NCBI GenBank assembly: GCA_902595845.1
Contig: CACJRN010000003.1
Coordinates: 1-64,000 of the forward strand
Origin: an uncultured Gammaproteobacteria bacterium
GTDB lineage: Bacteria; Pseudomonadota; Gammaproteobacteria; Steroidobacterales; UBA11654
Direction of reading: 5' to 3'
DNA length: 64,000 nucleotides
Within the stretch, counting starts at the first letter, position 1, and every line of letters begins with the position of its first letter. Of this stretch, positions 1 through 64,000 are shown piece after piece. The translations under genes were made by a program, and so were the position numbers. The notes below the pieces were generated by a model. The model had not been told where the DNA came from. It saw only the letters and a program-made list of their open reading frames with translations, and did not search any database.

Positions 1-610
1 CAACTTCTGGCATATCTGCAGCAATATGAAACTCGCTTCTGGTCAGGCCAGGACACACCGCCGTACAATAGATATTCTGGTCCATGTATTCAAAATGTAT
101 GCCCTCAGAGAGTTTGATTTGATAAATTTTTACAGGACTATAAAGACCGCCTCTATCTGCAGGAGGGATATAAGGAGCTAATGATGCAACGTTAATGATT
201 CTTCCGTACTGTCTCTCAATCATTCCGGGTAAGAAGATATGTATGAGTTCTGTCACAGAACCAATCATCACCTGAATAAAATCAGAATGCTCATCCCATT
301 TAATTTTTTCAAAAGCTTTTGGATTGCCATAGCCTGCATTATTCACAAGTGCATCAATGTCAATATTTTGCTCTTGGCAAAAGTTAAATATCTGCCTAGG
401 GGCTTCTTGATCACTGAGATCAGCTGGAAAAATGTCTATCTTTTGATCCCGAGACAATTCTAGTAGATTTGCTCTTATGGATTCTAATCTATCCGCCCTT
501 CTTGCAGTAAGGACTAAATTAAAACCATTTTTAAAAAAAACCTCTGCGAAAGATTTACCAATTCCTGCTGAAGCGCCTGTGATTAGTACTGTTTTGTTTT
601 TCACATTCAT
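1..610 (-). CDS. SDR-family oxidoreductase, partial (C-terminus off the left edge)
   Basis: Translating the minus strand from the ATG at 610 gives an open frame of 203 codons that runs off the window. The N-terminus carries the Rossmann cofactor motif TGASAGIG, then NNAGYG, and the catalytic Tyr and Lys as YSPVK, so it is a classical short-chain dehydrogenase/reductase that uses NAD(P)H on an unknown carbonyl or hydroxyl substrate. The later PGLTRSEFH stretch closely resembles the SDR at 13587-14393 (PGFTVTNFH), so the two look like paralogues of one subfamily. It directly follows the fluoride channel gene and is probably the last gene read in the minus-strand block that begins at 6114. Family is certain; substrate unknown. 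Confidence 0.9.
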   Translation of the reverse strand, partial: MNVKNKTVLITGASAGIGKSFAEVFFKNGFNLVLTARRADRLESIRANLLELSRDQKIDIFPADLSDQEAPRQIFNFCQEQNIDIDALVNNAGYGNPKAFEKIKWDEHSDFIQVMIGSVTELIHIFLPGMIERQYGRIINVASLAPYIPPADRGGLYSPVKIYQIKLSEGIHFEYMDQNIYCTAVCPGLTRSEFHIAADMPEV

Positions 611-611
611 T

Positions 612-995
612 TCAATTCTTTATTAGATTGTAACCAATCAAACATAGAATAATGCCAAGTGTGGCCTGAAGAGCTATGTAAGATATCATCTTTAGAAATT
701 CTCCATTCTCTATGAATAATTGTGACTCCATAGCAATTGCTGAAAATGTTGTAAATCCTCCTAGGATTCCGACGGTGAGAAAAAAGAATAATTGCGTTTG
801 ATCTTCTAGTTTTTGAGTGAAATAACCAGAAACCAATCCGATCAAAAAACACCCGATCAAATTCACCAATACTGTTCCTATTGGAAATGATGTAGTAACT
901 GTCTTTTCTATCGATGAGCTAATCAAAAATCTAAGGATCGTTCCAATAAATCCACCCAAGCCTATAATCAATGATGTATTTATTATCTGGGTCAT
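612..995 (-). CDS. crcB: Fluoride ion channel FluC (CrcB family)
   Basis: About 127 residues with four hydrophobic spans, the usual size for a single-domain FluC that works as an antiparallel dimer and lets toxic fluoride leave the cytoplasm. Family signatures are visible: GLGGFIGTILRF near the N-terminus, FPIGTVLVNLIGCF in span two and GILGGFTTFSAIAMES in span three, the last containing the central TTFS sodium/fluoride site. I choose the ATG at 995 because the longer reading (ten extra residues) lies inside the preceding hydrolase gene and adds polar residues before the first span. The stop of that gene (997-999) is one base from this start, so translation is likely coupled. No fluoride riboswitch is visible; the gene is inside an operon. 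Confidence 0.93.
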   Translation of the reverse strand: MTQIINTSLIIGLGGFIGTILRFLISSSIEKTVTTSFPIGTVLVNLIGCFLIGLVSGYFTQKLEDQTQLFFFLTVGILGGFTTFSAIAMESQLFIENGEFLKMISYIALQATLGIILCLIGYNLIKN

Positions 996-996
996 T

Positions 997-1908
997 TCAA
1001 TAAACCGATAAATCCTCACCAACAATCACTTTTCCAGAATAGTTGGACCCTATCTCATCTATGATGTCTTCTTCGGAAGATCCCCAGAAAAGAATATGTG
1101 TTAATAATAATAATTTTGGCTTTGCAATATTGGCAATCTCGGCAAGTTCATTTGTTGAAGTATGATGCTTTGAATGATAATTTTTCCAAACGTCTGATCT
1201 TCGGTCAAAACCAGATTGTGAATACACTTCATGTACCAAAATATCACTGCCCTTAGCCATCTCTATTAGCTTCTCACTGGGAGCCGTGTCGCCGGAAATG
1301 ATTATTGTTTTATCGGCGGTGGTGAATTTATAGCCAAACGCATCTTCCCATGAGCCATGATTCACCTTAAATGCCTCTACTTCCACTAGATCATCCTTAT
1401 AAACAATTCCTTCATCTATCTCATCTACCTCTACATTCCAGCCTGTTTCATTTGCTGGTTCTGAGCCATCTATTCTGTATCTAATATCAGAACCATATGC
1501 TTCTAAGATATTCTCTGTCATTGATTTAATGCCTGTTGGTCCAAAAACTTTTAAAGGCGTATCACGCTCAAGAACCCATGGTGTAAAGATCAAATCTGGA
1601 TAACCGGTCGTATGATCAGAATGTAGATGTGTCAGAAATGCGACTTCTAAGTTACTTGGTTTAAGAGATAAGTAAGCATCATTATCTTGGGTATATAATT
1701 TATTCGCTTGTCTAACAATTCCAGGGCCAAAATCAACAATGTAAGATTTATTCTTAACAATTATTGCCAAAGATGGGCCTGACCTGTCAGGCTCAGCATT
1801 TGGTGTGCCTGTTCCAAGCAAAACCAATCTTGTGCCATGATTCTCAGATGCACTTATGTCAAAAATACCTAAGAGCCCGATTAAGATAATAGAGAGAAAA
1901 AACCTCAT
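997..1908 (-). CDS. Exported metallo-beta-lactamase-fold hydrolase (RNase Z/arylsulfatase-like branch)
   Basis: 303 residues. Residues 1-21 form a cleavable signal peptide (hydrophobic core, then SAS), so the enzyme should be periplasmic, which argues against tRNA processing despite its similarity to RNase Z-like proteins. The zinc site is intact: THLHSDH at about 93-99 (H94, H96, D98, H99), SGDTAPS near 205 and a late H in LLLTHILF. The substrate is unknown; exported members of this branch include AtsA-type ester and sulfate hydrolases. The ATG overlaps the stop of the 45-codon gene upstream (ATGA at 1905-1908), and fluC follows one base after its stop. Confidence 0.87.
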   Translation of the reverse strand: MRFFLSIILIGLLGIFDISASENHGTRLVLLGTGTPNAEPDRSGPSLAIIVKNKSYIVDFGPGIVRQANKLYTQDNDAYLSLKPSNLEVAFLTHLHSDHTTGYPDLIFTPWVLERDTPLKVFGPTGIKSMTENILEAYGSDIRYRIDGSEPANETGWNVEVDEIDEGIVYKDDLVEVEAFKVNHGSWEDAFGYKFTTADKTIIISGDTAPSEKLIEMAKGSDILVHEVYSQSGFDRRSDVWKNYHSKHHTSTNELAEIANIAKPKLLLLTHILFWGSSEEDIIDEIGSNYSGKVIVGEDLSVY

Positions 1909-2042
1909 GAATCTTCCTTAATTAAATCTTTCACTTCTTTTTTTTGTTTTGTTCGTTTATATCTTTTTTTGGTCTCATGAATTTTTGAAATAGCATGAGC
2001 CGGTGATTTTTTTCTAGTTTTAATATCCTTCTTATCTGTCAT
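1905..2042 (-). CDS. Small lysine-rich protein, 45 aa, unknown function
   Basis: Short minus-strand frame between the cytochrome and hydrolase genes. Its ATG (2042-2040) overlaps the TGA of the cytochrome gene (2041-2039), and its own TGA (1907-1905) overlaps the ATG of the hydrolase gene, so both junctions are four-base ATGA overlaps as used for translational coupling. The product has about 16 Lys/Arg plus two His among 45 residues, no hydrophobic segment and no cysteine, and looks cytoplasmic and perhaps nucleic-acid binding. Without it there would be a gap of about 130 bases in an otherwise gap-free operon. I do not recognise a family. Confidence 0.66.
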   Translation of the reverse strand: MTDKKDIKTRKKSPAHAISKIHETKKRYKRTKQKKEVKDLIKEDS

Positions 2043-3058
2043 TTCATTTTATTGATCCATTCTGTAACAAGATCAATGGCCTCAGCATGCATGAGAGCTC
2101 TTCCTGATTCTGGCATCATGATGTCTGGCTCATTTGAAAGCATTCGAAATAGAAGTATGGATTCCTCGGCTTGTCCAGGAACAATTGAATAGCTCAAGCC
2201 TCCACTTCCTCTTCCTGCAGCGACAGGCTTTTTGAAGACGCCAAATTGTTTGTCATCAATTGATAAGTAGAGACCAGATGAACTTGCAGAACCTTCTGGT
2301 GAATGACAATGGCCACAATTTATATCTAAATATGACCTTGCTCTCAAATTGATATCATGATTATCGTTAAATGCATCAACCATTAAATCATTTGAATAAG
2401 GTTTTTCTTCTAAAAGCCCTAGAGCTGCCCAATGATCTATTTGATTGTTCTTTATTCCATTCTCATAAGCGATCGCTTTATTGATGTTTCTTGGCTTAGG
2501 ACCTATGGGCTCAACGGCATCATCTTTTAAATGACATTCCTTACATTGATTCTTATTCGGTGCTCTATATCTTATGAAGTTTGCATTCGTTGGTGTAACG
2601 ACATCAGTGACTTCAATGGTTTTCCCCCCAAGCGCTAAAAATGCATCTCCTCTATCGATGTCCCAGACATATGTCAGCGCATCCCATCCATCCTCTTTGT
2701 TTAGTAATAAACGTGTTTCAAGTAGAAGTGTCCCACCCTCATTAGTTTGATAAGAGAATGTTTTTATGAGTGCAGTACCTATTGGAAAATCAAAAACTTC
2801 CTCACCTTCATATTTCGCAGTTGTTCCTTCTGGGAGATATACGAAACGATGCTTATCTGTATAGTCAGAAAATAAAGCTGTGATGAGTTCATAAGGTACG
2901 ACATCGCTGTTTGGGATTTGATTGAGTGGATCTGAAAAAAAATCATACTCAGACAATGCCTTCGGTGTTTTGTCTGAAAGTATTGCATAATCATTAACCG
3001 CATAAAGGCTGCTTGAGAAGCATATAAATATCAAAAAAGTCAGTAGATTGTGATTCAT
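2039..3058 (-). CDS. Di-haem cytochrome c-like protein, SO_2930/HNE_0200 family
   Basis: 339 residues with an N-terminal signal peptide (about 1-20, ending SLYA) and two c-type haem sites, CKECH at 172-176 and CGHCH at 248-252, so it is a periplasmic di-haem cytochrome. The following GSASSSGLYL and the late MMPESGRA segment, with Met as a possible distal haem ligand, fit the family I know as SO_2930-type cytochromes. Members are commonly encoded next to a parallel beta-helix protein, as here: the beta-helix gene ends six bases upstream. The role is unknown; it may take electrons from, or be a structural partner of, the beta-helix protein. Its stop overlaps the start of the 45-codon gene. Confidence 0.85.
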   Translation of the reverse strand: MNHNLLTFLIFICFSSSLYAVNDYAILSDKTPKALSEYDFFSDPLNQIPNSDVVPYELITALFSDYTDKHRFVYLPEGTTAKYEGEEVFDFPIGTALIKTFSYQTNEGGTLLLETRLLLNKEDGWDALTYVWDIDRGDAFLALGGKTIEVTDVVTPTNANFIRYRAPNKNQCKECHLKDDAVEPIGPKPRNINKAIAYENGIKNNQIDHWAALGLLEEKPYSNDLMVDAFNDNHDINLRARSYLDINCGHCHSPEGSASSSGLYLSIDDKQFGVFKKPVAAGRGSGGLSYSIVPGQAEESILLFRMLSNEPDIMMPESGRALMHAEAIDLVTEWINKMK

Positions 3059-3064
3059 GCTTTA

Positions 3065-4312
3065 TTAATCAATCTTGACAGGTGCTAGTGGGGTAATGCT
3101 TCCAGAATATTCAGATTGATCTCGACTGAGCTGGTATGGCAATGAAAGCATATATCTGATCGGATTCATAACAGCAAAGTCTATCTCTCCATTGTCTTTT
3201 ATAATCAATTTTTCATTATTTGGTTGTCCCAAGATCATTTGCTTTAATGGCAAAACCCCATCCCAGAAAATATCTGGCATATCCCCATCAGATATTTCAT
3301 AGAGTATTGAAGCAATGTCCTTATCTAAATCTGGATTACTGCCTGATCGACTGATCTCATTATTATGTATCTGAACTGACTTTGGATGTGGGTAATACCC
3401 AGAATCAGTAAAATCATCTGAGTCATCGTCATTGATATAGCTAACGACAGCAATACCAACTGTTTCATGATCATCGATTCTATTGCTAAAAATCTCAACA
3501 TTTGAATTTGCCATGATGATAATTCCCGTTCCTCTGGGGACTTCGCCAACAATATTTCCTTCAGGAGCAAAGTTATCCGTATTGTTATGCACTATAGAAT
3601 TATTAAAGACTCGAACATCATGGCCTCCTTGTTGCGGTAACCCAGGTAAATCAAAAACTAAGATTCCTCCTGTATTATCTTCTGCTGTGTTGTCATAAAC
3701 ATCTGCATAATAAGAATTTTCTATCTCAATGCCTGCAACATTAAACTTCGCAATAGAGTTTCTAACAACAATATTTTCAGACTGTCCAACATAAATCCCG
3801 GCATCGGAGGCTCCAATTGCAATGCAACCATCTATGAGTACATTCTTTGACTCGACTGGATATAGCCCATAAGCTCCATTCGATGACTTAGGTCCTCCAG
3901 ACCATTCAGTTCTTACATTAATAAAAGAAATTCCATCACTGCCTTTAACTTTTATCGCATCCCCTTTCGCATCCAATACAGCAAAATTTTTCAATAGGAC
4001 CTTATTAGAGGTAACCATGAGTCCTTGGGCGCCTGATTTCTGATCAGAAAAATTAAGAATTGTATTTTCATGACCATCACCTTGAATAGTAACCCCATCT
4101 ACATCCAATGAAAGACTGTCTTCAAAATTATAAATGCCAGTAGTCAGTTGAATAATATCTCCTGGATTAGCAAGAATAAGAGCCTCTTGTAATCGCTCTT
4201 GAGAATCCTCTGAGGGTGTAATAATAATGACTTCTGAGAGTATATTGGGTGTCATAAATATACTGCCAGTAATGAGTAAAATAACTATTTGTTTCTTTAG
4301 ATTGTTTACCAT
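3065..4312 (-). CDS. Exported parallel beta-helix repeat protein
   Basis: About 415 residues. A signal peptide (KKQIVILLITGS core) precedes a PGDIIQLTTGIYNF segment of the kind that opens pectate-lyase-like folds, then repeated rungs of the N-x-(I/V)-x-x-N type such as SENIVVRNSIAKFN and SYYADVYDNTAEDN, typical of right-handed parallel beta-helices related to NosD and alginate epimerases. I prefer ATG 4312 over the in-frame GTG at 4318, because the ATG directly opens the basic n-region. It overlaps the stop of the M2 peptidase gene by seven bases. It is the usual neighbour of the SO_2930-type cytochrome downstream. Substrate unknown; a polysaccharide or a copper/haem partner are options. Confidence 0.85.
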   Translation of the reverse strand: MVNNLKKQIVILLITGSIFMTPNILSEVIIITPSEDSQERLQEALILANPGDIIQLTTGIYNFEDSLSLDVDGVTIQGDGHENTILNFSDQKSGAQGLMVTSNKVLLKNFAVLDAKGDAIKVKGSDGISFINVRTEWSGGPKSSNGAYGLYPVESKNVLIDGCIAIGASDAGIYVGQSENIVVRNSIAKFNVAGIEIENSYYADVYDNTAEDNTGGILVFDLPGLPQQGGHDVRVFNNSIVHNNTDNFAPEGNIVGEVPRGTGIIIMANSNVEIFSNRIDDHETVGIAVVSYINDDDSDDFTDSGYYPHPKSVQIHNNEISRSGSNPDLDKDIASILYEISDGDMPDIFWDGVLPLKQMILGQPNNEKLIIKDNGEIDFAVMNPIRYMLSLPYQLSRDQSEYSGSITPLAPVKID

Positions 4313-6114
4313 CCGCACACTCTATCCTCGTTTTGCTCATCCAGCCACTCTTTAAGTGGCGCATAATAATTTAGTAACGATTTTCCACTCAGTGTCCTCT
4401 GACCAGTGATTTTCTCGAGTGCATCAGGCCAAGGCTCACTCTGTCCTACAGATAGCATATTTCTCAAACGGACACCCGCTTCATCATTTGCATAAATAGA
4501 GCATTCATGTAAATTTCCTTCATTTCCCATCGACTCACATAATGCTTCATGAAATTGGTACTGCAACACCCTTGCAAGATAATATCGAGTGTATGGAGTA
4601 TTGCCAGGAATATGATATTTGGCTCCTGGGTCAAAAGCGTCAGCTGGTCTATCAATCGGAGATGCAACACCTTGATATTTTTCTCTGAGTTCCCACCAAT
4701 AATCATTGAGCTCTTCATCAGTTAATATTCCATCGAAAACAGCCATTCTCCATTTATCTAACATCAAGGTCCATGGGACAGCTACAACGCCCTCTAATGC
4801 TTGTTTCATAAGCAAGCCTATAGCATTCTCTTTGCTTCTCTCAGCTTCGTCTTGTGAAATAAAACCAATATCCTTCAGATAGCTTGGAGTAATGGATAGA
4901 GACAATAAATCTCCTACAGCCTCATGAAATCCGTCATTGGCACCGCTCTGAAAAATTTCAGGAAGATTGGCATATGCCTGATAGTAAAAAATATGGCCCA
5001 ACTCATGATGAATGGTAATAAAGTCTTCTTCATTTTTCTCGATACACATTTTTATTCTGAGATCTTGTTTTTGACTATCAATATCCCAAGCGCTTGCATG
5101 GCAAACAACATCTCTATCCTGCGGCTTTGTGAACAAAGAACGTTGCCAGAAAGTATCTGGTAATGGGTCAAAACCCAAAGACAAAAAGAAATCTTCTGCA
5201 ATTTCCACCATTTCAACTTCTGAGAGTCCTCTGTCTAAAATAATCTGTGTTAGATCAATTGAACTCGTTTCATCAAAATCATAGACGATGTCTGAAATAT
5301 TGCTCCAAGATTGTGCCCACATATTTCCCAATAAATGTGCAGGTATTGGTTCGCTAAGTGGGACGATTTCATCTCCATAATATTCATTCAGTTCTGCTCT
5401 AACATGGCATTGCAAACCCTCATATAATGGACGCATATCTTCATAAACTTGATCAACGAGCAAAGAAAAATCTTCATTTGACATATCATATTTACTGAAC
5501 CAAAGTTCAGACAAACCATCAAACCCAAGATCATTTGAACCCTGGTTCCCGATTTCAACCATTCTGAGGTACTTATCCTTCATTGGTGGACTGATCTCTC
5601 TCCAACCACTCCAGGCTCTTAAAAGCTCATCAGGATCCCTTGAATTGTCGATAATTGATTCAAATCCTTCTAGGTCATAGCACTCATCATCACTAAAACA
5701 ATGCTTTCCTGTTCCATACATGGCCTCTAACTCAGTCATGATCTGAGACAATTCACCAGCCAAATCTTCATCAAGTGGAGGTGGCATAACAAAACCATTC
5801 TTAATTAAGTTGAGAGCCCTTCGATCCAGTGGGTCAAGATCTAGATCATCATATGTTGCTGCGGTTCTCGCTGCTTCCAAAGCTTCAAGCGTATACCTTT
5901 TAGAATAATCTGCAGCAATCACTTGAGAATCATGATTAATAAAGTTTGACGCTATCCAAAAGGCCGAAGAAATTACTGGACCTTCCTCAGTCGCCATTTT
6001 TTCATATTCTGCTAAAAACTCTTTCGCATCATTTTGTGTTGGGACATTATCCTGATCATTGGCACAACCAGAAATTAACAAAAGAAAACATCCACTAAGT
6101 AATAATTTTTTCAT
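4306..6114 (-). CDS. M2-family (ACE-like) zinc peptidyl-dipeptidase, lipoprotein
   Basis: 602 residues, the normal size for single-domain bacterial M2 peptidases. A lipoprotein signal (lipobox LISGC, Cys17) anchors it in the envelope. The gluzincin zinc site is complete: HHELGH with H370, E371 and H374, and the third ligand E398 in HEAVGD, separated as in angiotensin-converting enzyme. It should remove dipeptides from the C-terminus of oligopeptides, fitting peptide scavenging. It is the first gene of the minus-strand operon that continues to the left edge. A TATAAT lies only seven bases before the ATG and there is no Shine-Dalgarno sequence, so the mRNA may be leaderless. Confidence 0.93.
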   Translation of the reverse strand: MKKLLLSGCFLLLISGCANDQDNVPTQNDAKEFLAEYEKMATEEGPVISSAFWIASNFINHDSQVIAADYSKRYTLEALEAARTAATYDDLDLDPLDRRALNLIKNGFVMPPPLDEDLAGELSQIMTELEAMYGTGKHCFSDDECYDLEGFESIIDNSRDPDELLRAWSGWREISPPMKDKYLRMVEIGNQGSNDLGFDGLSELWFSKYDMSNEDFSLLVDQVYEDMRPLYEGLQCHVRAELNEYYGDEIVPLSEPIPAHLLGNMWAQSWSNISDIVYDFDETSSIDLTQIILDRGLSEVEMVEIAEDFFLSLGFDPLPDTFWQRSLFTKPQDRDVVCHASAWDIDSQKQDLRIKMCIEKNEEDFITIHHELGHIFYYQAYANLPEIFQSGANDGFHEAVGDLLSLSITPSYLKDIGFISQDEAERSKENAIGLLMKQALEGVVAVPWTLMLDKWRMAVFDGILTDEELNDYWWELREKYQGVASPIDRPADAFDPGAKYHIPGNTPYTRYYLARVLQYQFHEALCESMGNEGNLHECSIYANDEAGVRLRNMLSVGQSEPWPDALEKITGQRTLSGKSLLNYYAPLKEWLDEQNEDRVCGW

Positions 6115-6121
6115 AAATCTG

Positions 6122-6149
6122 ATTATAACTTTTTTAAAATTTTATAGAC
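6122..6149 (-). promoter_or_regulatory. Candidate promoter of the M2-peptidase operon (possibly leaderless)
   Basis: On the minus strand TTGTCT (6149-6144) and TATAAT (6127-6122) are 16 bases apart. The expected start of transcription is at about 6115-6116, one or two bases before the ATG at 6114. No purine-rich ribosome site fits in between. Seen by eye only. Confidence 0.5.
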
Positions 6150-6218
6150 AAATCATTGGGTAATAGTCATAGATTTGATCATTAATACCAGCTCTGTTAG
6201 TTTGAAGTAATCAGTTAC

Positions 6219-7076
6219 ATGAAAAGCGTATTGAAAATATTTTATCGTCCACCATTTATCGGTGTGCTGGCATTTCTGCTTGTATTTATTTCACAAGGAC
6301 TGGGGCATACCCTATGGATGCTTGTTTCAATGATATTTGGACATGATTATCAATACCTGGCTGCATTCATACTTGGGTTAATAGGCCTATTTCTTTTATT
6401 CGTCGGAATGAAGAAAGAAAATGAGGTAGCGGCCACTTGGCTAGGATATTTCGCGGCTGTATTAATGTGGACTGGTTGGGTTGAATATTCTTTTCATTTC
6501 TATTCTGACCTATCCGAGACCGAAGTAAGATTTTTCATGCAATCTACAACAGGGATCATGATGGTCACACTTTCTTATTTTTTCTTCAATAAAGAAACAA
6601 GGTGTAATTTCTTTAAGTGGTTTCACAGAAATTTAAGATTATCCACAGGTAAACCAACAAGTGGTTATAAAAGAAATTATGCGGCAATCACAGCAATGGA
6701 AACGATTTACGTGATGTGGTTTTTTTACATTATCCTGTACTTATTATATGAATTTGCTGGTGATCGAAGTCCGGTAACCTATACATTCTTCTTTTTTAAT
6801 TCGATCTGGGCATTATTTCTATTATTTCGTTTGGCTAAGTTTTGGAACGTAACAAGAGCTGTGAGATATGCCATTCCAACTGCCCTAATCGCTTTTGCCT
6901 CTTACGAGATATTGTTGAGATGGGATATTCTCAGTGAGATATGGCTATACCCTAAAAAATATGTTTTTGAACTTATTTTAATCTCAACAGCAATATCAAT
7001 AGGATTCTTGATTGCAGTTTTTACTCCTGAAGGTGAAAAAGAACGACTTGCAAAAGGTTCAGAAGTCCAAAATTAA
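6219..7076 (+). CDS. Multi-span membrane protein of unknown function
   Basis: 285 residues with about eight hydrophobic spans (roughly 13-38, 46-64, 72-92, 104-124, 154-180, 187-208, 216-234 and 252-272) and short loops; the C-terminus EGEKERLAKGSEVQN is charged and probably cytoplasmic. Loops between spans are rich in aromatic residues (for example TGWVEYSFHFY). I recognise no transporter or enzyme signature. It stands alone: the divergent M2 peptidase lies upstream and the next gene is convergent. The ATG at 6219 immediately precedes a basic start (MKSVLKIFYRP), consistent with N-in topology. Confidence 0.72.
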   Translation: MKSVLKIFYRPPFIGVLAFLLVFISQGLGHTLWMLVSMIFGHDYQYLAAFILGLIGLFLLFVGMKKENEVAATWLGYFAAVLMWTGWVEYSFHFYSDLSETEVRFFMQSTTGIMMVTLSYFFFNKETRCNFFKWFHRNLRLSTGKPTSGYKRNYAAITAMETIYVMWFFYIILYLLYEFAGDRSPVTYTFFFFNSIWALFLLFRLAKFWNVTRAVRYAIPTALIAFASYEILLRWDILSEIWLYPKKYVFELILISTAISIGFLIAVFTPEGEKERLAKGSEVQN

Positions 7077-7108
7077 CTTCCTATATTGGAAATTGGTTCT
7101 AAAAATAA

Positions 7109-7303
7109 TTAGGGTATTTCTACCTCACTAAAACAACTTACTTCGTTATATTCATTATTAAGATTGACACTGATAATCATTGGTCTACAACAAACAAAAC
7201 AGTCCTCAGTATACTCTTGCTGTAAAATAGATTTATCAATTACAACAGTCACCAACTCACCACAGCTTGGGCATCCAATTTCATACTCTTCAAGCAGACT
7301 CAT
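7109..7303 (-). CDS. CPXCG-motif cysteine-rich (zinc-ribbon-like) small protein
   Basis: 64 residues with the pattern CPSCGE near residue 15 and CFVCCRP near residue 41, matching the small CPXCG cysteine-rich family common in gammaproteobacteria. The two cysteine pairs probably bind one zinc ion. The function of the family is unknown. The acidic C-terminus (EYNEVSCFSEVEIP) is normal for it. It lies 16 bases upstream of the stop side of no other gene on its strand except the TonB receptor, which ends at 7320, so it may be read through from there. Confidence 0.85.
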   Translation of the reverse strand: MSLLEEYEIGCPSCGELVTVVIDKSILQQEYTEDCFVCCRPMIISVNLNNEYNEVSCFSEVEIP

Positions 7304-7319
7304 GCTTTGATTCTACAAT

Positions 7320-9485
7320 TCAAAGTTTTGATATGATCTGAACTCCCAATACTCTCGGATGAGAGTAATTACCAAATCTACCTCCGTTAGAGGCCGAATT
7401 AAGAAAACCTGTGAGATACTTTTCATCACCTAAATTCTTTGCATATAATTTTATGCTGAGATTTTCATCAGCATTTTTCCAGACCAAATTGAAGTTAAAA
7501 ACCGAGTAAGATTCTTGTGCGTAATCATTGAACTCAGTGAAGTGTGTTTTTGATCTAAAGATAGAATCCAATTGAAAGATCAATGATCCATTGTCTAGGT
7601 TTTTTGTGAATTGTAATCCAAGATTCAAACTATTCTTGGGAGAATGATTCAGATAATTGCCTTTTAATTGTTGGAATCCTGCCAAAGGGTTGAGACCATT
7701 CAGATTTATAAAATCATCATAAACAGCATCCAAGTATGAATAGGCTAACTTTAAATTGAGCTTATCATTAAAACTATGATTCAGCTCGATCTCCAAGCCA
7801 TCAACAGTAGCAATTCCAGCATTCTTGGTAACCGTCTGAGTCCCTATCACTTGAATTACCTGAAAGTTGGTATAGTCATAATTGAATATCGAAGCATTTA
7901 GACTTGTCTTTCCTGAATTTAAGTATCCTTTAACTCCAATTTCTGTTGCGTCTACCTCCTCAGGCTTATATGGCTCAGAACACTCATATGTCGCTATTCC
8001 TCCAGCCTTGAACCCCTCTGAGTATGACAAATAGGTATTGAATAATTCATTCAATTTTCTTTTTAAAACAACCCTTGAGGTATTGGACTCAAAGGTTTGA
8101 TTTAGTTTTCTATCACAAGTTGTCGATACAGGAATAAATTGCCCAAAATTTAAAAAAACTCGATTCAGTTGAACACTTGTAAACTCATCCCTAGTCTTTC
8201 TCATGCCAATGCTTAGCTCTGTTTTATCATCTATGATAAATGTACCATCCGCGAATATAGCCGTTGATTTGGTGTCAATATCTTTATGATCCCATTCCAA
8301 TTGTCCGGGAACTGGAAACCCAAAAATTGGTAGCGGTAAGTCAAATAGTGTTTTTCTAGTGGTCTCGTCATCCATATAGAATGTTCCAAGAATCCAGTTG
8401 CTGCTCTCTAAATCAAAACTCCAGTTTAATTCTTGCGTGATAGTTTCAGTTGTAGATGTATCAAATGTATCATATAGGTTCACGGCAGTGGCATCCCTAT
8501 CCATACTGAACTCATTATAATAATCCTGATAGGATGAGATTGATTTTAGGACACCGAATTCTGTTTCATATTTAATAGTAAGAGCTAATACTTCATACTC
8601 TCTTCTAGAATCATTACCGTGAATACTCTTAGAATTTGGTGTTAGATATACTTCATTTGGATTCAAGCTGATCGGAACACCGACTATTTGTGGTGTATCG
8701 ACGAGATATGCAAATGGTATGCGGTTATCAGTAATAAACTGAAAAATATTATTCGGTCCATCAATTTTTGTTTTTGCAATAATTAAATCAGTTGATATTG
8801 CATAATTGAGTTGTGATGATAATTTCAGTCTGACGGAAGTTCTATCTGATTTATTGACATCATCACATCCATTGGTTAGGCACTTGACATAACCTTTACC
8901 TTGATTTGTATTACTTGCTGAAATTCGATAGCTTGTTGTGTTAGTCAATGAATTACTATAAGCGAATTCTGTCTCGACTTGATCGAATGAAGCATAACCT
9001 ATTTTGAAGAAACCTTCTTTTGTCTCTGTTGGATTTGCAGTGATGTAGTTGACAACACCTCCATTTGAATTTCTTCCGTACAATGTTCCCTGTGGCCCTC
9101 TAATAACTTCAATTCGATCAAGATCAACTTCACCAAGTATAGATGACGTTGATTTTGATTGATAAACCCCATCAATGCTCACAGAAACTCCTGGTGCATT
9201 ATTAAATCCTGATACGCCTCGTATCGTTATATAGGGCTCGCCAAATATAGATGTATAACTCATGCTAGGAACCTGAAATTTTATTTCTTGTGGGCTAAGA
9301 ATCCCTTTTAAATTGATTTCTTCTGATTCCATTGTTGATATGGATGCAGGGGTGTCCTTCAGCAAAGTGTTTCTCTTCATTGAGGTAACTACAATTTCCT
9401 CAATCACATTCTGACTCATCAAGGGTCTAAAGAAAAAAAAGCAGATTATGACTGTTAAAATTGATACAAATTTTTTCATATTCAT
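7320..9485 (-). CDS. TonB-dependent outer-membrane receptor
   Basis: 721 residues: signal peptide (about 1-24), a TonB-box-like start EEIVVTSMKR at about 28-37, a plug domain with TPASISTMESEEI and GVSVSIDGVYQ, the RGPQGTLYGRNSNGGVVNY plug motif, then a 22-strand barrel ending in FGNYSHPRVLGVQIISKL. It should take up a large or scarce nutrient using proton-motive force relayed by TonB-ExbBD; the substrate cannot be read. The terminal residue is Leu rather than the more common Phe/Trp. Possible starts are ATG 9485 and ATG 9479; neither has a Shine-Dalgarno sequence, because the region before them is the T-tract of the proteorhodopsin terminator. Proteorhodopsin could help energise this uptake. 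Confidence 0.95.
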   Translation of the reverse strand: MNMKKFVSILTVIICFFFFRPLMSQNVIEEIVVTSMKRNTLLKDTPASISTMESEEINLKGILSPQEIKFQVPSMSYTSIFGEPYITIRGVSGFNNAPGVSVSIDGVYQSKSTSSILGEVDLDRIEVIRGPQGTLYGRNSNGGVVNYITANPTETKEGFFKIGYASFDQVETEFAYSNSLTNTTSYRISASNTNQGKGYVKCLTNGCDDVNKSDRTSVRLKLSSQLNYAISTDLIIAKTKIDGPNNIFQFITDNRIPFAYLVDTPQIVGVPISLNPNEVYLTPNSKSIHGNDSRREYEVLALTIKYETEFGVLKSISSYQDYYNEFSMDRDATAVNLYDTFDTSTTETITQELNWSFDLESSNWILGTFYMDDETTRKTLFDLPLPIFGFPVPGQLEWDHKDIDTKSTAIFADGTFIIDDKTELSIGMRKTRDEFTSVQLNRVFLNFGQFIPVSTTCDRKLNQTFESNTSRVVLKRKLNELFNTYLSYSEGFKAGGIATYECSEPYKPEEVDATEIGVKGYLNSGKTSLNASIFNYDYTNFQVIQVIGTQTVTKNAGIATVDGLEIELNHSFNDKLNLKLAYSYLDAVYDDFINLNGLNPLAGFQQLKGNYLNHSPKNSLNLGLQFTKNLDNGSLIFQLDSIFRSKTHFTEFNDYAQESYSVFNFNLVWKNADENLSIKLYAKNLGDEKYLTGFLNSASNGGRFGNYSHPRVLGVQIISKL

Positions 9486-9492
9486 TATTCTG

Positions 9493-9530
9493 AAAAAAAG
9501 CCCGAATTACTTCGGGCTTCTTTTTTTTCA
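9493..9530 (-). terminator. Rho-independent terminator after proteorhodopsin
   Basis: On the minus strand a stem of eight pairs (AGCCCGAA with TTCGGGCT, 9518-9511 and 9506-9499) encloses the four-base loop GTAA and is followed by seven T. It starts 26 bases after the proteorhodopsin stop. Its T-tract ends eight bases before the receptor ATG at 9485, so it also separates the two genes transcriptionally. Confidence 0.9.
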
Positions 9531-9543
9531 TTTGATAACTAAT

Positions 9544-10272
9544 TTAGTCGTTATCACTTATTGCGGCTACGTAAATTGCTAATCCAAACGCGATCTTGTT
9601 AATAAAATCAGCTAGGTTATAGATTAAGTTTGCGTTAGCCATATCAGGTGCATCTCCCATGCCTAGAAGATAACCAATTGGATATATCGCCCATCCAACT
9701 GTAACGATCCATCTTATGGTATTGAAGGCTGATTGAGCAGCAGCATTGCCACTGCCAGCATTTAGTTTCCCTGCTTCACCAAAGAATACTTCATAAATGA
9801 TGAGCAACCAGCCAGCCATTCCTATTATGAAACATATCAGTGCATTCGATCCTGTTTCACCTAGGAATCCAGCAATCAACATGACGAGTGAATAAATAAG
9901 CAACTTCCAAAAAACATTGCTGCCAACATTCGTGCATACCCTCAAAATTAAATAGAATTCTATAATTTGCAATGGAACGGTAATCAACCAGTCTATATAT
10001 CTAAAGACTGTTGGCGAACCTTGAGTGTCAACCCACACACCTCTCATATATAGGTAATGCCAGAACGCAATACCTGTAACCAATCCGGCCACAGAAAGAG
10101 ATGTCTTCCATTTACCTTGAACATTATCTCTTTCAACGAAAAAAAATACGGTTGCTGCTAGCATTGCTGCAGTGACTAACCAGAAAGAGATACCTGTAAT
10201 ATCTTGCGTTTGAAGGTCAGCCGCAAATGTTGGTGTGCTGAAACCCGCAAGTATAACTAAAAGAAACTTCAT
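9544..10272 (-). CDS. Proteorhodopsin, blue-absorbing type, light-driven proton pump
   Basis: 242 residues from ATG 10272, which has a clean AAGGAG five bases upstream; the longer reading from 10293 would place this ribosome site inside the gene. A signal peptide (about 1-18, ending TFA) precedes seven spans. Key residues: H72 and D94 (counter-ion/proton acceptor pair) in RYIDWLITVP, E105 as proton donor, and the retinal Schiff-base K226 in DFINKIAFG. The spectral tuning position (Leu105 in green eBAC31A08) is Gln102 here, in VPLQIIEF, predicting blue absorption as in open or deeper ocean types. It is a single-gene unit with its own promoter and terminator. No carotenoid or retinal genes (crt, blh) are in this window. 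Confidence 0.98.
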   Translation of the reverse strand: MKFLLVILAGFSTPTFAADLQTQDITGISFWLVTAAMLAATVFFFVERDNVQGKWKTSLSVAGLVTGIAFWHYLYMRGVWVDTQGSPTVFRYIDWLITVPLQIIEFYLILRVCTNVGSNVFWKLLIYSLVMLIAGFLGETGSNALICFIIGMAGWLLIIYEVFFGEAGKLNAGSGNAAAQSAFNTIRWIVTVGWAIYPIGYLLGMGDAPDMANANLIYNLADFINKIAFGLAIYVAAISDND

Positions 10273-10313
10273 AGAGACTCCTTGTTTGTACATTTTGTTA
10301 CAATTCGATAAAA

Positions 10314-10342
10314 ATCTTATTCAAGGATTCGAATTTTGTAAA
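10314..10342 (-). promoter_or_regulatory. Candidate proteorhodopsin promoter
   Basis: Minus strand TTTACA (10342-10337) and TAAGAT (10319-10314) with a 17-base spacer. Transcription would begin near 10307, giving a leader of about 35 bases that includes the AAGGAG ribosome site at 10283-10278. The tRNA-Ser gene ends just upstream on the same strand. Confidence 0.55.
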
Positions 10343-10367
10343 TATTTTTTCTTTAGAATTTTTCGAC

Positions 10368-10457
10368 TGGCGGAGAGGGAGGGATTCGAACCCCCGGACG
10401 GTTTAACCCGTCAACGGTTTTCAAGACCGCCGCATTCGACCGCTCTGCCACCTCTCC
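10368..10457 (-). tRNA. tRNA-Ser (anticodon TGA)
   Basis: Ninety bases on the minus strand, beginning GGAGAGG and ending CCTCTCCG-CCA with CCA encoded. The acceptor stem pairs, the D arm GGCAGAGCGGTCG is present, the anticodon loop is TTGAAAA with anticodon TGA, a long variable arm (TTGACGGGTTAAACCGTC) marks a class II serine tRNA, and the T arm GGGGGTTCGAATCCCTC is intact. It reads UCA and UCN codons. A small plus-strand frame across it is spurious. Confidence 0.98.
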
Positions 10458-10540
10458 TATAGATTTAGATTAGTATTTTATAGACATTATTTATGTTTTA
10501 AAACAATAAAAGTAAGCCTGCGTGATGTTTGTTCATAAGT

Positions 10541-10568
10541 TGCTATAATCGATAGCAAGTATCGATAG
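10541..10568 (+). promoter_or_regulatory. Extended -10 promoter with a repeated ATCGATAG element, upstream of the BKACE gene
   Basis: TGC-TATAAT (10541-10549) is an extended -10 element with a consensus hexamer. Directly over the predicted start site the eight-base word ATCGATAG occurs twice (10548-10555 and 10561-10568), and the seven-base arms ATCGATA (10548-10554) and TATCGAT (10560-10566) form an inverted repeat with a five-base gap. This position suits a repressor operator. No convincing -35 element is visible. The remaining bases 10458-10610 also hold the divergent upstream region of tRNA-Ser and a possible 12-codon leader frame (10576-10614). Confidence 0.45.
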
Positions 10569-10610
10569 AAACATCATGGGTAATACAAAGAAATTAATAG
10601 AGATTTGCAA

Positions 10611-11498
10611 ATGAATCGCAATATTATTGTCACCTGTGCTGTAACTGGTTCAGGTGATTCTGTCGGAAAGCATCCTGGTGTTCCAGTCACTCCAAAAGAA
10701 ATTGCAGATGCAGCGATTGAATCTGGAAAGGCAGGAGCTGCTATTGCTCATATCCATGTTAGAGAACCTGAGACCGGAAAACCGAGCCGGCGTGTTGATT
10801 TGTACCGTGAGGTGGTTGAACGAATTAGAGAAAGCGATGTTGATATCATCATCAATCTTACAACAGGCATGGGTGGTGATCTCTTTTTGGGTCCTGATGA
10901 AGAACCCATGAATCTTGGAAAAGATACCGACTGTGTTGGAATGATGGAGCGAATGGTACATGTTGAAGAACTTTTGCCAGAAATCTGTTCTCTAGATTGT
11001 GGATCCTTTAATTATGCTGAGGGTGATTATGTTTACATTTCGACACCAAATATGTTGGAACAAGGAGCAAGGAGACTGCAAGAGATAGGAGTAAAGCCAG
11101 AACTCGAAGTCTTTGAGTTGGGTCATCTCTCATTTGCTAAATATCTCATCGATAAGGGATTACTTGATGATCCACCATTATTCCAAATCTGTTTAGGGAT
11201 TCGTTGGGCAGCTGAAGCCAATACTGCCTCTTTTAAAAATATGGTCGAGGCACTTCCAGACAATTGCAACTGGGCAGGATTTGGTACTGGTGCGATGGAA
11301 ATGCCAATGGTTGCACAAGCGGTACTTTTGGGAGGAAATATTCGTGTCGGCCTTGAAGATAATTTATATTTAGAAAGAGGTGTTTTTGCTTCGAATGCAC
11401 AACTGGTTGAAAAAGCTTGCAACATTGTGCAACTAATGGGTTGCTCAATACAAACGCCTTCAGAAGCTAGGCAAACACTTGGTTTAAACAAACCCTGA
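10611..11498 (+). CDS. BKACE-family beta-keto acid cleavage enzyme (DUF849)
   Basis: About 295 residues, a TIM-barrel metal enzyme that condenses a beta-keto acid with acetyl-CoA and splits off acetoacetate, leaving the CoA ester of the rest. Zinc ligands H47 and H49 are seen in [30 protein letters not shown] and [11 protein letters not shown] match the conserved core of the family. Start ATG 10611 is preferred over TTG 10605. The gene for a 4HBT-type thioesterase follows nine bases later. That pair matches the last steps of L-carnitine breakdown (dehydrocarnitine to betainyl-CoA to glycine betaine). No carnitine dehydrogenase is present here, so other beta-keto acids remain possible. Confidence 0.92.
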
Positions 11499-11507
11499 TA
11501 GGAGATA

Positions 11508-11927
11508 ATGATGATTCCAGTTCAAAAAAGCGTTGCCCATCCATGGATGTGTGATGTTTTAGGCCACATGACCACGCGTCACTATGTGGCAATGTTTGAT
11601 GATGCAGCCTACCATATGCTTTACTCAGTCTTTGGATGGACAGGTTCAAGCGATAATGAGAATAGAATTGCTTGGGCTGACGTCCAACATACGATCGATT
11701 ATAAAGCTGAAGTTTCAGCGGGTGACATACTTGAAATTGAGGCAAAGCTGACCAAAATTGGCAATAAATCAATCACAATTTACTATGAGATGAAAAATAT
11801 TGGCAACAATGAAGTCGCAGCAACACTCCAAGTCATATCTGTTCTTTTTGACCTACAGACTCGAGAATCAGTCGTGATATCAGAAGATCTGAAAGATCTT
11901 GCTTCAAAACACTTAGATAAGGCTTAA
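11508..11927 (+). CDS. 4HBT-type hotdog thioesterase, partner of BKACE
   Basis: 139 residues; single hotdog domain with the N-terminal pattern HPWMCDVLGHMTTRHYVAMF, where Asp and the GHM-x-x-x-x-Y stretch match the active helix of 4-hydroxybenzoyl-CoA-type thioesterases, including the betainyl-CoA thioesterases of carnitine catabolism. It should hydrolyse the acyl-CoA released by the upstream BKACE. Two Met codons open the frame (11508 and 11511); a GGAG at 11501-11504 lies four or seven bases before them, making the second slightly better placed. It shares its operon only with the BKACE gene and ends 20 bases before a convergent gene. Confidence 0.88.
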   Translation: MMIPVQKSVAHPWMCDVLGHMTTRHYVAMFDDAAYHMLYSVFGWTGSSDNENRIAWADVQHTIDYKAEVSAGDILEIEAKLTKIGNKSITIYYEMKNIGNNEVAATLQVISVLFDLQTRESVVISEDLKDLASKHLDKA

Positions 11928-11947
11928 AAATATTTTTTGGTTTTTAT

Positions 11948-12958
11948 TTATTGCTTCGGTGACAACAAATAATGTGATACAAACCACTCCTTGCCATTGT
12001 TGATGCTAAAGAATTCAGAGCAAGCTATATAAAACAATCTCCATCTATAAAAATGAATGGATGGGTTTTCATAATGATTTTGAAAAATACTCATTATTTT
12101 TTGCTTTGAATGATCATGAATTTTGAGCCATTCATTAAGCGTCCTGGTGTATTGAATACCATTAACTTTCCACGTCTTTTTTACTTCGAATTCACTGAAG
12201 TGAGAGAAGATATCATGAGAAGGCATTATCCCTCCTCTAAAAAAGTTTCGAGTCATCCAATCTTTCTCTCCAGATTCCTCATATAGATAAGCTGTTTCTT
12301 TGTGACAGAAGATGTGTATAAAAAGTAAGCCATCTGGCTTTAGGAGATGCTTAACTTTTTGCAAAAGAGCCTCATAGTTTCTCATGTGCTCAAACATTTC
12401 TATTGATACTACTCGATCAAATTGTTGATTTAGATTTAAAGAATTAACATCCTGCACTTCTGGATGCAGGTTCTCCAAGTTCTTCTCTTTTGCAATGTTT
12501 TTAATGTGTTCAATCTGGTCATTGGAGTTACTCACTGAATATATAGCAGAGTTTGGAAATCGTTCTGCTAGAAACAGGGATAAACTTCCCCATCCACATC
12601 CCAAATCTAGAATCATTTGACCATCTTCTATCTTTGCTCTTTCTAAATATGATTCCATCATCTTGATTTCAGCCTCACCAAGAGAGACGCTTTTATCATC
12701 AAACCAACAACATGAGTATTTCAGTTTAGGTCCGAGAACGGCTTTAAAATAATCTGCTGGGACCTCATAGTGTTGCTCATTAGCATCGATCGTGTTTTCT
12801 GCGATTGGTCCAGTCTTTAAGCCATCAATGACTGACATCTTTCTCTCTTCATTGTTTGCTTCAACAAGTCTTGAAAGAGAGAATCGTTTTATAAAGAGCC
12901 TAAGTAATACATCTGGAATAAGTCCGCGTTCAGCAAGGTAAATACCCATAGTAATCAT
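11948..12958 (-). CDS. Cyclopropane-fatty-acid synthase-type SAM methyltransferase
   Basis: 336 residues. An N-terminal helical region with HYEVPADYFKAVLGPKLKYS precedes a class I methyltransferase fold: SAM motif ILDLGCGWGSLS at about 112-123, SVSNSNDQIEHI, and the VVSIEMFEHM motif typical of CFA/mycolic-acid methyltransferases. Its N-terminal part is shorter than in E. coli Cfa (382 aa) and it resembles the coclaurine N-methyltransferase-like branch, so the substrate may be lipid or small molecule. The ATG at 12958 has AGGAAA seven bases upstream. It is the last gene of the minus set PNPOx-like, SDR, lipoprotein, methyltransferase. Confidence 0.86.
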   Translation of the reverse strand: MITMGIYLAERGLIPDVLLRLFIKRFSLSRLVEANNEERKMSVIDGLKTGPIAENTIDANEQHYEVPADYFKAVLGPKLKYSCCWFDDKSVSLGEAEIKMMESYLERAKIEDGQMILDLGCGWGSLSLFLAERFPNSAIYSVSNSNDQIEHIKNIAKEKNLENLHPEVQDVNSLNLNQQFDRVVSIEMFEHMRNYEALLQKVKHLLKPDGLLFIHIFCHKETAYLYEESGEKDWMTRNFFRGGIMPSHDIFSHFSEFEVKKTWKVNGIQYTRTLNEWLKIHDHSKQKIMSIFQNHYENPSIHFYRWRLFYIACSEFFSINNGKEWFVSHYLLSPKQ

Positions 12959-12967
12959 TTCAATTTC

Positions 12968-13585
12968 CTACTGTGAATTGGGATTGACAATAGGAATCCA
13001 ATCCAAGACTTCTGAAGCATTGTTTGTCATAGTTTGTTGTCCCATTTCATTTTCAAATAAAAGATTCCTGTTGAGATTATATTTTCTTGTAATGACTTTA
13101 TACACACTTACTGATGAAAAAAGGGCTTTGCCTTCATAATCTCCATCTTTAATGATGTTGGTTCCAGTTTCCACCTCAAGCGGATCTTTAAGAAAGCCTG
13201 AAGTTAGATCCCCGATGGATTTATACCTCACGCATTTTCTTTGATTGATAGATTTTTTATTTTTGAAATTACATGCTGGATCATCCCTGATAATCTCTCT
13301 GTTTTCTGAATCATTGGATAGAATCACGAAAAATGGAAAATCATTTTCTAATGATAATTCAGCCGATCTAAGAAGTGAGTAATCAACCACCCTTTGAGCT
13401 TCTGCATCAGATTTATTTATCCATTGCGAACCCTCATAAACTACTCGGTAATGATTTGCTACCTCATTGACAAGATTCTCTGAAAATCCATCAATAACAC
13501 TCTGACTTTGATCACCAGTTGTAGAACAAGCAATGATCATGAGGACTGGTACAATGGTCATAATTTTTTTCAAATAGTTATTCAT
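12968..13585 (-). CDS. Small lipoprotein, CC0125/CC1285-like
   Basis: 205 residues from ATG 13585; the longer reading would run back into the SDR gene. The N-terminus is a lipoprotein signal with IIAC as lipobox. After it the segment VVDYSLLRSAELSLENDFPFFVIL resembles the 'YLLYRAAELTLERGYDYF' signature of the CC0125/CC1285 lipoprotein family. The rest is mostly beta-strand with two cysteines around a short basic loop (CNFKNKKSINQRKC). The function of the family is unknown. The SDR stop is one base from this start, as in the hydrolase/fluC pair, indicating coupled translation. Confidence 0.74.
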   Translation of the reverse strand: MNNYLKKIMTIVPVLMIIACSTTGDQSQSVIDGFSENLVNEVANHYRVVYEGSQWINKSDAEAQRVVDYSLLRSAELSLENDFPFFVILSNDSENREIIRDDPACNFKNKKSINQRKCVRYKSIGDLTSGFLKDPLEVETGTNIIKDGDYEGKALFSSVSVYKVITRKYNLNRNLLFENEMGQQTMTNNASEVLDWIPIVNPNSQ

Positions 13586-13586
13586 T

Positions 13587-14393
13587 TCAGGTTTCTTTCT
13601 TTTCATATCTTCCAGGTGCTAGGGTATTCTCCAACAGTCTAATAAACCAATATGGAGTCGCCTTCAGTAGAAAAACTAAAAATTTATAGGTTTTTGTAGG
13701 TACACATAAGGACTTGCCTTTAAACATTGCATCCACGCCCTCTTTTGCAATCCTATCAGCACTGAATTTCATAAATGAAGGAACATCATCCATCATTTTT
13801 TGAACATTGCTCGCTGTATGGAAATTTGTCACTGTAAACCCAGGGCACACCGCAGTAGATGTGATGCCGATGTGGTTATAACTTGAGTTCAATGCATCAC
13901 TGAATCGATTCATGAAGGTTTTGATTGGACCGTAAAGAACTTGAATAGCTGAAGGTGGAGCAAATGCTGCAACCGAGGATACAATCATTATTTTACCTCT
14001 TTTCTTTTCAACCATATCACTGACAAATAGTTTGGTAAGACTGATGACTGACGTTGCCAAAACTCTAATAAATTTTTCCTCATCCTCTAGTGATGTGACG
14101 TGAAATGGTGTGGCAATACCATACCCAGCATTATTGACAAGAATCTCGATGTCATACCCTCTTTCCTTTGTGGTTTGATAGATATGTCTCACAGACTCTT
14201 TGTTTGCTAAATCGCTTGAAATGTAATCAGATGAAATATCAAATTCGTCAGATAGTTGATTACAACAATCTTGAAGATTTTGTTCATTTCTTGAAACCAA
14301 AAGAATATTGTATCCTCGTCCAGCAAGATCTTTTGCAATCTCGAAACCTATCCCTGAAGATCCACCTGTAATGAGTGCATATGCATTATTCAT
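13587..14393 (-). CDS. SDR-family oxidoreductase
   Basis: 268 residues, a full-length classical short-chain dehydrogenase. Motifs: TGGSSGIG for the nucleotide, NNAGYG, the catalytic Ser in IVSSVAAF, and YGPIK carrying the active-site Tyr and Lys. SRN after the second strand favours NADP. It is closely similar in motif details to the truncated SDR at the left edge, so these are likely paralogues. Within the operon it lies between a flavoprotein-like gene and a lipoprotein gene; the end of the operon is a CFA-type methyltransferase, which suggests a role in lipid or polyunsaturated/secondary lipid processing, but this is inference. Confidence 0.92.
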   Translation of the reverse strand: MNNAYALITGGSSGIGFEIAKDLAGRGYNILLVSRNEQNLQDCCNQLSDEFDISSDYISSDLANKESVRHIYQTTKERGYDIEILVNNAGYGIATPFHVTSLEDEEKFIRVLATSVISLTKLFVSDMVEKKRGKIMIVSSVAAFAPPSAIQVLYGPIKTFMNRFSDALNSSYNHIGITSTAVCPGFTVTNFHTASNVQKMMDDVPSFMKFSADRIAKEGVDAMFKGKSLCVPTKTYKFLVFLLKATPYWFIRLLENTLAPGRYEKKET

Positions 14394-14433
14394 AATTGTT
14401 TAAACTCCTAAATTTTATTTTGCTCATAATGAG

Positions 14434-15063
14434 CTATGGAATCAACCAAGATGACTGATGCTCTCCTGTTGTCCAGTTATGAATAGCTCTTCTGTGACCA
14501 CTCTTTTTTAGATAGAGGAACTCCATTGATTCAAACTGAAAAACAAGTACGCAAAAGTTTTCAAATCCATTTGTTGATTCGAAGTCAAAAGTTGAAGGAT
14601 CAAACCCAGAAGGATCATTAATTCTTGTTCCTGGCGGCCCGCCCACAAAATAACATTCTTTTGACATCTCCTTTGATAGCTCCCAAGAACCTTTGGTGAC
14701 TTCATCATTGTGATGAAGGTTTATTTTTCCATCAAATCGTATCTGAATTTTTAGATTTGGATCATAACCATGAATTGCAGCATGAGAGTCCTTCTTGAGT
14801 TGCTCTATCTTCACTGACCTAAAATCAGTATGAAACCTGATCAATCTTTTATCAGGATCAAATTCTCTGAGAACCATTGTTCGAGTGGACACTCTATTTC
14901 CATCGAAGGTTGATAGAGTTGGTGTGTGAAAAAGAGTGTGTCTATTTTTTGATGCAATTTCTAGGATACTAAAAGCCGCTTTTAGTGTTTGATCTAATTC
15001 TAAATACTCTTCTGGCAAGTGGGAGAGATCTGAATATTTATCATTGTGTTTATTTTGAGTCAT
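14434..15063 (-). CDS. PNPOx-like flavin-binding split-barrel protein
   Basis: About 209 residues, similar in size to PdxH. STRTMVLREFDPDKRLIRFHTDFRSVKIEQL matches the FMN-binding beta-barrel core of pyridoxamine 5'-phosphate oxidase relatives, and the C-terminal LKKSGHRRAIHNW resembles the PNPOx C-terminal dimer motif. The middle FVGGPPGTRINDPSGFD is not typical of true PdxH, so I call it PNPOx-like rather than pdxH. ATG 15063 is chosen over TTG 15066. It is the first gene of the operon that runs to 11948 and is divergent from the MFS gene at 15114. Confidence 0.78.
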   Translation of the reverse strand: MTQNKHNDKYSDLSHLPEEYLELDQTLKAAFSILEIASKNRHTLFHTPTLSTFDGNRVSTRTMVLREFDPDKRLIRFHTDFRSVKIEQLKKDSHAAIHGYDPNLKIQIRFDGKINLHHNDEVTKGSWELSKEMSKECYFVGGPPGTRINDPSGFDPSTFDFESTNGFENFCVLVFQFESMEFLYLKKSGHRRAIHNWTTGEHQSSWLIP

Positions 15064-15113
15064 CAAAAGAAATTTTTAAGTACAATGATTTTATTATATT
15101 TCATTTGAACAAT

Positions 15114-16688
15114 ATGAGCGAAGATCATTATCCAAAAGTTGGTGGCAAATCTGCAAAAGTCGCCCTTGTATTACTTGTGATTGTCTACATATTTAATTTT
15201 GTAGACAGACAAATACTGTCGGTTCTAGCTGAAGAAATTAAGGCCGATCTTAATATCACAGACAGTGACTTGGGATTCCTTTTTGGTACAGCATTTGCTG
15301 TTTTTTATTCTATTTTTGGGATACCTCTGGGTAAATTGGCAGACACTTGGTCCAGAAAAAATTTACTCAGCATCGGTCTGGCACTATGGAGCTTAATGAC
15401 CGCCTTGTCTGGTACAGCAAAATCTTTAACGGCTTTGTCGATCTATCGAATAGGTGTGGGAATCGGAGAATCAACGGCCAGCCCCTCTTCATATTCGATC
15501 CTTTCAGATTATTTTTCTCCAAAAGTTCGGTCCACAATATTATCAATCTACTCAAGTGGAGTTTATTTGGGTGCTGGTATTGGACTCTTTCTCGGTGGAT
15601 GGATTGTCGAACTATGGACAGAAGCATACCCCGACCCAAATCTCGCCCCCCTATCTTTAAAAGGTTGGCAAGCTGCATTCATATTGGTTGGATTACCAGG
15701 TGTTTTGCTAGCATTTTTCACTTGGCAGATCAAAGAACCCAAAAGGGGTGGAAGCGAGGGGATAGAATCTGTCATAACAGCTGATCCATTGACTGCACTC
15801 AAAGAGGAATTCATTGGTATCTCCCCATTTGTTATTTTTACTGCAAACAATAGACTCAAAGCCACTATTATTAATCTTCTGATGGCAACTGTGATCAGCT
15901 CAATCTGTTTTTTGCTTTATAAACTGACAAACGATCTGATTCAGTGGGTTGCATTTGGTTTGGGCGCTTATATTTTGAGTTGCTGGATTCAGGGGCTCAA
16001 ATTTAGAGACCCAGTTACATTCAGTTTACTATTTAAAACAAAATCTCTTTTATTCACTGTCATAGGATTCCCTTTCATATCTTTCGTGACATATTCAATT
16101 GCTGCATTTGGACCTGCTTTTTATATGCGTAATTTTGGTATTACCGAGGGAGAGGTCGCAACAATACTTGGCCTTATTACCGCAGTAGCGGGAACATTGG
16201 GAGTAGTTATTGGTGGGTACATTGGGGATCGTCTAAGAGAAAAATACATCAATGGAAGACTCTATGTTGGATTTGGTTTAATTATTCTTGCTGTTCCAAC
16301 AGCACTGGGAATGTTGTTTACGGAAAGTCTTGTAATGTCCTATATCTATTATTCACTATTCCAAATTGCCACACCGATGTGGGTTGGCATTGCACCGACA
16401 ACAGTTTCTGATTTGGTGCTGCCAAGAATGAGAGGAGTTGCTGGTGCATACTATATCTTGATGGTTAGCATGTTGGGTCTTGCCTTGGGACCATATTCTA
16501 TTGGGTATATTAGTGATTACTTCTTCTCGCTTGGGTACTCAGATGCTGAATCACTCAAGTATGCATTGGCATGGGGCCAATCAGCACTTTTGATAACTAT
16601 TTTTGCACTCATTGGTGCTTGTTATTATCTTCCCAAAGAAGAACCGACAAAACTGAATAGAGCTAGAGAGATGGGCGAAACCATCTAA
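15114..16688 (+). CDS. MFS transporter, spinster-like
   Basis: 524 residues from ATG 15114; the longer frame back to 14985 lies within the divergent gene. The first span NFVDRQILSVLAEEIKADL and the following loop GKLADTWSRKN match spinster/hexuronate-like MFS carriers, with the signature GIGESTASPSSYSILSDYF. The protein is about 90 residues longer than common spinster members because of an insert around 235-300 containing two further hydrophobic segments between the two six-helix halves. The substrate is unknown; spinster relatives in marine bacteria carry organic acids or lipids. It is the only gene in its unit; a cupin gene converges two bases after its stop. Confidence 0.93.
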   Translation: MSEDHYPKVGGKSAKVALVLLVIVYIFNFVDRQILSVLAEEIKADLNITDSDLGFLFGTAFAVFYSIFGIPLGKLADTWSRKNLLSIGLALWSLMTALSGTAKSLTALSIYRIGVGIGESTASPSSYSILSDYFSPKVRSTILSIYSSGVYLGAGIGLFLGGWIVELWTEAYPDPNLAPLSLKGWQAAFILVGLPGVLLAFFTWQIKEPKRGGSEGIESVITADPLTALKEEFIGISPFVIFTANNRLKATIINLLMATVISSICFLLYKLTNDLIQWVAFGLGAYILSCWIQGLKFRDPVTFSLLFKTKSLLFTVIGFPFISFVTYSIAAFGPAFYMRNFGITEGEVATILGLITAVAGTLGVVIGGYIGDRLREKYINGRLYVGFGLIILAVPTALGMLFTESLVMSYIYYSLFQIATPMWVGIAPTTVSDLVLPRMRGVAGAYYILMVSMLGLALGPYSIGYISDYFFSLGYSDAESLKYALAWGQSALLITIFALIGACYYLPKEEPTKLNRAREMGETI

Positions 16689-16690
16689 AT

Positions 16691-17488
16691 TTAGCTTGGA
16701 TCATAAATAGCCCAAATCTTTGAAACACCCTCAGGTACTGAGAAATTTCCTTTCCATCCTGTGGGGACAATGATCCCCTCACCTGGGTTAATTTCATAAG
16801 TATTTCCATCTTGGTCAGTCATTAATATTTGACCTTCAATTACATACATAAATTCATCATAAGGCCAATCCGATGGGATTTTGGTTTGAGTAGATTCCCA
16901 GATTCCCATTGAAAACGATTCATCTGCATTATTAAATGTTTGCACTTCTTTTGTTTTAAGGCCGTTTTCCCCCTCGTTGAATTCTTTTTTGGCCATAGTT
17001 TTGAGAATATTTTCAGCACTATAATGGAGTGCCGCATCTTCATAGATATTTCTCGTTGAATCATTCATTGTTTCCACAAGGCCGTCATAAAAATATATCG
17101 CCTCCACATCTTTTGAGATTTCAAATGTACCCATCCAACCTTTTGGTATTAGAAAACCTTCACCTGAGACAAATCTATTGGTATCGCCCTCTTTTGTTTT
17201 GGTTCTGATCTCACCAGATTTAATAAGGAAGAAAACATTATATGGATAAGGTGTATCGATCTCTTCGGAACCAGCTTTTGATTTCCACAAGCCAATACTG
17301 AAATTCTCATCCTTGCTCACGAAAAGCTCCAAGTCTGCAGAATCCCATAATCCATATCCCGAGTCATATTCTTCATATGGCATTGATCTAAGACTTTCAA
17401 TGGAGGATTCATCTATCATCTCTAGCCCATAAAGACTTGATGTCATGGTTAAATATAAAACTATTGTTACTAGGAAGGCTTTTTTCAT
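16691..17488 (-). CDS. Exported tandem cupin protein
   Basis: About 265 residues with a signal peptide and two cupin domains of the Cupin_3 kind. Domain one ends in GEGFLIPKGWMGTFEIS (about 115-131) and domain two in GEGIIVPTGWKGNFSVP (about 238-254), so it arose by duplication. Each keeps the IP-x-GW turn, but neither shows the usual metal-binding HxH, so a catalytic metal site is doubtful. ATG 17488 is chosen since GAGG lies six bases upstream; ATG 17500 overlaps the thioesterase stop as ATGA and is an alternative. It probably shares an operon with the two hotdog genes upstream. Ligand unknown. Confidence 0.82.
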   Translation of the reverse strand: MKKAFLVTIVLYLTMTSSLYGLEMIDESSIESLRSMPYEEYDSGYGLWDSADLELFVSKDENFSIGLWKSKAGSEEIDTPYPYNVFFLIKSGEIRTKTKEGDTNRFVSGEGFLIPKGWMGTFEISKDVEAIYFYDGLVETMNDSTRNIYEDAALHYSAENILKTMAKKEFNEGENGLKTKEVQTFNNADESFSMGIWESTQTKIPSDWPYDEFMYVIEGQILMTDQDGNTYEINPGEGIIVPTGWKGNFSVPEGVSKIWAIYDPS

Positions 17489-17496
17489 TTGTATCC

Positions 17497-17979
17497 TCAT
17501 TTTTTTCTTATTTTCAATCTGATATCAAAATCATCAATTGGACAAGCTGTATGATACCGATGGACATCTTTTACTTTTTTTAAAAGCTGATCAGGCATCC
17601 CCGAAGCCTTTCTTGAATGCATGTCAATATGAACCACAAGAGTTTCAGAAATGGCTGATAATCGATCTTGGCTATCAAGCAAAACACCCACTATGTGAAT
17701 CACTTTCTCATTGAAATCATGAATTCTAAACATGGATCTTATCTCGTCTCCTTCTAAAAACTCCCTCAGATATCTCAGACTGTCTTCAATTGCAAAACAT
17801 GAATATCCCGATTGAAAATAATCACCATCAAAGCCAATCTCTTCAAATAAATCCCTTGAATTGACATCAAAAGCTTGTAGATAATAAGCCACATTCATAT
17901 GTCCATTTTGATCACACATATCATTGCTTACCGTCAGTGAAGGCGCTACATATGGAAAGATTTTTTTAAAACTGGACAC
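17497..17979 (-). CDS. Hotdog thioesterase, 4HBT/CdhB-like
   Basis: 160 residues with a GTG start at 17979. NDMCDQNGHMNVAYYLQAFD is the conserved Asp/NGHMN helix of 4HBT-type thioesterases, more canonical than in the protein at 11508. The C-terminal 20 residues are strongly basic. It is the second hotdog gene in a row, nine bases after the DUF4442-like one, and is followed by the tandem cupin, so the operon may process an acyl-CoA. It shares subfamily features with betainyl-CoA thioesterases but is not adjacent to the BKACE gene. Confidence 0.85.
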   Translation of the reverse strand: MSSFKKIFPYVAPSLTVSNDMCDQNGHMNVAYYLQAFDVNSRDLFEEIGFDGDYFQSGYSCFAIEDSLRYLREFLEGDEIRSMFRIHDFNEKVIHIVGVLLDSQDRLSAISETLVVHIDMHSRKASGMPDQLLKKVKDVHRYHTACPIDDFDIRLKIRKK

Positions 17980-17988
17980 AGTAAAAGG

Positions 17989-18444
17989 CTATCCCTTATT
18001 TTTTACATACATATTGATCTTTGCAGTAAAAACAATTTGGTCATTTGTATCTTTTATTTCAACTGGTACAACAATCGTTCCTGTTTGGTTCCAATCGATC
18101 TCAGATCCGTCAGAGACAGCCAAAAGGTTGGTTTCTGCTTTCTTCAAATATTCAACAGTCATTCCTGAAGGAATCCATTGCTTATCTCTGGGTAAAGAAG
18201 CTTCGATCATTAAACCACCTGATAATTCGGCCATGTTACACATTGCAATTGCATGCACCGTGTTAATGTGATTTGTTACCGCCCTCCTCTTCTTAAGCTG
18301 AACTTCGCATCTATTTTTTTTAAGTAAAGTTACATGGGATTTTATGGAGAAAAAATATGGGGCATTCATGCAAACCATGAACGTAAAAATTCTACTGCCG
18401 AATGGCAAACCATTTAATTTTTCGAATAAATCTAAAACTTTCAT
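17989..18444 (-). CDS. DUF4442-type hotdog-fold protein
   Basis: About 151 residues from ATG 18444, with GGAGG ten bases upstream. The arrangement FGSRIFTFMVCMNAPYF, RRAVTNHINTVHAIAMCNMAELSGGLM fits the DUF4442 group of hotdog proteins, in which N-H-x-x-T-x-H-A marks the active region. These are probable thioesterases or acyl-CoA binding proteins. It is the first gene of the operon with the second hotdog gene and the cupin, and is divergent from the isomerase gene at 18481. Confidence 0.82.
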   Translation of the reverse strand: MKVLDLFEKLNGLPFGSRIFTFMVCMNAPYFFSIKSHVTLLKKNRCEVQLKKRRAVTNHINTVHAIAMCNMAELSGGLMIEASLPRDKQWIPSGMTVEYLKKAETNLLAVSDGSEIDWNQTGTIVVPVEIKDTNDQIVFTAKINMYVKNKG

Positions 18445-18480
18445 CTTGTCATTGCCTCCTAAGAACTGGATTATAGTCAG

Positions 18481-19326
18481 ATGAGTAATCAATCTAAGTT
18501 ACTTCTTTTGGCATCTATTATAGGCACATTTCTTGCCATCTATTCAATCGTGGATAACAATAAAAATTTCTCATCACTTCCCAATGATGTGATTGCAATT
18601 GTTAATGACAAAATAATCCCCTCGGAGAGATATCGAACGGTTATTCAATTAATTGAGAATGACAAAAGAGATGATTTAACAGAGGCTGACCGAAAAATGG
18701 CTTTGGATCGAATCATTGAAGAAGAGCTTCTGGTCCAATACGCCTATCAGAATGGATTTCTTGAAGCAGACGACCTTTTAAGAAAAAGCATTGTGAGATC
18801 AGTTGTAGACTCGATCGTTGAGCAGTCAGTATCAGTGATACCTGATGAAGATGAACTTCAAGACTTCTACCAAGATAATCTCCCAGTTTTCACCTTGGAT
18901 GAGCAATATCGGGTTGTCATTCTCTCATCTCAAAATCTCCTCGATATCAAAACTGCAAAAGAGATTTGGCAAGAAAGCTATGATATTCAGAAACTGGAGA
19001 TCGATATACCGAGCATAAGGCAGCTTGGCATTCCTTCTGGCTTTATCTCTAAGTTAAGACTGGGAACATTGATTGGCCCGCTTCTTAGAGATGTCGTTCT
19101 ATCACTTAGGATTGGTGAAACAAGCAAAGTAATAGAAACAATCTATGGGTACACAATTGTCACCCTAGTAGATAAAAAAGATAAAATCACTCCTGAATAT
19201 TCGGATATCAAAGAAGTTGTTTTACAAGAATATAGAAGAAGACAACGTGAAAATATTCTTGAAGAGCTACTAAGTGACCTCAGGAGGCAGTCAGACATAG
19301 ATATTAACAGCACTCTTGCAGATTAA
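18481..19326 (+). CDS. PpiC/SurA-like peptidyl-prolyl isomerase, membrane-anchored
   Basis: 281 residues: one N-terminal span (about 7-25), a SurA-N-like helical part with DRIIEEELLVQYAYQNGF, then a parvulin-like region (about 135-240) with GIPSGFISKLRLGTLIGPLLRDVVLSLRIGETSKVIET, which keeps the family order. It would act in the periplasm on folding or delivery of envelope proteins. It is first in an operon with HupE/UreJ, DUF3604 and FAD oxidoreductase genes; I recall the first three occurring together in other marine gammaproteobacteria, suggesting a dedicated chaperone. The ATG is immediately downstream of a TATAGT. Confidence 0.85.
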   Translation: MSNQSKLLLLASIIGTFLAIYSIVDNNKNFSSLPNDVIAIVNDKIIPSERYRTVIQLIENDKRDDLTEADRKMALDRIIEEELLVQYAYQNGFLEADDLLRKSIVRSVVDSIVEQSVSVIPDEDELQDFYQDNLPVFTLDEQYRVVILSSQNLLDIKTAKEIWQESYDIQKLEIDIPSIRQLGIPSGFISKLRLGTLIGPLLRDVVLSLRIGETSKVIETIYGYTIVTLVDKKDKITPEYSDIKEVVLQEYRRRQRENILEELLSDLRRQSDIDINSTLAD

Positions 19327-19332
19327 CTTGAA

Positions 19333-20538
19333 ATGAAGAGATCTAATTCGCATTTGATATCAATACTGCTCTTGATACTTTTTCAAAGTGAGTCAGTCGC
19401 TCACACAAAAAGTGTTTCTTACTCCACTTGGAATATCCAAGAAGATCAAATCATTCTTAATTTCACTGTCTCATCAAGAGAGATCACAAAACTCAGAGAA
19501 TATCAAATCAACTATCCAAATCTGAATGACAGCTTAAAGAGTCATCTGATTCAAAAGATTCATTCGGACCAGATCAAATCTGAACCACTCATCAATGTTC
19601 TCAATACTGAAATTGGCATGACTGGCTTATCACTGATCTTTGATACAAATCAGTTTGAAAAATACATTTTTGATATGAATATTTTTTTCGAAGAGATTCC
19701 TAGTCATATTCACTATGCAAGAATTAATCATCATATGGGGCAGATGAGAACACTTGTTCTGAATCAAAATAATCATGAAATAATTATTTTTAGTGAGCTC
19801 AATGCAGTTGAAGAACAAGAATGGTTTGATTCATTCAAACAATATATTGGACTTGGTTTTACACATATTCTAGAAGGCATTGATCATTTACTTTTTTTAC
19901 TTGCATTACTTATTTTATGTAAATCCTTTAAAAGTCTTGTCTTTGCTGCAACTGGTTTCACCATAGGCCACAGTCTCACGCTTGGCCTAGCCGCATCAGA
20001 CATTGTCATTCCTCAGGTTAATATCATTGAATCATTGATAGGATGGACCATCATCTTGGCGAGTATTGAATCAATTAATCTACCAAGACATGAGCTCAGA
20101 AAAATACAGTCGGGAGTTCTCTTAATTGTTATAGCTATGATCCTCCTAAGTGCTCTTAACATCAATGAATTAAAAATTGGCTTCATACTTGGTTTGGGTA
20201 TGTTGACTTTAGCAATTTTGAAATTGGGAGAAGAGCCTGACCAGGCTGAGAAGTTAAGGCCCATTTTAGCAATCATCTTTGGAACCATTCATGGGTTTGG
20301 TTTCGCAAATATACTCAGTGAAATCAGCTTGGATAGAACAAACTTTTTGATCTCACTTTTGGGATTCAATATTGGTGTTGAGATTGGGCAAATACTGGTG
20401 CTTGTAATCATGTGGAGTCTAATGTCTTTTCTTGCTACAAAAATACTTAGTAACAATATAAAAAAGATAACTGGGCTAGTCTCTTCTATCTTGTGTTCAA
20501 TTGGTCTATATTGGTTTCTAACGCGTTTAATGGGTTAG
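19333..20538 (+). CDS. HupE/UreJ-family membrane protein
   Basis: 401 residues: signal peptide (to about 22, SVAHTKS), an exported domain of about 130 residues, then seven or so spans from 175 onward. Conserved metal-permease residues appear as GFTHILEGIDHLLFLLALL, GFTIGHSLTLGLA and FGTIHGFGFA, each with a His next to a membrane helix as in nickel/cobalt HupE/UreJ proteins. Neither urease nor hydrogenase genes are nearby, so the transported metal, if any, is unknown. It starts seven bases after the isomerase stop and precedes the DUF3604 gene. Confidence 0.85.
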   Translation: MKRSNSHLISILLLILFQSESVAHTKSVSYSTWNIQEDQIILNFTVSSREITKLREYQINYPNLNDSLKSHLIQKIHSDQIKSEPLINVLNTEIGMTGLSLIFDTNQFEKYIFDMNIFFEEIPSHIHYARINHHMGQMRTLVLNQNNHEIIIFSELNAVEEQEWFDSFKQYIGLGFTHILEGIDHLLFLLALLILCKSFKSLVFAATGFTIGHSLTLGLAASDIVIPQVNIIESLIGWTIILASIESINLPRHELRKIQSGVLLIVIAMILLSALNINELKIGFILGLGMLTLAILKLGEEPDQAEKLRPILAIIFGTIHGFGFANILSEISLDRTNFLISLLGFNIGVEIGQILVLVIMWSLMSFLATKILSNNIKKITGLVSSILCSIGLYWFLTRLMG

Positions 20539-20558
20539 GTTCTTTTTAGGGGATACTT

Positions 20559-22862
20559 ATGAGGAAAATTGGTAAAAATTTGCTAATCGTATTGATTCTA
20601 ATTTTGATCGGTGCATCGGCTTTCATACTTTCAATTTCACCCCATAGTTATAAAAAATTCACTACTGACTATTACGATACTAATCCGTTCACGAGCCAAG
20701 ATGCGACAAACATAAATAGACCAATTGAACTGACAGAGAATGGTTCAAAACAAATACTTTGGGGTGATCAGCATGTTCACACCACTTATTCCATGGATGC
20801 ATTTTATATATCTCTGCCACTTATGCATGGTTCTAGAGGTGCTTTTCCACCTGCTTTTGCATGTGATTATGCTCGGTTTATTTCTCAAATAGATTTTTAT
20901 GTACTAACCGATCATGCAGAATCATACACTCCAAGAACATGGAAAGACCAAGTTGACAGCGTAAGACAATGCAATGCAATTTCTGGTGAGGACAATCCCG
21001 ATCTGGTTGCATTTATTGGGTGGGAATGGACACAAGCTGGAAATACGCCGGAAGATCACTATGGTCATCACAACGTGTTTTTTAAAGACTATAAAGAGGG
21101 CCAAATTCCAGATAGACCAATAGCTGCTGGCGGAACGATTGCATTAATTCTGAGAATTCAATTGGCTGATGCGAATCGTAATCTATTTCTATTTGATCCA
21201 GTGAATAGTGAATATTATTTTTCTTTCGGTGATTTCCTTGATGCAATTTTAGAGACAGATGCTTGCCCAGAAGGTTTGCCATCAAATTATTTACCAAAAG
21301 ATTGTTGGGAAACTGCAGCTACTCCAGCAGAACTATATGGGAAACTTGATGATTGGGGATTTGAAGCCGAGGTAATACCACACGGAACAACATGGGGTTT
21401 TTATACACCACAGGCAGCTTCATGGGAAGAATATGTATTAGATCAGGATAATATCAGGCCTGATTACTCAAGCTTAATTGAAATCTACTCAGGACATGGA
21501 AACTCTGAGCAATTCTTTGATTTTAAAGAAGTGGATTTCAACGAAAATGGTGAAATGATTTGTCCAGAACCAACTGATAACTATTTACCAACTTGTTATC
21601 AAGCAGCTGTAATCAATAAGAAAAGATGCTTAGAGGAAGGCAAATCTCAAGAATACTGCGAGCAATTGGCTGAGGATACAAAAAAACGCGTCAATGAATT
21701 CCCAGGAGCCACTGGAATAAGAGCTCTTTTTGGTTCGAATGATCCAGACTGGTTAGATGCTGGACAAGCCAGAGGTGCATACCTTCCGGCTTTTAATTAC
21801 CGACCTAAAAAATCTGTTCAATATGGTTTGGCTCTGAGGAACAATGATTATGAGGAAGGTAAAGAACGGTTCCAATGGGGGTTTATCGGATCAACTGATA
21901 CTCATACAGCAAGAGCTGGACATGGTTTCAAACAATTATTACGTATCGGTGGCACTGAGGCGAGAGGTGCAGTGAGTGAAAGATGGAGAAATCTTCTAAA
22001 TTCTGTAACAGCTGAAAAAACAGAATCTGGACTCAGAACACTTGAAGAGCTCAATGAACTTCAAGGTGCTTCTCCTATTGATGTTGAAAGACAATCCAGT
22101 TTCTGGTCTTTAGGCGGTCTCATGGCTGTTCATTCTGAAGGCAGAGATCGAGAATCAATCTGGCAAGCGATGAAACGAAAAGAAGTTTATGCAACAACAG
22201 GTCATCGAATCCTTCTTCATTTTGATTTGTTGAATGAAGGCATTTCAAAACCCATGGGAAGCTTTATCCAATCCAATTCCAATCCAAAATTCCGAGTAAA
22301 AGCTATTGGCTCTTTCAAGCAACTTCCCGGATGCCCAGATTATGTCTACGAAGCGCTTTCCGAAAAAAGAATTCAAAAAATCTCTGATGGTGAGTGTTAT
22401 CACCCCTCCGATGAACGTTATCAATTAAAAAAGATTGAGGTCATTAAAATCACACCCCAAAACAGCAAAAACGAAGACCCTTCTACACTGATCTTTGATA
22501 CATGGAAAACATTTGAGTGTGACCCCAATCAAATTGAATGTGAAATAGAATTCACAGATGAAGATTTTGAAAATCAGCAAAGAGATGCTGTGTATTATGT
22601 GAGAGCCATTGAAGAAGATACGTTATTGGTCAATGGGAGTAATCTCAGAACTCAATTTGATGCTGATGGTCATCCAATTTCAGTCGATCAATGTCATGCT
22701 GATTATAGGGAAGACTATGAAGAAGAGTGCCTAGGTCCAGGTGGTCATCGAGCTTGGTCCTCTCCAATATTTGTCGATTATAAGGAAAAAGTGAGCACTG
22801 ATATCATGGTCAGTGAGTTAAATAATATCTCTCAGGAAAATGAAGAATCTAAAATTAACTAA
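20559..22862 (+). CDS. DUF3604 protein, PHP-like metal hydrolase fold, exported
   Basis: 767 residues with an N-terminal signal anchor (about 5-27). PHP-type metal ligands are apparent: GDQHVHTTYSMD with H72, H74 and D80, VLTDHAES with D118 and H119, and GSTDTHTA further on near 450, so this is probably a periplasmic metal-dependent hydrolase. Cysteine pairs in the second half (CPEGLPSNYLPKDC and CLEEGKSQEYC) may form disulphides. Substrate unknown. DUF3604 genes are common in marine bacteria near HupE/UreJ genes, as here. Its last 23 bases overlap the oxidoreductase gene, so the two products are translated together. Confidence 0.9.
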   Translation: MRKIGKNLLIVLILILIGASAFILSISPHSYKKFTTDYYDTNPFTSQDATNINRPIELTENGSKQILWGDQHVHTTYSMDAFYISLPLMHGSRGAFPPAFACDYARFISQIDFYVLTDHAESYTPRTWKDQVDSVRQCNAISGEDNPDLVAFIGWEWTQAGNTPEDHYGHHNVFFKDYKEGQIPDRPIAAGGTIALILRIQLADANRNLFLFDPVNSEYYFSFGDFLDAILETDACPEGLPSNYLPKDCWETAATPAELYGKLDDWGFEAEVIPHGTTWGFYTPQAASWEEYVLDQDNIRPDYSSLIEIYSGHGNSEQFFDFKEVDFNENGEMICPEPTDNYLPTCYQAAVINKKRCLEEGKSQEYCEQLAEDTKKRVNEFPGATGIRALFGSNDPDWLDAGQARGAYLPAFNYRPKKSVQYGLALRNNDYEEGKERFQWGFIGSTDTHTARAGHGFKQLLRIGGTEARGAVSERWRNLLNSVTAEKTESGLRTLEELNELQGASPIDVERQSSFWSLGGLMAVHSEGRDRESIWQAMKRKEVYATTGHRILLHFDLLNEGISKPMGSFIQSNSNPKFRVKAIGSFKQLPGCPDYVYEALSEKRIQKISDGECYHPSDERYQLKKIEVIKITPQNSKNEDPSTLIFDTWKTFECDPNQIECEIEFTDEDFENQQRDAVYYVRAIEEDTLLVNGSNLRTQFDADGHPISVDQCHADYREDYEEECLGPGGHRAWSSPIFVDYKEKVSTDIMVSELNNISQENEESKIN

Positions 22863-24363
22863 AAGAGACTTAATTAAATATGGCACAAGCTTGCTGACTG
22901 CTGCTACCCTTCCCTATCCTTACCAATTAGCACTCGCTAAGGAAGAATGGGATACAATTATTATTGGTGCAGGAACCGCTGGAATACCAGCTGCAATATT
23001 TGCTGCTGAAAGGGGCCTAAAAGTACTTGTCATAGAAAAGGCATCTGTCATCGGTGGGACACTTTTTGTATCCACTGGTCAAATAAGTGGTGCTGGAACA
23101 GTTTTTCAAGAGAGAAAGGATATAAAAGATTCTCCCGATCAACATTTCGATGACATCATGAGACTGAATAACAACACTTCTGACCCAGCTCTTACCAGAA
23201 TATTAGCTGACCATGCTGGTCCTACAATTAATTGGTTGGCAGCCAATGGTTATACAATTTTTGATAATCACCCTGTGAAGAAGATGGCACATGATGCGTT
23301 CTCTGTAGCCAGATATCAACAAGGGCCTCAGGGAGCGACATCACCATGGGGTGGCGGTTTAGCAATACTTAATGCTATGAAACCTTTATTTGATCGAGGG
23401 GTTGATAAAGGCTCGATTACGATTCTTTTAGAAACCAGTGCGGTTGATCTTATTCAATCTAGAAATGGAGAGATCAATGGTGTTGTCGCTAAAAATAAAG
23501 ATGGTCAGAATCTAGAATACAAAGGACAAAGTGTTATTTTAGCATCGGGTGGATGTGCATCAAACCCAAGAATGTATGAAGAACTCCACGGTGTTCCGCT
23601 CTATTGCCAAATGGCTTATCCTCAGAGTCAAGGAGCTGGCTTGATACTTGGTCAATCAGTAGGAGGATATTTAAGGGGTGGAGAAAAATACTCACCGCTC
23701 TATGGCATGATTTTGTCAGATGATAAAGTTCCATCGTCTCCTTATGGTGTAGCTATTAATGTAATTGAACGTCAGCCATGGGAAATACTGGTCAACTCGG
23801 ATGGAAAAAGGTTTGTTCAAGAAGATCATGAAAGCGTGGATCACATTGAACATCAGATTGGTAAACAGTCCGCACACCGACATTGGACAATAATGGACCA
23901 GAAAATGCTTAATGAAATGCCTCCAATGATCTATGACTGGAATAATCAGAGGATAGCTAAGGAAGCCAATAATCATGTCATGTTCAAAAGTGGATCCAGC
24001 ATAAGAGAATTGGCTATTAAAACAGGTCTTCATCCTGTCAATCTTGAAAATGCTGTCAATGATTTCAATAGTAAGCTCAAAAATAATCAAGCAGATTCAT
24101 TTGGAAGACTACATCGTCCTCTGCCCATTGAAGAAGGACCTTTCTACTCAGTTAGAATGAGTGGTTGGAGCCTTTGTTCATTTGCTGGATTAGGGGTAAA
24201 TGAAAATTTTGAGGTCATTAGATCTTCTGGTGAACCCATTAAAAATCTTTATGCAATTGGCGAGGTTATCGGGTTTGGGGCAACATCAGGAAATGCTTAC
24301 GTCAATGGAATGGGGGTCACGCCTGCACTGACATATGGACGTCTTCTCGGTCAGAGAATCTAA
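22840..24363 (+). CDS. FAD-dependent oxidoreductase, fumarate reductase/ketosteroid dehydrogenase type
   Basis: 507 residues. FAD site IIIGAGTAGIPAAIFAAE and EKASVIGGTL, later LASGGCASNPRMYEE, and the C-terminal LYAIGEVIGFGATSGNAYVNGMGVTPALTYGR match the flavoprotein subunits of fumarate reductase and the 3-ketosteroid-delta1-dehydrogenase class. The N-terminus has TKRDLIKYG followed by a hydrophobic stretch, similar to a Tat signal but with Lys-Arg in place of Arg-Arg, so export is uncertain. AGGA lies three bases before the ATG. It is the last gene of the operon and ends in a shared CTAA block with the convergent gene. Confidence 0.88.
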   Translation: MKNLKLTKRDLIKYGTSLLTAATLPYPYQLALAKEEWDTIIIGAGTAGIPAAIFAAERGLKVLVIEKASVIGGTLFVSTGQISGAGTVFQERKDIKDSPDQHFDDIMRLNNNTSDPALTRILADHAGPTINWLAANGYTIFDNHPVKKMAHDAFSVARYQQGPQGATSPWGGGLAILNAMKPLFDRGVDKGSITILLETSAVDLIQSRNGEINGVVAKNKDGQNLEYKGQSVILASGGCASNPRMYEELHGVPLYCQMAYPQSQGAGLILGQSVGGYLRGGEKYSPLYGMILSDDKVPSSPYGVAINVIERQPWEILVNSDGKRFVQEDHESVDHIEHQIGKQSAHRHWTIMDQKMLNEMPPMIYDWNNQRIAKEANNHVMFKSGSSIRELAIKTGLHPVNLENAVNDFNSKLKNNQADSFGRLHRPLPIEEGPFYSVRMSGWSLCSFAGLGVNENFEVIRSSGEPIKNLYAIGEVIGFGATSGNAYVNGMGVTPALTYGRLLGQRI

Positions 24364-24860
24364 GCTTCTTTAGAAGAACTTTCTAAATACTCTTTTGAAG
24401 CCCATGCACTGTAAAAGACTAGTGAGAATACAATGGTACTCGCCATCAATCTCAAATCAAAAGGAATTGCCAAAAGGTATGTCTGAGACAGTGAGCTTCC
24501 ATCATGGCCATTTAGATAAACACCGAAGTTAACGACAATATGCCAAATTAGTACACTGCCTACAGAGTATTTCATTAAAGAAAGCAATGAACCCTTTGAC
24601 TGATAATTGGAGATCAAAGCAATCAGTATCAAGGAGGCATATACGAAATACATTGTTTGTCCGTAGAAGCCTAAGAAAATATCAGTAATTAAAAGTATGC
24701 CAATGGGCATTAGAACTTGGATTGAGCGTTTCTGAGTCACATAAGGCATAAAAAGTGCCAAAGCCAAAATAGGTGTCCAGTTAGCCGGTAAGAAAAATCT
24801 AGCGGCAATAACACATGCCAGAACAAAAATGAGTGGTTTAAATACCTGATATCTTTTCAT
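24360..24860 (-). CDS. DUF6580-like integral membrane protein
   Basis: About 166 residues from ATG 24860, which has AGGAA seven bases upstream. Five or so hydrophobic spans; NWTPILALALFMP, ITDIFLGFYGQTMYFVYASLI and the late LPFDL-type loop (IPFDLRLMAST) follow the order seen in DUF6580 proteins. The function is not known; such proteins resemble the substrate-binding S components of vitamin transporters. The stop codon TAG shares the bases CTAA at 24360-24363 with the stop of the oxidoreductase gene. Confidence 0.75.
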   Translation of the reverse strand: MKRYQVFKPLIFVLACVIAARFFLPANWTPILALALFMPYVTQKRSIQVLMPIGILLITDIFLGFYGQTMYFVYASLILIALISNYQSKGSLLSLMKYSVGSVLIWHIVVNFGVYLNGHDGSSLSQTYLLAIPFDLRLMASTIVFSLVFYSAWASKEYLESSSKEA

Positions 24861-24904
24861 AAATAAGTTCCTGATTAGGTTTGTAAAATTATAACAAAGC
24901 ATTC

Positions 24905-24942
24905 AAAAAATGGTTCATATTTTATTGCGAATAAACCATTTT
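24905..24942 (-). terminator. Possible terminator at the end of the ASCH gene
   Basis: On the minus strand AAAATGGTT (24942-24934) pairs with AACCATTTT (24915-24907), with a small inner stem TATT/AATA, followed by T residues. It covers the stop codon of the ASCH-domain gene and would separate it from the DUF6580-like gene. The stem is AT-rich, so strength is uncertain. Confidence 0.42.
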
Positions 24943-25425
24943 AAAATGTTCAACAATGACTGGCATGTCATCGGTGCAAGCTCTGCCATATGGTTCTAAA
25001 ATATTGTTCCAGTATTCACGGTGAAGTGGTATCCATACTTCAGGATCTCTGACAGGTGGGCCATCGATTTTTGTGACTTCATAATCGATCTCTCCAAATG
25101 TTGTTTCCTCAATCTTTGTTATTTTAACCACAATTTCAGGCTTACCATCATAAGATAAGAGGATTATCGGTTGGCCAGCATGACTGTTAGGAATATTTTC
25201 ACTCTCCATTAACCAAGGCAATGAAAATGTGCCTACTTTTTCGCCTTCTTTAATGAAATCAATGATCAAACCTGTTGTTTCTTCATCAATTCCAATTGAT
25301 CGCATCTGATGGTCTACTGCGAGCTCAGGATATGATTCTATAACTTGAGCCCAATAATCATCAATGGGTCCCATTTCTGGGTTACTTTCAGCACCACTAC
25401 CAAGGATTGCATTTATTCTTTTCAT
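24922..25425 (-). CDS. ASCH-domain protein
   Basis: 167 residues, single ASCH (PUA-like beta-barrel) domain: YWAQVIESYPEL, IKEGEKVGTFSLPWLMESE, then GQPIILLSYDGKPEIVVKITKIEETTFGEIDYE and the terminal PLHREYWNNIL. The order of the KxGT-(S/T)-x-x-W motif, strand pair and W/Y-rich end matches bacterial ASCH proteins, some of which are amidohydrolases on modified cytidines or bind RNA. The N-terminal RINAILGSGAESNP is unusual for the family and probably disordered. It is a single gene with a possible terminator across its stop codon. Confidence 0.83.
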   Translation of the reverse strand: MKRINAILGSGAESNPEMGPIDDYWAQVIESYPELAVDHQMRSIGIDEETTGLIIDFIKEGEKVGTFSLPWLMESENIPNSHAGQPIILLSYDGKPEIVVKITKIEETTFGEIDYEVTKIDGPPVRDPEVWIPLHREYWNNILEPYGRACTDDMPVIVEHFKMVYSQ

Positions 25426-25508
25426 AAATCTTAAAAATGACTTTCTATTGCATGATAGAATTTTGACATATTGAGAGAAAACAGTTCAATGATAATTTAC
25501 CAAAAAAT

Positions 25509-27803
25509 ATGAAATTCAGATTAGCAATTGCCAGTTCATTGATGCTTATTGCAGTGTCTTTAAACCTCGGTGCACAAATTGATCCCAATCAAGCGATATC
25601 TGAATTATCTAATCTGCAGGAATCACTCAATCAATCTGATATCAATGAACGCACAATCAAGGAGACTCGAGAAAAAGCAATTGAAATCAGAACAAATGCA
25701 TTGAGTTGTGTAGATCAGATTGAACCGCAAGTTGAAACACTCAAGTTAGAAGTAGAAGCATTGGAGCAAATTAGTCCTGATGTTGATATTCAGATTTACG
25801 AAAGACTTTCAGAGGCGAGAAGCAGGCTAACTGCTGAAGATGCAAAACTAAAGAACTGCTCTTTAACTGTTGTGCGCTCAACAAGGATCATTGATCTCTC
25901 AAATAAATTACTAAATGAACTGACCACAGAGCTTCTAAGCGAAAAGAATGAAGATATTTTTGAAGCGATTGCCTCTCTACCCAATCAGTTAAAACAGCTA
26001 CCAGATCTGTTCTTTAATGATAAGGCTATCCAGAGGATTACAAATGAAACCTTATTTCTTTTGATACTGTTTTTGATACTTGGCTTTAGTTTTGGTTACT
26101 TCTTTGGTGATCAGATTAAGAAAATACAATACTCGGATCCATTTAAGTCAATCGATCGATCGATCATTCTAAAACTAAGAGCTTTATTTAAGCCTTTTGG
26201 AAGAGTGCAATCGCCTATTCTTTTTGGTTCACTTGGGATATCTGCTGCCATTTCATTGTCCCTATCGATATCGCCTTCAGATTCATGGATTATTCGCTTA
26301 GGTCTTAGCCCGTTCCTCGCATCTGTTCTCTATCTTTTGATTAATTGGATTACTGGACCCTTTTCACCAGCAAATATTGATCAGAATACAGTCTCAGAGC
26401 CAGCTAAAAATCTGAAACAAAAACTTAATTTTTTCACACTCATAGTGGTCATCACTTATATCGTCTTTGGTCCAGATTGGCTCTCAAGCGAAGTGGCAAG
26501 TGATCAATCATTGATGAGAATTGCGCTCGTCTCATTGATGATTTTTGCACTCATACCTGTACTCAATAGCTCGACAAGTCTATTTATGGAAGAAGGTCAG
26601 TATGGAGTGATTAGATTCATAGGATATTCCGCATTGGCATTGAGCTTTATCTCAGAATTATCAGGCTTTCATAATCTCTCTAGTTTCATACTGAATGGTT
26701 TTATCCTGACCCTTTTCTCAACATATCTCCTATGGTCACTATTGGCTTTGACTGAAAATTCTGTCACCTGGATTAATGAATCAACAAATCTTATTGGTAT
26801 TAGAATCAGGTCTGCATTGGATCTCACGAGAGATTCTGGAAAATCGAAATTGGCAATCTATCAACTCTTTTTTGATGCTTCTTTCTGGATCCTATATGTT
26901 TCAATTCTTATAAGGGTTTGGGATCCAACAGGAACACTTGTAGAAACATTGTCCTCTTATGCAACAGACGGTATACCGATGGGAGACATACGAGTTATCC
27001 CAACAAATATACTTGCAGGTATTATTGCTTTCACAATACTCGCAGGTCTCACAGGTTGGATTAAAAGATGGGTTGATAAAAGGTGGTTAAGACAAATCAC
27101 TCCAGATAGAGGTGCAAGAGATGCACTTATTACTGTTGTTGGATATACCGGATTTACAGTCTCATTATTGGTTGGTCTATCAATCAGTGGAGTCAATATA
27201 ACTGGTATAGCAGTTGTTGCAGGTGCCTTATCTGTTGGTATTGGCTTTGGTCTTCAAGCCATTGCAAATAATTTTGTCTCTGGGATTATCCTTCTCTTTG
27301 AAAGACCTATTAAAGCTGGTGATTTTGTAACGGTTGGTGATGTTGAAGGTTTTGTGAGAAAAATAAGCATTCGAGCGACTGAAATCGAGACACTGGATAA
27401 CCAGGATATGCTCATACCTAATTCTGAGTTGGTTTCAGGCAGAGTCACAAATTGGGTTCTCCATAACCCATATGGGAGACTGATCGTAAAAATTGGTGTG
27501 GCCTATGGTAGCGACATCGAAAAAGTCGCTGAAATCTTGGAAGAAACAGCAAATCTACATGATCAGGTTATCAGCGACGGACGGGCATCACCTCCTAAGG
27601 CCCTATTTATGGGTTTTGGGGATAGCTCACTCGACTTTGAATTAAGAGTCAGGATAGTTGACATCAAGAAACGTTATGATGTTTTGAGTGATCTGAATTT
27701 TGCCATCAATGAACGATTCGCTTCAGAAAATATTGTAATCCCATTCCCTCAAAGAGATCTCCATATCAAGGATTGGTCCGAGGAAAGCAAAAAGAAAAAA
27801 TAG
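25509..27803 (+). CDS. Large MscS-family mechanosensitive channel
   Basis: 764 residues. A signal peptide (1-22) is followed by a periplasmic coiled-coil domain (about 25-165), then a series of spans from about 180, and the MscS pore and beta domain near 580-700: GALSVGIGFGLQAIANNFVSGIILLFERPIKAGDFV contains the conserved Gly/Ala pore helix and the ERPI(K)xGD entry to the beta domain, followed by TLDNQDMLIPNSELVSG. It opens under membrane tension after osmotic downshock. Upstream there is a consensus TTGACA (25463-25468) but the best -10 match (TTCAAT, 25485) is weak. The zapE gene follows 21 bases after the stop. Confidence 0.93.
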   Translation: MKFRLAIASSLMLIAVSLNLGAQIDPNQAISELSNLQESLNQSDINERTIKETREKAIEIRTNALSCVDQIEPQVETLKLEVEALEQISPDVDIQIYERLSEARSRLTAEDAKLKNCSLTVVRSTRIIDLSNKLLNELTTELLSEKNEDIFEAIASLPNQLKQLPDLFFNDKAIQRITNETLFLLILFLILGFSFGYFFGDQIKKIQYSDPFKSIDRSIILKLRALFKPFGRVQSPILFGSLGISAAISLSLSISPSDSWIIRLGLSPFLASVLYLLINWITGPFSPANIDQNTVSEPAKNLKQKLNFFTLIVVITYIVFGPDWLSSEVASDQSLMRIALVSLMIFALIPVLNSSTSLFMEEGQYGVIRFIGYSALALSFISELSGFHNLSSFILNGFILTLFSTYLLWSLLALTENSVTWINESTNLIGIRIRSALDLTRDSGKSKLAIYQLFFDASFWILYVSILIRVWDPTGTLVETLSSYATDGIPMGDIRVIPTNILAGIIAFTILAGLTGWIKRWVDKRWLRQITPDRGARDALITVVGYTGFTVSLLVGLSISGVNITGIAVVAGALSVGIGFGLQAIANNFVSGIILLFERPIKAGDFVTVGDVEGFVRKISIRATEIETLDNQDMLIPNSELVSGRVTNWVLHNPYGRLIVKIGVAYGSDIEKVAEILEETANLHDQVISDGRASPPKALFMGFGDSSLDFELRVRIVDIKKRYDVLSDLNFAINERFASENIVIPFPQRDLHIKDWSEESKKKK

Positions 27804-27824
27804 AAAACCAGAAAAGATTTAAAT

Positions 27825-28874
27825 ATGAGTATTCGAGAAAATTTCTCATCGAATAAAGATATTGAGTATGACCAATATCAAGCGAATATTGTTGATCGTC
27901 TTGAGGAATTACAAAAAGAGATACTTGATGAAAGAAGTATTAAAAATAAATTTCTATCTTTATTTAGAGACGAAAAGCCGAAATCCAATGGAGTCTATTT
28001 ATGGGGTGATGTTGGAAGAGGTAAAACATACTTAATGGACCTCTTCTATGAAACTTTGTCCATAAAAGATAAAGACAGAAAACACTTCCATCGATTAATG
28101 GAAAATATTCACAACGGCACACAACAATTCAAAAACCAGAAAGATCCAATTCAGGAAGTTGCAAAGTCAATTTCAGTGAATCACAAAGTCATGTGTATTG
28201 ATGAATTCTATATAGAGGATATTGCTGATGCCATGATAATGGCGAGACTGATTGAGTCTCTATTGAATGAAGGGATAAGATTGATAATGACATCGAATTG
28301 TAAGCCTGATGAACTCTACAAAAATGGTCTTCAAAGAGACTTGTTTGTTCCTGCTATAAATAGAATTAATGGTTATCTAGAAGTGATTCACATCGGTGAA
28401 GGTAAAGACTTCAGACAATCCATTATTGGTGAAGGCATTGAACGTATTGCTATCCATACTGAAGACAACATACAAAGGCTTGCGATATATCATGAATGCT
28501 TCAATGATGATTTAGAGAGATGCAAATCAACCATAGTTGTCAGAAAAAGGGAGATTGAGTGCATTGTGAGAACTAATGAATTGGTCTGGTTTAGGTTCAA
28601 TTCAATATGTGGGGACAAAAGAAGTGTCAAAGACTACATCGATATTGCTGATCAATTTAAAACGGTTGTAATCACTGAGGTGCCAGAATTTGATCAAGAA
28701 TGTGAGAACGAGGCTCGAAGATTTATTGCTTTGGTAGACGAGTTATACGATCGAGATATTGATCTCTTCATGACGACATTTGTCGACCATAAGAATCTAT
28801 ATAATGGAATCAAGCTAAAGGATGAATTTACCAGGACAACCAGTCGACTAGTTGAAATGAACAAAAAAGATTAG
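27825..28874 (+). CDS. zapE: Cell division protein ZapE, AFG1-type ATPase
   Basis: 349 residues, normal size. Walker A GDVGRGKTYLMDLFYETL near 57-75, the family's HFHRLMENIH, Walker B CIDEFYIEDIADAMIM, sensor TSNCKPDELYKNGLQR, and near the end FVDHKNLYNGIKLKDEFTRTTSRLVEM, all match ZapE/AFG1. In E. coli it associates with the divisome and destabilises FtsZ polymers in an ATP-dependent manner. Position 21 bases after the MscS gene indicates one transcript. It ends with TAG inside the TTAG block shared with serS on the opposite strand. Confidence 0.95.
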   Translation: MSIRENFSSNKDIEYDQYQANIVDRLEELQKEILDERSIKNKFLSLFRDEKPKSNGVYLWGDVGRGKTYLMDLFYETLSIKDKDRKHFHRLMENIHNGTQQFKNQKDPIQEVAKSISVNHKVMCIDEFYIEDIADAMIMARLIESLLNEGIRLIMTSNCKPDELYKNGLQRDLFVPAINRINGYLEVIHIGEGKDFRQSIIGEGIERIAIHTEDNIQRLAIYHECFNDDLERCKSTIVVRKREIECIVRTNELVWFRFNSICGDKRSVKDYIDIADQFKTVVITEVPEFDQECENEARRFIALVDELYDRDIDLFMTTFVDHKNLYNGIKLKDEFTRTTSRLVEMNKKD

Positions 28875-30142
28875 ATTCTTTCTCGGTTCTGCATATAAGG
28901 CATTAAGACATCAGGGATGGTAATTGAGCCGTCTTCATTCTGATAATTCTCAAGAACAGCAATAAATGTTCTTCCAATTGCCAATCCGGAGCCATTGAGT
29001 GTATGAGGATAATCAGTTTGTTTTGTATCTGAGTTCTTATATCGAGCCTTCATTCTACGAGACTGGAATGACTCACAATTACTACAAGATGATATCTCCC
29101 TGAAGGTGTTCTGAGAAGGCAGCCAAACTTCAAGATCATATGTTTTAGCAGCAGAGAAACCTGTATCTCCAGAGCACAGCAGCATCACTCTATAGGGAAG
29201 ATTGAGCTTCTGTAGGATTGATTCAGCATTCTTTGTAAGCTCTTCAAGGGCTTCATAAGATTCCTCTGGTTTAACAATATGAACAAGCTCTACTTTTTCA
29301 AATTGATGTTGCCTGATCATTCCTTTGGTATCTTTTCCATAAGAACCTGCCTCTTGTCTGAAACATGGTGTATGAGCAGTCATTTTTATTGGTAATTCGC
29401 TTTGATCAAGAATGCTTTCCCTAATTAAATTGGTTAAAGGGACTTCTGCTGTGGGAATCAGATATAAAGCCTCTTCATTTTCAATTTTATACTGATCATC
29501 TGCAAACTTTGGTAACTGGCCAGTACCCTCTAAGCAATCTGAGCGAACAATATTAGGAACATACATTTCGGTATAACCATTTTCTTCGGTTTGCACGTCA
29601 AGCATGAACTGCTTCAGAGCCCTGTGCAATTTAGCATACCCATCTTTCATGACAACAAATCTTGAACCCGAAAGTTTGGCAGCAGATTCAAAATCAATAC
29701 CGCCTTTACTTTCGCCCAGTTCGGAATGATCTTTTGGTTCAAAATCAAATTTTGGTAATTTACCCCATGACCTTACTTCCACATTCTCTTTTTCACTAGA
29801 TCCTTCGGGAACGGATTCATCAAGAATATTAGGAATCTCTAAGCTCATCTTTTTAGTTTGCTCAGAGAGTTCGTTGAGTGATTGCTCTGATTCTTTAAGT
29901 TTTTTATTAATAGTTCCAACCTCAGAAATTAGGTCAGACTTGTCATTTTCTGAGATTTCAGGACTGGCAATACTTTTATTGATGTTATTTTTTGATGACC
30001 TAAGCTCCTCAACAGTTGAGATTAGATCTCTCATTTTCTGATCCATTTTTAAATAAGAATCGAGATCAAAATCAGAAGCCCTCTTTTTCAATGAGAGACT
30101 AACTTTTTTGGTTTCTTTTCTAAGTGTTTTTGAATCTAACAT
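28871..30142 (-). CDS. serS: Serine--tRNA ligase
   Basis: 423 residues: N-terminal long coiled-coil arm for tRNA binding (about 30-105), then the class II core with motif 2 TPCFRQEAGSYGKDTKGMIRQHQF and motif 3 NGSGLAIGRTFIAVLENYQ. The serine and ATP pockets (TAEVPLTNL, E in FEKVEL) are intact. It attaches serine to tRNA-Ser, including the copy at 10368-10457. It overlaps the VanZ-like gene by seven bases, and shares the order ftsK, lolA, x, serS with E. coli, where x is rarA. Its TAA stop is within the four-base block shared with zapE. Confidence 0.98.
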   Translation of the reverse strand: MLDSKTLRKETKKVSLSLKKRASDFDLDSYLKMDQKMRDLISTVEELRSSKNNINKSIASPEISENDKSDLISEVGTINKKLKESEQSLNELSEQTKKMSLEIPNILDESVPEGSSEKENVEVRSWGKLPKFDFEPKDHSELGESKGGIDFESAAKLSGSRFVVMKDGYAKLHRALKQFMLDVQTEENGYTEMYVPNIVRSDCLEGTGQLPKFADDQYKIENEEALYLIPTAEVPLTNLIRESILDQSELPIKMTAHTPCFRQEAGSYGKDTKGMIRQHQFEKVELVHIVKPEESYEALEELTKNAESILQKLNLPYRVMLLCSGDTGFSAAKTYDLEVWLPSQNTFREISSCSNCESFQSRRMKARYKNSDTKQTDYPHTLNGSGLAIGRTFIAVLENYQNEDGSITIPDVLMPYMQNRERI

Positions 30143-30552
30143 GCTTTGGTACTTTTTATCTTGTTAAGTATATCTTTTTTAAATACATGAATAAAACTTA
30201 AGAAAATACCAACTACGTCTGCAAACAAATCAAACCATTCGAAAGTCCGATAGGAAACGGTCATTTGTAATAGCTCTAAACTAAGCGCATATAGAGTCAT
30301 AAAAATAATAATCACTAATGCTTGATCAGGCCTCACTATCAAGAAGAACCATAGCGATGATAGATAGAAGAAAACGATATGGGCCAATTTATCCATGGAA
30401 AATAATGTATCTACTATATCAACGTGAGGAACTTGCATTAGATGTAAATATACACCCATTGTAATAATGAAGAACGAAACAACTATTTTGAAGATAATTC
30501 CAAATCTAGATATCCCTGGCATGGAAAAATCTAATTTACTTTTTGAACTCAC
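30136..30552 (-). CDS. VanZ-family membrane protein
   Basis: 138 residues with a GTG start (30552), whose bases overlap the lolA stop as GTGA. Four spans; DKLAHIVFFYLSSLWF, ALSLELLQMTVSYRTFEWFDLFADVVGIFLS show the conserved DK-x-x-H, E-x-x-Q and RxFxxxDLxAN-like motifs of the VanZ group. The function of the family in Gram-negative bacteria is unclear, although related proteins influence envelope lipids. It takes the place of rarA between lolA and serS when compared with the E. coli order. Confidence 0.85.
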   Translation of the reverse strand: MSSKSKLDFSMPGISRFGIIFKIVVSFFIITMGVYLHLMQVPHVDIVDTLFSMDKLAHIVFFYLSSLWFFLIVRPDQALVIIIFMTLYALSLELLQMTVSYRTFEWFDLFADVVGIFLSFIHVFKKDILNKIKSTKAC

Positions 30553-31136
30553 TGAACAATTACTTCTGCATCAGCAGGAATTGAGGAATAGAAAAAATCA
30601 TCACTAATATTTGAGTCTAACTCAACTTGTTCAATGGTAATTTCAAATTCATCCTTTCCTGAAAGATAGATTGCAATGGATCTTATCTGGTCGCCCTCTT
30701 TATCTATGACAAATTCTCTTAACTGAGAGTCTAAAAGTAGTGACTTATAAATAATTCTAGTAGAGGAATCACTTGTTTCTGTGATGCTCTCCAAGTAACT
30801 TCTGGCATCTCTATCAGTAAAGACCCTTATCCATTTAGCTTCCTCAAATATATTTATATCTGATCTCAATACTTGATTAAGATCAGGATCATAAATTGAG
30901 ATACTCTTATTTTTGATCAGCACGATTCTCTCTGTTGGTAATTTCACATGCCACAATATTAAATTTGGCTTACTGATGAATAATTCACCGGTTGTTTTTG
31001 ATGCTGAACCATCATTCTCTGAAACTACAATTTGAGTGAAAGAAGCAGTGAATGTTTCAAAATCAAAAAATTCATCCTCCAATGCAAAGGAAGGTTGAGA
31101 GAAAATAATTAAGATAATTATGAGTCTTTGAAAAAT
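30549..31136 (-). CDS. lolA: Outer-membrane lipoprotein carrier LolA (non-canonical start)
   Basis: The mature part matches LolA (FTASFTQIV, TGELFISKPNLILWHV, and IYDPDLNQV), the periplasmic chaperone that carries lipoproteins from LolCDE to the outer membrane. The only standard start is TTG 31082, which would give a protein without a signal peptide. In the same frame upstream the codons for F-Q-R-L-I-I-I-L-I-I-F-S-Q-P-S-F-A form a good signal peptide (cleavage after SFA), preceded by ATA, ATC and ATT (31142-31134) and then an in-frame TAA (31145). I therefore annotate from the ATT at 31136; ATC 31139 is equally possible. It follows ftsK by 18 bases, as in E. coli. Confidence 0.85.
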   Translation of the reverse strand: MFQRLIIILIIFSQPSFALEDEFFDFETFTASFTQIVVSENDGSASKTTGELFISKPNLILWHVKLPTERIVLIKNKSISIYDPDLNQVLRSDINIFEEAKWIRVFTDRDARSYLESITETSDSSTRIIYKSLLLDSQLREFVIDKEGDQIRSIAIYLSGKDEFEITIEQVELDSNISDDFFYSSIPADAEVIVQ

Positions 31137-31154
31137 GATTATTTACTCGATTAT

Positions 31155-33476
31155 TTAATCTTCGGGTGGTGGTGGAGCAAGGACTTCCCTCTTGCCGTTT
31201 GATTCTAATTCTCCAACAATCCCAATTTCTTCCATTTTTTCAACGATTCTAGCCGCTCTGTTATAACCAATTCTCAGCTTTCTTTGCACAGAAGAAATAG
31301 ATGCATTTCTTGACTCTGTAACCAAGGCAACAGCTTCATCAAATAGAGGGTCGCTCTCAGAATCATCATCGCCATTAGAGCTAGATGCCTCGCCCGGGAT
31401 TGGTGTTTCAAGTTGACCAGATGTGACCTCATCTATAAATACTGGTTGTGATTTTGATTGAAGATCAGCTGATACAGCATTCACTTCCTCATCAGATACA
31501 AAGGCCCCGTGAACTCTTCCTGGAGATGATGAGCCTGGTGGTATATACAACATATCTCCATTGCCCAATAAATTTTCTGCGCCCATTTGATCAAGAATTG
31601 TTCTGGAATCGACTTTGGCAGACACTTGAAACGCAATTCTTGAAGGTATGTTTGCTTTAATCAAACCGGTGATTACATCTACGGATGGTCGTTGAGTGGC
31701 TATGATCATATGAATTCCAGATGCCCTTGCTTTTGCGGCTAATCGAGAAATCAGTTGCTCTACCTTTTTTCCAACAGTGATCATCATGTCAGCGAGCTCA
31801 TCGACCACGACCACTATATTTGGGAGAGGTTCTAAATCAGGCGGCTCGATGTTCTCGGTGGTTTGAACTTCTTTTTTTGGATCAAACAAAGGATCTTTAA
31901 TGGGTTGGCCGGATGCAATAGCGTCTTCAATTTTTTGATTCAAGCCCTTTAGATTCCTCACTTTGAGCTTTGACATTAGCTTATACCGCCTCTCCATTTC
32001 GACAACACACCATCTCAAAGCATTGGCGGCCTCTTTCATATCAGTTACGACTGGGCATAGAAGGTGTGGTATACCTCCATATACTGATAATTCAAGCATC
32101 TTTGGATCGATCAGAATCATTCGAACATCTTTTGGAGTGGACTTGTATAACAGACTAATGATCATTGCGTTGATGCCGACTGATTTTCCAGAACCTGTCG
32201 TTCCGGCTATCAATAAATGAGGCATTTTTTGCAAATCAGCAACTATTGGGTTTCCAGCAATGTCTTTTCCAAGGGCAATCGTTAGTGGGGATGAGAACTC
32301 CTCAAAGGTTTTTGATCTTAGAATTTCTCCCAAAGTAACCAGATCTCTTTTCTCATTTGGAATCTCAATACCAACGAATGATTTACCCTCTATTACTTCA
32401 ACAACTCTTACGCTCGAGACCGATAATGATCTGGCCAAATCCTTTGAGAGGTTACTGATTTGACTGACTTTCACACCTGGGGCTGGACTAATCTCAAATC
32501 TCGTCACTATTGGGCCTGGTAGAACCTCTTCAACCGTTGCAATAATTCCAAAGTCCTTGAGTTTAAGCTCAAGCAGGCTTGAGAGCGCTTCTAATGATTC
32601 TTTCGATAAGCCTTGCTGTTGAGCCGGTGCTTTATCTAAAAGGTTGAGATCTGGAATGATGGATTCAGAAGATGAATCAAACATTTTTACCTGTCTCTGT
32701 TCTGTGACCTTTTTGCTTTCCTCGATCGGTGGCGCAGATTTCTCAATCTTTATCTTTGGTTCTTTCTTTTTAGCACTTTTCTTTAGCTTATCAACCACCT
32801 TTTCTTTGAGTGGCTTTTTCAATGGTTCTTCTCCTTTTGACTTAGCTACAGAAACTTTCTTAATTGAAGATTCTTTTTGTTTTTCTTGAATCTTAGAAAG
32901 TAATTCAGAGAAGAGATCAAGCATTTTATTAATCAATAAAAGTAAATGCACTCCAATGAAATCAGCAAGTCTCAACCATGAAAATCCAATCATCAGTGGC
33001 AAAAATGAAAGAATCATTGCAATTAAGAATACGGTGCTTCCGGTCAATCCCAGATTTTCAATAAACCATGCAGACACCAGCAAGCCTGAAATTCCTCCTG
33101 AGCCCTCAGGGAGAGCATCGAGTCCAATATGAATGGAAAAAAGCGTTGATGATGAAAGAAGTAGAACCAAAAAAGATACGACTCTAATCGCAATTAATGT
33201 CCTATCAATCTTACTCACTGCATCCTTGATCAAGGTAATCCCAGCTGACAGAAAAAGCAGTGGTAGAAAATAACTTGCTAAACCAAAAAATGAAAAAAGG
33301 AAGCTGGAAAAATATGCTCCAAACACGCCAATATAGTTATTGACTAAATCATTGGTTCCTGTGGTATTGAATCCAGGATCACTTAGGTCATAGCTTAAGA
33401 GAGAGATAAAACTGATGGAGGCTAATCCGAGTAAAACAATAAAAATGGATTCCCTTAAAATCGAGAATGATGTCAT
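31155..33476 (-). CDS. ftsK: DNA translocase FtsK
   Basis: 773 residues. Four N-terminal spans (about 8-165), a Lys/Glu-rich linker (195-260) that is short compared with E. coli, the alpha/beta motor with Walker A GTTGSGKS at 425-432 and Walker [12 protein letters not shown], and the C-terminal winged-helix gamma domain from about 700 ([19 protein letters not shown]-type, then [13 protein letters not shown]) that reads KOPS. It pumps chromosome ends through the septum. The ATG at 33476 has no ribosome site, but AGAGAGG lies six bases before an in-frame ATC at 33503. The neighbouring trxB is divergent, as in E. coli apart from lrp. Confidence 0.97.
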
Positions 33477-33612
33477 GAAGGATTTAAGATCTTTTTTCTT
33501 GATGACTTTCCTCTCTTTAATTAATTGCTTAATGAGTAATTATTTAAGAATAAATTATTCGTGATTGCATTATTATGATTCTTTATAGAAAATCTAACAA
33601 CAGACTTTTGAA

Positions 33613-34572
33613 ATGACCGAATCAATACATCATAAACTAATCATACTTGGCTCTGGGCCAGCAGGCTATTCTGCGGCTGTTTATGCGGCTCGTGCAAATC
33701 TTAAACCAGTCATAATCACTGGGTCTGAACCGGGTGGACAACTCATGACTACGACGGATGTTGAGAATTGGCCAGGCGATCCTGAGGGCTTATTAGGCCC
33801 CGCTCTTATGGATCGAATGCTTGAACATGCAAAAAGATTTGATACAGAAGTCATTTACGATCACATTGAGAGTGCGGAACTTGGCTCAAGGCCTTTCACT
33901 TTAAATGGGGGTAATGCCAAATACACTGCTGATGCATTGATTATTGCAACAGGATCAACCGCCAGATACTTGGGCTTAGATTCAGAGGAAAAATTTAAGG
34001 GTAAAGGTGTATCTGCTTGTGCTACTTGCGATGGTTTTTTCTATAAAGATCAGGATGTAATAGTCGTTGGTGGTGGAAATGTTGCAGTTGAGGAAGCTAT
34101 TTATTTATCCAATATTGCAAAGAATGTGACGCTGATACATAGAAGAGATGAACTCAGAGCAGAAAAAATGCTTCAAGATAAACTTTTTGAAAAAACAAAT
34201 AACAAAGGAAATATAAAAATCCTATGGAACCATGTTTTGGAGGAAGTAGTGGGAGATGAAGCTGGAGTAAATGGCATTATTTGTTCAGATGTCAATGATC
34301 CATCAAATAAAACTGAATTGGATGTTCAAGGTGTCTTTATAGCCATTGGTCATGATCCAAATACATCTTTCTTTGGAGATAATTTAAAATTAGATGAATC
34401 TAATTACATAATTCTAGATGATTCCAATGGTCGATTTGCCACTCAAACAAGTATAGAAGGGGTATTTGCAGCTGGAGATGTTGCTGATCCCGTATACAGA
34501 CAAGCTGTGACTTCTGCAGGGAGTGGTTGCATGGCTGCATTGGATGCAGAAAAATTCTTAGAACAAAGCTAG
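33613..34572 (+). CDS. trxB: Thioredoxin reductase
   Basis: 319 residues, the usual length. FAD site [18 protein letters not shown] at 11-29, NADPH site [16 protein letters not shown], redox-active CATC at 136-139, and the C-terminal [30 protein letters not shown]. It reduces thioredoxin with NADPH in the cytoplasm. It is divergent from ftsK and followed by infA, which keeps the trxB-to-infA neighbourhood of gammaproteobacteria in compressed form. The upstream region 33477-33612 holds both promoters, without an obvious consensus. Confidence 0.98.
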
Positions 34573-34595
34573 TTATATCAAGTAAAATATTACTT

Positions 34596-34814
34596 ATGGC
34601 AAAAGAAGAAGCAATACAAATGAATGGAGTAGTTAAGGAAACACTGCCCAATACTGTCTTCCGTGTCGAATTAGAAAATGGGCATGTCATCACTGCTCAC
34701 ATTTCAGGAAAGATGAGGAAGAACTATATTAGAATACTGACTGGAGACAAGGTTCTTGTGGAAATCAGCCCTTATGACCTATCAAAGGGAAGAATAGTCT
34801 TCAGAGAAACATAA
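34596..34814 (+). CDS. infA: Translation initiation factor IF-1
   Basis: 72 residues from ATG 34596 (the longer frame at 34527 is not the real start, because [13 protein letters not shown] matches the family N-terminus). The S1-like OB fold shows [20 protein letters not shown] and [15 protein letters not shown], nearly identical to other gammaproteobacterial IF-1. It occupies the A site during initiation. There is no ribosome site before the ATG; TAAAAT at 34583-34588 could act as a -10 element of a leaderless message. Confidence 0.98.
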
Positions 34815-34865
34815 TCAAATTAAAATCATCAAATTGAATGATTAAAATATAATGGGGAAACAATA

Positions 34866-35081
34866 ATGACAAAAATATTTAAAATCCTTTCTTTATCCTT
34901 TTTTGCAATATTTCTAGCTGGCTGTAATTCTAATTCCGAACTAGAGAATCAAGTAGATGACTTGAAACAAGAATTGGCTGCAACTGAAGCTGAGCTTCTA
35001 GAAACAGAGGCTGAGCTAGAAGATCAAAAAAGTGCCGAAGAAGTTTGGGATGAGTTAGCGAGCAAGAAAACTAAGAAGTAA
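34866..35081 (+). CDS. Small coiled-coil lipoprotein, Lpp-like
   Basis: 71 residues: lipoprotein signal with lipobox LAGC (Cys19 or 20), followed by a heptad-like coiled coil (LENQVDDLKQELAATEAEL, then LLETEAELEDQ) and a C-terminal KKTKK. The tail ends in Lys as in Braun's lipoprotein, where the final Lys is joined to peptidoglycan, and an L,D-transpeptidase is encoded at 55696-56163. Sequence similarity to Lpp is only in design, so homology is not claimed. GGGGA lies eight bases before the ATG. The next gene converges after six bases. Confidence 0.8.
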   Translation: MTKIFKILSLSFFAIFLAGCNSNSELENQVDDLKQELAATEAELLETEAELEDQKSAEEVWDELASKKTKK

Positions 35082-35087
35082 ACTCTT

Positions 35088-36842
35088 TTAATATCCTTTG
35101 TCATATTTTGACTTTGCCTTAAGATCACTTAATGTTTGATAAGCATTTTGTATCTGCTTGAATATTTCTGCAGCATTTTTAGCTTTATTTCGATCAGGAT
35201 GATATTTCATTGCTAACCTTTGGTATGCCTTCTTAATTTCAGCCTGCGATGCATTTCTACTGACCTCTAGAATTTCATAGTAACTTTTTGATTTATTTGA
35301 CTTCGTGCGCTTTGACGACCTCTTTCTTTGATTCTTCTTTGATCCACTTCGCCTCTTATTTTGATTCTTTTTTGATCCACTTTTTTGATCATTCTCCGAT
35401 CCTAAAGACTCTTCTTGCGTATCTGATTCTGAATGTTGATTATCAAATATCCAATTTGAGATTCTGGTAAAAATACCCTTTATATATAAGACAATGGATC
35501 CAAATAGTTCATTTATGCTTGAGATGAGAGATCGAAATTGATTACCTATAAATCTCTTAATGTCTGCAATATCTTTTGTTTTCTCATTCCATAGTGCTAA
35601 TGAGAGAAAAACATAAAGCATAAACAATAGGTCAAAAGCTAAAAAGCTATAATTTCTTCTTGATTTTATGGCTGCCACTTCCTCTTTTCTCTCTTTTTCT
35701 AGCCTTCTTTGTTCTGCCTCTTGGGTTCTTCTTTGTTCTTCTTTTAAGCGTCTTTGCTCATTGAGCAATATAGCTTGTAATCTCTGCTCCTTTTTAGATA
35801 TCTGTCTCTGAATTTCGTCATCAAGTCTCTCTGAAGTGTCCTGTAATTTCTTAAGCCTCCGTTCATAAAGTTCTTTTTTCATATGGTCGCCAGGCTGTAT
35901 TGTTATATTTATAGTTACAGGGTTACCATTGTTCTCACTGACAAGTTGACTATATTCAAGATTTTTTAACTCTATCTCTTTACTTAATCGATTTAACTCT
36001 GCCTTTCTTTTTTCCTCATTGAGAATTTTCTGCAGTTTGAATGCTTGATTATCTAGTAAATCTGGATTTTGATCGATTTCACCCTTTCTTATAGCCATTT
36101 CATCAATTTCAGACATTAATTCCTTTTGTCTAAGCTTATTGGAGGTCAAAATTTCATTGAACCGATCAGTTAGATCGTCATGAAAATCTTTAATAAAGAA
36201 AATACAAAATAAACAAGGATCCCTTTCGGTTACGTATAGTCCAATTTGACGTCTTGTGCTGTAATCTCTTGATTTATTTGACCACCATTCTATCGCCGGA
36301 GTATTGTAAGTGGATGCCCTAGCCATACTGACACGAACTGTTTTTGGTAAGCAGCTCTCCTGGTTTAAAATGCTGAGATTGTCATATGTGCCTTGAGGAT
36401 AAAATTCTCTTTTCAAATTTTTCTCAAATTGATAGTGATGCTCTGCAGATCTTCCAATGTAAAAATCATCGCCATAACCTCCAACAAAAGGGATTCTGGA
36501 TTGGAATTGCTCAATGATCAAATCTATATGTACTTCGAGAAGCTTCTGATTGAAAAAGTTTTCATACTCGTTTGAGAACATGTCTTCTTCATTGGGTAAT
36601 TTGACGGAACTGAAGATGGGATGATTCAGAAGGTTGCACACCTCTTCGAAGCTGGCCATGGGTCCAAATGAGACAAATCTTTGTTTCTCATTTCTGCTTG
36701 TTAAAACAAATTGTTGGGACTGGCCTTGATTCTCACTTGCTTCAATTTGATTCTTTAATTGCTCATTCGAAGAAGCATAATTTGAAGTGATTAATATTAA
36801 AAATACTGAAACTAAAGCAAAGTATTTATCACCTAATATCAT
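35088..36842 (-). CDS. Membrane-anchored J-domain protein with periplasmic coiled coil
   Basis: About 584 residues from ATG 36842 (a GTG at 36854 overlaps the previous stop). Counting from the GTG: N-terminal signal or anchor (9-25), a globular region of unknown fold up to about 220 with CLFC at 214-217, a long coiled coil rich in Glu, Arg and Gln (235-400), one span (402-422), an amphipathic stretch, a Ser/Lys/Asn linker with a direct repeat SGSKKNQ (492-508), and a complete J domain at 524-588 with HPD at 552-554. The J domain should stimulate DnaK in the cytoplasm. I know no standard DnaJ of this build. It overlaps the upstream small membrane protein gene. Confidence 0.83.
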
Positions 36843-36853
36843 TTTTATAATCA

Positions 36854-37219
36854 CTATTTAAAGAGGTCAGTGAATGCTTCAATTATCGGTATTATGATTA
36901 ATTCGACACTTACCTTTACGGTGTAGTCACCCGACAAAAAAATTACTGTAATCAAAAAATCGGCGATAAAGAGTGCAAAAAAGATGGTTGCTAGACGCTT
37001 CAGGTTCTTTGAAGGGCGATATATATAGGCAACTTGGCAAAGGACATATAGAAACATTGATATATAGTGGAAAGTATCTAGAAACAATGCGATTCCTGTC
37101 ACAATTGCGATAAAAATAGCACCGCCGATAACAAATACAATTGTATATCCAATGATAGCTAAAACCATTCCGATTGGAATAAGAACAAGAAATTGAATGG
37201 CTAGTTGAGGGTCAAACAT
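36854..37219 (-). CDS. Small membrane protein of unknown function
   Basis: 121 residues with three or four spans (about 7-45, 48-65, 75-95 and a partial one at 100-118) and a short PSKNLKRL loop. No family recognised. Its TAG overlaps the GTG of the J-domain gene by one base (TAGTG) and it lies 28 bases after fabH, so it belongs to the yceD-rpmF-plsX-fabH transcript or is paired with the J-domain protein, which it may help in the membrane. In E. coli fabD would be found here. Confidence 0.7.
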
Positions 37220-37247
37220 TCAAACAATATAACTTAAGGATTAATGT

Positions 37248-38213
37248 TTATAAATCCAAAATAACACTTCCCCATGTAAAGCCAGCACCGAAGCTTTGCA
37301 TTAAGATAGTGTCTCCTTTTTTTATCCTGCCATCTTGAACAGCGCGATCAAACGCCAAAGGTATGGATGCCGCAGATGTATTGCCATGAATGTCCATACT
37401 GAGAATTACTTTTTCCTCGGGTAATTCCAATCTTTTTGCCACCGCTTGAATAATTCTCATGTTGGCCTGATGCGGGATGAACCAATCGATATCCTTGCTC
37501 TGAAGATTCGATTTTTTAAGTGCATCAATCGCAATTTCTTCTAGCGTTTTTACAGCAACCTTAAATACTTCGTTTCCGCTCATCTTCAATTTGTAATCAT
37601 CTGCATTGGGTGTCTCCGGCTTTCTAGACGTTCCATAGGGTACGTGGAGAAGCTCAGCGTATTCACCATTGGCACCAAGCTCGGAAAATAAAATCCCTCT
37701 GTCATCTGATGGCTTTAAGATGGCGGCCCCTGCTCCATCTGCAAAAAGGACACATGTATTTCTGTCGTCCCAGTTGGTAATCCTAGATAGTGTCTCAGCA
37801 CCAATGACCAATGCACATTTTGACTCACCTGATTTTATGAACTTATCTGCAATATTCAGAGCATAAATGAAACCACTACAAGCCGCCTCAATACTGAAGG
37901 CAGGAAAATTTTTGAGTTCTAGTCGTTTTTGAACAATCGTACCAACATTTGGTGTTGCAACATCAGGCGTGCATGTACCGACAATAATAAGATCAATCTC
38001 ATTCTTGTCGATATCGGCTCTCTCTATTGCAATCTTGGCAGCTTCAAATGCTAAATCAGATGTCGCTTGTGAATCATCGGCTATTGGTCTTTCTTTGATT
38101 CCTGTTCTAGACACGATCCATTCATCAGTTGTATCAACTCTTTTTTCAAGATCTTTATTGGTCACTATATTGTTCGGTGTATAACTTCCAATTGATGTGA
38201 TTCTTGATTTCAT
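37248..38213 (-). CDS. fabH: Beta-ketoacyl-ACP synthase III
   Basis: 321 residues, usual length. The catalytic triad is present: Cys112 in EAACSGF, His in FIPHQANMRI and Asn in HGNTSAAS. The enzyme condenses acetyl-CoA with malonyl-ACP to start fatty acid synthesis. It is five bases after plsX in the widely conserved yceD-rpmF-plsX-fabH operon. The next usual gene, fabD, is missing here. Confidence 0.98.
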   Translation of the reverse strand: MKSRITSIGSYTPNNIVTNKDLEKRVDTTDEWIVSRTGIKERPIADDSQATSDLAFEAAKIAIERADIDKNEIDLIIVGTCTPDVATPNVGTIVQKRLELKNFPAFSIEAACSGFIYALNIADKFIKSGESKCALVIGAETLSRITNWDDRNTCVLFADGAGAAILKPSDDRGILFSELGANGEYAELLHVPYGTSRKPETPNADDYKLKMSGNEVFKVAVKTLEEIAIDALKKSNLQSKDIDWFIPHQANMRIIQAVAKRLELPEEKVILSMDIHGNTSAASIPLAFDRAVQDGRIKKGDTILMQSFGAGFTWGSVILDL

Positions 38214-38218
38214 GTCAT

Positions 38219-39202
38219 CTACTTCTCAAATGATTCAATCATTTTTGGGATAATCTCTTTTTTAACCTCATCTATTGCAGTTAATAAGGCATGATAATGA
38301 CCATATGAGTCAGAAGAACCATGACTCTTTACGACTATTCCATTCAATCCAACCAGCAAAGCACCATTGTGTCTTCTGGGATCAATGCTCTTTTTAAATA
38401 TATCCAGTGCGAACTGAGAGCCCTCTTTAATCGAATCATCGTTTAATGAATCTTTCAAAACGCTTACCATCAATCCGATGGTCCCTTCCATTGCTTTAAT
38501 CGCTATGTTTCCAGTAAAACCATCTGTGACAATTACATCAGCTTTATTTTCAACAATATCATTTCCTTCGATATAGCCGACATAATTAATGGAAGAGTCT
38601 TCAAGCAATATCGATGCCTCTTTGATCATCTCATGACCTTTGATTTCCTCTTCTCCAATATTAAGAAGAGCGACTTTCGGTGATGAGATACCTTTGATCT
38701 CTCTGGCAACTATATTTCCCATTAAGGCAAATTGATAAAGTTGATCTGCAGTGCAGCTTGAATTCGCTCCCAGATCAAGCATATAGGTATAATCGCCTTT
38801 TGTTGGAATGGCTTTCATAAATGCTGGTCTGTCAATTGTGGGCAAGGTCTTAAGAACATATTTTGCATTTGCCATCAGAGCTCCTGTATTGCCTGAACTC
38901 ACACAAGCATCTGCTTTGCCTTCACTGACTAGATTAATAGCCAAACGCATTGAAGAATTCTTCTTCTTCCTTAATGCATCAACAGGAGATTCATCCATTG
39001 ATACAACTTGATCTGTATGAATAATCTCCGCCCTATGCATTAAATCATTTGGGAAGTGCTCCGTGATAATGTTTTCGTCTCCAACCAAAAAAACTCCAAG
39101 CGCATCATCATTCTTGAGTGCTTCAACAGCAGCATCAATGGAAGCAAAAGGATCTCTCTCGCCACTCATGACATCGAGTGCAAGTTTATATTGGATACTC
39201 AA
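38219..39202 (-). CDS. plsX: Phosphate acyltransferase PlsX
   Basis: 327 residues with a TTG start at 39202; no ATG is available before LALDVMSGERDPFAS, the conserved N-terminus. Further family motifs are CVSSGNTGALMA, DLGANSSC and the late HNGALLVGLNGIVVKSHGSS. It converts acyl-ACP to acyl-phosphate for phospholipid synthesis. It lies nine bases after rpmF and five before fabH. Confidence 0.97.
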   Translation of the reverse strand: MSIQYKLALDVMSGERDPFASIDAAVEALKNDDALGVFLVGDENIITEHFPNDLMHRAEIIHTDQVVSMDESPVDALRKKKNSSMRLAINLVSEGKADACVSSGNTGALMANAKYVLKTLPTIDRPAFMKAIPTKGDYTYMLDLGANSSCTADQLYQFALMGNIVAREIKGISSPKVALLNIGEEEIKGHEMIKEASILLEDSSINYVGYIEGNDIVENKADVIVTDGFTGNIAIKAMEGTIGLMVSVLKDSLNDDSIKEGSQFALDIFKKSIDPRRHNGALLVGLNGIVVKSHGSSDSYGHYHALLTAIDEVKKEIIPKMIESFEK

Positions 39203-39211
39203 TTTGAAACC

Positions 39212-39415
39212 CTACTCTTGTTCTTCCAGGTCAGTAACCTTTTCTTTGATCGAGATGACTTGTTTACCTCGATAGAAGCCTTGAGGGCTGATGTTGTGCC
39301 TGAGATGATCTTCACCTGTGTTAGGATCACTAGAAATTGCAGGCGCCTTGGCCTTAATTTTTGATCTTCTCATATCCCTTCTGGATCTAGTTTTTCTCTT
39401 CTTCTGGACTGCCAT
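39212..39415 (-). CDS. rpmF: Ribosomal protein L32
   Basis: 67 residues beginning MAVQKKRKTRSRRDMRRS, the strongly conserved basic N-terminus of bL32, with SPQGFYRGK near the C-terminal half. It is the zinc-free form: there is no CxxC pair. The C-terminus is extended by an acidic tail (KEKVTDLEEQE) compared with E. coli L32 (57 aa). Operon position between yceD and plsX is standard. Confidence 0.97.
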   Translation of the reverse strand: MAVQKKRKTRSRRDMRRSKIKAKAPAISSDPNTGEDHLRHNISPQGFYRGKQVISIKEKVTDLEEQE

Positions 39416-39439
39416 ATTCCTCTCCTATATCAGCAATTT

Positions 39440-39973
39440 TTAGTTGCTGTCCTTGCCCAATATTTCTGATAAATCGCTAAACGGTTTATTTTTCTTTTCC
39501 GTATTTTCATCAGAAGATCTTAAAAACATGCCTAACTTATCGATATTTTCACATAATTCAATGTTTTTATGCATTATTGACATGGGAATTGAAGAAAGAA
39601 CCTCACCTTCCAATAGATCCAGAAGAACAATTCCTTCTTCATTAATCGAAATATACTCGATATTATTTTGCCCTCCTTGATCATGCGATTCGTTCATGAA
39701 ATCTATCGAATAGATAATTTTCTTACTCCAATCTAAAGGCCCTAGACATCGTTGACATATCAAACTCAGATTTGTATTGATCTCACCAGAAATACTCGGA
39801 TTGAGCTGATCATTAAGCTTTAAAGTGGCGCTGATTGAAATATTACCATCTGCATCATCTATGCTGATCTCTGATAGTCGTGACAGTGATTTGATATCAA
39901 CCTTTTCTAAAAAAGTTGATTTACTGCTGGAATAATCCAATAGATCTTTGAAAAATAATTTTTGATGAAGCAT
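39440..39973 (-). CDS. yceD: YceD/DUF177 family protein
   Basis: About 177 residues (GTG 39982 would add three). The CQRCLGPLDW cysteine motif and the following acidic strand region are the hallmark of DUF177, which in bacteria and chloroplasts is tied to 23S rRNA accumulation. It is always found upstream of rpmF, as here. The four residues at the start depend on whether GTG or ATG is used; TTGAG precedes the ATG by a few bases. Confidence 0.93.
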   Translation of the reverse strand: MLHQKLFFKDLLDYSSSKSTFLEKVDIKSLSRLSEISIDDADGNISISATLKLNDQLNPSISGEINTNLSLICQRCLGPLDWSKKIIYSIDFMNESHDQGGQNNIEYISINEEGIVLLDLLEGEVLSSIPMSIMHKNIELCENIDKLGMFLRSSDENTEKKNKPFSDLSEILGKDSN

Positions 39974-40044
39974 CTCAATCACTCAAGATATATACTATTC
40001 ATTTCATTTTACCAATAAACAGCAAATAATTTAGTAATCATAAA

Positions 40045-40614
40045 GTGACAAAGCTTATCCTGGCATCAAGTTCTATCTATAGGCAAAAAATACTCAGAAA
40101 ATACTATTCTGAATTCAAATGCATCAGTCCTGATATCGATGAAACCCCATGCCTTAATGAAAAACCAATAAATTTAGCTGAGAGGCTTTCAAGCACTAAA
40201 GCTGAAAAGATTGCAATGGAGTTCACTGATCATTTTGTCATTGGCTCAGATCAAGTTGCATCATTTGATGAGCAAATTCTAGGAAAGCCAGGTAGTTATG
40301 ATAATGCATTAAATAATTTCAAAATGTTCAGGGGTAGAAGCGTCTTCTTTTATGCAGGTGTCTCACTTAGAAATGAGTCTCTAGGAATCAATAGAAATGG
40401 TATAGAAACAACTGAGATTAGATTTAAAGATTACTCAGATGAGGACATGAATAATTACCTTGATAGCCTTGATACATTTAACACCACAGCAGGGGTAAAG
40501 AGTGAGTCTGATCTCTTCAAACCCCTAGTCGATGAAATCATTTCAAATGATGAATATGCAATCATTGGCCTTCCAATCAATTGGATTTTAGATCAGCTTG
40601 CTGAATTTGACTAA
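40045..40614 (+). CDS. maf: Maf-family nucleotide pyrophosphatase (YceF type)
   Basis: 189 residues with a GTG start at 40045. LILASSSIYRQKIL is the Maf N-terminal motif, DIDETP follows, and SDQVASFDEQILGKPG contains the catalytic Asp/Gln region. YceF-type enzymes hydrolyse modified nucleoside triphosphates such as m7GTP. It lies between rluC and yceD and on the opposite strand to both, exactly as yceF does in E. coli. Its TAA shares the CTAA block 40611-40614 with the rluC stop. Confidence 0.96.
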   Translation: MTKLILASSSIYRQKILRKYYSEFKCISPDIDETPCLNEKPINLAERLSSTKAEKIAMEFTDHFVIGSDQVASFDEQILGKPGSYDNALNNFKMFRGRSVFFYAGVSLRNESLGINRNGIETTEIRFKDYSDEDMNNYLDSLDTFNTTAGVKSESDLFKPLVDEIISNDEYAIIGLPINWILDQLAEFD

Positions 40615-41561
40615 TCAAGAGAATTTATATTCAACAAAACAGCTTTGAGCTCCTCAGAAAGATCTGCTCTAAAGTGATAGTTTGAATTTGATATTTCAAA
40701 TTGAGGGAATGAAATTTCTGAAGCATGCAAGAAAAGACGTTTGAGACCAAAACTTTTCTTGATGATGTCATTCTTAATTCCGTATCGGATATCTCCAGCA
40801 ATTGGCATATTAATAAAGGCCGAATGAGCTCGGATCTGATGAGTTCTACCTGTGATCGGTGATATTTCAAATAATGAGGCATGACTGAAGCGCTTGACCA
40901 TTTTAAACTCAGTGATCGCCTTAAGTCCTTCTGGATCAATAATTGATTTTCTGTATTTATTGCTTCGATCTACTCGTATGGGTTGATCAATAACAAAGTC
41001 CTCTTCAACAGAATTACCTAAAAGGAGCGCTTGGTATTTCTTTTTGATTAATCCATCGCGAAAATATTGATGAAGCTTTCTCAGTATTGATCTTTTTTTA
41101 GCGATTAATATGATGCCGCTGGTCTCCTTATCAATTCGATGAACAAGTTCCAAAGTTTCATACTTTTTTTCTCGATGACGCCGAAGTAGCTCTATTAAGC
41201 CGAAGGAAACGCCGCTGCCTCCATGTACTGCTAGACCACTCGGCTTATTTACAACCAAAAAACCCTTTTCTTCATGCAAAATGATTTCATCGATCCAATT
41301 CAAATCCATTGCCTTGGTTGGATTTTTTTCCTTAGGATTGCCTGGCACTAAGTGTGGTGGGATTCTAATGAGATCATCTGTTTTTAGCCGAGTCATTGGC
41401 TTTGCTCTTTTTGAGTTGATTCGAACCTCGCCCTTTCTGATCATCGAATAGATTCTAGCTTTAGGTAAACCCTTAAGAGTCTTTAGAAGAAAATTATCAA
41501 GCCTCATTCCATCAGAATTGAGATCGATCAAGAGTATGTTATTTTTCTTTTCTTTCTTCAT
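40611..41561 (-). CDS. rluC: 23S rRNA pseudouridine synthase RluC
   Basis: 316 residues: S4 domain at the N-terminus (LDNFLLKTLKGLPKARIYSMIRKGEVRIN region), then the RluA-class catalytic domain with HRIDKETSGIILIAK, whose Asp is the nucleophile, and GRTHQIRAHSAFINMPIAGD. It makes pseudouridines in 23S rRNA (positions 955, 2504, 2580 in E. coli). Divergent from rne as in E. coli. N-terminus KKEKKNNILLI is more basic than usual. Confidence 0.96.
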   Translation of the reverse strand: MKKEKKNNILLIDLNSDGMRLDNFLLKTLKGLPKARIYSMIRKGEVRINSKRAKPMTRLKTDDLIRIPPHLVPGNPKEKNPTKAMDLNWIDEIILHEEKGFLVVNKPSGLAVHGGSGVSFGLIELLRRHREKKYETLELVHRIDKETSGIILIAKKRSILRKLHQYFRDGLIKKKYQALLLGNSVEEDFVIDQPIRVDRSNKYRKSIIDPEGLKAITEFKMVKRFSHASLFEISPITGRTHQIRAHSAFINMPIAGDIRYGIKNDIIKKSFGLKRLFLHASEISFPQFEISNSNYHFRADLSEELKAVLLNINSLD

Positions 41562-41597
41562 AAGTCAATGATTTTCATATAAATTCAACGATGATTG

Positions 41598-41624
41598 TTG
41601 AAAATTCATGATCTCTGCTATAAT
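41598..41624 (+). promoter_or_regulatory. rne promoter, extended -10
   Basis: TGC-TATAAT at 41616-41624 is an extended -10 with a consensus hexamer, the same arrangement as at 10541. Weak -35 matches are TTGAAA (41598, 15-base spacer) or TTGTTG (41595, 18-base spacer). Transcription should begin near 41631, giving a leader of about 240 bases. Confidence 0.65.
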
Positions 41625-41630
41625 GCCAAC

Positions 41631-41871
41631 ACAAAATATAGATTATTGATAGGAAAATAATCAAATGAATAGTGGAATGAGTCCACAAACTAATGACAAA
41701 AAGTCATAAAGATTTAATTAAACAAAGACAATTAGATAGAAAATCTTTGTTGGTAAAAAAAGGAATTTATAAGCATCTGTTGCGGATCAACAGATGAACC
41801 TTGGGCTTCAACCAAGGAACCAATAGAAAGAAACAAAGTTTCTATCCTGTTGCCTTAAAAATGAGGTAACC
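41631..41871 (+). promoter_or_regulatory. Structured 5' leader of rne with seven successive hairpins
   Basis: This is the longest non-coding stretch in the window (41562-41871). Stems seen: 41672-41686 (GTGGA/TCCAC), 41693-41707 (ATGAC/GTCAT), 41721-41751 (AACAAAGA/TCTTTGTT), 41774-41796 (nine pairs, CATCTGTTG/CAACAGATG), 41799-41817 (CCTTGG/CCAAGG), 41823-41845 (ATAGAAA/TTTCTAT) and 41849-41870 (GTTGCCT/AGGTAAC with one G-T pair). The last one includes the ribosome site GAGG (41863-41866). In E. coli the long rne leader binds RNase E and allows feedback control; this leader is probably the functional analogue. A 14-codon frame (41665-41709) overlaps the first two hairpins. Confidence 0.72.
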
Positions 41872-44052
41872 ATGAAAAGAATATTAATTAATGCGACTCA
41901 GCAAGAAGAGCTGAGAGTCGCAATGGTTGATGGTCAGAAACTCTATAACCTAGATATAGAATATGCTTCTGGCTCACAAAACAAAAATAATATATACAAA
42001 GGAAAAATAACTCGAATTGAGCCGAGTCTGGATTCTGTATTTGTTGATTTTGGCTCAGAAAAAAATGGATTTTTACCATTTAGAGAAATCTCAAGAGAAT
42101 ATTATTTAACCGAACCCATACCTGGTGAAAAGCACAACATCAAAAATCTATTTGAAGAGGGTCAAGAGATCGTTGTTCAAGTGGTTAAGGAAGAAAGAGG
42201 CACAAAAGGTGCTGCGCTAACCACTTATCTCAGTCTTGCTGGAAGATTCATGGTATTCAAGCCTAATAATTCAAAAGGAGGCGGTATATCAAGAAAAATC
42301 ACAGGCCGAGAAAGGCTTGATACTTTTGAGGTATTGGATCAACTGGATGCACCAGATGGTAGCAGTGTGATTGTTCGTACTGCAGGTGTTGGAAGACCAT
42401 TGATTGAATTGCAATGGGATCTTAACTACCTGGTAGGTATTTGGGATTCAATAAAGAAATTGGCATTGGATGCCAAAGCACCTGCACTGATTTTCAAAGA
42501 AAACAGTTTGATTGCCAGATCGATGAGAGATCATCTTGAAGATGACATAGGAGAAATCATCATTGATGATGAGGATACATATGAGAATTCAAAAAAATAC
42601 ATCAAACAAGTCAGCCCGAAAAACCTTAAAAAACTAAAGCATTATTCTGAAGCAACACCTTTATTCACCCGTTTTCAAATTGAAAACCAAATTGAATCAG
42701 CTTATTCGAATCAAGTGAGACTCCCTTCTGGAGGCACAGTTGTGATTGATTACACTGAAGCATTGATATCGATTGATATCAACTCTGGTAGAGCCACAAA
42801 AGAGTCAGACATCGAATCAACTGCCCTTCAAACAAACCTTGAGGCTGCGGAAGAAATTGCCAGGCAGTGTAGGTTGAGAGATATGGGTGGACTCATTGTT
42901 ATTGATTTCATTGATATGAGACAGTACAAAAATCAAAAAGCGATTGAAAATGCGATGAGAACAGCAGTAAGAAAAGATCGCGCAAGAGTCTCTGTTGGTG
43001 GTATTTCAAGATTCGGACTCATGGAGATGTCCAGACAACGACTCAGGCCTTCTCTGGATGATTCAGCCTATAAAATTTGCCCACATTGCAATGGAATAGG
43101 AAAAGTAAGAAGCACAGAATCCTTAGCGCTTTCTGTCCTGAGGCTGGTAGGCGAGGAAGCACGTAAGGAGAAAACAAAAAGTGTCATAGCAAATATACCG
43201 CCTGATGCTGCAAACTATCTCCACAATGAAAAAAGAGAATGGATCAATGAAATTGAAGAAAGAGAGAAGATCGATATCGTCTTGACCGCTGACCCAGAAC
43301 TTTCCAGTGTGAATTTTACCATTACTCGAGTCAGAACTGATGGGACTGAAATTCAAGGGGGTAGCAATACCCAAGCTCATTCCCATGGTGATGATAATAA
43401 AAAGAATGGATCAAGTAGTCGTCTGAATACAGAACACGAACCTGTAAAAGCTTGGGACATTGAGGACATGAGAGGACCAAATTTGATTGATAAGATTAAG
43501 TTCTGGTTCACTGCTCCAACGAAAAAGAAGAAGCCCTCAAAAAAGAAGAAGCAGCAACCGAGGAAAAAAGCTTCTGAGAAAAGATCAAGAAAATCTCACT
43601 CTTCATCAAGAGGCAAACCTAGATCCAATAAGAAGACAAAATCAGATGCTTCAAAAGCTGAGAAAGATAAAAAAAGAAAGAAGAAAGATCATTCTAAAGC
43701 GAATAAAAAAGCTTCTAAGAAACCATCTAAACAAAACAAAATAAAAGGTGATGAAAAAGATAGCAAGAAGAAGGTAACTAAAAAACCAACTAAGAAACCG
43801 CTCAAGAAAAAAGCAGAGCCTGAAGGTGACAAAAAGTCAGCAGATACAAAAAAAGCTGATGGCAGAAAGCCTAAACAAAGAAATAAAAAAGATGAAAAGA
43901 ATTCTCAGGTAAAGAAAAAAGAGTCGAAAACAAAGGTTGATAAAGAAATCAAAACCTCAGACTCAAAGAAAACCTCAACAAAAACTAAAAAATCTAGCAA
44001 AGCTACTAGCGATAAAGTTCTGCCTTGGGAAGATATCGTTCCTCCTAAATAA
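41872..44052 (+). CDS. rne: Ribonuclease E
   Basis: 726 residues. N-terminal S1 domain (YKGKITRIEPSLDSVFVDFG, about 42-61 onward), RNase H-like and DNase I-like parts with catalytic Asp302 (ISIDINSGRAT) and Asp345 (LIVIDFIDMRQY), and the Zn-link Cys403/Cys406 (CPHCNG), almost at E. coli positions. After about 535 comes an amphipathic helix (PNLIDKIKFWF) that should bind the membrane, then a Lys-rich disordered tail of about 170 residues that ends in VLPWEDIVPPK. The tail is far shorter than in E. coli (1061 aa) and very basic. It initiates mRNA decay and rRNA/tRNA processing. Confidence 0.97.
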   Translation: MKRILINATQQEELRVAMVDGQKLYNLDIEYASGSQNKNNIYKGKITRIEPSLDSVFVDFGSEKNGFLPFREISREYYLTEPIPGEKHNIKNLFEEGQEIVVQVVKEERGTKGAALTTYLSLAGRFMVFKPNNSKGGGISRKITGRERLDTFEVLDQLDAPDGSSVIVRTAGVGRPLIELQWDLNYLVGIWDSIKKLALDAKAPALIFKENSLIARSMRDHLEDDIGEIIIDDEDTYENSKKYIKQVSPKNLKKLKHYSEATPLFTRFQIENQIESAYSNQVRLPSGGTVVIDYTEALISIDINSGRATKESDIESTALQTNLEAAEEIARQCRLRDMGGLIVIDFIDMRQYKNQKAIENAMRTAVRKDRARVSVGGISRFGLMEMSRQRLRPSLDDSAYKICPHCNGIGKVRSTESLALSVLRLVGEEARKEKTKSVIANIPPDAANYLHNEKREWINEIEEREKIDIVLTADPELSSVNFTITRVRTDGTEIQGGSNTQAHSHGDDNKKNGSSSRLNTEHEPVKAWDIEDMRGPNLIDKIKFWFTAPTKKKKPSKKKKQQPRKKASEKRSRKSHSSSRGKPRSNKKTKSDASKAEKDKKRKKKDHSKANKKASKKPSKQNKIKGDEKDSKKKVTKKPTKKPLKKKAEPEGDKKSADTKKADGRKPKQRNKKDEKNSQVKKKESKTKVDKEIKTSDSKKTSTKTKKSSKATSDKVLPWEDIVPPK

Positions 44053-44526
44053 TCAGTATATATCCTCGTAGAGTGCTTCAATGGCTTCTTCGAGGATATC
44101 GAGGACATCTTCAAAGCCTCGATCGCCACCATAATAAGGATCTGGAACCTCATCAAATGAATGTTCTGGCAAATAATCGAGCATTAATTTAATTTTATGC
44201 TTGTAATCATCTGGACATAAACGCATCAAGTTCTCTCGATTCAAATTATCCATTACTAAAATCAAATCATAATATTCAAAATCTGAAGACTTGATCTTTC
44301 TAGATCGAAGCTTTGAAAGATCAATCCCTCTTTTTGCTGCAGCCTGCTGTGATCTTATGTCTGGCGAATGTCCTAAATGATAGTCATGTGTTCCGCAGGA
44401 ATCGATCTCAAATTCTTGCGAGGTATTCTCTGCATTCACTTTTTCAATCAATAAGCCTTCTGCAGTTGGTGAACGACAGATATTCCCCATACATACAAAA
44501 AGTATCCGATGTTTTTGCTCAGTCAT
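44053..44526 (-). CDS. Low-molecular-weight protein tyrosine phosphatase
   Basis: 157 residues. The P-loop FVCMGNICRSPTAEG has C12-x5-R18, and the general acid loop DPYYGG is near 125. It is the last gene of the lolC-lolE-lolD-msbA-lpxK-kdsB transcript and overlaps kdsB as ATGA. Such enzymes may act on tyrosine kinases of polysaccharide export (Wzb-like), but no kinase gene is present here. Its stop directly abuts the rne stop on the other strand. Confidence 0.95.
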   Translation of the reverse strand: MTEQKHRILFVCMGNICRSPTAEGLLIEKVNAENTSQEFEIDSCGTHDYHLGHSPDIRSQQAAAKRGIDLSKLRSRKIKSSDFEYYDLILVMDNLNRENLMRLCPDDYKHKIKLMLDYLPEHSFDEVPDPYYGGDRGFEDVLDILEEAIEALYEDIY

Positions 44527-45236
44527 TCTAAGATCGATTGAACCCTGATTAAATCATCTGGCGTATCAACATCTGGACCAGGAATGGATTCAGCTTCTTC
44601 CACTTTAATACTCATATTCAATGAATACGCCCTGAGTTGTTCAAGTTTCTCTTTTTTCTCATCTTCACTTTGAGGTGAAAGACTGAACTTTCTTAAAGTG
44701 GCAACTCTGTATGCATATATGCCTATGTGGCGATGCAACCTCTCAAGTTCATGATTGACATCTATCTTTCTCTTAAAGAATAGAGCTTCATTTGTTTTTG
44801 AATCGCTTAAAACCTTAACAACATTGGGATCAGTGATTTCTTGATCTAGAATCGGAACTGAAAGTGTTGCTATATCACAATCACCCATCATTTGAGCTAT
44901 TTGATTGATATTCTCACTTGGCATTAAGGGGTTGTCACCTTGTAAGTTAACAATAACCCGATCATCACTCCAATTGCGATTTTTGCAAACCTCGAATACC
45001 CGATCAGTGCCCGATTTGTGATCCATACTGGTCATTTCAACATCTGCACCAAATGATTCAGCGATCGAGGCAATCTCTTCTGAATCAGTGGCAATCAATA
45101 CAATTTTGGCATCACTTGCTATCGCTTTTTCATAAACCCAACGAATCAGTGGCTTGCCATTTATCATTGCCAACGCTTTCTTTGGTAATCTCTTTGAGTC
45201 CAGTCTTGAGGGTATTACAACATTAAATTCATTCAT
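44523..45236 (-). CDS. kdsB: 3-deoxy-manno-octulosonate cytidylyltransferase
   Basis: 237 residues. VVIPSRLDSKRLPKKALAMI is the nucleotide-binding start of CMP-Kdo synthetases, followed by DHKSGTDRVFEV, NLQGDNPLMP and HIGIYAYRV. It activates Kdo for lipopolysaccharide core synthesis. ATGA overlaps exist with both lpxK upstream and the phosphatase downstream, placing it in the lipid A biosynthesis/transport operon. Confidence 0.97.
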   Translation of the reverse strand: MNEFNVVIPSRLDSKRLPKKALAMINGKPLIRWVYEKAIASDAKIVLIATDSEEIASIAESFGADVEMTSMDHKSGTDRVFEVCKNRNWSDDRVIVNLQGDNPLMPSENINQIAQMMGDCDIATLSVPILDQEITDPNVVKVLSDSKTNEALFFKRKIDVNHELERLHRHIGIYAYRVATLRKFSLSPQSEDEKKEKLEQLRAYSLNMSIKVEEAESIPGPDVDTPDDLIRVQSILE

Positions 45237-46243
45237 TCCATGATACCTTGAATCTGCCTGATCAGAATTTGCTCTTCTGAATGATCAATAGACATTTCTG
45301 GAATCAATTCCCATGTCTCTCGAGGCAAGTCATCTTTTGAGTATTTTACCAAGTCTTTTGGTGTTAAAAATATTGTTCTGCTTTTAATGTCATCTATTGA
45401 GCTTAGATCAGCGGTCTCGTGGTCAGCAACATCGATGGATTCAACTTTGATATCAAGATTAATCAATTTCTCTTGCAAGGCATCTGGATCACCAATACCT
45501 GCGATCAGTAATATATCTCTGTTTGCAAAATCCTCCATGGGTCGCACTTCCCCATCATGGATATTTTTGACTTCTCTATTCAGGATTTCAAAGCTGATTA
45601 TATTCTTCATATTTAGATCTTGGTCGATCTGTTTACCATTGATTAAGAGTAAATCGAGTGAATCAAGCCTTTCAATTCTCTCTCTCAAAGGTCCAGCTGG
45701 AAGCAGATATCGATTGCCAAATCCGCGATTAGAAGAAACTACAGCAAATTCTATATCTCTCCCCAATCCATAGTGTTGCAGACCATCATCAGAAAGAATA
45801 ACATCGACACCTCGATCAAAGAGTAAATTTGCTGCAAGCAATTTTTTTTTACAAACGCAAACCATTGAATCTGTATGTTTTGATAGGTAAACAGCCTCAT
45901 CACCAAAATCTTCGGCCTTGCTTTTTTTATCGAGAATGAATGGTTTTGAACTTGATTTTTTTCCTCTATAACCTCTCGATATAATCCCTACTTTCTTACC
46001 CAAATGGGAAAGTGTATTTGCTAAATATAAGGTGAAAGGAGTTTTACCTGTTCCCCCAACATTAATATTGCCAATTATGATCACGGGAATTTCAGGTTTA
46101 CTGGTTGAAAAAATACCAAGATCATAAAGCGATCTTCTTACTTTTAATAAAATTCCATAGACCACTGAGAGACCAATCAAAAAATTGGGTGGCTTTTTAT
46201 CTCGATACCAAATGTTTTCTAAAATTTTGACAATTCTAATCAT
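45233..46243 (-). CDS. lpxK: Tetraacyldisaccharide 4'-kinase
   Basis: 336 residues from ATG 46243; the longer reading starts inside msbA. The P-loop GNINVGGTGKTPF (about 54-66), DDGLQHYGL and RDILLIAGIGDP match LpxK, the inner-membrane enzyme that adds the 4' phosphate of lipid A. The start overlaps the msbA stop by eight bases. Order msbA-lpxK-kdsB is common in gammaproteobacteria. Confidence 0.96.
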   Translation of the reverse strand: MIRIVKILENIWYRDKKPPNFLIGLSVVYGILLKVRRSLYDLGIFSTSKPEIPVIIIGNINVGGTGKTPFTLYLANTLSHLGKKVGIISRGYRGKKSSSKPFILDKKSKAEDFGDEAVYLSKHTDSMVCVCKKKLLAANLLFDRGVDVILSDDGLQHYGLGRDIEFAVVSSNRGFGNRYLLPAGPLRERIERLDSLDLLLINGKQIDQDLNMKNIISFEILNREVKNIHDGEVRPMEDFANRDILLIAGIGDPDALQEKLINLDIKVESIDVADHETADLSSIDDIKSRTIFLTPKDLVKYSKDDLPRETWELIPEMSIDHSEEQILIRQIQGIME

Positions 46244-47969
46244 TGAACTGCATTTTATACAAAAGAGAATATTCTCCATCTTGGCTTAATAAATCTTGAT
46301 GAGTGCCCTCTTCAACAATTTTTCCATCTGAGAGAACCAATATTCGATCTGCTTTCTCAATTGTACTTAGTCTATGAGCAATGATAAAAGTTGTCCTATT
46401 TTCCATCAATCGGTCAAAAGCCTTCTGAATGAGTTTCTCACTCTCTGAATCAAGTGCAGAAGTTGCCTCATCTAGAATCAATATAGGTGCATCTTTTAGC
46501 AATGCTCTGGCTATGGCGATTCTTTGTCTCTGTCCGCCTGAAAGCAAGATTCCCTGATCACCGACTTTAGTTTGCAGTCCATCTGGTAGATCATGAATAA
46601 ACTCATCAATATGAGAAGCTTTAACTGCATCTGTGATTTCCTGATTTGAATGTCCGCCGTAAATGATGTTGTTCTCAATTGTGTCATTGAAAAGGGTGAC
46701 CTCTTGTGTCACCAAACTGATATTCGATCTGAGTGATTCAAGCGTATATTCTTCTATCTGTATACCATCAATCTCAATAGAGCCTTTTTCAACATCATAA
46801 AATCTTGGAATAAGGTTCACAAAAGTGGTCTTTCCACTTCCAGATTTTCCAACTATTGCAATTGTTTGCCCTGCTTTAATATTTGTATTGATATTTTTTA
46901 AGGTTTCTTTTTCTGAGCCATAAGAGAAATTTACATCCTTGAAATGGACAGCACCAATTAGCTTTTGAGCATCTTTGGTTCCTCTATCTATCTCATTCCG
47001 TTCATCCAATAATGAAAAAATACTAGCGGCGGCAGCTATGCCTCTTTGAATCATGGCATTGACATTCGTGAGTCGTTTCAATGGTGTCATGAGTAAAACC
47101 ATCGCAGTTATAAATCCACTGAAATCTCCAACTGTCATTGAGCCTTTTACTTCATCTAAGGTTGCCACATATACAACGCCTGCAACCCCAAGAGATGCTA
47201 CAAAGATGGTTAATGCATCTCCAATTGCTTTGGTTCTAAGAAGCTTCATGTGATGACGCCTATTCACTTCATTGATTTCACCAAATTTGACTTCCTCATT
47301 TTCTTGTCCATTAAAAATCTTAATAATTCGATGATTTTGAAGTATCTCCTTTATTGAATGTGTCACATCCCCCATCGAATCCTGAATTCGTTCACTGTAT
47401 CTTCTGAAGAGTGTGCTTAAGATTTTAACAATAAGTGCAATCACAGGCGCTGCAGTGAAGATTACAGCAGACAACATTGGGCTGAGATAGACCATGTAAA
47501 TCGTCAAGGCTATGATCGTGAGGGTGTCACGTATCAATACTGTCAAAACATTTGCTGTCGATTCTGAAACTTGCTCTATGTTAAATATAACTTTTGAAAG
47601 CAAATCTGCATTGGACTTTTGATCCAAAAATGATGTGGGCAAGTAAAGGAATTTCTTGTACACATCTGATCTTATTCTTCGAATGACATGCCTGCTGATC
47701 CAGGACATATTGTATGTTGAAAAGAAGCCTGATACCCCTCGAACAAAAAAAATGATGATCACGCCAACTGGCAATAACCACTTAAGGTCTGCTGACTCAA
47801 ATGACTCTACATTGCCGGCAAAACTATCGGTCAGAACCTTTATCAGAAAGGCGAATCCTGTATCGGTGATTGCAAAAATTAGCATGGCCAAAGCACCGAT
47901 TGTAAAAACAAGCCAGTATTTCTTGCCGTATTCCAGTAATCTTAAATATGTTTGTAACCCATTGTCCAT
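46236..47969 (-). CDS. msbA: Lipid A export ABC transporter MsbA
   Basis: 577 residues from ATG 47969 (a TTG at 47990 is less likely). Six spans in the first 320 residues, then the ATPase domain: Walker A VGKSGSGKTTFVNLI, Q-loop SLVTQEVTLFNDT, signature LLSGGQRQRIAIARA and Walker B PILILDEATSALD. It flips lipid A-core across the inner membrane. It lies downstream of lolCED in the same direction, and lpxK overlaps its end. Confidence 0.96.
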   Translation of the reverse strand: MDNGLQTYLRLLEYGKKYWLVFTIGALAMLIFAITDTGFAFLIKVLTDSFAGNVESFESADLKWLLPVGVIIIFFVRGVSGFFSTYNMSWISRHVIRRIRSDVYKKFLYLPTSFLDQKSNADLLSKVIFNIEQVSESTANVLTVLIRDTLTIIALTIYMVYLSPMLSAVIFTAAPVIALIVKILSTLFRRYSERIQDSMGDVTHSIKEILQNHRIIKIFNGQENEEVKFGEINEVNRRHHMKLLRTKAIGDALTIFVASLGVAGVVYVATLDEVKGSMTVGDFSGFITAMVLLMTPLKRLTNVNAMIQRGIAAAASIFSLLDERNEIDRGTKDAQKLIGAVHFKDVNFSYGSEKETLKNINTNIKAGQTIAIVGKSGSGKTTFVNLIPRFYDVEKGSIEIDGIQIEEYTLESLRSNISLVTQEVTLFNDTIENNIIYGGHSNQEITDAVKASHIDEFIHDLPDGLQTKVGDQGILLSGGQRQRIAIARALLKDAPILILDEATSALDSESEKLIQKAFDRLMENRTTFIIAHRLSTIEKADRILVLSDGKIVEEGTHQDLLSQDGEYSLLYKMQFND

Positions 47970-48039
47970 AATTGGCTCATTATACGTCAATCAAAAGATA
48001 GAAATAGTCCTCATAATGTGTTGATATTATGAAGTTTTT

Positions 48040-48717
48040 TTATTTTCTGACCAGAATACCTCCATCAAGTTTATAAACCACGGACATCTTTTCAGCCAAT
48101 GTTTGATCATGTGTAACAAGTATCAAACCAGAGCCGGCAGTGTCTCTCAATTCCATAAACTGATTAAATATGTTTGTTGATGCCTTTGGATCCAGATTTC
48201 CCGTTGGTTCATCGGCAAGTATGAATTGTGGCTCAGTGACCAAGGCTCTTGCTATCGCAACCCTTTGGCATTCTCCTCCTGAAAGCTCATTTGGTTTATG
48301 ATTGAGTCGATGATGCATTCCAATTTTTTCCAAAATGCCTGCACTCTTTTTTCTACATTCTGTGATTGATTGATTCCTTACCAGTAGAGGCATCATGACA
48401 TTCTCGAGTGCAGTAAACTCAGGAATCAAATGATGAAATTGATATATAAAACCAAAATATTGATTCCTCAGTTTAGATTTTCTACTCTCTTTTGATTTTG
48501 ATTCATCCTCATCATTGATATTAACTGAGCCATCAGAAGGTGAGTCAAGCAGGCCGATGATTTGAAGCAATGTTGTTTTTCCACTACCAGATGGTCCAGT
48601 TATAGCAACTGTCTCGCCCGAATCAATATTAAAATTAACACCCTTGAGGACATCGACAGTGCTGTCTCCTTTCTGAAAAACTTTGTGCAGATTGTTAATC
48701 TTAATTTTCATACTCAT
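48040..48717 (-). CDS. lolD: Lipoprotein-releasing ABC ATPase LolD
   Basis: 225 residues. Walker A TGPSGSGKTTLLQIIG, Q-loop FIYQFHHLIPEFTALEN (the latter typical of LolD), signature ELSGGECQRVAIARAL and Walker B FILADEPTGNLD. It drives release of lipoproteins to LolA through the two permeases upstream. The start overlaps the upstream permease stop (ATGA). The second Met (48711) is an alternative. Confidence 0.97.
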   Translation of the reverse strand: MSMKIKINNLHKVFQKGDSTVDVLKGVNFNIDSGETVAITGPSGSGKTTLLQIIGLLDSPSDGSVNINDEDESKSKESRKSKLRNQYFGFIYQFHHLIPEFTALENVMMPLLVRNQSITECRKKSAGILEKIGMHHRLNHKPNELSGGECQRVAIARALVTEPQFILADEPTGNLDPKASTNIFNQFMELRDTAGSGLILVTHDQTLAEKMSVVYKLDGGILVRK

Positions 48718-49976
48718 TTAAATCGAATGTTCTTCATTAAAACAGCAGGATCGGTTTTAGTGGCGTTATATGCTGGTATCAAAGAGGATAATATTGATAG
48801 TATCACTGTAAAGACAGCGATTCGAATTGTCTGACTCCAATCAATTATACTTGGTATTTCAGCGAGGAAGTAGACCTCCGGCTGATAAAGTCTGATTGAT
48901 AACATTTCCTCGATTGAAAAAATGATCAATGACAGATTTTCACTCAGGATTACAGATAAGGAAATACCAATCGACAAACCGATGAGTCCAAAGAAAGTGC
49001 CGAGTGCAATGAATAGATAAAATATATTCCTTTTGTCATAACCCATTGCAATTAAGCTTGCGATACTGGAACGTTTTTCACTGATTAACATGCTTTGAGT
49101 TGAAATAATATTGAAGCAAGAAATTGCTAGGATGGACATGAGCACCAAAAATATGATCTTCCTCGTTAAATCCAAAGACCTAAAGAAATTTGGATTTTCT
49201 GATGACCAGTCACTTACCCATCCATTTACATTCATTGTTCTTGCAATCTCTTTTATTTTTGCCTGTGACAATGTGGGATCAATAAAATCAAAAGCATATC
49301 CAGTTACATTATCATTCATCTGCAGAAATATATTGGCATCCCTCATATCAGTGATGGCAATATTTTCATCTATCTCAAAAATGCCTGAATCAAAAATACC
49401 TGTGACAGTAAAATCTTTCATTCTTGGTAGGTTTCCAAATGGAAGAAGCACTTTTTCGCTGGTCAACAATCTTAATTTATCACCAATACTTACATTCATC
49501 TTTTGGGCAAGATCATTGCCAATGATAATCCTGAATGACTGATCAAATAGATTCTGATCATGTTCAACCAGAACTGTTTTGAGTTTTTCTTCAACTAAGT
49601 ATTCTCTATCCTCATAGGCAATTAAGCGGATTGGATTGATCATCTCATTGCTTAAAATCAATACATCTTCTTCTGAGAAAGCAGAATAGGACTGGATATC
49701 AGGATCATTTTCAAATATTTCAAAGAATGCATTGTTTAATTGACTCGCTTCTGCTGTTCTTATGCTTGCATGGGGTGTGAAATTGAGCATTCTCTCTTTG
49801 ATTTCAATTTGAAAACCGTTCATGACAGACATCACAGTTATGATCACACAAACTCCGAGTGAGATGCCAAGCAAACTCATGTAAGCAATACCTGAAGAGA
49901 ATGGATTCCCTCCTCTCTTGGTCAAGATAGATAAAAAGACTTTCCAACTGAGAAATATTTTAGGCTGCATACTCAT
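48714..49976 (-). CDS. Lipoprotein-releasing permease, LolC/LolE type (second)
   Basis: 420 residues, FtsX/MacB-type permease: one N-terminal span (about 25-50), a large periplasmic domain (50-280), and three C-terminal spans. The SVMNGFQIEIKERMLNFTPHASI segment after the first span is the LolC/E hallmark, and the periplasmic part probably holds the LolA hook. ATGA overlaps with both neighbours. Whether it is LolC or LolE cannot be decided from motifs alone. Confidence 0.93.
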   Translation of the reverse strand: MSMQPKIFLSWKVFLSILTKRGGNPFSSGIAYMSLLGISLGVCVIITVMSVMNGFQIEIKERMLNFTPHASIRTAEASQLNNAFFEIFENDPDIQSYSAFSEEDVLILSNEMINPIRLIAYEDREYLVEEKLKTVLVEHDQNLFDQSFRIIIGNDLAQKMNVSIGDKLRLLTSEKVLLPFGNLPRMKDFTVTGIFDSGIFEIDENIAITDMRDANIFLQMNDNVTGYAFDFIDPTLSQAKIKEIARTMNVNGWVSDWSSENPNFFRSLDLTRKIIFLVLMSILAISCFNIISTQSMLISEKRSSIASLIAMGYDKRNIFYLFIALGTFFGLIGLSIGISLSVILSENLSLIIFSIEEMLSIRLYQPEVYFLAEIPSIIDWSQTIRIAVFTVILSILSSLIPAYNATKTDPAVLMKNIRFK

Positions 49977-51169
49977 GAGCGATAAAGACGCATAAGGTCA
50001 GGGACAGAATATCTTGAGGTTATTCTGCTGGGTAAGTAAGAAGCCAGAAGGCCAATGAAGACTGTCGCCGTACAGATCCAAATGAATTCATGTAACTTGA
50101 TGACATAAGGCATCGTATCAAGGATATATAAGCCTGGTGGAAAAAAATCAAAATTAAAGATATTTCTGCTGATTTCCTCAATATGATTGAGATTGAAAAG
50201 CACTGCCAAAGAAAGCATCAGTCCTAAAAGAATCCCTATAAAATTTGCAATACAACCTTGAATCAAAAAGATTTGTGTGACATCTCTCTGGTTGTATCCC
50301 AAAGATTTGAGAATCGCTATGTCTCCTTTTTTGCTCTCTATCGTCATTGAGATCATTACCATAACATTGAATATAGCGATTAAAACGACCAAGAAAAGCA
50401 AACCAATCATCACCGCTTTTTCGATCAGGATGGCCCTAAAAAGATTCTCATTTTTTTCAATCCAATCTGTGATTTCATATTGATATGATCCAATAATCGG
50501 CTCAATTTTTGTAGTCATCGATTCAATATCAAAAGGGTCTTTCAGCCAGAGAATCGTATGATTCTCCTTCTTATTTTCACTGTCCAAATTTTTAAATGTC
50601 TCACTGTTTACGACAATTTCTAAAGGATTGGCTCCCATCTCCTTCTCTGTATGAAATCCTATCACTCGAAATGAGGGGGCATTTCCTAGGGTGAGCCTAT
50701 TGTTCATGACACGTGGGATACTGATGGTTAAATAGCTACCATATTCAATATCTAGGACTCCTGCCAAAGACTCATCAATCATTGCTTCATTATTACCAAG
50801 GATCAATGTTGATGTTTCAGAGTGGGAATAAGACCTGATTTCAACGGCTTGTATCAGAAAGTCAGATTCAGCAATTGCACTGATTTTTGAATAAGATTTA
50901 CATTTGAGTAAATCAGAGAATTCTAAATCACTGCAAGAGATAATCATCGAGTCTGAATCAGATTGATTTTGTAGCATGAGGTGTGGTTCAGATTTAAGAA
51001 TTTTATTGTAAATCTCTTCCTGAAATCCATTCATTACAGAAAGAACGATCAATACCGATGCGAGTCCAATTGCAATTGCAAATGAAGAGACCCAATTCAC
51101 AATTGGAATATAGCGCTTATCCAGCTGTTTACTGAACAAACGAAGTGCTATGAATAACTTACCTCTCAA
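49973..51169 (-). CDS. Lipoprotein-releasing permease, LolC/LolE type (first)
   Basis: 398 residues with a TTG start at 51169; no ATG exists before the first span. The same build as the next gene, with LSVMNGFQEEIYNKILKSEPHLML, a periplasmic domain and three terminal spans. With LolD and the second permease it forms LolCDE, which pulls sorted lipoproteins out of the inner membrane. The operon order permease, permease, ATPase differs from E. coli lolC-lolD-lolE. It is divergent from mfd, a neighbour in E. coli also. Confidence 0.94.
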   Translation of the reverse strand: MRGKLFIALRLFSKQLDKRYIPIVNWVSSFAIAIGLASVLIVLSVMNGFQEEIYNKILKSEPHLMLQNQSDSDSMIISCSDLEFSDLLKCKSYSKISAIAESDFLIQAVEIRSYSHSETSTLILGNNEAMIDESLAGVLDIEYGSYLTISIPRVMNNRLTLGNAPSFRVIGFHTEKEMGANPLEIVVNSETFKNLDSENKKENHTILWLKDPFDIESMTTKIEPIIGSYQYEITDWIEKNENLFRAILIEKAVMIGLLFLVVLIAIFNVMVMISMTIESKKGDIAILKSLGYNQRDVTQIFLIQGCIANFIGILLGLMLSLAVLFNLNHIEEISRNIFNFDFFPPGLYILDTMPYVIKLHEFIWICTATVFIGLLASYLPSRITSRYSVPDLMRLYRS

Positions 51170-51272
51170 TTATCTACTCTAAAAAAATTATATAAATCAT
51201 GATAATCGGTTATCTGACTAAAGACGAAATAATTCATCGACTTTATGGAATAATACAACCCGTCAATGAATC

Positions 51273-54200
51273 ATGATAACTCAAAGTAAATTACTAATTG
51301 AAAAACAACAGAATGACTCTTTTTCTCTTATGAAAATGGGTCAGCTTTATGGTTCATCAAAAAATTTAGCCTTGGCAGAAATGCTAAATAAAGATTTACT
51401 TTCAGTTATTGTCTGTCCCAACTCAGACTCAGCACTCTCGGTATTTAGAGATTTGAGCTTCTTTTCCAACAACGAGATTGATATTGAAATCTTAACTGAT
51501 TTGGAAATGTTACCCTATGACCTAAATCCTCCAATCAAAGGATTAAAAGCATCACGCTCTGAAACTTTTTACAAGCTTGCAAACAGAGACATCAAAGTTC
51601 TGATTCTCAATGCTCAGAATTTACTTTGGAGAATACCAGAACCATCCTTCTTTACAGAAAATGTGAAGTTATTCAAGAAATCAGATGAAATCAATATTGA
51701 TGAAATCAGGGATATTTTTTCAATAAATGGATTTGAAAGGGTCAATGTGGTTAATTTTCCTGGTGAATACTCGATCAGAGGGTCAATCATTGACTTTTAC
51801 TCTACAATCAATCAATTTCCTATGAGATTGGATTTAATGGGAGACACAATTGATTCAATGAGACAATTTGATATTGAAACGCAACTCACAATTCAGCCAA
51901 TCAATGAGTGTAAAATTACTCCTGTTGATTTCTTCTCAAAAACACAAAAACAAATCGACTTTTTCAAGGACAACTTTAGAAACAGCAGTGAAGGAAACCA
52001 TATGGAATGGCCTTTGTATCAAAGTATTGATGAAGATTATGAAATCAATGGTGTTTATAACTATTTACCATACTTTCATAAAAAAACTGTATCACTGCTG
52101 GATTATTTTGACGATAAGACTAACTTCATCTGTATGGGTGATATTGAGGAGTCATTAAAAGTCTATGAGAAGCTGATTAAATCAAGATATCTAGACTTTC
52201 AAATGGATCTTCAGCCAATGATCAATCCCGATCAATTGTTCTTTAATTATAAAGAACAGCATAAAAAAATCATGGATGCTCAGACCGTATTTATTCATGA
52301 GAAGAAAGTTTTGGATAAGAATCCTGAACAAAAAAATCATGATGTCCATCCAATTTCATTTCTCTTTCAGAAGAAGACTGAACAATCAGAAATGTCAAAT
52401 ATCATGGAATTCAAATCCAATAATAACCTTTCAAAAATTTTGATCTCGATTCCGAATATGCTGAAAAGAAATTCGCTCATTGAACAATTAAAAGATTCTG
52501 ATTTGAGCTATGCGTTGAGCAGTGGTTGGAATGAATGTTTAGAAAGTGATCATGAAATCTTAATTACCACAGCAGACATTGATCAAGGATTTATGATTAA
52601 AAAATATCATTTTGCTGTACTCACAGAAAAGGATATCTATGGCTTCAAGCGTAGACTCAAAGAAAGAAAACAGCTCAGAGATCCTGAAGCAATCATTCAA
52701 AATCTGAAAGATCTGAGACCGGGATCATTGATTGTTCATCGTGATTATGGGATTGGTATTTATGATGGACTCAATAAAATGAAAATTGATGACATTGATT
52801 ACGAATTCATAAAAATTGTTTATGCAAACGATGACCTCCTTCAACTTCCAGTAACACAGCTGGATAAAATCTCGAGATATATTGGTGATTCAAGTGATGA
52901 AAAAACCCTTTCAAAATTGGGCACAGATCAGTGGAATAAAATCAGCAATAAAGCAAAGGAGAAAGCGCATGATGTCGCTGCAGAGCTCCTCGAGCTCTAT
53001 GCTTTCAGAAGTATAGAGACAGGCAAAATGCAATCTTCTGATACAGAAGAGTATCAGAGTTTTGTCTCAGACTTTGAGTATGTTCTGACTCGCGATCAAG
53101 CCAAAACTATAGAAGAAGTCATGAATGATCTCTCTTCAGATAAAAAGATGGATCGATTGATATGCGGTGATGTTGGTTTCGGTAAAACTGAGGTTGCCAT
53201 GAGAGCTGCGTTTATTTCTGCAATCAATGGCCATCAAGTTGTAATCATGGTTCCAACAACAATCTTGGCGAATCAGCATTTTCAATCATTTAAAGAGCGT
53301 TTTGAGAAATGGCCAATCAATATTGAATTACTCACAAGAACCCAATCAACAAAAAAGAAAAAAGAAATATATGAATCCATCCAAAATGGAGATTGCGACA
53401 TTTTGATTGGAACGCACGCTGTATTATCCGATAAAGTCAAATTTGATAATTTAGGACTGATCATTGTAGATGAAGAACACCGATTTGGTGTCAGGCAAAA
53501 AGAACTTCTACAAAAGCTTAAGCGTGATGTGGATTTCCTAGCAATGACAGCAACACCAATTCCGCGAACCCTCAATATGGCCATTGGGGATTTGAGGGAT
53601 ATATCAATGATCATGTCTGCACCTGAAAGTCGTGTTCCTGTTAAAACATTTGTGACTGAATGGCACAATAGTGTCGTCAAAGAGGCGATCGCCAGAGAGT
53701 TGGATCGAGGTGGGCAGATATTTCTTGTACACAATAAGATTGAAAACATCGAGAGCATAGCCAAGAGCATTCATGATATTTTTCCTGATATAAAATTAGA
53801 AATTGCACATGGTCAGATGAACGAAGGCAATTTAGAGAAGATCATGATGAGTTTCTATAATCATGATTTTGATCTTCTGATCTCAACATCCATTATTGAA
53901 AGTGGGATTGACATTCCAAATGCAAATACAATCATTATCAACAATGCAAACCTATTTGGCCTATCGCAACTACACCAAATGAGAGGCAGGGTTGGTCGAT
54001 CATCTAAACAGGCTTACGCGTATTTAATTTCACCTCCAAAAAATGAAATCAGTGATGATGCCCAAAAACGATTACAAGCAATTGAAGCAGTTGAAGAACT
54101 GGGGATCGGCTTCATGCTTGCAACACATGATTTAGAAATCAGAGGCGCCGGAGAACTCCTTGGTGAGGCCCAAAGTGGGCAGATACAAAAAATAGGATTC

Positions 54201-54710
54201 TCCTTATTTAAGGATATGTTGGCCGATGCGATCAAATCACTTCGATCTGAGAAGCATTTAGATCATGAAGAAAAAGCAACAGATATTAATATCAATATTC
54301 CTGTACTGATACCTGAAGAATTGATCAGTGATGTCAACTTACGACTTATTTTTTATAGAAGAATCTCAAATGCTAAAAACAAGAAAGAGCTGGACCAAAT
54401 TTCTGATGAACTGGTGGATCGCTTTGGATATCTACCAACTTCAACTCAAAATTTATTGGAAATAACAGATCTGAGAAATAGATCGACTGTACTGGGCATT
54501 GAAAAGATCAGATTCAATAAAGAGTATGGTCGTATCTACTTCAATGAAAAACCAATGATTGATGTAAGCCATATGCTCAAGCTCATTGATACAGATGAAG
54601 ATTATAGATTATACCCAGACCAGTCTCTTGGTTTAAAAGGCGATTTTTCAGATGAGGAAACCAGAAAAAATAAATTATCTGAAATCATTTCCTATTTAGC
54701 AGTGCATTGA
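51273..54710 (+). CDS. mfd: Transcription-repair coupling factor Mfd
   Basis: 1145 residues, standard length. UvrB-homology part at the N-terminus (SKNLALAEML, LPYDLNPP), the RNA-polymerase interaction domain with HRDYGIGIYDG near 490, the RecG-like motor with Walker A CGDVGFGKTEVAMRAA, DEEH in IVDEEHRFGV, TATPIPRTL and QMRGRVGRSSKQAYAYL, and the TRCF C-terminal domain. It removes stalled RNA polymerase at lesions and recruits UvrA. The last 26 bases overlap nagZ on the other strand. Confidence 0.98.
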   Translation: MITQSKLLIEKQQNDSFSLMKMGQLYGSSKNLALAEMLNKDLLSVIVCPNSDSALSVFRDLSFFSNNEIDIEILTDLEMLPYDLNPPIKGLKASRSETFYKLANRDIKVLILNAQNLLWRIPEPSFFTENVKLFKKSDEINIDEIRDIFSINGFERVNVVNFPGEYSIRGSIIDFYSTINQFPMRLDLMGDTIDSMRQFDIETQLTIQPINECKITPVDFFSKTQKQIDFFKDNFRNSSEGNHMEWPLYQSIDEDYEINGVYNYLPYFHKKTVSLLDYFDDKTNFICMGDIEESLKVYEKLIKSRYLDFQMDLQPMINPDQLFFNYKEQHKKIMDAQTVFIHEKKVLDKNPEQKNHDVHPISFLFQKKTEQSEMSNIMEFKSNNNLSKILISIPNMLKRNSLIEQLKDSDLSYALSSGWNECLESDHEILITTADIDQGFMIKKYHFAVLTEKDIYGFKRRLKERKQLRDPEAIIQNLKDLRPGSLIVHRDYGIGIYDGLNKMKIDDIDYEFIKIVYANDDLLQLPVTQLDKISRYIGDSSDEKTLSKLGTDQWNKISNKAKEKAHDVAAELLELYAFRSIETGKMQSSDTEEYQSFVSDFEYVLTRDQAKTIEEVMNDLSSDKKMDRLICGDVGFGKTEVAMRAAFISAINGHQVVIMVPTTILANQHFQSFKERFEKWPINIELLTRTQSTKKKKEIYESIQNGDCDILIGTHAVLSDKVKFDNLGLIIVDEEHRFGVRQKELLQKLKRDVDFLAMTATPIPRTLNMAIGDLRDISMIMSAPESRVPVKTFVTEWHNSVVKEAIARELDRGGQIFLVHNKIENIESIAKSIHDIFPDIKLEIAHGQMNEGNLEKIMMSFYNHDFDLLISTSIIESGIDIPNANTIIINNANLFGLSQLHQMRGRVGRSSKQAYAYLISPPKNEISDDAQKRLQAIEAVEELGIGFMLATHDLEIRGAGELLGEAQSGQIQKIGFSLFKDMLADAIKSLRSEKHLDHEEKATDININIPVLIPEELISDVNLRLIFYRRISNAKNKKELDQISDELVDRFGYLPTSTQNLLEITDLRNRSTVLGIEKIRFNKEYGRIYFNEKPMIDVSHMLKLIDTDEDYRLYPDQSLGLKGDFSDEETRKNKLSEIISYLAVH

Positions 54711-55689
54711 GCTCTTGAATGCCATTCTCTATCATATTCTGATCAAATAGATCTTTGGAAGGCCTGACCTTCTGATAGCTCTTTGATTGATCAATCATGT
54801 CAATCGGTAATTCACTCAAAACAGAATCAATGGATTCATCGGGATGACACCAGAGAATAAAATCACATCCTGCATGCAAGGCCTGGTTTATCCTTTTTTG
54901 CATTGAACCAATTTCAACTGCAGACTGCATCGTTAAGTCATCTGAAAAGATGAGTCCATCATATGAGTATTTTTCTCTGAGTATCTCCTTTAGCCACTTG
55001 GTAGAAAAAGTAGTGATGAGATCATCAATCGATGGATAAATGATATGCGCGGTCATGATACCGGGTAAACCACTCTTAATGAGATCAAGATAAGGTTTGA
55101 TGTCTTTCTCAATTTCATCTATTGGCCTTGTGTCAATTGGTTGCTCTGTATGAGAGTCAGCAATTACAGCGCCATGACCAGGAAAATGTTTTGCCACAGC
55201 TTTCATACCAGCACTCGACATACCCTTAATATATGATTCTGCCATTTGACTGACCACTGATGGATCAGAATGAAATGATCGATCAGAAATCACTTTCGAC
55301 AATCCATGATTGATATCGACAACAGGTGAAAAACTTGAATCAATTCCATGAGCTATCAATTCAGCTGCCATTATAAAACCAGTGAGCTCTGCAGACCTTA
55401 TTCCGTCATTAATATCTAGATCGTAGATTCGACCTAGTTCTTGATGTGATGGAAGATGAAAGAAATCCTTTCTGAATCTTTGGATTCTTCCACCTTCTTG
55501 ATCTACAAAAACCAATAATTCAGGATCTTTTATTTTCTTAATTGAATGTACAAGGACACTAAGCTGTTCTTTATTGATGAAATTCTCTGAGAAAAGAATC
55601 ACACCACCAATCATGGGATGCTCGAGCACTTTTCTATCTTTTTCTGATAGCTCTGTATTTGGAACTGAGATGATGATTGGCCCAAGCAT
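54685..55689 (-). CDS. nagZ: Beta-N-acetylhexosaminidase NagZ
   Basis: 334 residues, GH3 family. FVDQEGGRIQRFRKDFFHLP, KHFPGHGAVIADSHTEQP (with the catalytic His/Asp loop), MTAHIIYPSID and GLIFSDDLTMQSA (Asp nucleophile) are all in place. It removes GlcNAc from anhydro-muropeptides during cell wall recycling in the cytoplasm. It lies seven bases after the L,D-transpeptidase gene in the pdxJ-acpS transcript and overlaps the mfd end. Confidence 0.97.
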   Translation of the reverse strand: MLGPIIISVPNTELSEKDRKVLEHPMIGGVILFSENFINKEQLSVLVHSIKKIKDPELLVFVDQEGGRIQRFRKDFFHLPSHQELGRIYDLDINDGIRSAELTGFIMAAELIAHGIDSSFSPVVDINHGLSKVISDRSFHSDPSVVSQMAESYIKGMSSAGMKAVAKHFPGHGAVIADSHTEQPIDTRPIDEIEKDIKPYLDLIKSGLPGIMTAHIIYPSIDDLITTFSTKWLKEILREKYSYDGLIFSDDLTMQSAVEIGSMQKRINQALHAGCDFILWCHPDESIDSVLSELPIDMIDQSKSYQKVRPSKDLFDQNMIENGIQELNALLNRK

Positions 55690-55695
55690 GCTGTA

Positions 55696-56163
55696 TCAAC
55701 TGATATCAACTTCCGTTCCGACTTGCACTTGATCAAATAAATCAATGATATCGGAATTAAACATATTGATGCATCCCATGGATCTGGGTGATCCCAGTTC
55801 AAAGTGATCTGGCACGCCATGAATATAAATATATCTTTGCATTGTGTCGACATTTCCAAGTCTATTCCTTCCCAGCTCTTTTCCGCTGAGCCATAAAATA
55901 CGAGTGAGAATCCAATCTTCTGAGTCTGAACTCAATTCCTTTTGATAGATTTCACCTGTTGGTCTTCTGCCTTTGAAAATCATGCCATTGGGCTCTCCAC
56001 CTCCAATTTTAGCCCTGATGATGTGTTTGCCTCTTGGTGTTCTGAAACTGTCTTTATGCTCTCCTGGTCCAAGTTTTGAGGTGGATACTGTATAGATCTT
56101 TGAATGGCTTCCATCAATCAACTCGAGTGATTGATGCAAAATTGAAATGACAATTTGCTTCAT
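55696..56163 (-). CDS. L,D-transpeptidase (YkuD domain)
   Basis: 155 residues, a bare YkuD domain. IHGVPDHFELGSPRSMGCINM contains the active-site pattern: His, then 14 or so residues to S-x-G-C-x-N with the catalytic Cys; the common His before Gly is Met here. There is no clear signal peptide, although the N-terminus MKQIVISILHQSLEL is weakly hydrophobic. It may act in peptidoglycan cross-linking or in attaching the Lpp-like lipoprotein at 34866. It is next to nagZ, another cell wall gene. Confidence 0.88.
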   Translation of the reverse strand: MKQIVISILHQSLELIDGSHSKIYTVSTSKLGPGEHKDSFRTPRGKHIIRAKIGGGEPNGMIFKGRRPTGEIYQKELSSDSEDWILTRILWLSGKELGRNRLGNVDTMQRYIYIHGVPDHFELGSPRSMGCINMFNSDIIDLFDQVQVGTEVDIS

Positions 56164-56171
56164 TCTAATGA

Positions 56172-56885
56172 TTATGATTTCGTCAAAAGCTTCATATGAA
56201 TTGGATTGTAATGTTGGATGAATTCAATCAATTCATTCAGTTTTAACTGCTTCTGATTATTGTCGATGATCTGTGTTAATAGCTGATAAGACAGATAAAT
56301 AAGATAAGTATTGATCACATCGGACTCACAGTATTCAGTAATTTCAGAAAATGCATTTTCTAAATATAAATCCCATACGATTTTCCCAGAATCAAGAGGT
56401 TTACCAGGAGATCCGATTTGTTTCGATAGAGTTCCTAGACCCTGGATTTTATCTGTCTGAGCAAAACTGATTTCATGTTTCAGATCGAGATGCTTGGATG
56501 AAGAAATAAATAGCTCAGATGAAATCAATTCATGAATCATTGAACGAATGAGAATCACTGGGATATCGAAAGTCAATCCATTCCAAGAAATCAACTTGGA
56601 TATATCATTTTGTAATGCTTCGTGCAGAGTGCGAAGCATGTCCTCTTCTGAATGATCATTCATCGAAAGTGATGTCATGGTTGTCTCTTCACTGGAGACT
56701 TTGAGAAAAGAAATTGCAATTATCTTATGCATATTGAGTGGGGGGAATTCAGAACCAGATTGCTGCAAGAATCTAAATGTCATCGCACGGATAATATCTT
56801 CATCTGCTAGGCCATTGAGATTCATATGTTCTTTCCCGTATTCCAAATCAGGAATCGTTTCGATATCGATTATGATCTCTGTCAT
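56172..56885 (-). CDS. Predicted 3'-5' exonuclease, PolB-like
   Basis: 237 residues. The DnaQ-like fold shows Exo I as IIIDIETIPD, Exo II as LISWNGLTFDIPVI and Exo III as EYCESDVINTYLIYL (Tyr-x3-Asp), as in the 'PolB-related predicted 3'-5' exonuclease' family. It likely trims single-stranded DNA or RNA during repair. The ATG overlaps the acpS stop (ATGA), so it is cotranslated with pdxJ-acpS. Confidence 0.9.
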   Translation of the reverse strand: MTEIIIDIETIPDLEYGKEHMNLNGLADEDIIRAMTFRFLQQSGSEFPPLNMHKIIAISFLKVSSEETTMTSLSMNDHSEEDMLRTLHEALQNDISKLISWNGLTFDIPVILIRSMIHELISSELFISSSKHLDLKHEISFAQTDKIQGLGTLSKQIGSPGKPLDSGKIVWDLYLENAFSEITEYCESDVINTYLIYLSYQLLTQIIDNNQKQLKLNELIEFIQHYNPIHMKLLTKS

Positions 56886-57268
56886 GATTCAGTCTCTAAA
56901 ACCACCATTGCGATTGACCATGGATGGTCATCACTGATGCTGATATGAGAAGATGATATTCCCAAAGCATTGAACTTTTGCCTGATCTTATTTGTGTAAT
57001 GTAATTCTGGTTGACCACTTGATTTTCGACTCAAACCAAAATCTTTCCAATGAATACCTTGGGAAAATCCAGTACCAAGTGCTTTCACAGCCGCTTCCTT
57101 GCCTGCGAAAGCATTGCATAAGTATCGTTCTTTGTTTTTTGCCTTATTGAATAAATCCATTTCGTCATCATTCAATATTCTCTTTGGAAAACGATCACCA
57201 TACTTCTGATATAAATTTTGAATGCGCTCGGCATTGACAAGATCAACACCAATTCCATAGATACTCAT
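56882..57268 (-). CDS. acpS: Holo-ACP synthase
   Basis: 128 residues, normal size. GIGVDLVNAERI with the magnesium Asp, RILNDDEMDLF and FAGKEAAVKALGTGFSQGIHW with the second acidic ligand and Lys are the AcpS signatures. It transfers 4'-phosphopantetheine from CoA to ACP. ATGA overlaps exist with pdxJ and the exonuclease gene; pdxJ-acpS is a conserved pair. Confidence 0.97.
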   Translation of the reverse strand: MSIYGIGVDLVNAERIQNLYQKYGDRFPKRILNDDEMDLFNKAKNKERYLCNAFAGKEAAVKALGTGFSQGIHWKDFGLSRKSSGQPELHYTNKIRQKFNALGISSSHISISDDHPWSIAMVVLETES

Positions 57269-58005
57269 TTTCTGGATGACTCCATGATCTTCTTCATCTC
57301 TTTGACAGCCTCTGCCATGCCTGTAATAACGGACCGTGCAATAATAGAATGACCAATATTTAATTCTGTAATTTCAGGGATTGCTGAAATTAAAGCCGTA
57401 TTCTCATAATTCAATCCATGCCCAGCATTGACTTGCAAACCAATGCTTTTCGCATGCTTTGCACATTCCTTGATTCGATCAAATTCATACTCTTGGTCTC
57501 TTGGATTCAAACTGTCCGCATAAAGTCCTGTATGTATCTCGATCGCATCTGCTCCAGCCAATCGACTTGATTCGATCTGTTTTGGGTCAGGATCAACAAA
57601 TAAAGATACTTTGATGCCAGATTTTTTGAGGCGATGAATTGAATCAGAAAGTTGATCCACATCACCCATTACATCAAGCCCTCCTTCTGTTGTGAGTTCT
57701 TCTCTTTTTTCTGGAACCAAACAACAATCAAATGGTTTCAAAGAGCATGCTATATCAATCATTTCTCGGGTTGCAGCCATCTCTAGGTTGACGCGTGAAT
57801 TGGTCACAGCAACCAATCGCTCAACATCATGATCTTGTATGTGTCTTCGATCTTCTCTCAAATGAACAGTAATACTATCGGCCCCATTCTTTTCAGCGAC
57901 CAATGCAGCCTCTACTGGATCTGGATAATCGATTTTTCTAGCTTCTCTCAAAGTGGCAACATGATCCACATTCACACCGAGAAGTATTGATGATTTAGCA
58001 TTCAT
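57265..58005 (-). CDS. pdxJ: Pyridoxine 5'-phosphate synthase
   Basis: 246 residues. GVNVDHVATLREARKIDYPDPVEAA, the TIM-barrel start, is close to invariant in PdxJ, followed by ITVHLREDRRHI, LVPEKREELTTEGGLDV and VNAGHGLNYEN. It condenses deoxyxylulose 5-phosphate with aminoacetone phosphate in vitamin B6 synthesis. It is the first gene of a five-gene unit to nagZ and is divergent from the P5C dehydrogenase gene. Confidence 0.98.
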   Translation of the reverse strand: MNAKSSILLGVNVDHVATLREARKIDYPDPVEAALVAEKNGADSITVHLREDRRHIQDHDVERLVAVTNSRVNLEMAATREMIDIACSLKPFDCCLVPEKREELTTEGGLDVMGDVDQLSDSIHRLKKSGIKVSLFVDPDPKQIESSRLAGADAIEIHTGLYADSLNPRDQEYEFDRIKECAKHAKSIGLQVNAGHGLNYENTALISAIPEITELNIGHSIIARSVITGMAEAVKEMKKIMESSRK

Positions 58006-58108
58006 AATGTCTTACACTTCCTTTTGGTAGTATAATAAGCCATTCTTAAATACATGACTAAGAAAATTCATCAAAATGAGCAAGTTAGAGATTTTATACA
58101 CATAAATA

Positions 58109-59692
58109 ATGAATAAATTATCCGCATTCGCGACAGTAGACCCAAACAATGGAATGAACAAAAATACGCCTGCTCGCTGTCAAAACTTAGTCAGTGGTGA
58201 ATGGAAAGATGATGACAATGAATATACCAAAATACCTGACCCCCTTAATGGGGATGATTTTATTTTGGTACCTAATACCACTGATGCAACTGAGTTCATT
58301 GAAAACCTGGGAAATTGTCCAAAAAGTGGTCTGCATAACCCCATCAAAAATGTAGACCGTTATCTCATGCTTGGGGATGTCTGTGCGAAATCTGCTGAAT
58401 TGATGAGGGACCCAGAAATTGAACTCTTTTTTGCAAAATTAATCCAAAGAGTAATGCCAAAAAGCATCAATCAGTGCCTAGGTGAAGTGAGGGTCACAAG
58501 AGTCTTTCTTGAGAATTTTGCAGGCGATGGTGTGAGATTTCTTTCAAGAGGGTTCAGCAATCCTGGAGATCACGATGGTCAAGAATCCAAAGGGTATCGA
58601 TGGCCTTTTGGTCCAGTTGTCCTAATCGCTCCCTTTAATTTTCCACTGGAAATACCCGTATTGCAGTTTATGGGTGCTCTTTTCATGGGCAACAGGCCAC
58701 TTGTAAAGTCAGACTCAAAAGTCAGTATCGTTTTTGAACAATTTTTAAGAATGGCCATTCATTGCGGTCTACCTGCTTCTGATTCAGACTTTATTCACTG
58801 TGATGGAAAGAATATGGATCAACTGATTACTGATGGCAAAGAATATATCAGACATCTCCAATTCACTGGCTCTTCTGATGTCGCAGAACATCTTGCAAAT
58901 AAGATGGATGGAAGAATCAAAATAGAAGATGCGGGTTTTGATTGGAAAATAATTGGGCCTGATTTTGAGCAAGATTGGCTAGATTATGTTGCATGGCAAT
59001 GTGACGAGGATGCATACAATGCATCGGGCCAGAAATGTTCAGCACAAAGCATTTTGTTCGTTCACAATAACTGGTCCGAATATTTGATACCAAAAATGAA
59101 AGAGCTTGCAAATAGAAGGAATCTAGACAATCTGACGGTGGGACCTGTTCTCACTTGGGATAATGTTCAAATAAAATCTCATATTGATGCATTATTGTTA
59201 ATTGATGGATCAAGTGTTCTCTTTGGAAATGAGAAATTGGAAAATCATCAAATCCCAGAAGTTTATGGATCAATAAAACCAACAGCTATCCAGATTCCCA
59301 TAGAGGCACTTCTTACAGATCATTTTGAGCTCATCACAACTGAATTGTTTGGCCCATTTCAAGTAGTGATCGAGTACAGCGATGATCAACTCTCCATCGT
59401 TCTGGATGCACTTGAGCGGATTGAAATGAATCTTACAGCAGCAGTTGTATCAAATGATCTTGCATTCCAACAAAAGATTCTAGGCCATACTGTCAATGGA
59501 ACAACTTATACTGGCATGAGAGCAAGAACGACTGGGGCACCACAGAATCATTGGTTTGGTCCTTCAGGAGATCCCAGAGCAGCAGGGATAGGCACACCTG
59601 AAGCAATTATTAATACTTGGAGTGGCCACAGAGAAATCATTCATGACATTGGCCCTATAAATACTGACTGGAACATACCGGAATCACAATAA
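58109..59692 (+). CDS. Delta1-pyrroline-5-carboxylate dehydrogenase, plant ALDH12-like
   Basis: 527 residues, aldehyde dehydrogenase fold. Cofactor region APFNFPLEIPVLQFMGAL, the stretch KIEDAGFDWKIIGPD in place of the usual LELGGK, and the catalytic Cys310 in ASGQKCSAQS fit the ALDH12 branch known from plants and protists that oxidises glutamate semialdehyde. The following gene encodes ornithine aminotransferase, whose product is that aldehyde, which supports the call. TATAAT at 58031-58036 may be its promoter; a 20-codon frame (58054-58116) in the leader overlaps the ATG. No ribosome site is evident. Confidence 0.88.
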   Translation: MNKLSAFATVDPNNGMNKNTPARCQNLVSGEWKDDDNEYTKIPDPLNGDDFILVPNTTDATEFIENLGNCPKSGLHNPIKNVDRYLMLGDVCAKSAELMRDPEIELFFAKLIQRVMPKSINQCLGEVRVTRVFLENFAGDGVRFLSRGFSNPGDHDGQESKGYRWPFGPVVLIAPFNFPLEIPVLQFMGALFMGNRPLVKSDSKVSIVFEQFLRMAIHCGLPASDSDFIHCDGKNMDQLITDGKEYIRHLQFTGSSDVAEHLANKMDGRIKIEDAGFDWKIIGPDFEQDWLDYVAWQCDEDAYNASGQKCSAQSILFVHNNWSEYLIPKMKELANRRNLDNLTVGPVLTWDNVQIKSHIDALLLIDGSSVLFGNEKLENHQIPEVYGSIKPTAIQIPIEALLTDHFELITTELFGPFQVVIEYSDDQLSIVLDALERIEMNLTAAVVSNDLAFQQKILGHTVNGTTYTGMRARTTGAPQNHWFGPSGDPRAAGIGTPEAIINTWSGHREIIHDIGPINTDWNIPESQ

Positions 59693-59693
59693 A

Positions 59694-60914
59694 ATGAGCG
59701 AAAATCAAAAAAAATATATGGATCAGGAATCCATTCATGGACCTGATAACTACAAACCACTTCCTGTTGTGTTATCTGAAGCCAAAGGTGTATGGGTATG
59801 GGATGTGGATCAAAATAAATACTTAGATATGATGTCTGCCTACTCTGCCGTCAGTCATGGTCACGCACATCCTGAGCTGGTGAAAGTTTTTCATGAGCAA
59901 TCAAATACGTTGTCACTGACTTCGAGAGCATTTTATACAAACACATTAGGACCCTATCTTGAGACGATCACAAAAATGACTGGTTTTGAAATGGCTCTGC
60001 CAATGAATTCAGGTGCCGAAGCTGTTGAGACAGCCATTAAAGCTGCAAGAAGATGGGCTTATCGATCCAAGAAAATAGAAAAAGATAAAGCTGAAATCAT
60101 TGTCGCTGATGGAAACTTTCATGGAAGAACAACAACAATAATCAGTTTTTCAAGTGAGCCAAATTCAAAAGATGATTTTGGACCTCATACACCCGGTTTT
60201 ATTTCAGTTGAGTTTGGAAACAGTCAGGCTGTTGAAGATGCCATCACCAAAAATACTGCAGCGGTCTTATTTGAGCCCATTCAAGGTGAAGGTGGAATCA
60301 TAGAGCCTCCTGAAAATTGGTTGCCAGATATACGAGAGATTTGTGATAAAAACAATGTATTAATGATCTTAGATGAAGTTCAATCTGGTCTTGGTAGAAC
60401 TGGAAAGTTATTTGCATATGAACATGCCAATATTAGGCCAGATGGTTTGATATTAGGAAAAGCGCTCGGTGGTGGATTCATGCCGGTTTCAGTATTTCTC
60501 TCTTCAGAAGAGGTGCTGCAATGGATGAATCCTGGATCTCATGGCTCTACATTTGGAGGAAATCCACTGGGTTCAGCGATAGCAAAAAGATCATTGGAAC
60601 TGCTCGAAGAAGAGGGTTTGATTGAAAACAGTCGTGTCATGGGAGATTATTTCAAACAATCTCTGTTAGAACTTAATTCTCCAATTATTAAAGAGATCAG
60701 AGGAAAAGGTCTATGGCTTGGTGTTGAGATAGATCAAAGCTATATCACTGGAAAGGACCTCTCGAAGCTGTTGCTCAAAAAAGGAATCTTGTGCAAAGAA
60801 ACCCGTGACACAACGATTCGATTCGCACCACCACTGATCATCAATAAAGACGAGATCGATTGGGGTGTCGAAATCATTGGTAGTGCGTTTAAGGCCATTG
60901 AAGAAAAGGCCTGA
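59694..60914 (+). CDS. rocD: Ornithine aminotransferase
   Basis: 406 residues, class III PLP transaminase. MMSAYSAVSHGHAHPEL, LPMNSGAEAVETAIKAARRW, DGNFHGRTTTIISFSS, LDEVQSGLGRTGKLFAYEH and the PLP Lys256 in LGKALGGGFMPVS agree with ornithine-delta-aminotransferases. It makes glutamate-5-semialdehyde from ornithine. Its ATG is one base after the P5C dehydrogenase stop, so both act in sequence from ornithine to glutamate. Confidence 0.94.
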   Translation: MSENQKKYMDQESIHGPDNYKPLPVVLSEAKGVWVWDVDQNKYLDMMSAYSAVSHGHAHPELVKVFHEQSNTLSLTSRAFYTNTLGPYLETITKMTGFEMALPMNSGAEAVETAIKAARRWAYRSKKIEKDKAEIIVADGNFHGRTTTIISFSSEPNSKDDFGPHTPGFISVEFGNSQAVEDAITKNTAAVLFEPIQGEGGIIEPPENWLPDIREICDKNNVLMILDEVQSGLGRTGKLFAYEHANIRPDGLILGKALGGGFMPVSVFLSSEEVLQWMNPGSHGSTFGGNPLGSAIAKRSLELLEEEGLIENSRVMGDYFKQSLLELNSPIIKEIRGKGLWLGVEIDQSYITGKDLSKLLLKKGILCKETRDTTIRFAPPLIINKDEIDWGVEIIGSAFKAIEEKA

Positions 60915-60923
60915 TTTAAAAAA

Positions 60924-61817
60924 ATGACTACACAATCTACGAATCACGTCTTGCTCATTAGACCTGCAGAATTCTATTGCAATGATCAAACCATGGAAAC
61001 CAATCACTATCAGATTTCTGATGACACCATTTCACGTGATAAAACACTCTCTATGGCTATTAGTGAATTTGATCAATTTGAAAAAACCTTGGTTCAAAAT
61101 AAAATAAAAGTAACCACACTTGATGGAAATGTAGGATGCCCAGATAATATCTTTCCAAATTGGGCAGTCACCTACTCTGATAAAAGCATGCATATATTCA
61201 GCATGCTTGGAAAAAATAGACGACTTGAAAAATCAAAAGATCACATTGAATTCTTAGAGAAAACATATCGACTTGATCAAGATTATACGCCTTATGAAAA
61301 TGAAGGATTATTCTTAGAGGGTACAAGCAGTCTAGTGATGGACCGAATCAATCGTATTGCATACATGGGAATTTCTGCTCGCTCAGATTTAAAACTTGCT
61401 GAAATATGGTCTGAAAAGAATGACTTCAAACTCATTCCATTCGAAACAAGCAGTCATACTGGAGGACCCATCTATCACAGTGATGTAATGATGTATATCG
61501 GAACAGAGCTGGCTGTGGTTTGTGAGGATGCGATAACAAGTGGAAAAAGCAATGTCATTGAAAGCCTCGGTAAGACACATGAATTAATGTTCATCTCTCA
61601 TTCTCAATTGCTCAATTTTTGTGGCAACTGCATTGAGGTTAAGGATGATCAGAATCGCTTATGTCTTGTCATGTCATCAAAAGCTATCGCTGGATATGAT
61701 GACTCTCAGAAAAAGGTTTTGAATCATTTCTATGATCGAATCATTCATTCGGATTTGGAGACAATAGAAAGCCATGGCGGTGGCTCAGCAAGATGTATGA
61801 TTATGGAGCTTTACTGA
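60924..61817 (+). CDS. Arginine deiminase-superfamily hydrolase, CtlX type
   Basis: 297 residues. The beta-propeller pattern of guanidine-modifying enzymes is present: PNWAVTYSD, ENEGLFLEGTSSLVMDR (Glu-rich with an Asp), SSHTGGPIYHSDVMMYIG with the active His and, near the end, GGGSARCMIMELY with the nucleophile Cys291. This matches 'citrulline utilization hydrolase CtlX' and dimethylargininase-like proteins. It would hydrolyse a guanidino or ureido group, feeding ornithine to the enzymes of the two genes upstream. The exact substrate (citrulline, arginine, methylarginine) cannot be read. Confidence 0.88.
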   Translation: MTTQSTNHVLLIRPAEFYCNDQTMETNHYQISDDTISRDKTLSMAISEFDQFEKTLVQNKIKVTTLDGNVGCPDNIFPNWAVTYSDKSMHIFSMLGKNRRLEKSKDHIEFLEKTYRLDQDYTPYENEGLFLEGTSSLVMDRINRIAYMGISARSDLKLAEIWSEKNDFKLIPFETSSHTGGPIYHSDVMMYIGTELAVVCEDAITSGKSNVIESLGKTHELMFISHSQLLNFCGNCIEVKDDQNRLCLVMSSKAIAGYDDSQKKVLNHFYDRIIHSDLETIESHGGGSARCMIMELY

Positions 61818-62965
61818 TCATTTACAATACGATCATAAAGATCCGGATTCGTGTCTCCTTCGGTTGAAATAAAAAATACACTAGAAGATTCATTTAAACC
61901 GATTAGATCCAGATACTCTGAATATTCCTTCTCCATACAAATTTTCTCAATAAACCCCATTGTCACAGCCCCACTCTCTCCTGAAACAATCGCTTGGTCT
62001 GGCTTACTCATTTGAGCTAATCTCGCCATTGAATCCAATGCAACCACATCATCGCATATAGCAAAGAAATCAGCGGTTTCTTTAATGATATCCCATGCAA
62101 GAATACTTGGGGTTCCACAGCACAATCCGGCCATTAGAGTATCTAATTTATCTAAAGAGTGTGGATCACCATCACCGATCTTTATTGATTGAAAATAACA
62201 GGCAGCACCTGTTGGCTCAACCACTATAAATTTAGGGCGCGGTCGGTCTATATTGGAGAATGCATCAAATATTGAAGCTGCGAAGGATCCCACACCTGCC
62301 TGCATAACCACATGCGTGGGCCAGATAAAATCATCGTTTTCAAGCTCATGGATGATGGTTTGATAACCCACCATGATGTCTCTCGGTATATCCTCATAAC
62401 CAGCCCATGAAGTATCTTGAATCAATATCCAATCATTCTCATCAGACATCTTTGCAGCATATTCAACTGTTTCATCGTAATTCAAATCAGTTACAAAAGC
62501 TTTTGCACCATGAGATTCAATGGCATCTACTCGATGTCTCGAGGTATCTTTTGGTAAAAAAACGATGGCTTTACAACCAAAGTTTTCTGCACACCATGCA
62601 ACAGCCCTCCCATGATTGCCATCTGTGGCAGTAGCAAATGTCATTTTTTTGATTGCATCACTTTTTTGCATAACAGATTCAAATTCCAAATCTGATTGAT
62701 CATGATTAACATTTGAAACAATGATCTTTGCCATTGCATAAGAGGCACCTAGCGACTTGAAAGCATTGAGACCAAAACGCTTACTTTCATCCTTTATTTG
62801 TATACTTTTAAGATTCAATTGTTTTGAAAATTCATCCAAGTTGATCAATGGAGTTTGCGAATATTTGGGCAATGATTCATGAAATCTTCTGCACTCATCA
62901 GAGTTCATTTTCGCCCTATAACCATTGTCATGAAATGGATTAGAGATGATATCAATATCACTCAT
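61811..62965 (-). CDS. Diaminopropionate ammonia-lyase-like PLP enzyme
   Basis: 384 residues, fold type II PLP. ESKRFGLNAFKSLGASYA carries the PLP Lys70, ATDGNHGRAVAWCAENFG the phosphate-binding turn, and DTSWAGYEDIPRDIMVGYQT is typical of 2,3-diaminopropionate ammonia-lyases (YgeX-like), giving pyruvate and ammonia. ESGAVTMGFIEKI near 325 is also family-like. Its 3' end overlaps the CtlX gene by seven bases, and it is read after the ureohydrolase gene with six bases between. Confidence 0.9.
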   Translation of the reverse strand: MSDIDIISNPFHDNGYRAKMNSDECRRFHESLPKYSQTPLINLDEFSKQLNLKSIQIKDESKRFGLNAFKSLGASYAMAKIIVSNVNHDQSDLEFESVMQKSDAIKKMTFATATDGNHGRAVAWCAENFGCKAIVFLPKDTSRHRVDAIESHGAKAFVTDLNYDETVEYAAKMSDENDWILIQDTSWAGYEDIPRDIMVGYQTIIHELENDDFIWPTHVVMQAGVGSFAASIFDAFSNIDRPRPKFIVVEPTGAACYFQSIKIGDGDPHSLDKLDTLMAGLCCGTPSILAWDIIKETADFFAICDDVVALDSMARLAQMSKPDQAIVSGESGAVTMGFIEKICMEKEYSEYLDLIGLNESSSVFFISTEGDTNPDLYDRIVNDQ

Positions 62966-62971
62966 GGATTT

Positions 62972-63940
62972 TCACTTGAATCGATCAGTAAGAAGGCAGA
63001 GAATCTCATACATCATAGTCGCCCCAACGAGTGCTGTATTCCCAGTCTGGTCAAAAGGAGGAGCAACCTCGACCACATCTGCACCAATTAGATTGAGACC
63101 CTTTAAGCCTCTAAGAAGCGTTTGAGCCTCAATGGTTGTGATACCCCCCACCTCAGGGGTACCAGTTCCTGGAGCAAATACAGGGTCAAGACCATCTACA
63201 TCGAAAGATATATATGTCGGTCCATCTCCTACAGTATTCAATGCGTCTTTAATCACCTCTTTAACACCTCTTTCAAAAAACTCTTCCATAAAGACTACTC
63301 TCATCCCTGAATCCAAAGAAAAGTCAATTCCATCCATGAAATTCTGAGCACCCCTGATACCAATTTGAATTGTGCGCTTAGGGTCTAACAAACCATCTTC
63401 TACGGCCAATCTAAAAGGTGAGCCATGATGAAACTTAGAGCCCCATATTTCGCCCCATGTATCTGTGTGTGCATCAATATGAACCATTCCGATAGGACCA
63501 TCATTGGCAATGCCTTTAAAAATGGGATATGTAATTGAGTGATCTCCACCGACACTCAAGGGAATCACGCCGGATTCTTTTACCAAACCAAAGAAATCTG
63601 TGATGTCATTGTTGACAGCTTGATGATCAAAAGGTTCCGAGAATGAAACATCACCTAAATCAGCAATATTTGCAATATCAAATGGGCTTTCTCTATTGAT
63701 ATGATGAATGGTTCTCATTAAGCTTGACTGATTGCGAACTTCTCTTGGCCCATGCCTTGCTCCAGCTCGATTTGTCACGCCACCATCATATGGAACCCCA
63801 ATGAGACCAATATCAACATCTTCCAATGTTTCAGCCAAAGGTGTCCTCATAAATGTCGGAATGCCAGCATATCTTGGCTCAAGATTTCCAACATAATCTT
63901 TTTTTGTCACGGGTGACTTAAATGTAGTTTTTTTTGTCAT
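62972..63940 (-). CDS. Arginase/agmatinase-family ureohydrolase
   Basis: 322 residues. All manganese ligands are visible: H134 (GGDHS), D156, H158, D160 (HIDAHTDTWG), D247 and D249 (SFDVDGLDP). The ends GTGTPEVGG and EVAPPFDQTGNTALVG match the agmatinase and guanidinobutyrase/guanidinopropionase branch more than arginase. The neighbours use ornithine, so arginase activity would fit best on pathway grounds; substrate is open. A TTGTTA/TATAAC promoter lies directly upstream. Confidence 0.92.
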   Translation of the reverse strand: MTKKTTFKSPVTKKDYVGNLEPRYAGIPTFMRTPLAETLEDVDIGLIGVPYDGGVTNRAGARHGPREVRNQSSLMRTIHHINRESPFDIANIADLGDVSFSEPFDHQAVNNDITDFFGLVKESGVIPLSVGGDHSITYPIFKGIANDGPIGMVHIDAHTDTWGEIWGSKFHHGSPFRLAVEDGLLDPKRTIQIGIRGAQNFMDGIDFSLDSGMRVVFMEEFFERGVKEVIKDALNTVGDGPTYISFDVDGLDPVFAPGTGTPEVGGITTIEAQTLLRGLKGLNLIGADVVEVAPPFDQTGNTALVGATMMYEILCLLTDRFK

Positions 63941-63950
63941 AAAAGAAATC

Positions 63951-63979
63951 GTTATAATGTAATTTCAATCATATAACAA
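63951..63979 (-). promoter_or_regulatory. Candidate promoter of the ureohydrolase gene (very short leader)
   Basis: Minus strand TTGTTA (63979-63974), 17-base spacer, TATAAC (63956-63951). The expected start near 63944 is only about four bases from ATG 63940, and no Shine-Dalgarno sequence precedes the ATG, again indicating a leaderless message. Confidence 0.5.
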
Positions 63980-64000
63980 AAAGGCAGAAAAATAGTTTGA

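Follow-up and report, generated by a model that had tools for sequence, protein, structure and literature searches.

RNase E determines how fast mRNA decays, and the way in which it controls itself, worked out in detail mainly in E. coli, is a textbook example of a feedback loop. The window analyzed here, a stretch of 64,000 nt from a genome of 1.44 Mb, carries in front of rne a leader that may hold a compact version of this loop, in an uncultured marine lineage and with no Rfam family to describe it. Is this leader a conserved regulatory RNA and, if so, is it a separate invention or a local form of a known kind?

The rne locus

The leader is ~241 nt long (41631-41871), with a divergent pseudouridine synthase gene (40611..41561, minus strand; Pfam PF00849 and PF01479) on one side and rne (41872..44052, plus strand) on the other. 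The 726 aa product of rne has the layout of RNase E according to Pfam (PF00575, PF10150 and PF20833) and the ORF list, with S1, RNase_E_G and zinc-link regions followed by a lysine-rich tail; the neighbor of rne at this locus is rluC, as in E. coli K-12. An extended -10 promoter element, TGCTATAAT (41616..41624, plus strand), indicates that transcription of the leader probably begins near 41631, a start read from the sequence; the original prediction had opened the structured region at 41619, which falls inside this promoter. The pattern TG.TATA.T is kept in the alignment of related leaders, where the row of one member (L012) begins downstream of the element, which reads TTGTTATACT in that genome. 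No plus-strand terminator was found at the leader.

The gap before rne had also been proposed as the only long non-coding stretch of the window. A simple ORF scan gives it 310 bases and finds others of 311, 273 and 243 bases; the 311-base gap contains tRNA-Ser, and the other two (34815-35087 and 7077-7319) have no ORF of 90 codons. At the far end of rne, Pfam assigns no domain to the C-terminal tail of the enzyme (43360-44052), which is of low complexity and rich in lysine and serine; the source genome may thus have a reduced degradosome scaffold.

Folding energy and conservation of the leader

Positions 41631-41871 fold at -58.3 kcal/mol, well below the -34.1 +/- 4.0 kcal/mol of shuffled sequences (z = -6.1, 0 of 200 shuffles). 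Elsewhere in the 64 kb, 42 control windows of 241 nt have a mean z of -0.10 (sd 0.88, minimum -1.9). The same comparison was made in a family of 11 leaders, from the window genome, nine others of the same genus and one of a second genus: all fold better than their shuffles, with z from -3.0 to -6.4. Moreover, pairing is clearly conserved in all 11 members, and the whole architecture is present in each, consisting of an invariant core with three hairpins on its 5′ side and, over the ribosome site, a hairpin that is likewise invariant. Judged by energy and alignment together, the structure in the rne leader is real and conserved.

When two members (L019 and L020), whose GAUAGA motif had been misplaced by two alignments, were withheld from a covariance model, the model still detected them, at 1.8e-8 and 2.5e-8. 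In a search of 296 genomes of the order, each of the 11 family members gave a single match, located at rne, and the other 285 gave none. Further, neither the model (296 genomes) nor the ribosome-site pattern described below (10 genomes of the genus) matches before any gene besides rne. An Rfam scan of the leader, the window and its relatives matched no rne family outside E. coli.

Local hairpins and A/U-rich linkers

The leader had been described as seven tandem hairpins. Hairpins are indeed present; the count and their coexistence are not as proposed, as eight candidates are counted on the plus strand (41641-41662, 41672-41686, 41693-41707, 41721-41751, 41774-41796, 41799-41817, 41823-41845 and 41849-41870), not all of which can form together. 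In particular, a conserved long-range helix uses the loop of 41721-41751 and the 3′ arm of 41823-41845, and the latter hairpin is lost in distant relatives.

The three hairpins of the 5′ zone and the position of hairpin 6 are kept in 11/11 leaders, with stems that are unrelated in sequence in distant members. Hairpin 1 (41641..41662) pairs GAUUAUU with AAUAAUC in the predicted fold and is AACUUAU/AUAAGUU in L012; hairpin 2 (41672..41686), GUGGA/UCCAC in the window, becomes CUAGAUU/AAUCUAG in L019 and UAGAUUA/UAAUCUA in L012; hairpin 3 (41693..41707) changes from AUGAC/GUCAU to ACCCA/UGGGU in L018 and GGUC/GACC in L012; and hairpin 6 (41799..41817) changes from CCUUGG/CCAAGG to UUAGCAUUA/UAAUGCUAA in L019 and AGCAUUAUUUG/CAAAUAGUGCU in L012. 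An arm-swap test of these four hairpins within the family is descriptive only, since their arms had been picked as stems and the test is therefore circular. Hairpin 5 is, exactly as predicted, a perfect nine-pair stem (CAUCUGUUG/CAACAGAUG, 41774..41796); it shows a compensatory change from C-G to U-A in L013, L015 and L016, and the family alignment contains no clear equivalent beyond the nearest relatives.

Stems that persist while their sequence drifts are what simple protective elements would look like, and the hairpins could merely shield the 5′ end of a long-lived or slowly translated mRNA, with nothing being sensed. Such a stabilizing leader is quite unlikely, because the near-invariance of the core and of the ribosome-site hairpin goes beyond what protection needs. 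It is very improbable that the hairpins are sites for a regulator protein on RNA, of the CsrA type, or on DNA. GGA does occur in the loops of hairpins 1 and 5 in the window (41641-41662 and 41774-41796), as a CsrA target would have it; however, it is lost from hairpin 5 in L014 and L015 and from hairpin 1 in L013 and L014, and no CsrA gene was found in 10/10 genomes of the genus, which largely refutes a CsrA target leader. Control at the DNA level fits poorly as well, since the inverted repeat of the fourth hairpin has a loop of 15 to 24 nt among the 11 leaders, a spacing that varies by 9 nt where a DNA operator would have a fixed one.

Two A/U-rich linkers (plus strand) flank the core region. 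Linker A (41708..41719) contains AGAUU and linker B (41762..41773) contains GAAUU, both of the form RNWUU, which RNase E cleavage sites in Salmonella resemble (PMC5222698). An RNWUU motif occurs within the 16 nt preceding the core in 11/11 leaders and in linker B in 11/11, a motif frequent in any A/U-rich RNA; both linkers are putative cleavage sites.

A long-range helix at a near-invariant core

The main feature of the leader was missed by the original prediction. A long-range helix pairs GAUAGAA (41735-41741) with UUCUAUC (41840-41846), here called S2, and encloses a second helix, S3, in which UUGGU (41750..41754) pairs with ACCAA (41819..41823), all on the plus strand. The 5′ strands of both lie in a conserved core, AAACAAAGACAAUUAGAUAGAAAAUCUUUGUUGGUA (41720..41755, plus strand), that is near-invariant in the 11 leaders. 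The family contains two such blocks overall: the first reads AAACAAAGACAA..GAUAGA..AUCUUUGUUGGU and the second CCAAU..UCUAUC..GUUGCCU-loop-AGGUAAC-N-AUG. An unguided RNAalifold consensus returns S2, S3 and the ribosome-site hairpin (GUUGCCU/AGGUAAC), and counted over the 11 leaders, 99.3% of cells are paired, compared with 35-57% for slid partners. S2 is paired in 11/11 and has one compensatory change, from A-U to U-A, in L019 and L020. Most pairs are invariant and thus neutral evidence; likewise, the core varies so little that the family offers no separate covariation for S1 (described next), S3 or the ribosome-site hairpin.

The core could in principle be conserved as a small protein-coding frame instead of an RNA structure, and some 30 codons are open from ATGACAAAAAGTCAT in the window. 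This reading is barely conceivable: stops and indels of lengths other than multiples of three interrupt the frame in L013, L015, L017, L018 and L012, and the alignment refutes it.

The core also forms the local hairpin S1 (arms AACAAAGA/UCUUUGUU, 41721-41751, plus strand). S1 and S2 cross or compete, because GAUAGAA, in the loop of S1, pairs downstream in S2. For the window, model calculations give nearly equal energies to the two (-57.5 kcal/mol with S1 and -58.3 kcal/mol with S2; P = 0.30 and 0.38). S2 dominates in L018, L009, L019, L020 and L012, and S1 dominates in L017, where the long-range helix makes up 1% of the predicted ensemble. The 5′ strands of S1 and S2 are separated by 6 nt in nine leaders and by more in two, and about 2-5 nt separate the 5′ strand of S2 from the 3′ strand of S1. 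On these predicted folds, an H-type pseudoknot may let S1 and S2 form together; otherwise they would be alternative states.

The ribosome-site hairpin

The ribosome site GAGGU (41863-41867) lies inside the last hairpin, GUUGCCU..AGGUAAC (41849..41870, plus strand), which confirms the proposal that this hairpin pairs GAGG (from 41863). Its seven pairs are invariant in 11/11 leaders, with a loop that varies, and each of 10 genomes of the genus contains its pattern a single time, at rne. In L012, the hairpin makes up 1% of the predicted ensemble. More generally, in a set of 83 almost exclusively gammaproteobacterial rne starts, pairing of the ribosome site is more frequent than at other long ORFs (mean 0.73 versus 0.56; P about 1e-6, and 2e-5 without the source family), a comparison in which the control starts were taken mechanically from the same loci and related genomes are not independent.

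An invariant hairpin over the ribosome site, next to two structures of nearly equal energy that could coexist only as a pseudoknot, would suit a translational switch, where S1 and S2/S3 states, or the pseudoknot, answer to something besides RNase E (such as a ribosomal protein, small RNA, metabolite or temperature) and thereby control the opening of the hairpin. Same-order relatives add to this picture: there the long-range helix and the ribosome-site hairpin compete, because the 3′ arm of the former shares bases with the 5′ arm of the latter. In the source family, however, S2 and the hairpin do not overlap, and no strand joins the S1 and S2 states to the ribosome site; S2 also dominates in the five leaders named above, and no Rfam riboswitch or thermometer reached its cut-off in the leader or the window. 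Such a switch is therefore unlikely.

Comparison with other rne leaders

The original prediction held that the sequence differs from that of the E. coli leader, and this is borne out: the Rfam model of the latter, rne5 (RF00040), with a cut-off of 180 bits and a score of 260 bits in E. coli, has no match in the leader at E up to 10 and none at gathering in the window. In topology, the resemblance is considerable. Both leaders are long and directly upstream of rne, with rluC divergent upstream, and both continue from 5′ hairpins to a long-range helix that encloses further hairpins. In the E. coli consensus, 5′ hairpins are followed by a long-range outer helix, which an asymmetric internal loop separates from an inner helix with hairpins enclosed in it; the window leader shares the asymmetric internal loop and second inner helix, as well as closure shortly before the start codon. 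In contrast, the window leader is 241 rather than 361 nt long, has three small 5′ hairpins in place of two larger 5′ stem-loops, lacks the ACGCAGCAAUGGCGUAAGACGU block of the second E. coli stem-loop, and has an invariant ribosome-site hairpin that is absent from E. coli. The comparison extends to layout only, given that the E. coli leader folds no better than its shuffles (z = -0.66) and lacks a strong ribosome-site hairpin.

Other genomes of the order have long rne leaders too, many with the same kind of promoter. In 11 same-order leaders, a long-range helix links the mid-leader region to the bases immediately upstream of the ribosome site. Its arms have diverged in concert, a strong covariation: with their own partners they average -22.3 kcal/mol, compared with -17.6 +/- 0.9 kcal/mol when arms are swapped between species (matched by 0 of 5000 permutations); for the ribosome-site hairpin, the figure is 27 of 5000. 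The helix and the leaders were chosen by eye before testing, with alignment columns fixed for all sequences. The order leaders (L104, L107, L108, L113-L118) and the Steroidobacter-type leaders (L022-L029) are likewise long and have a ribosome-site hairpin, with stems GCCCC/GGGGC or GGCCCUU/AAGGGCC; the order leaders also share the extended -10 promoter and the covarying long-range helix beside the hairpin. Both groups differ from the source family in being entirely different in sequence, about 330 nt long and G+C-rich. A generic scan for long-range duplexes, run on 74 leaders from outside the family with shuffled 3′ arms as the control, was not significant (mean z = -0.55, 8% below -2), and the arm swap on the 11 same-order leaders is the one test of the two that is; the claim of a common layout therefore rests on the source family, the same-order leaders and E. 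coli.

These comparisons bear on the proposal of an independent solution suited to a small genome. The long-range branched topology is common to the E. coli leader, the layout recurs in unrelated, covarying sequence in same-order relatives with larger genomes, and the plan occurs in genomes of about 2-4 Mb; the restriction to a small-genome family applies to the particular leader sequence and not to its layout. Neither half of the proposal is upheld. The simplest reading of the sequences is that the window leader belongs to a shared kind of leader and has diverged within it; because no sequence similarity remains, common descent of the layout is something that we infer. Lineage-specific rne leaders have a precedent in the rne-II RNA motif (Rfam RF01756) of Pseudomonadales, a second structured rne motif besides rne5 (PMC2864571). 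rne-II itself matched 0 of 147 genomes of the order, the window included, with control genomes likewise silent. Overall, the window leader is real, conserved, lineage-specific in sequence and ordinary in kind.

Proposed mechanism of regulation

In E. coli, RNase E is regulated in cis by cleavage that acts through the rne 5′ UTR (PMC10989929), and the feedback involves binding of a leader hairpin (PMC3997798). In Synechocystis, RNase E cleaves its own rne 5′ UTR at a U-rich stretch (PMC10989929); this system differs in being cyanobacterial and in also using premature termination. The preferred reading of the window leader, with a probability of roughly 0.6, is an rne autoregulatory leader in a form specific to its lineage, which would set the RNase E level in cis, through a feedback that we infer. 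Hairpin 1, near the 5′ end, would hinder attack that depends on that end, and the ribosome-site hairpin would limit translation and so leave the message unprotected. Free RNase E would then recognize the branched S2/S3 region, or an S1/S2 pseudoknot, and, once docked there, cut the A/U-rich linkers, so that surplus enzyme destroys its own message; when RNase E is occupied by other RNA, the leader would survive and rne would be translated. The action would resemble that of the E. coli leader, with an added ribosome-site hairpin and a lineage-specific sequence.

A more specific version, which we regard as speculative and would not expect to hold, makes the leader a pseudoknotted RNase E sensor, in which S1 (CAAAGA/UCUUUG) and S2 form together around the invariant loop, and binding or cutting by RNase E decides whether the ribosome site opens. 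If so, many gammaproteobacterial rne leaders would be one ancient device, a long-range helix adjoining a ribosome-site hairpin, with its sequence rewritten in each lineage. Two features, the possible pseudoknot and the ribosome-site hairpin, deserve experimental attention.

Other possible leader families

The comparisons suggest that evolution keeps the layout, a long-range helix beside a ribosome-site hairpin, and not the sequence, which makes RNase E recognition a question that can be tested across lineages. They also point to several rne leader families that Rfam lacks. Eight of the order leaders (L104, L107, L113-L118) may contain an anti-sequestering switch, as the long-range helix and the ribosome-site hairpin overlap there, the 3′ arm of the one with the 5′ arm of the other (for example, CCAGGUGGCCCC in L107), and so exclude each other at least in part. 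Steroidobacter-type leaders (L022, L023, L025-L029, L031, L033, L035, L036 and L039) carry a strongly conserved block, GGACCATCGCTCGGCCGCGCG.ACGGCGATGCCGGACC.GCAACTCGGGATCCGGGTCGACG, about 150-330 nt before rne, which could fold as two hairpins; it is a candidate RNA family, and the two leaders scanned (L022 and L023) matched no Rfam family. Finally, six other gammaproteobacterial leaders (L051, L059, L066, L080, L088 and L089) have a AGGCCAATGTACTGCCTC-like element at about -175 from rne and GCAGT.CC.GGCC at about -35, near the start codon. These two pair over a long distance, in a helix interrupted by an internal loop, and next to it lies a ribosome-site hairpin of the form GGCC..AAGGC.
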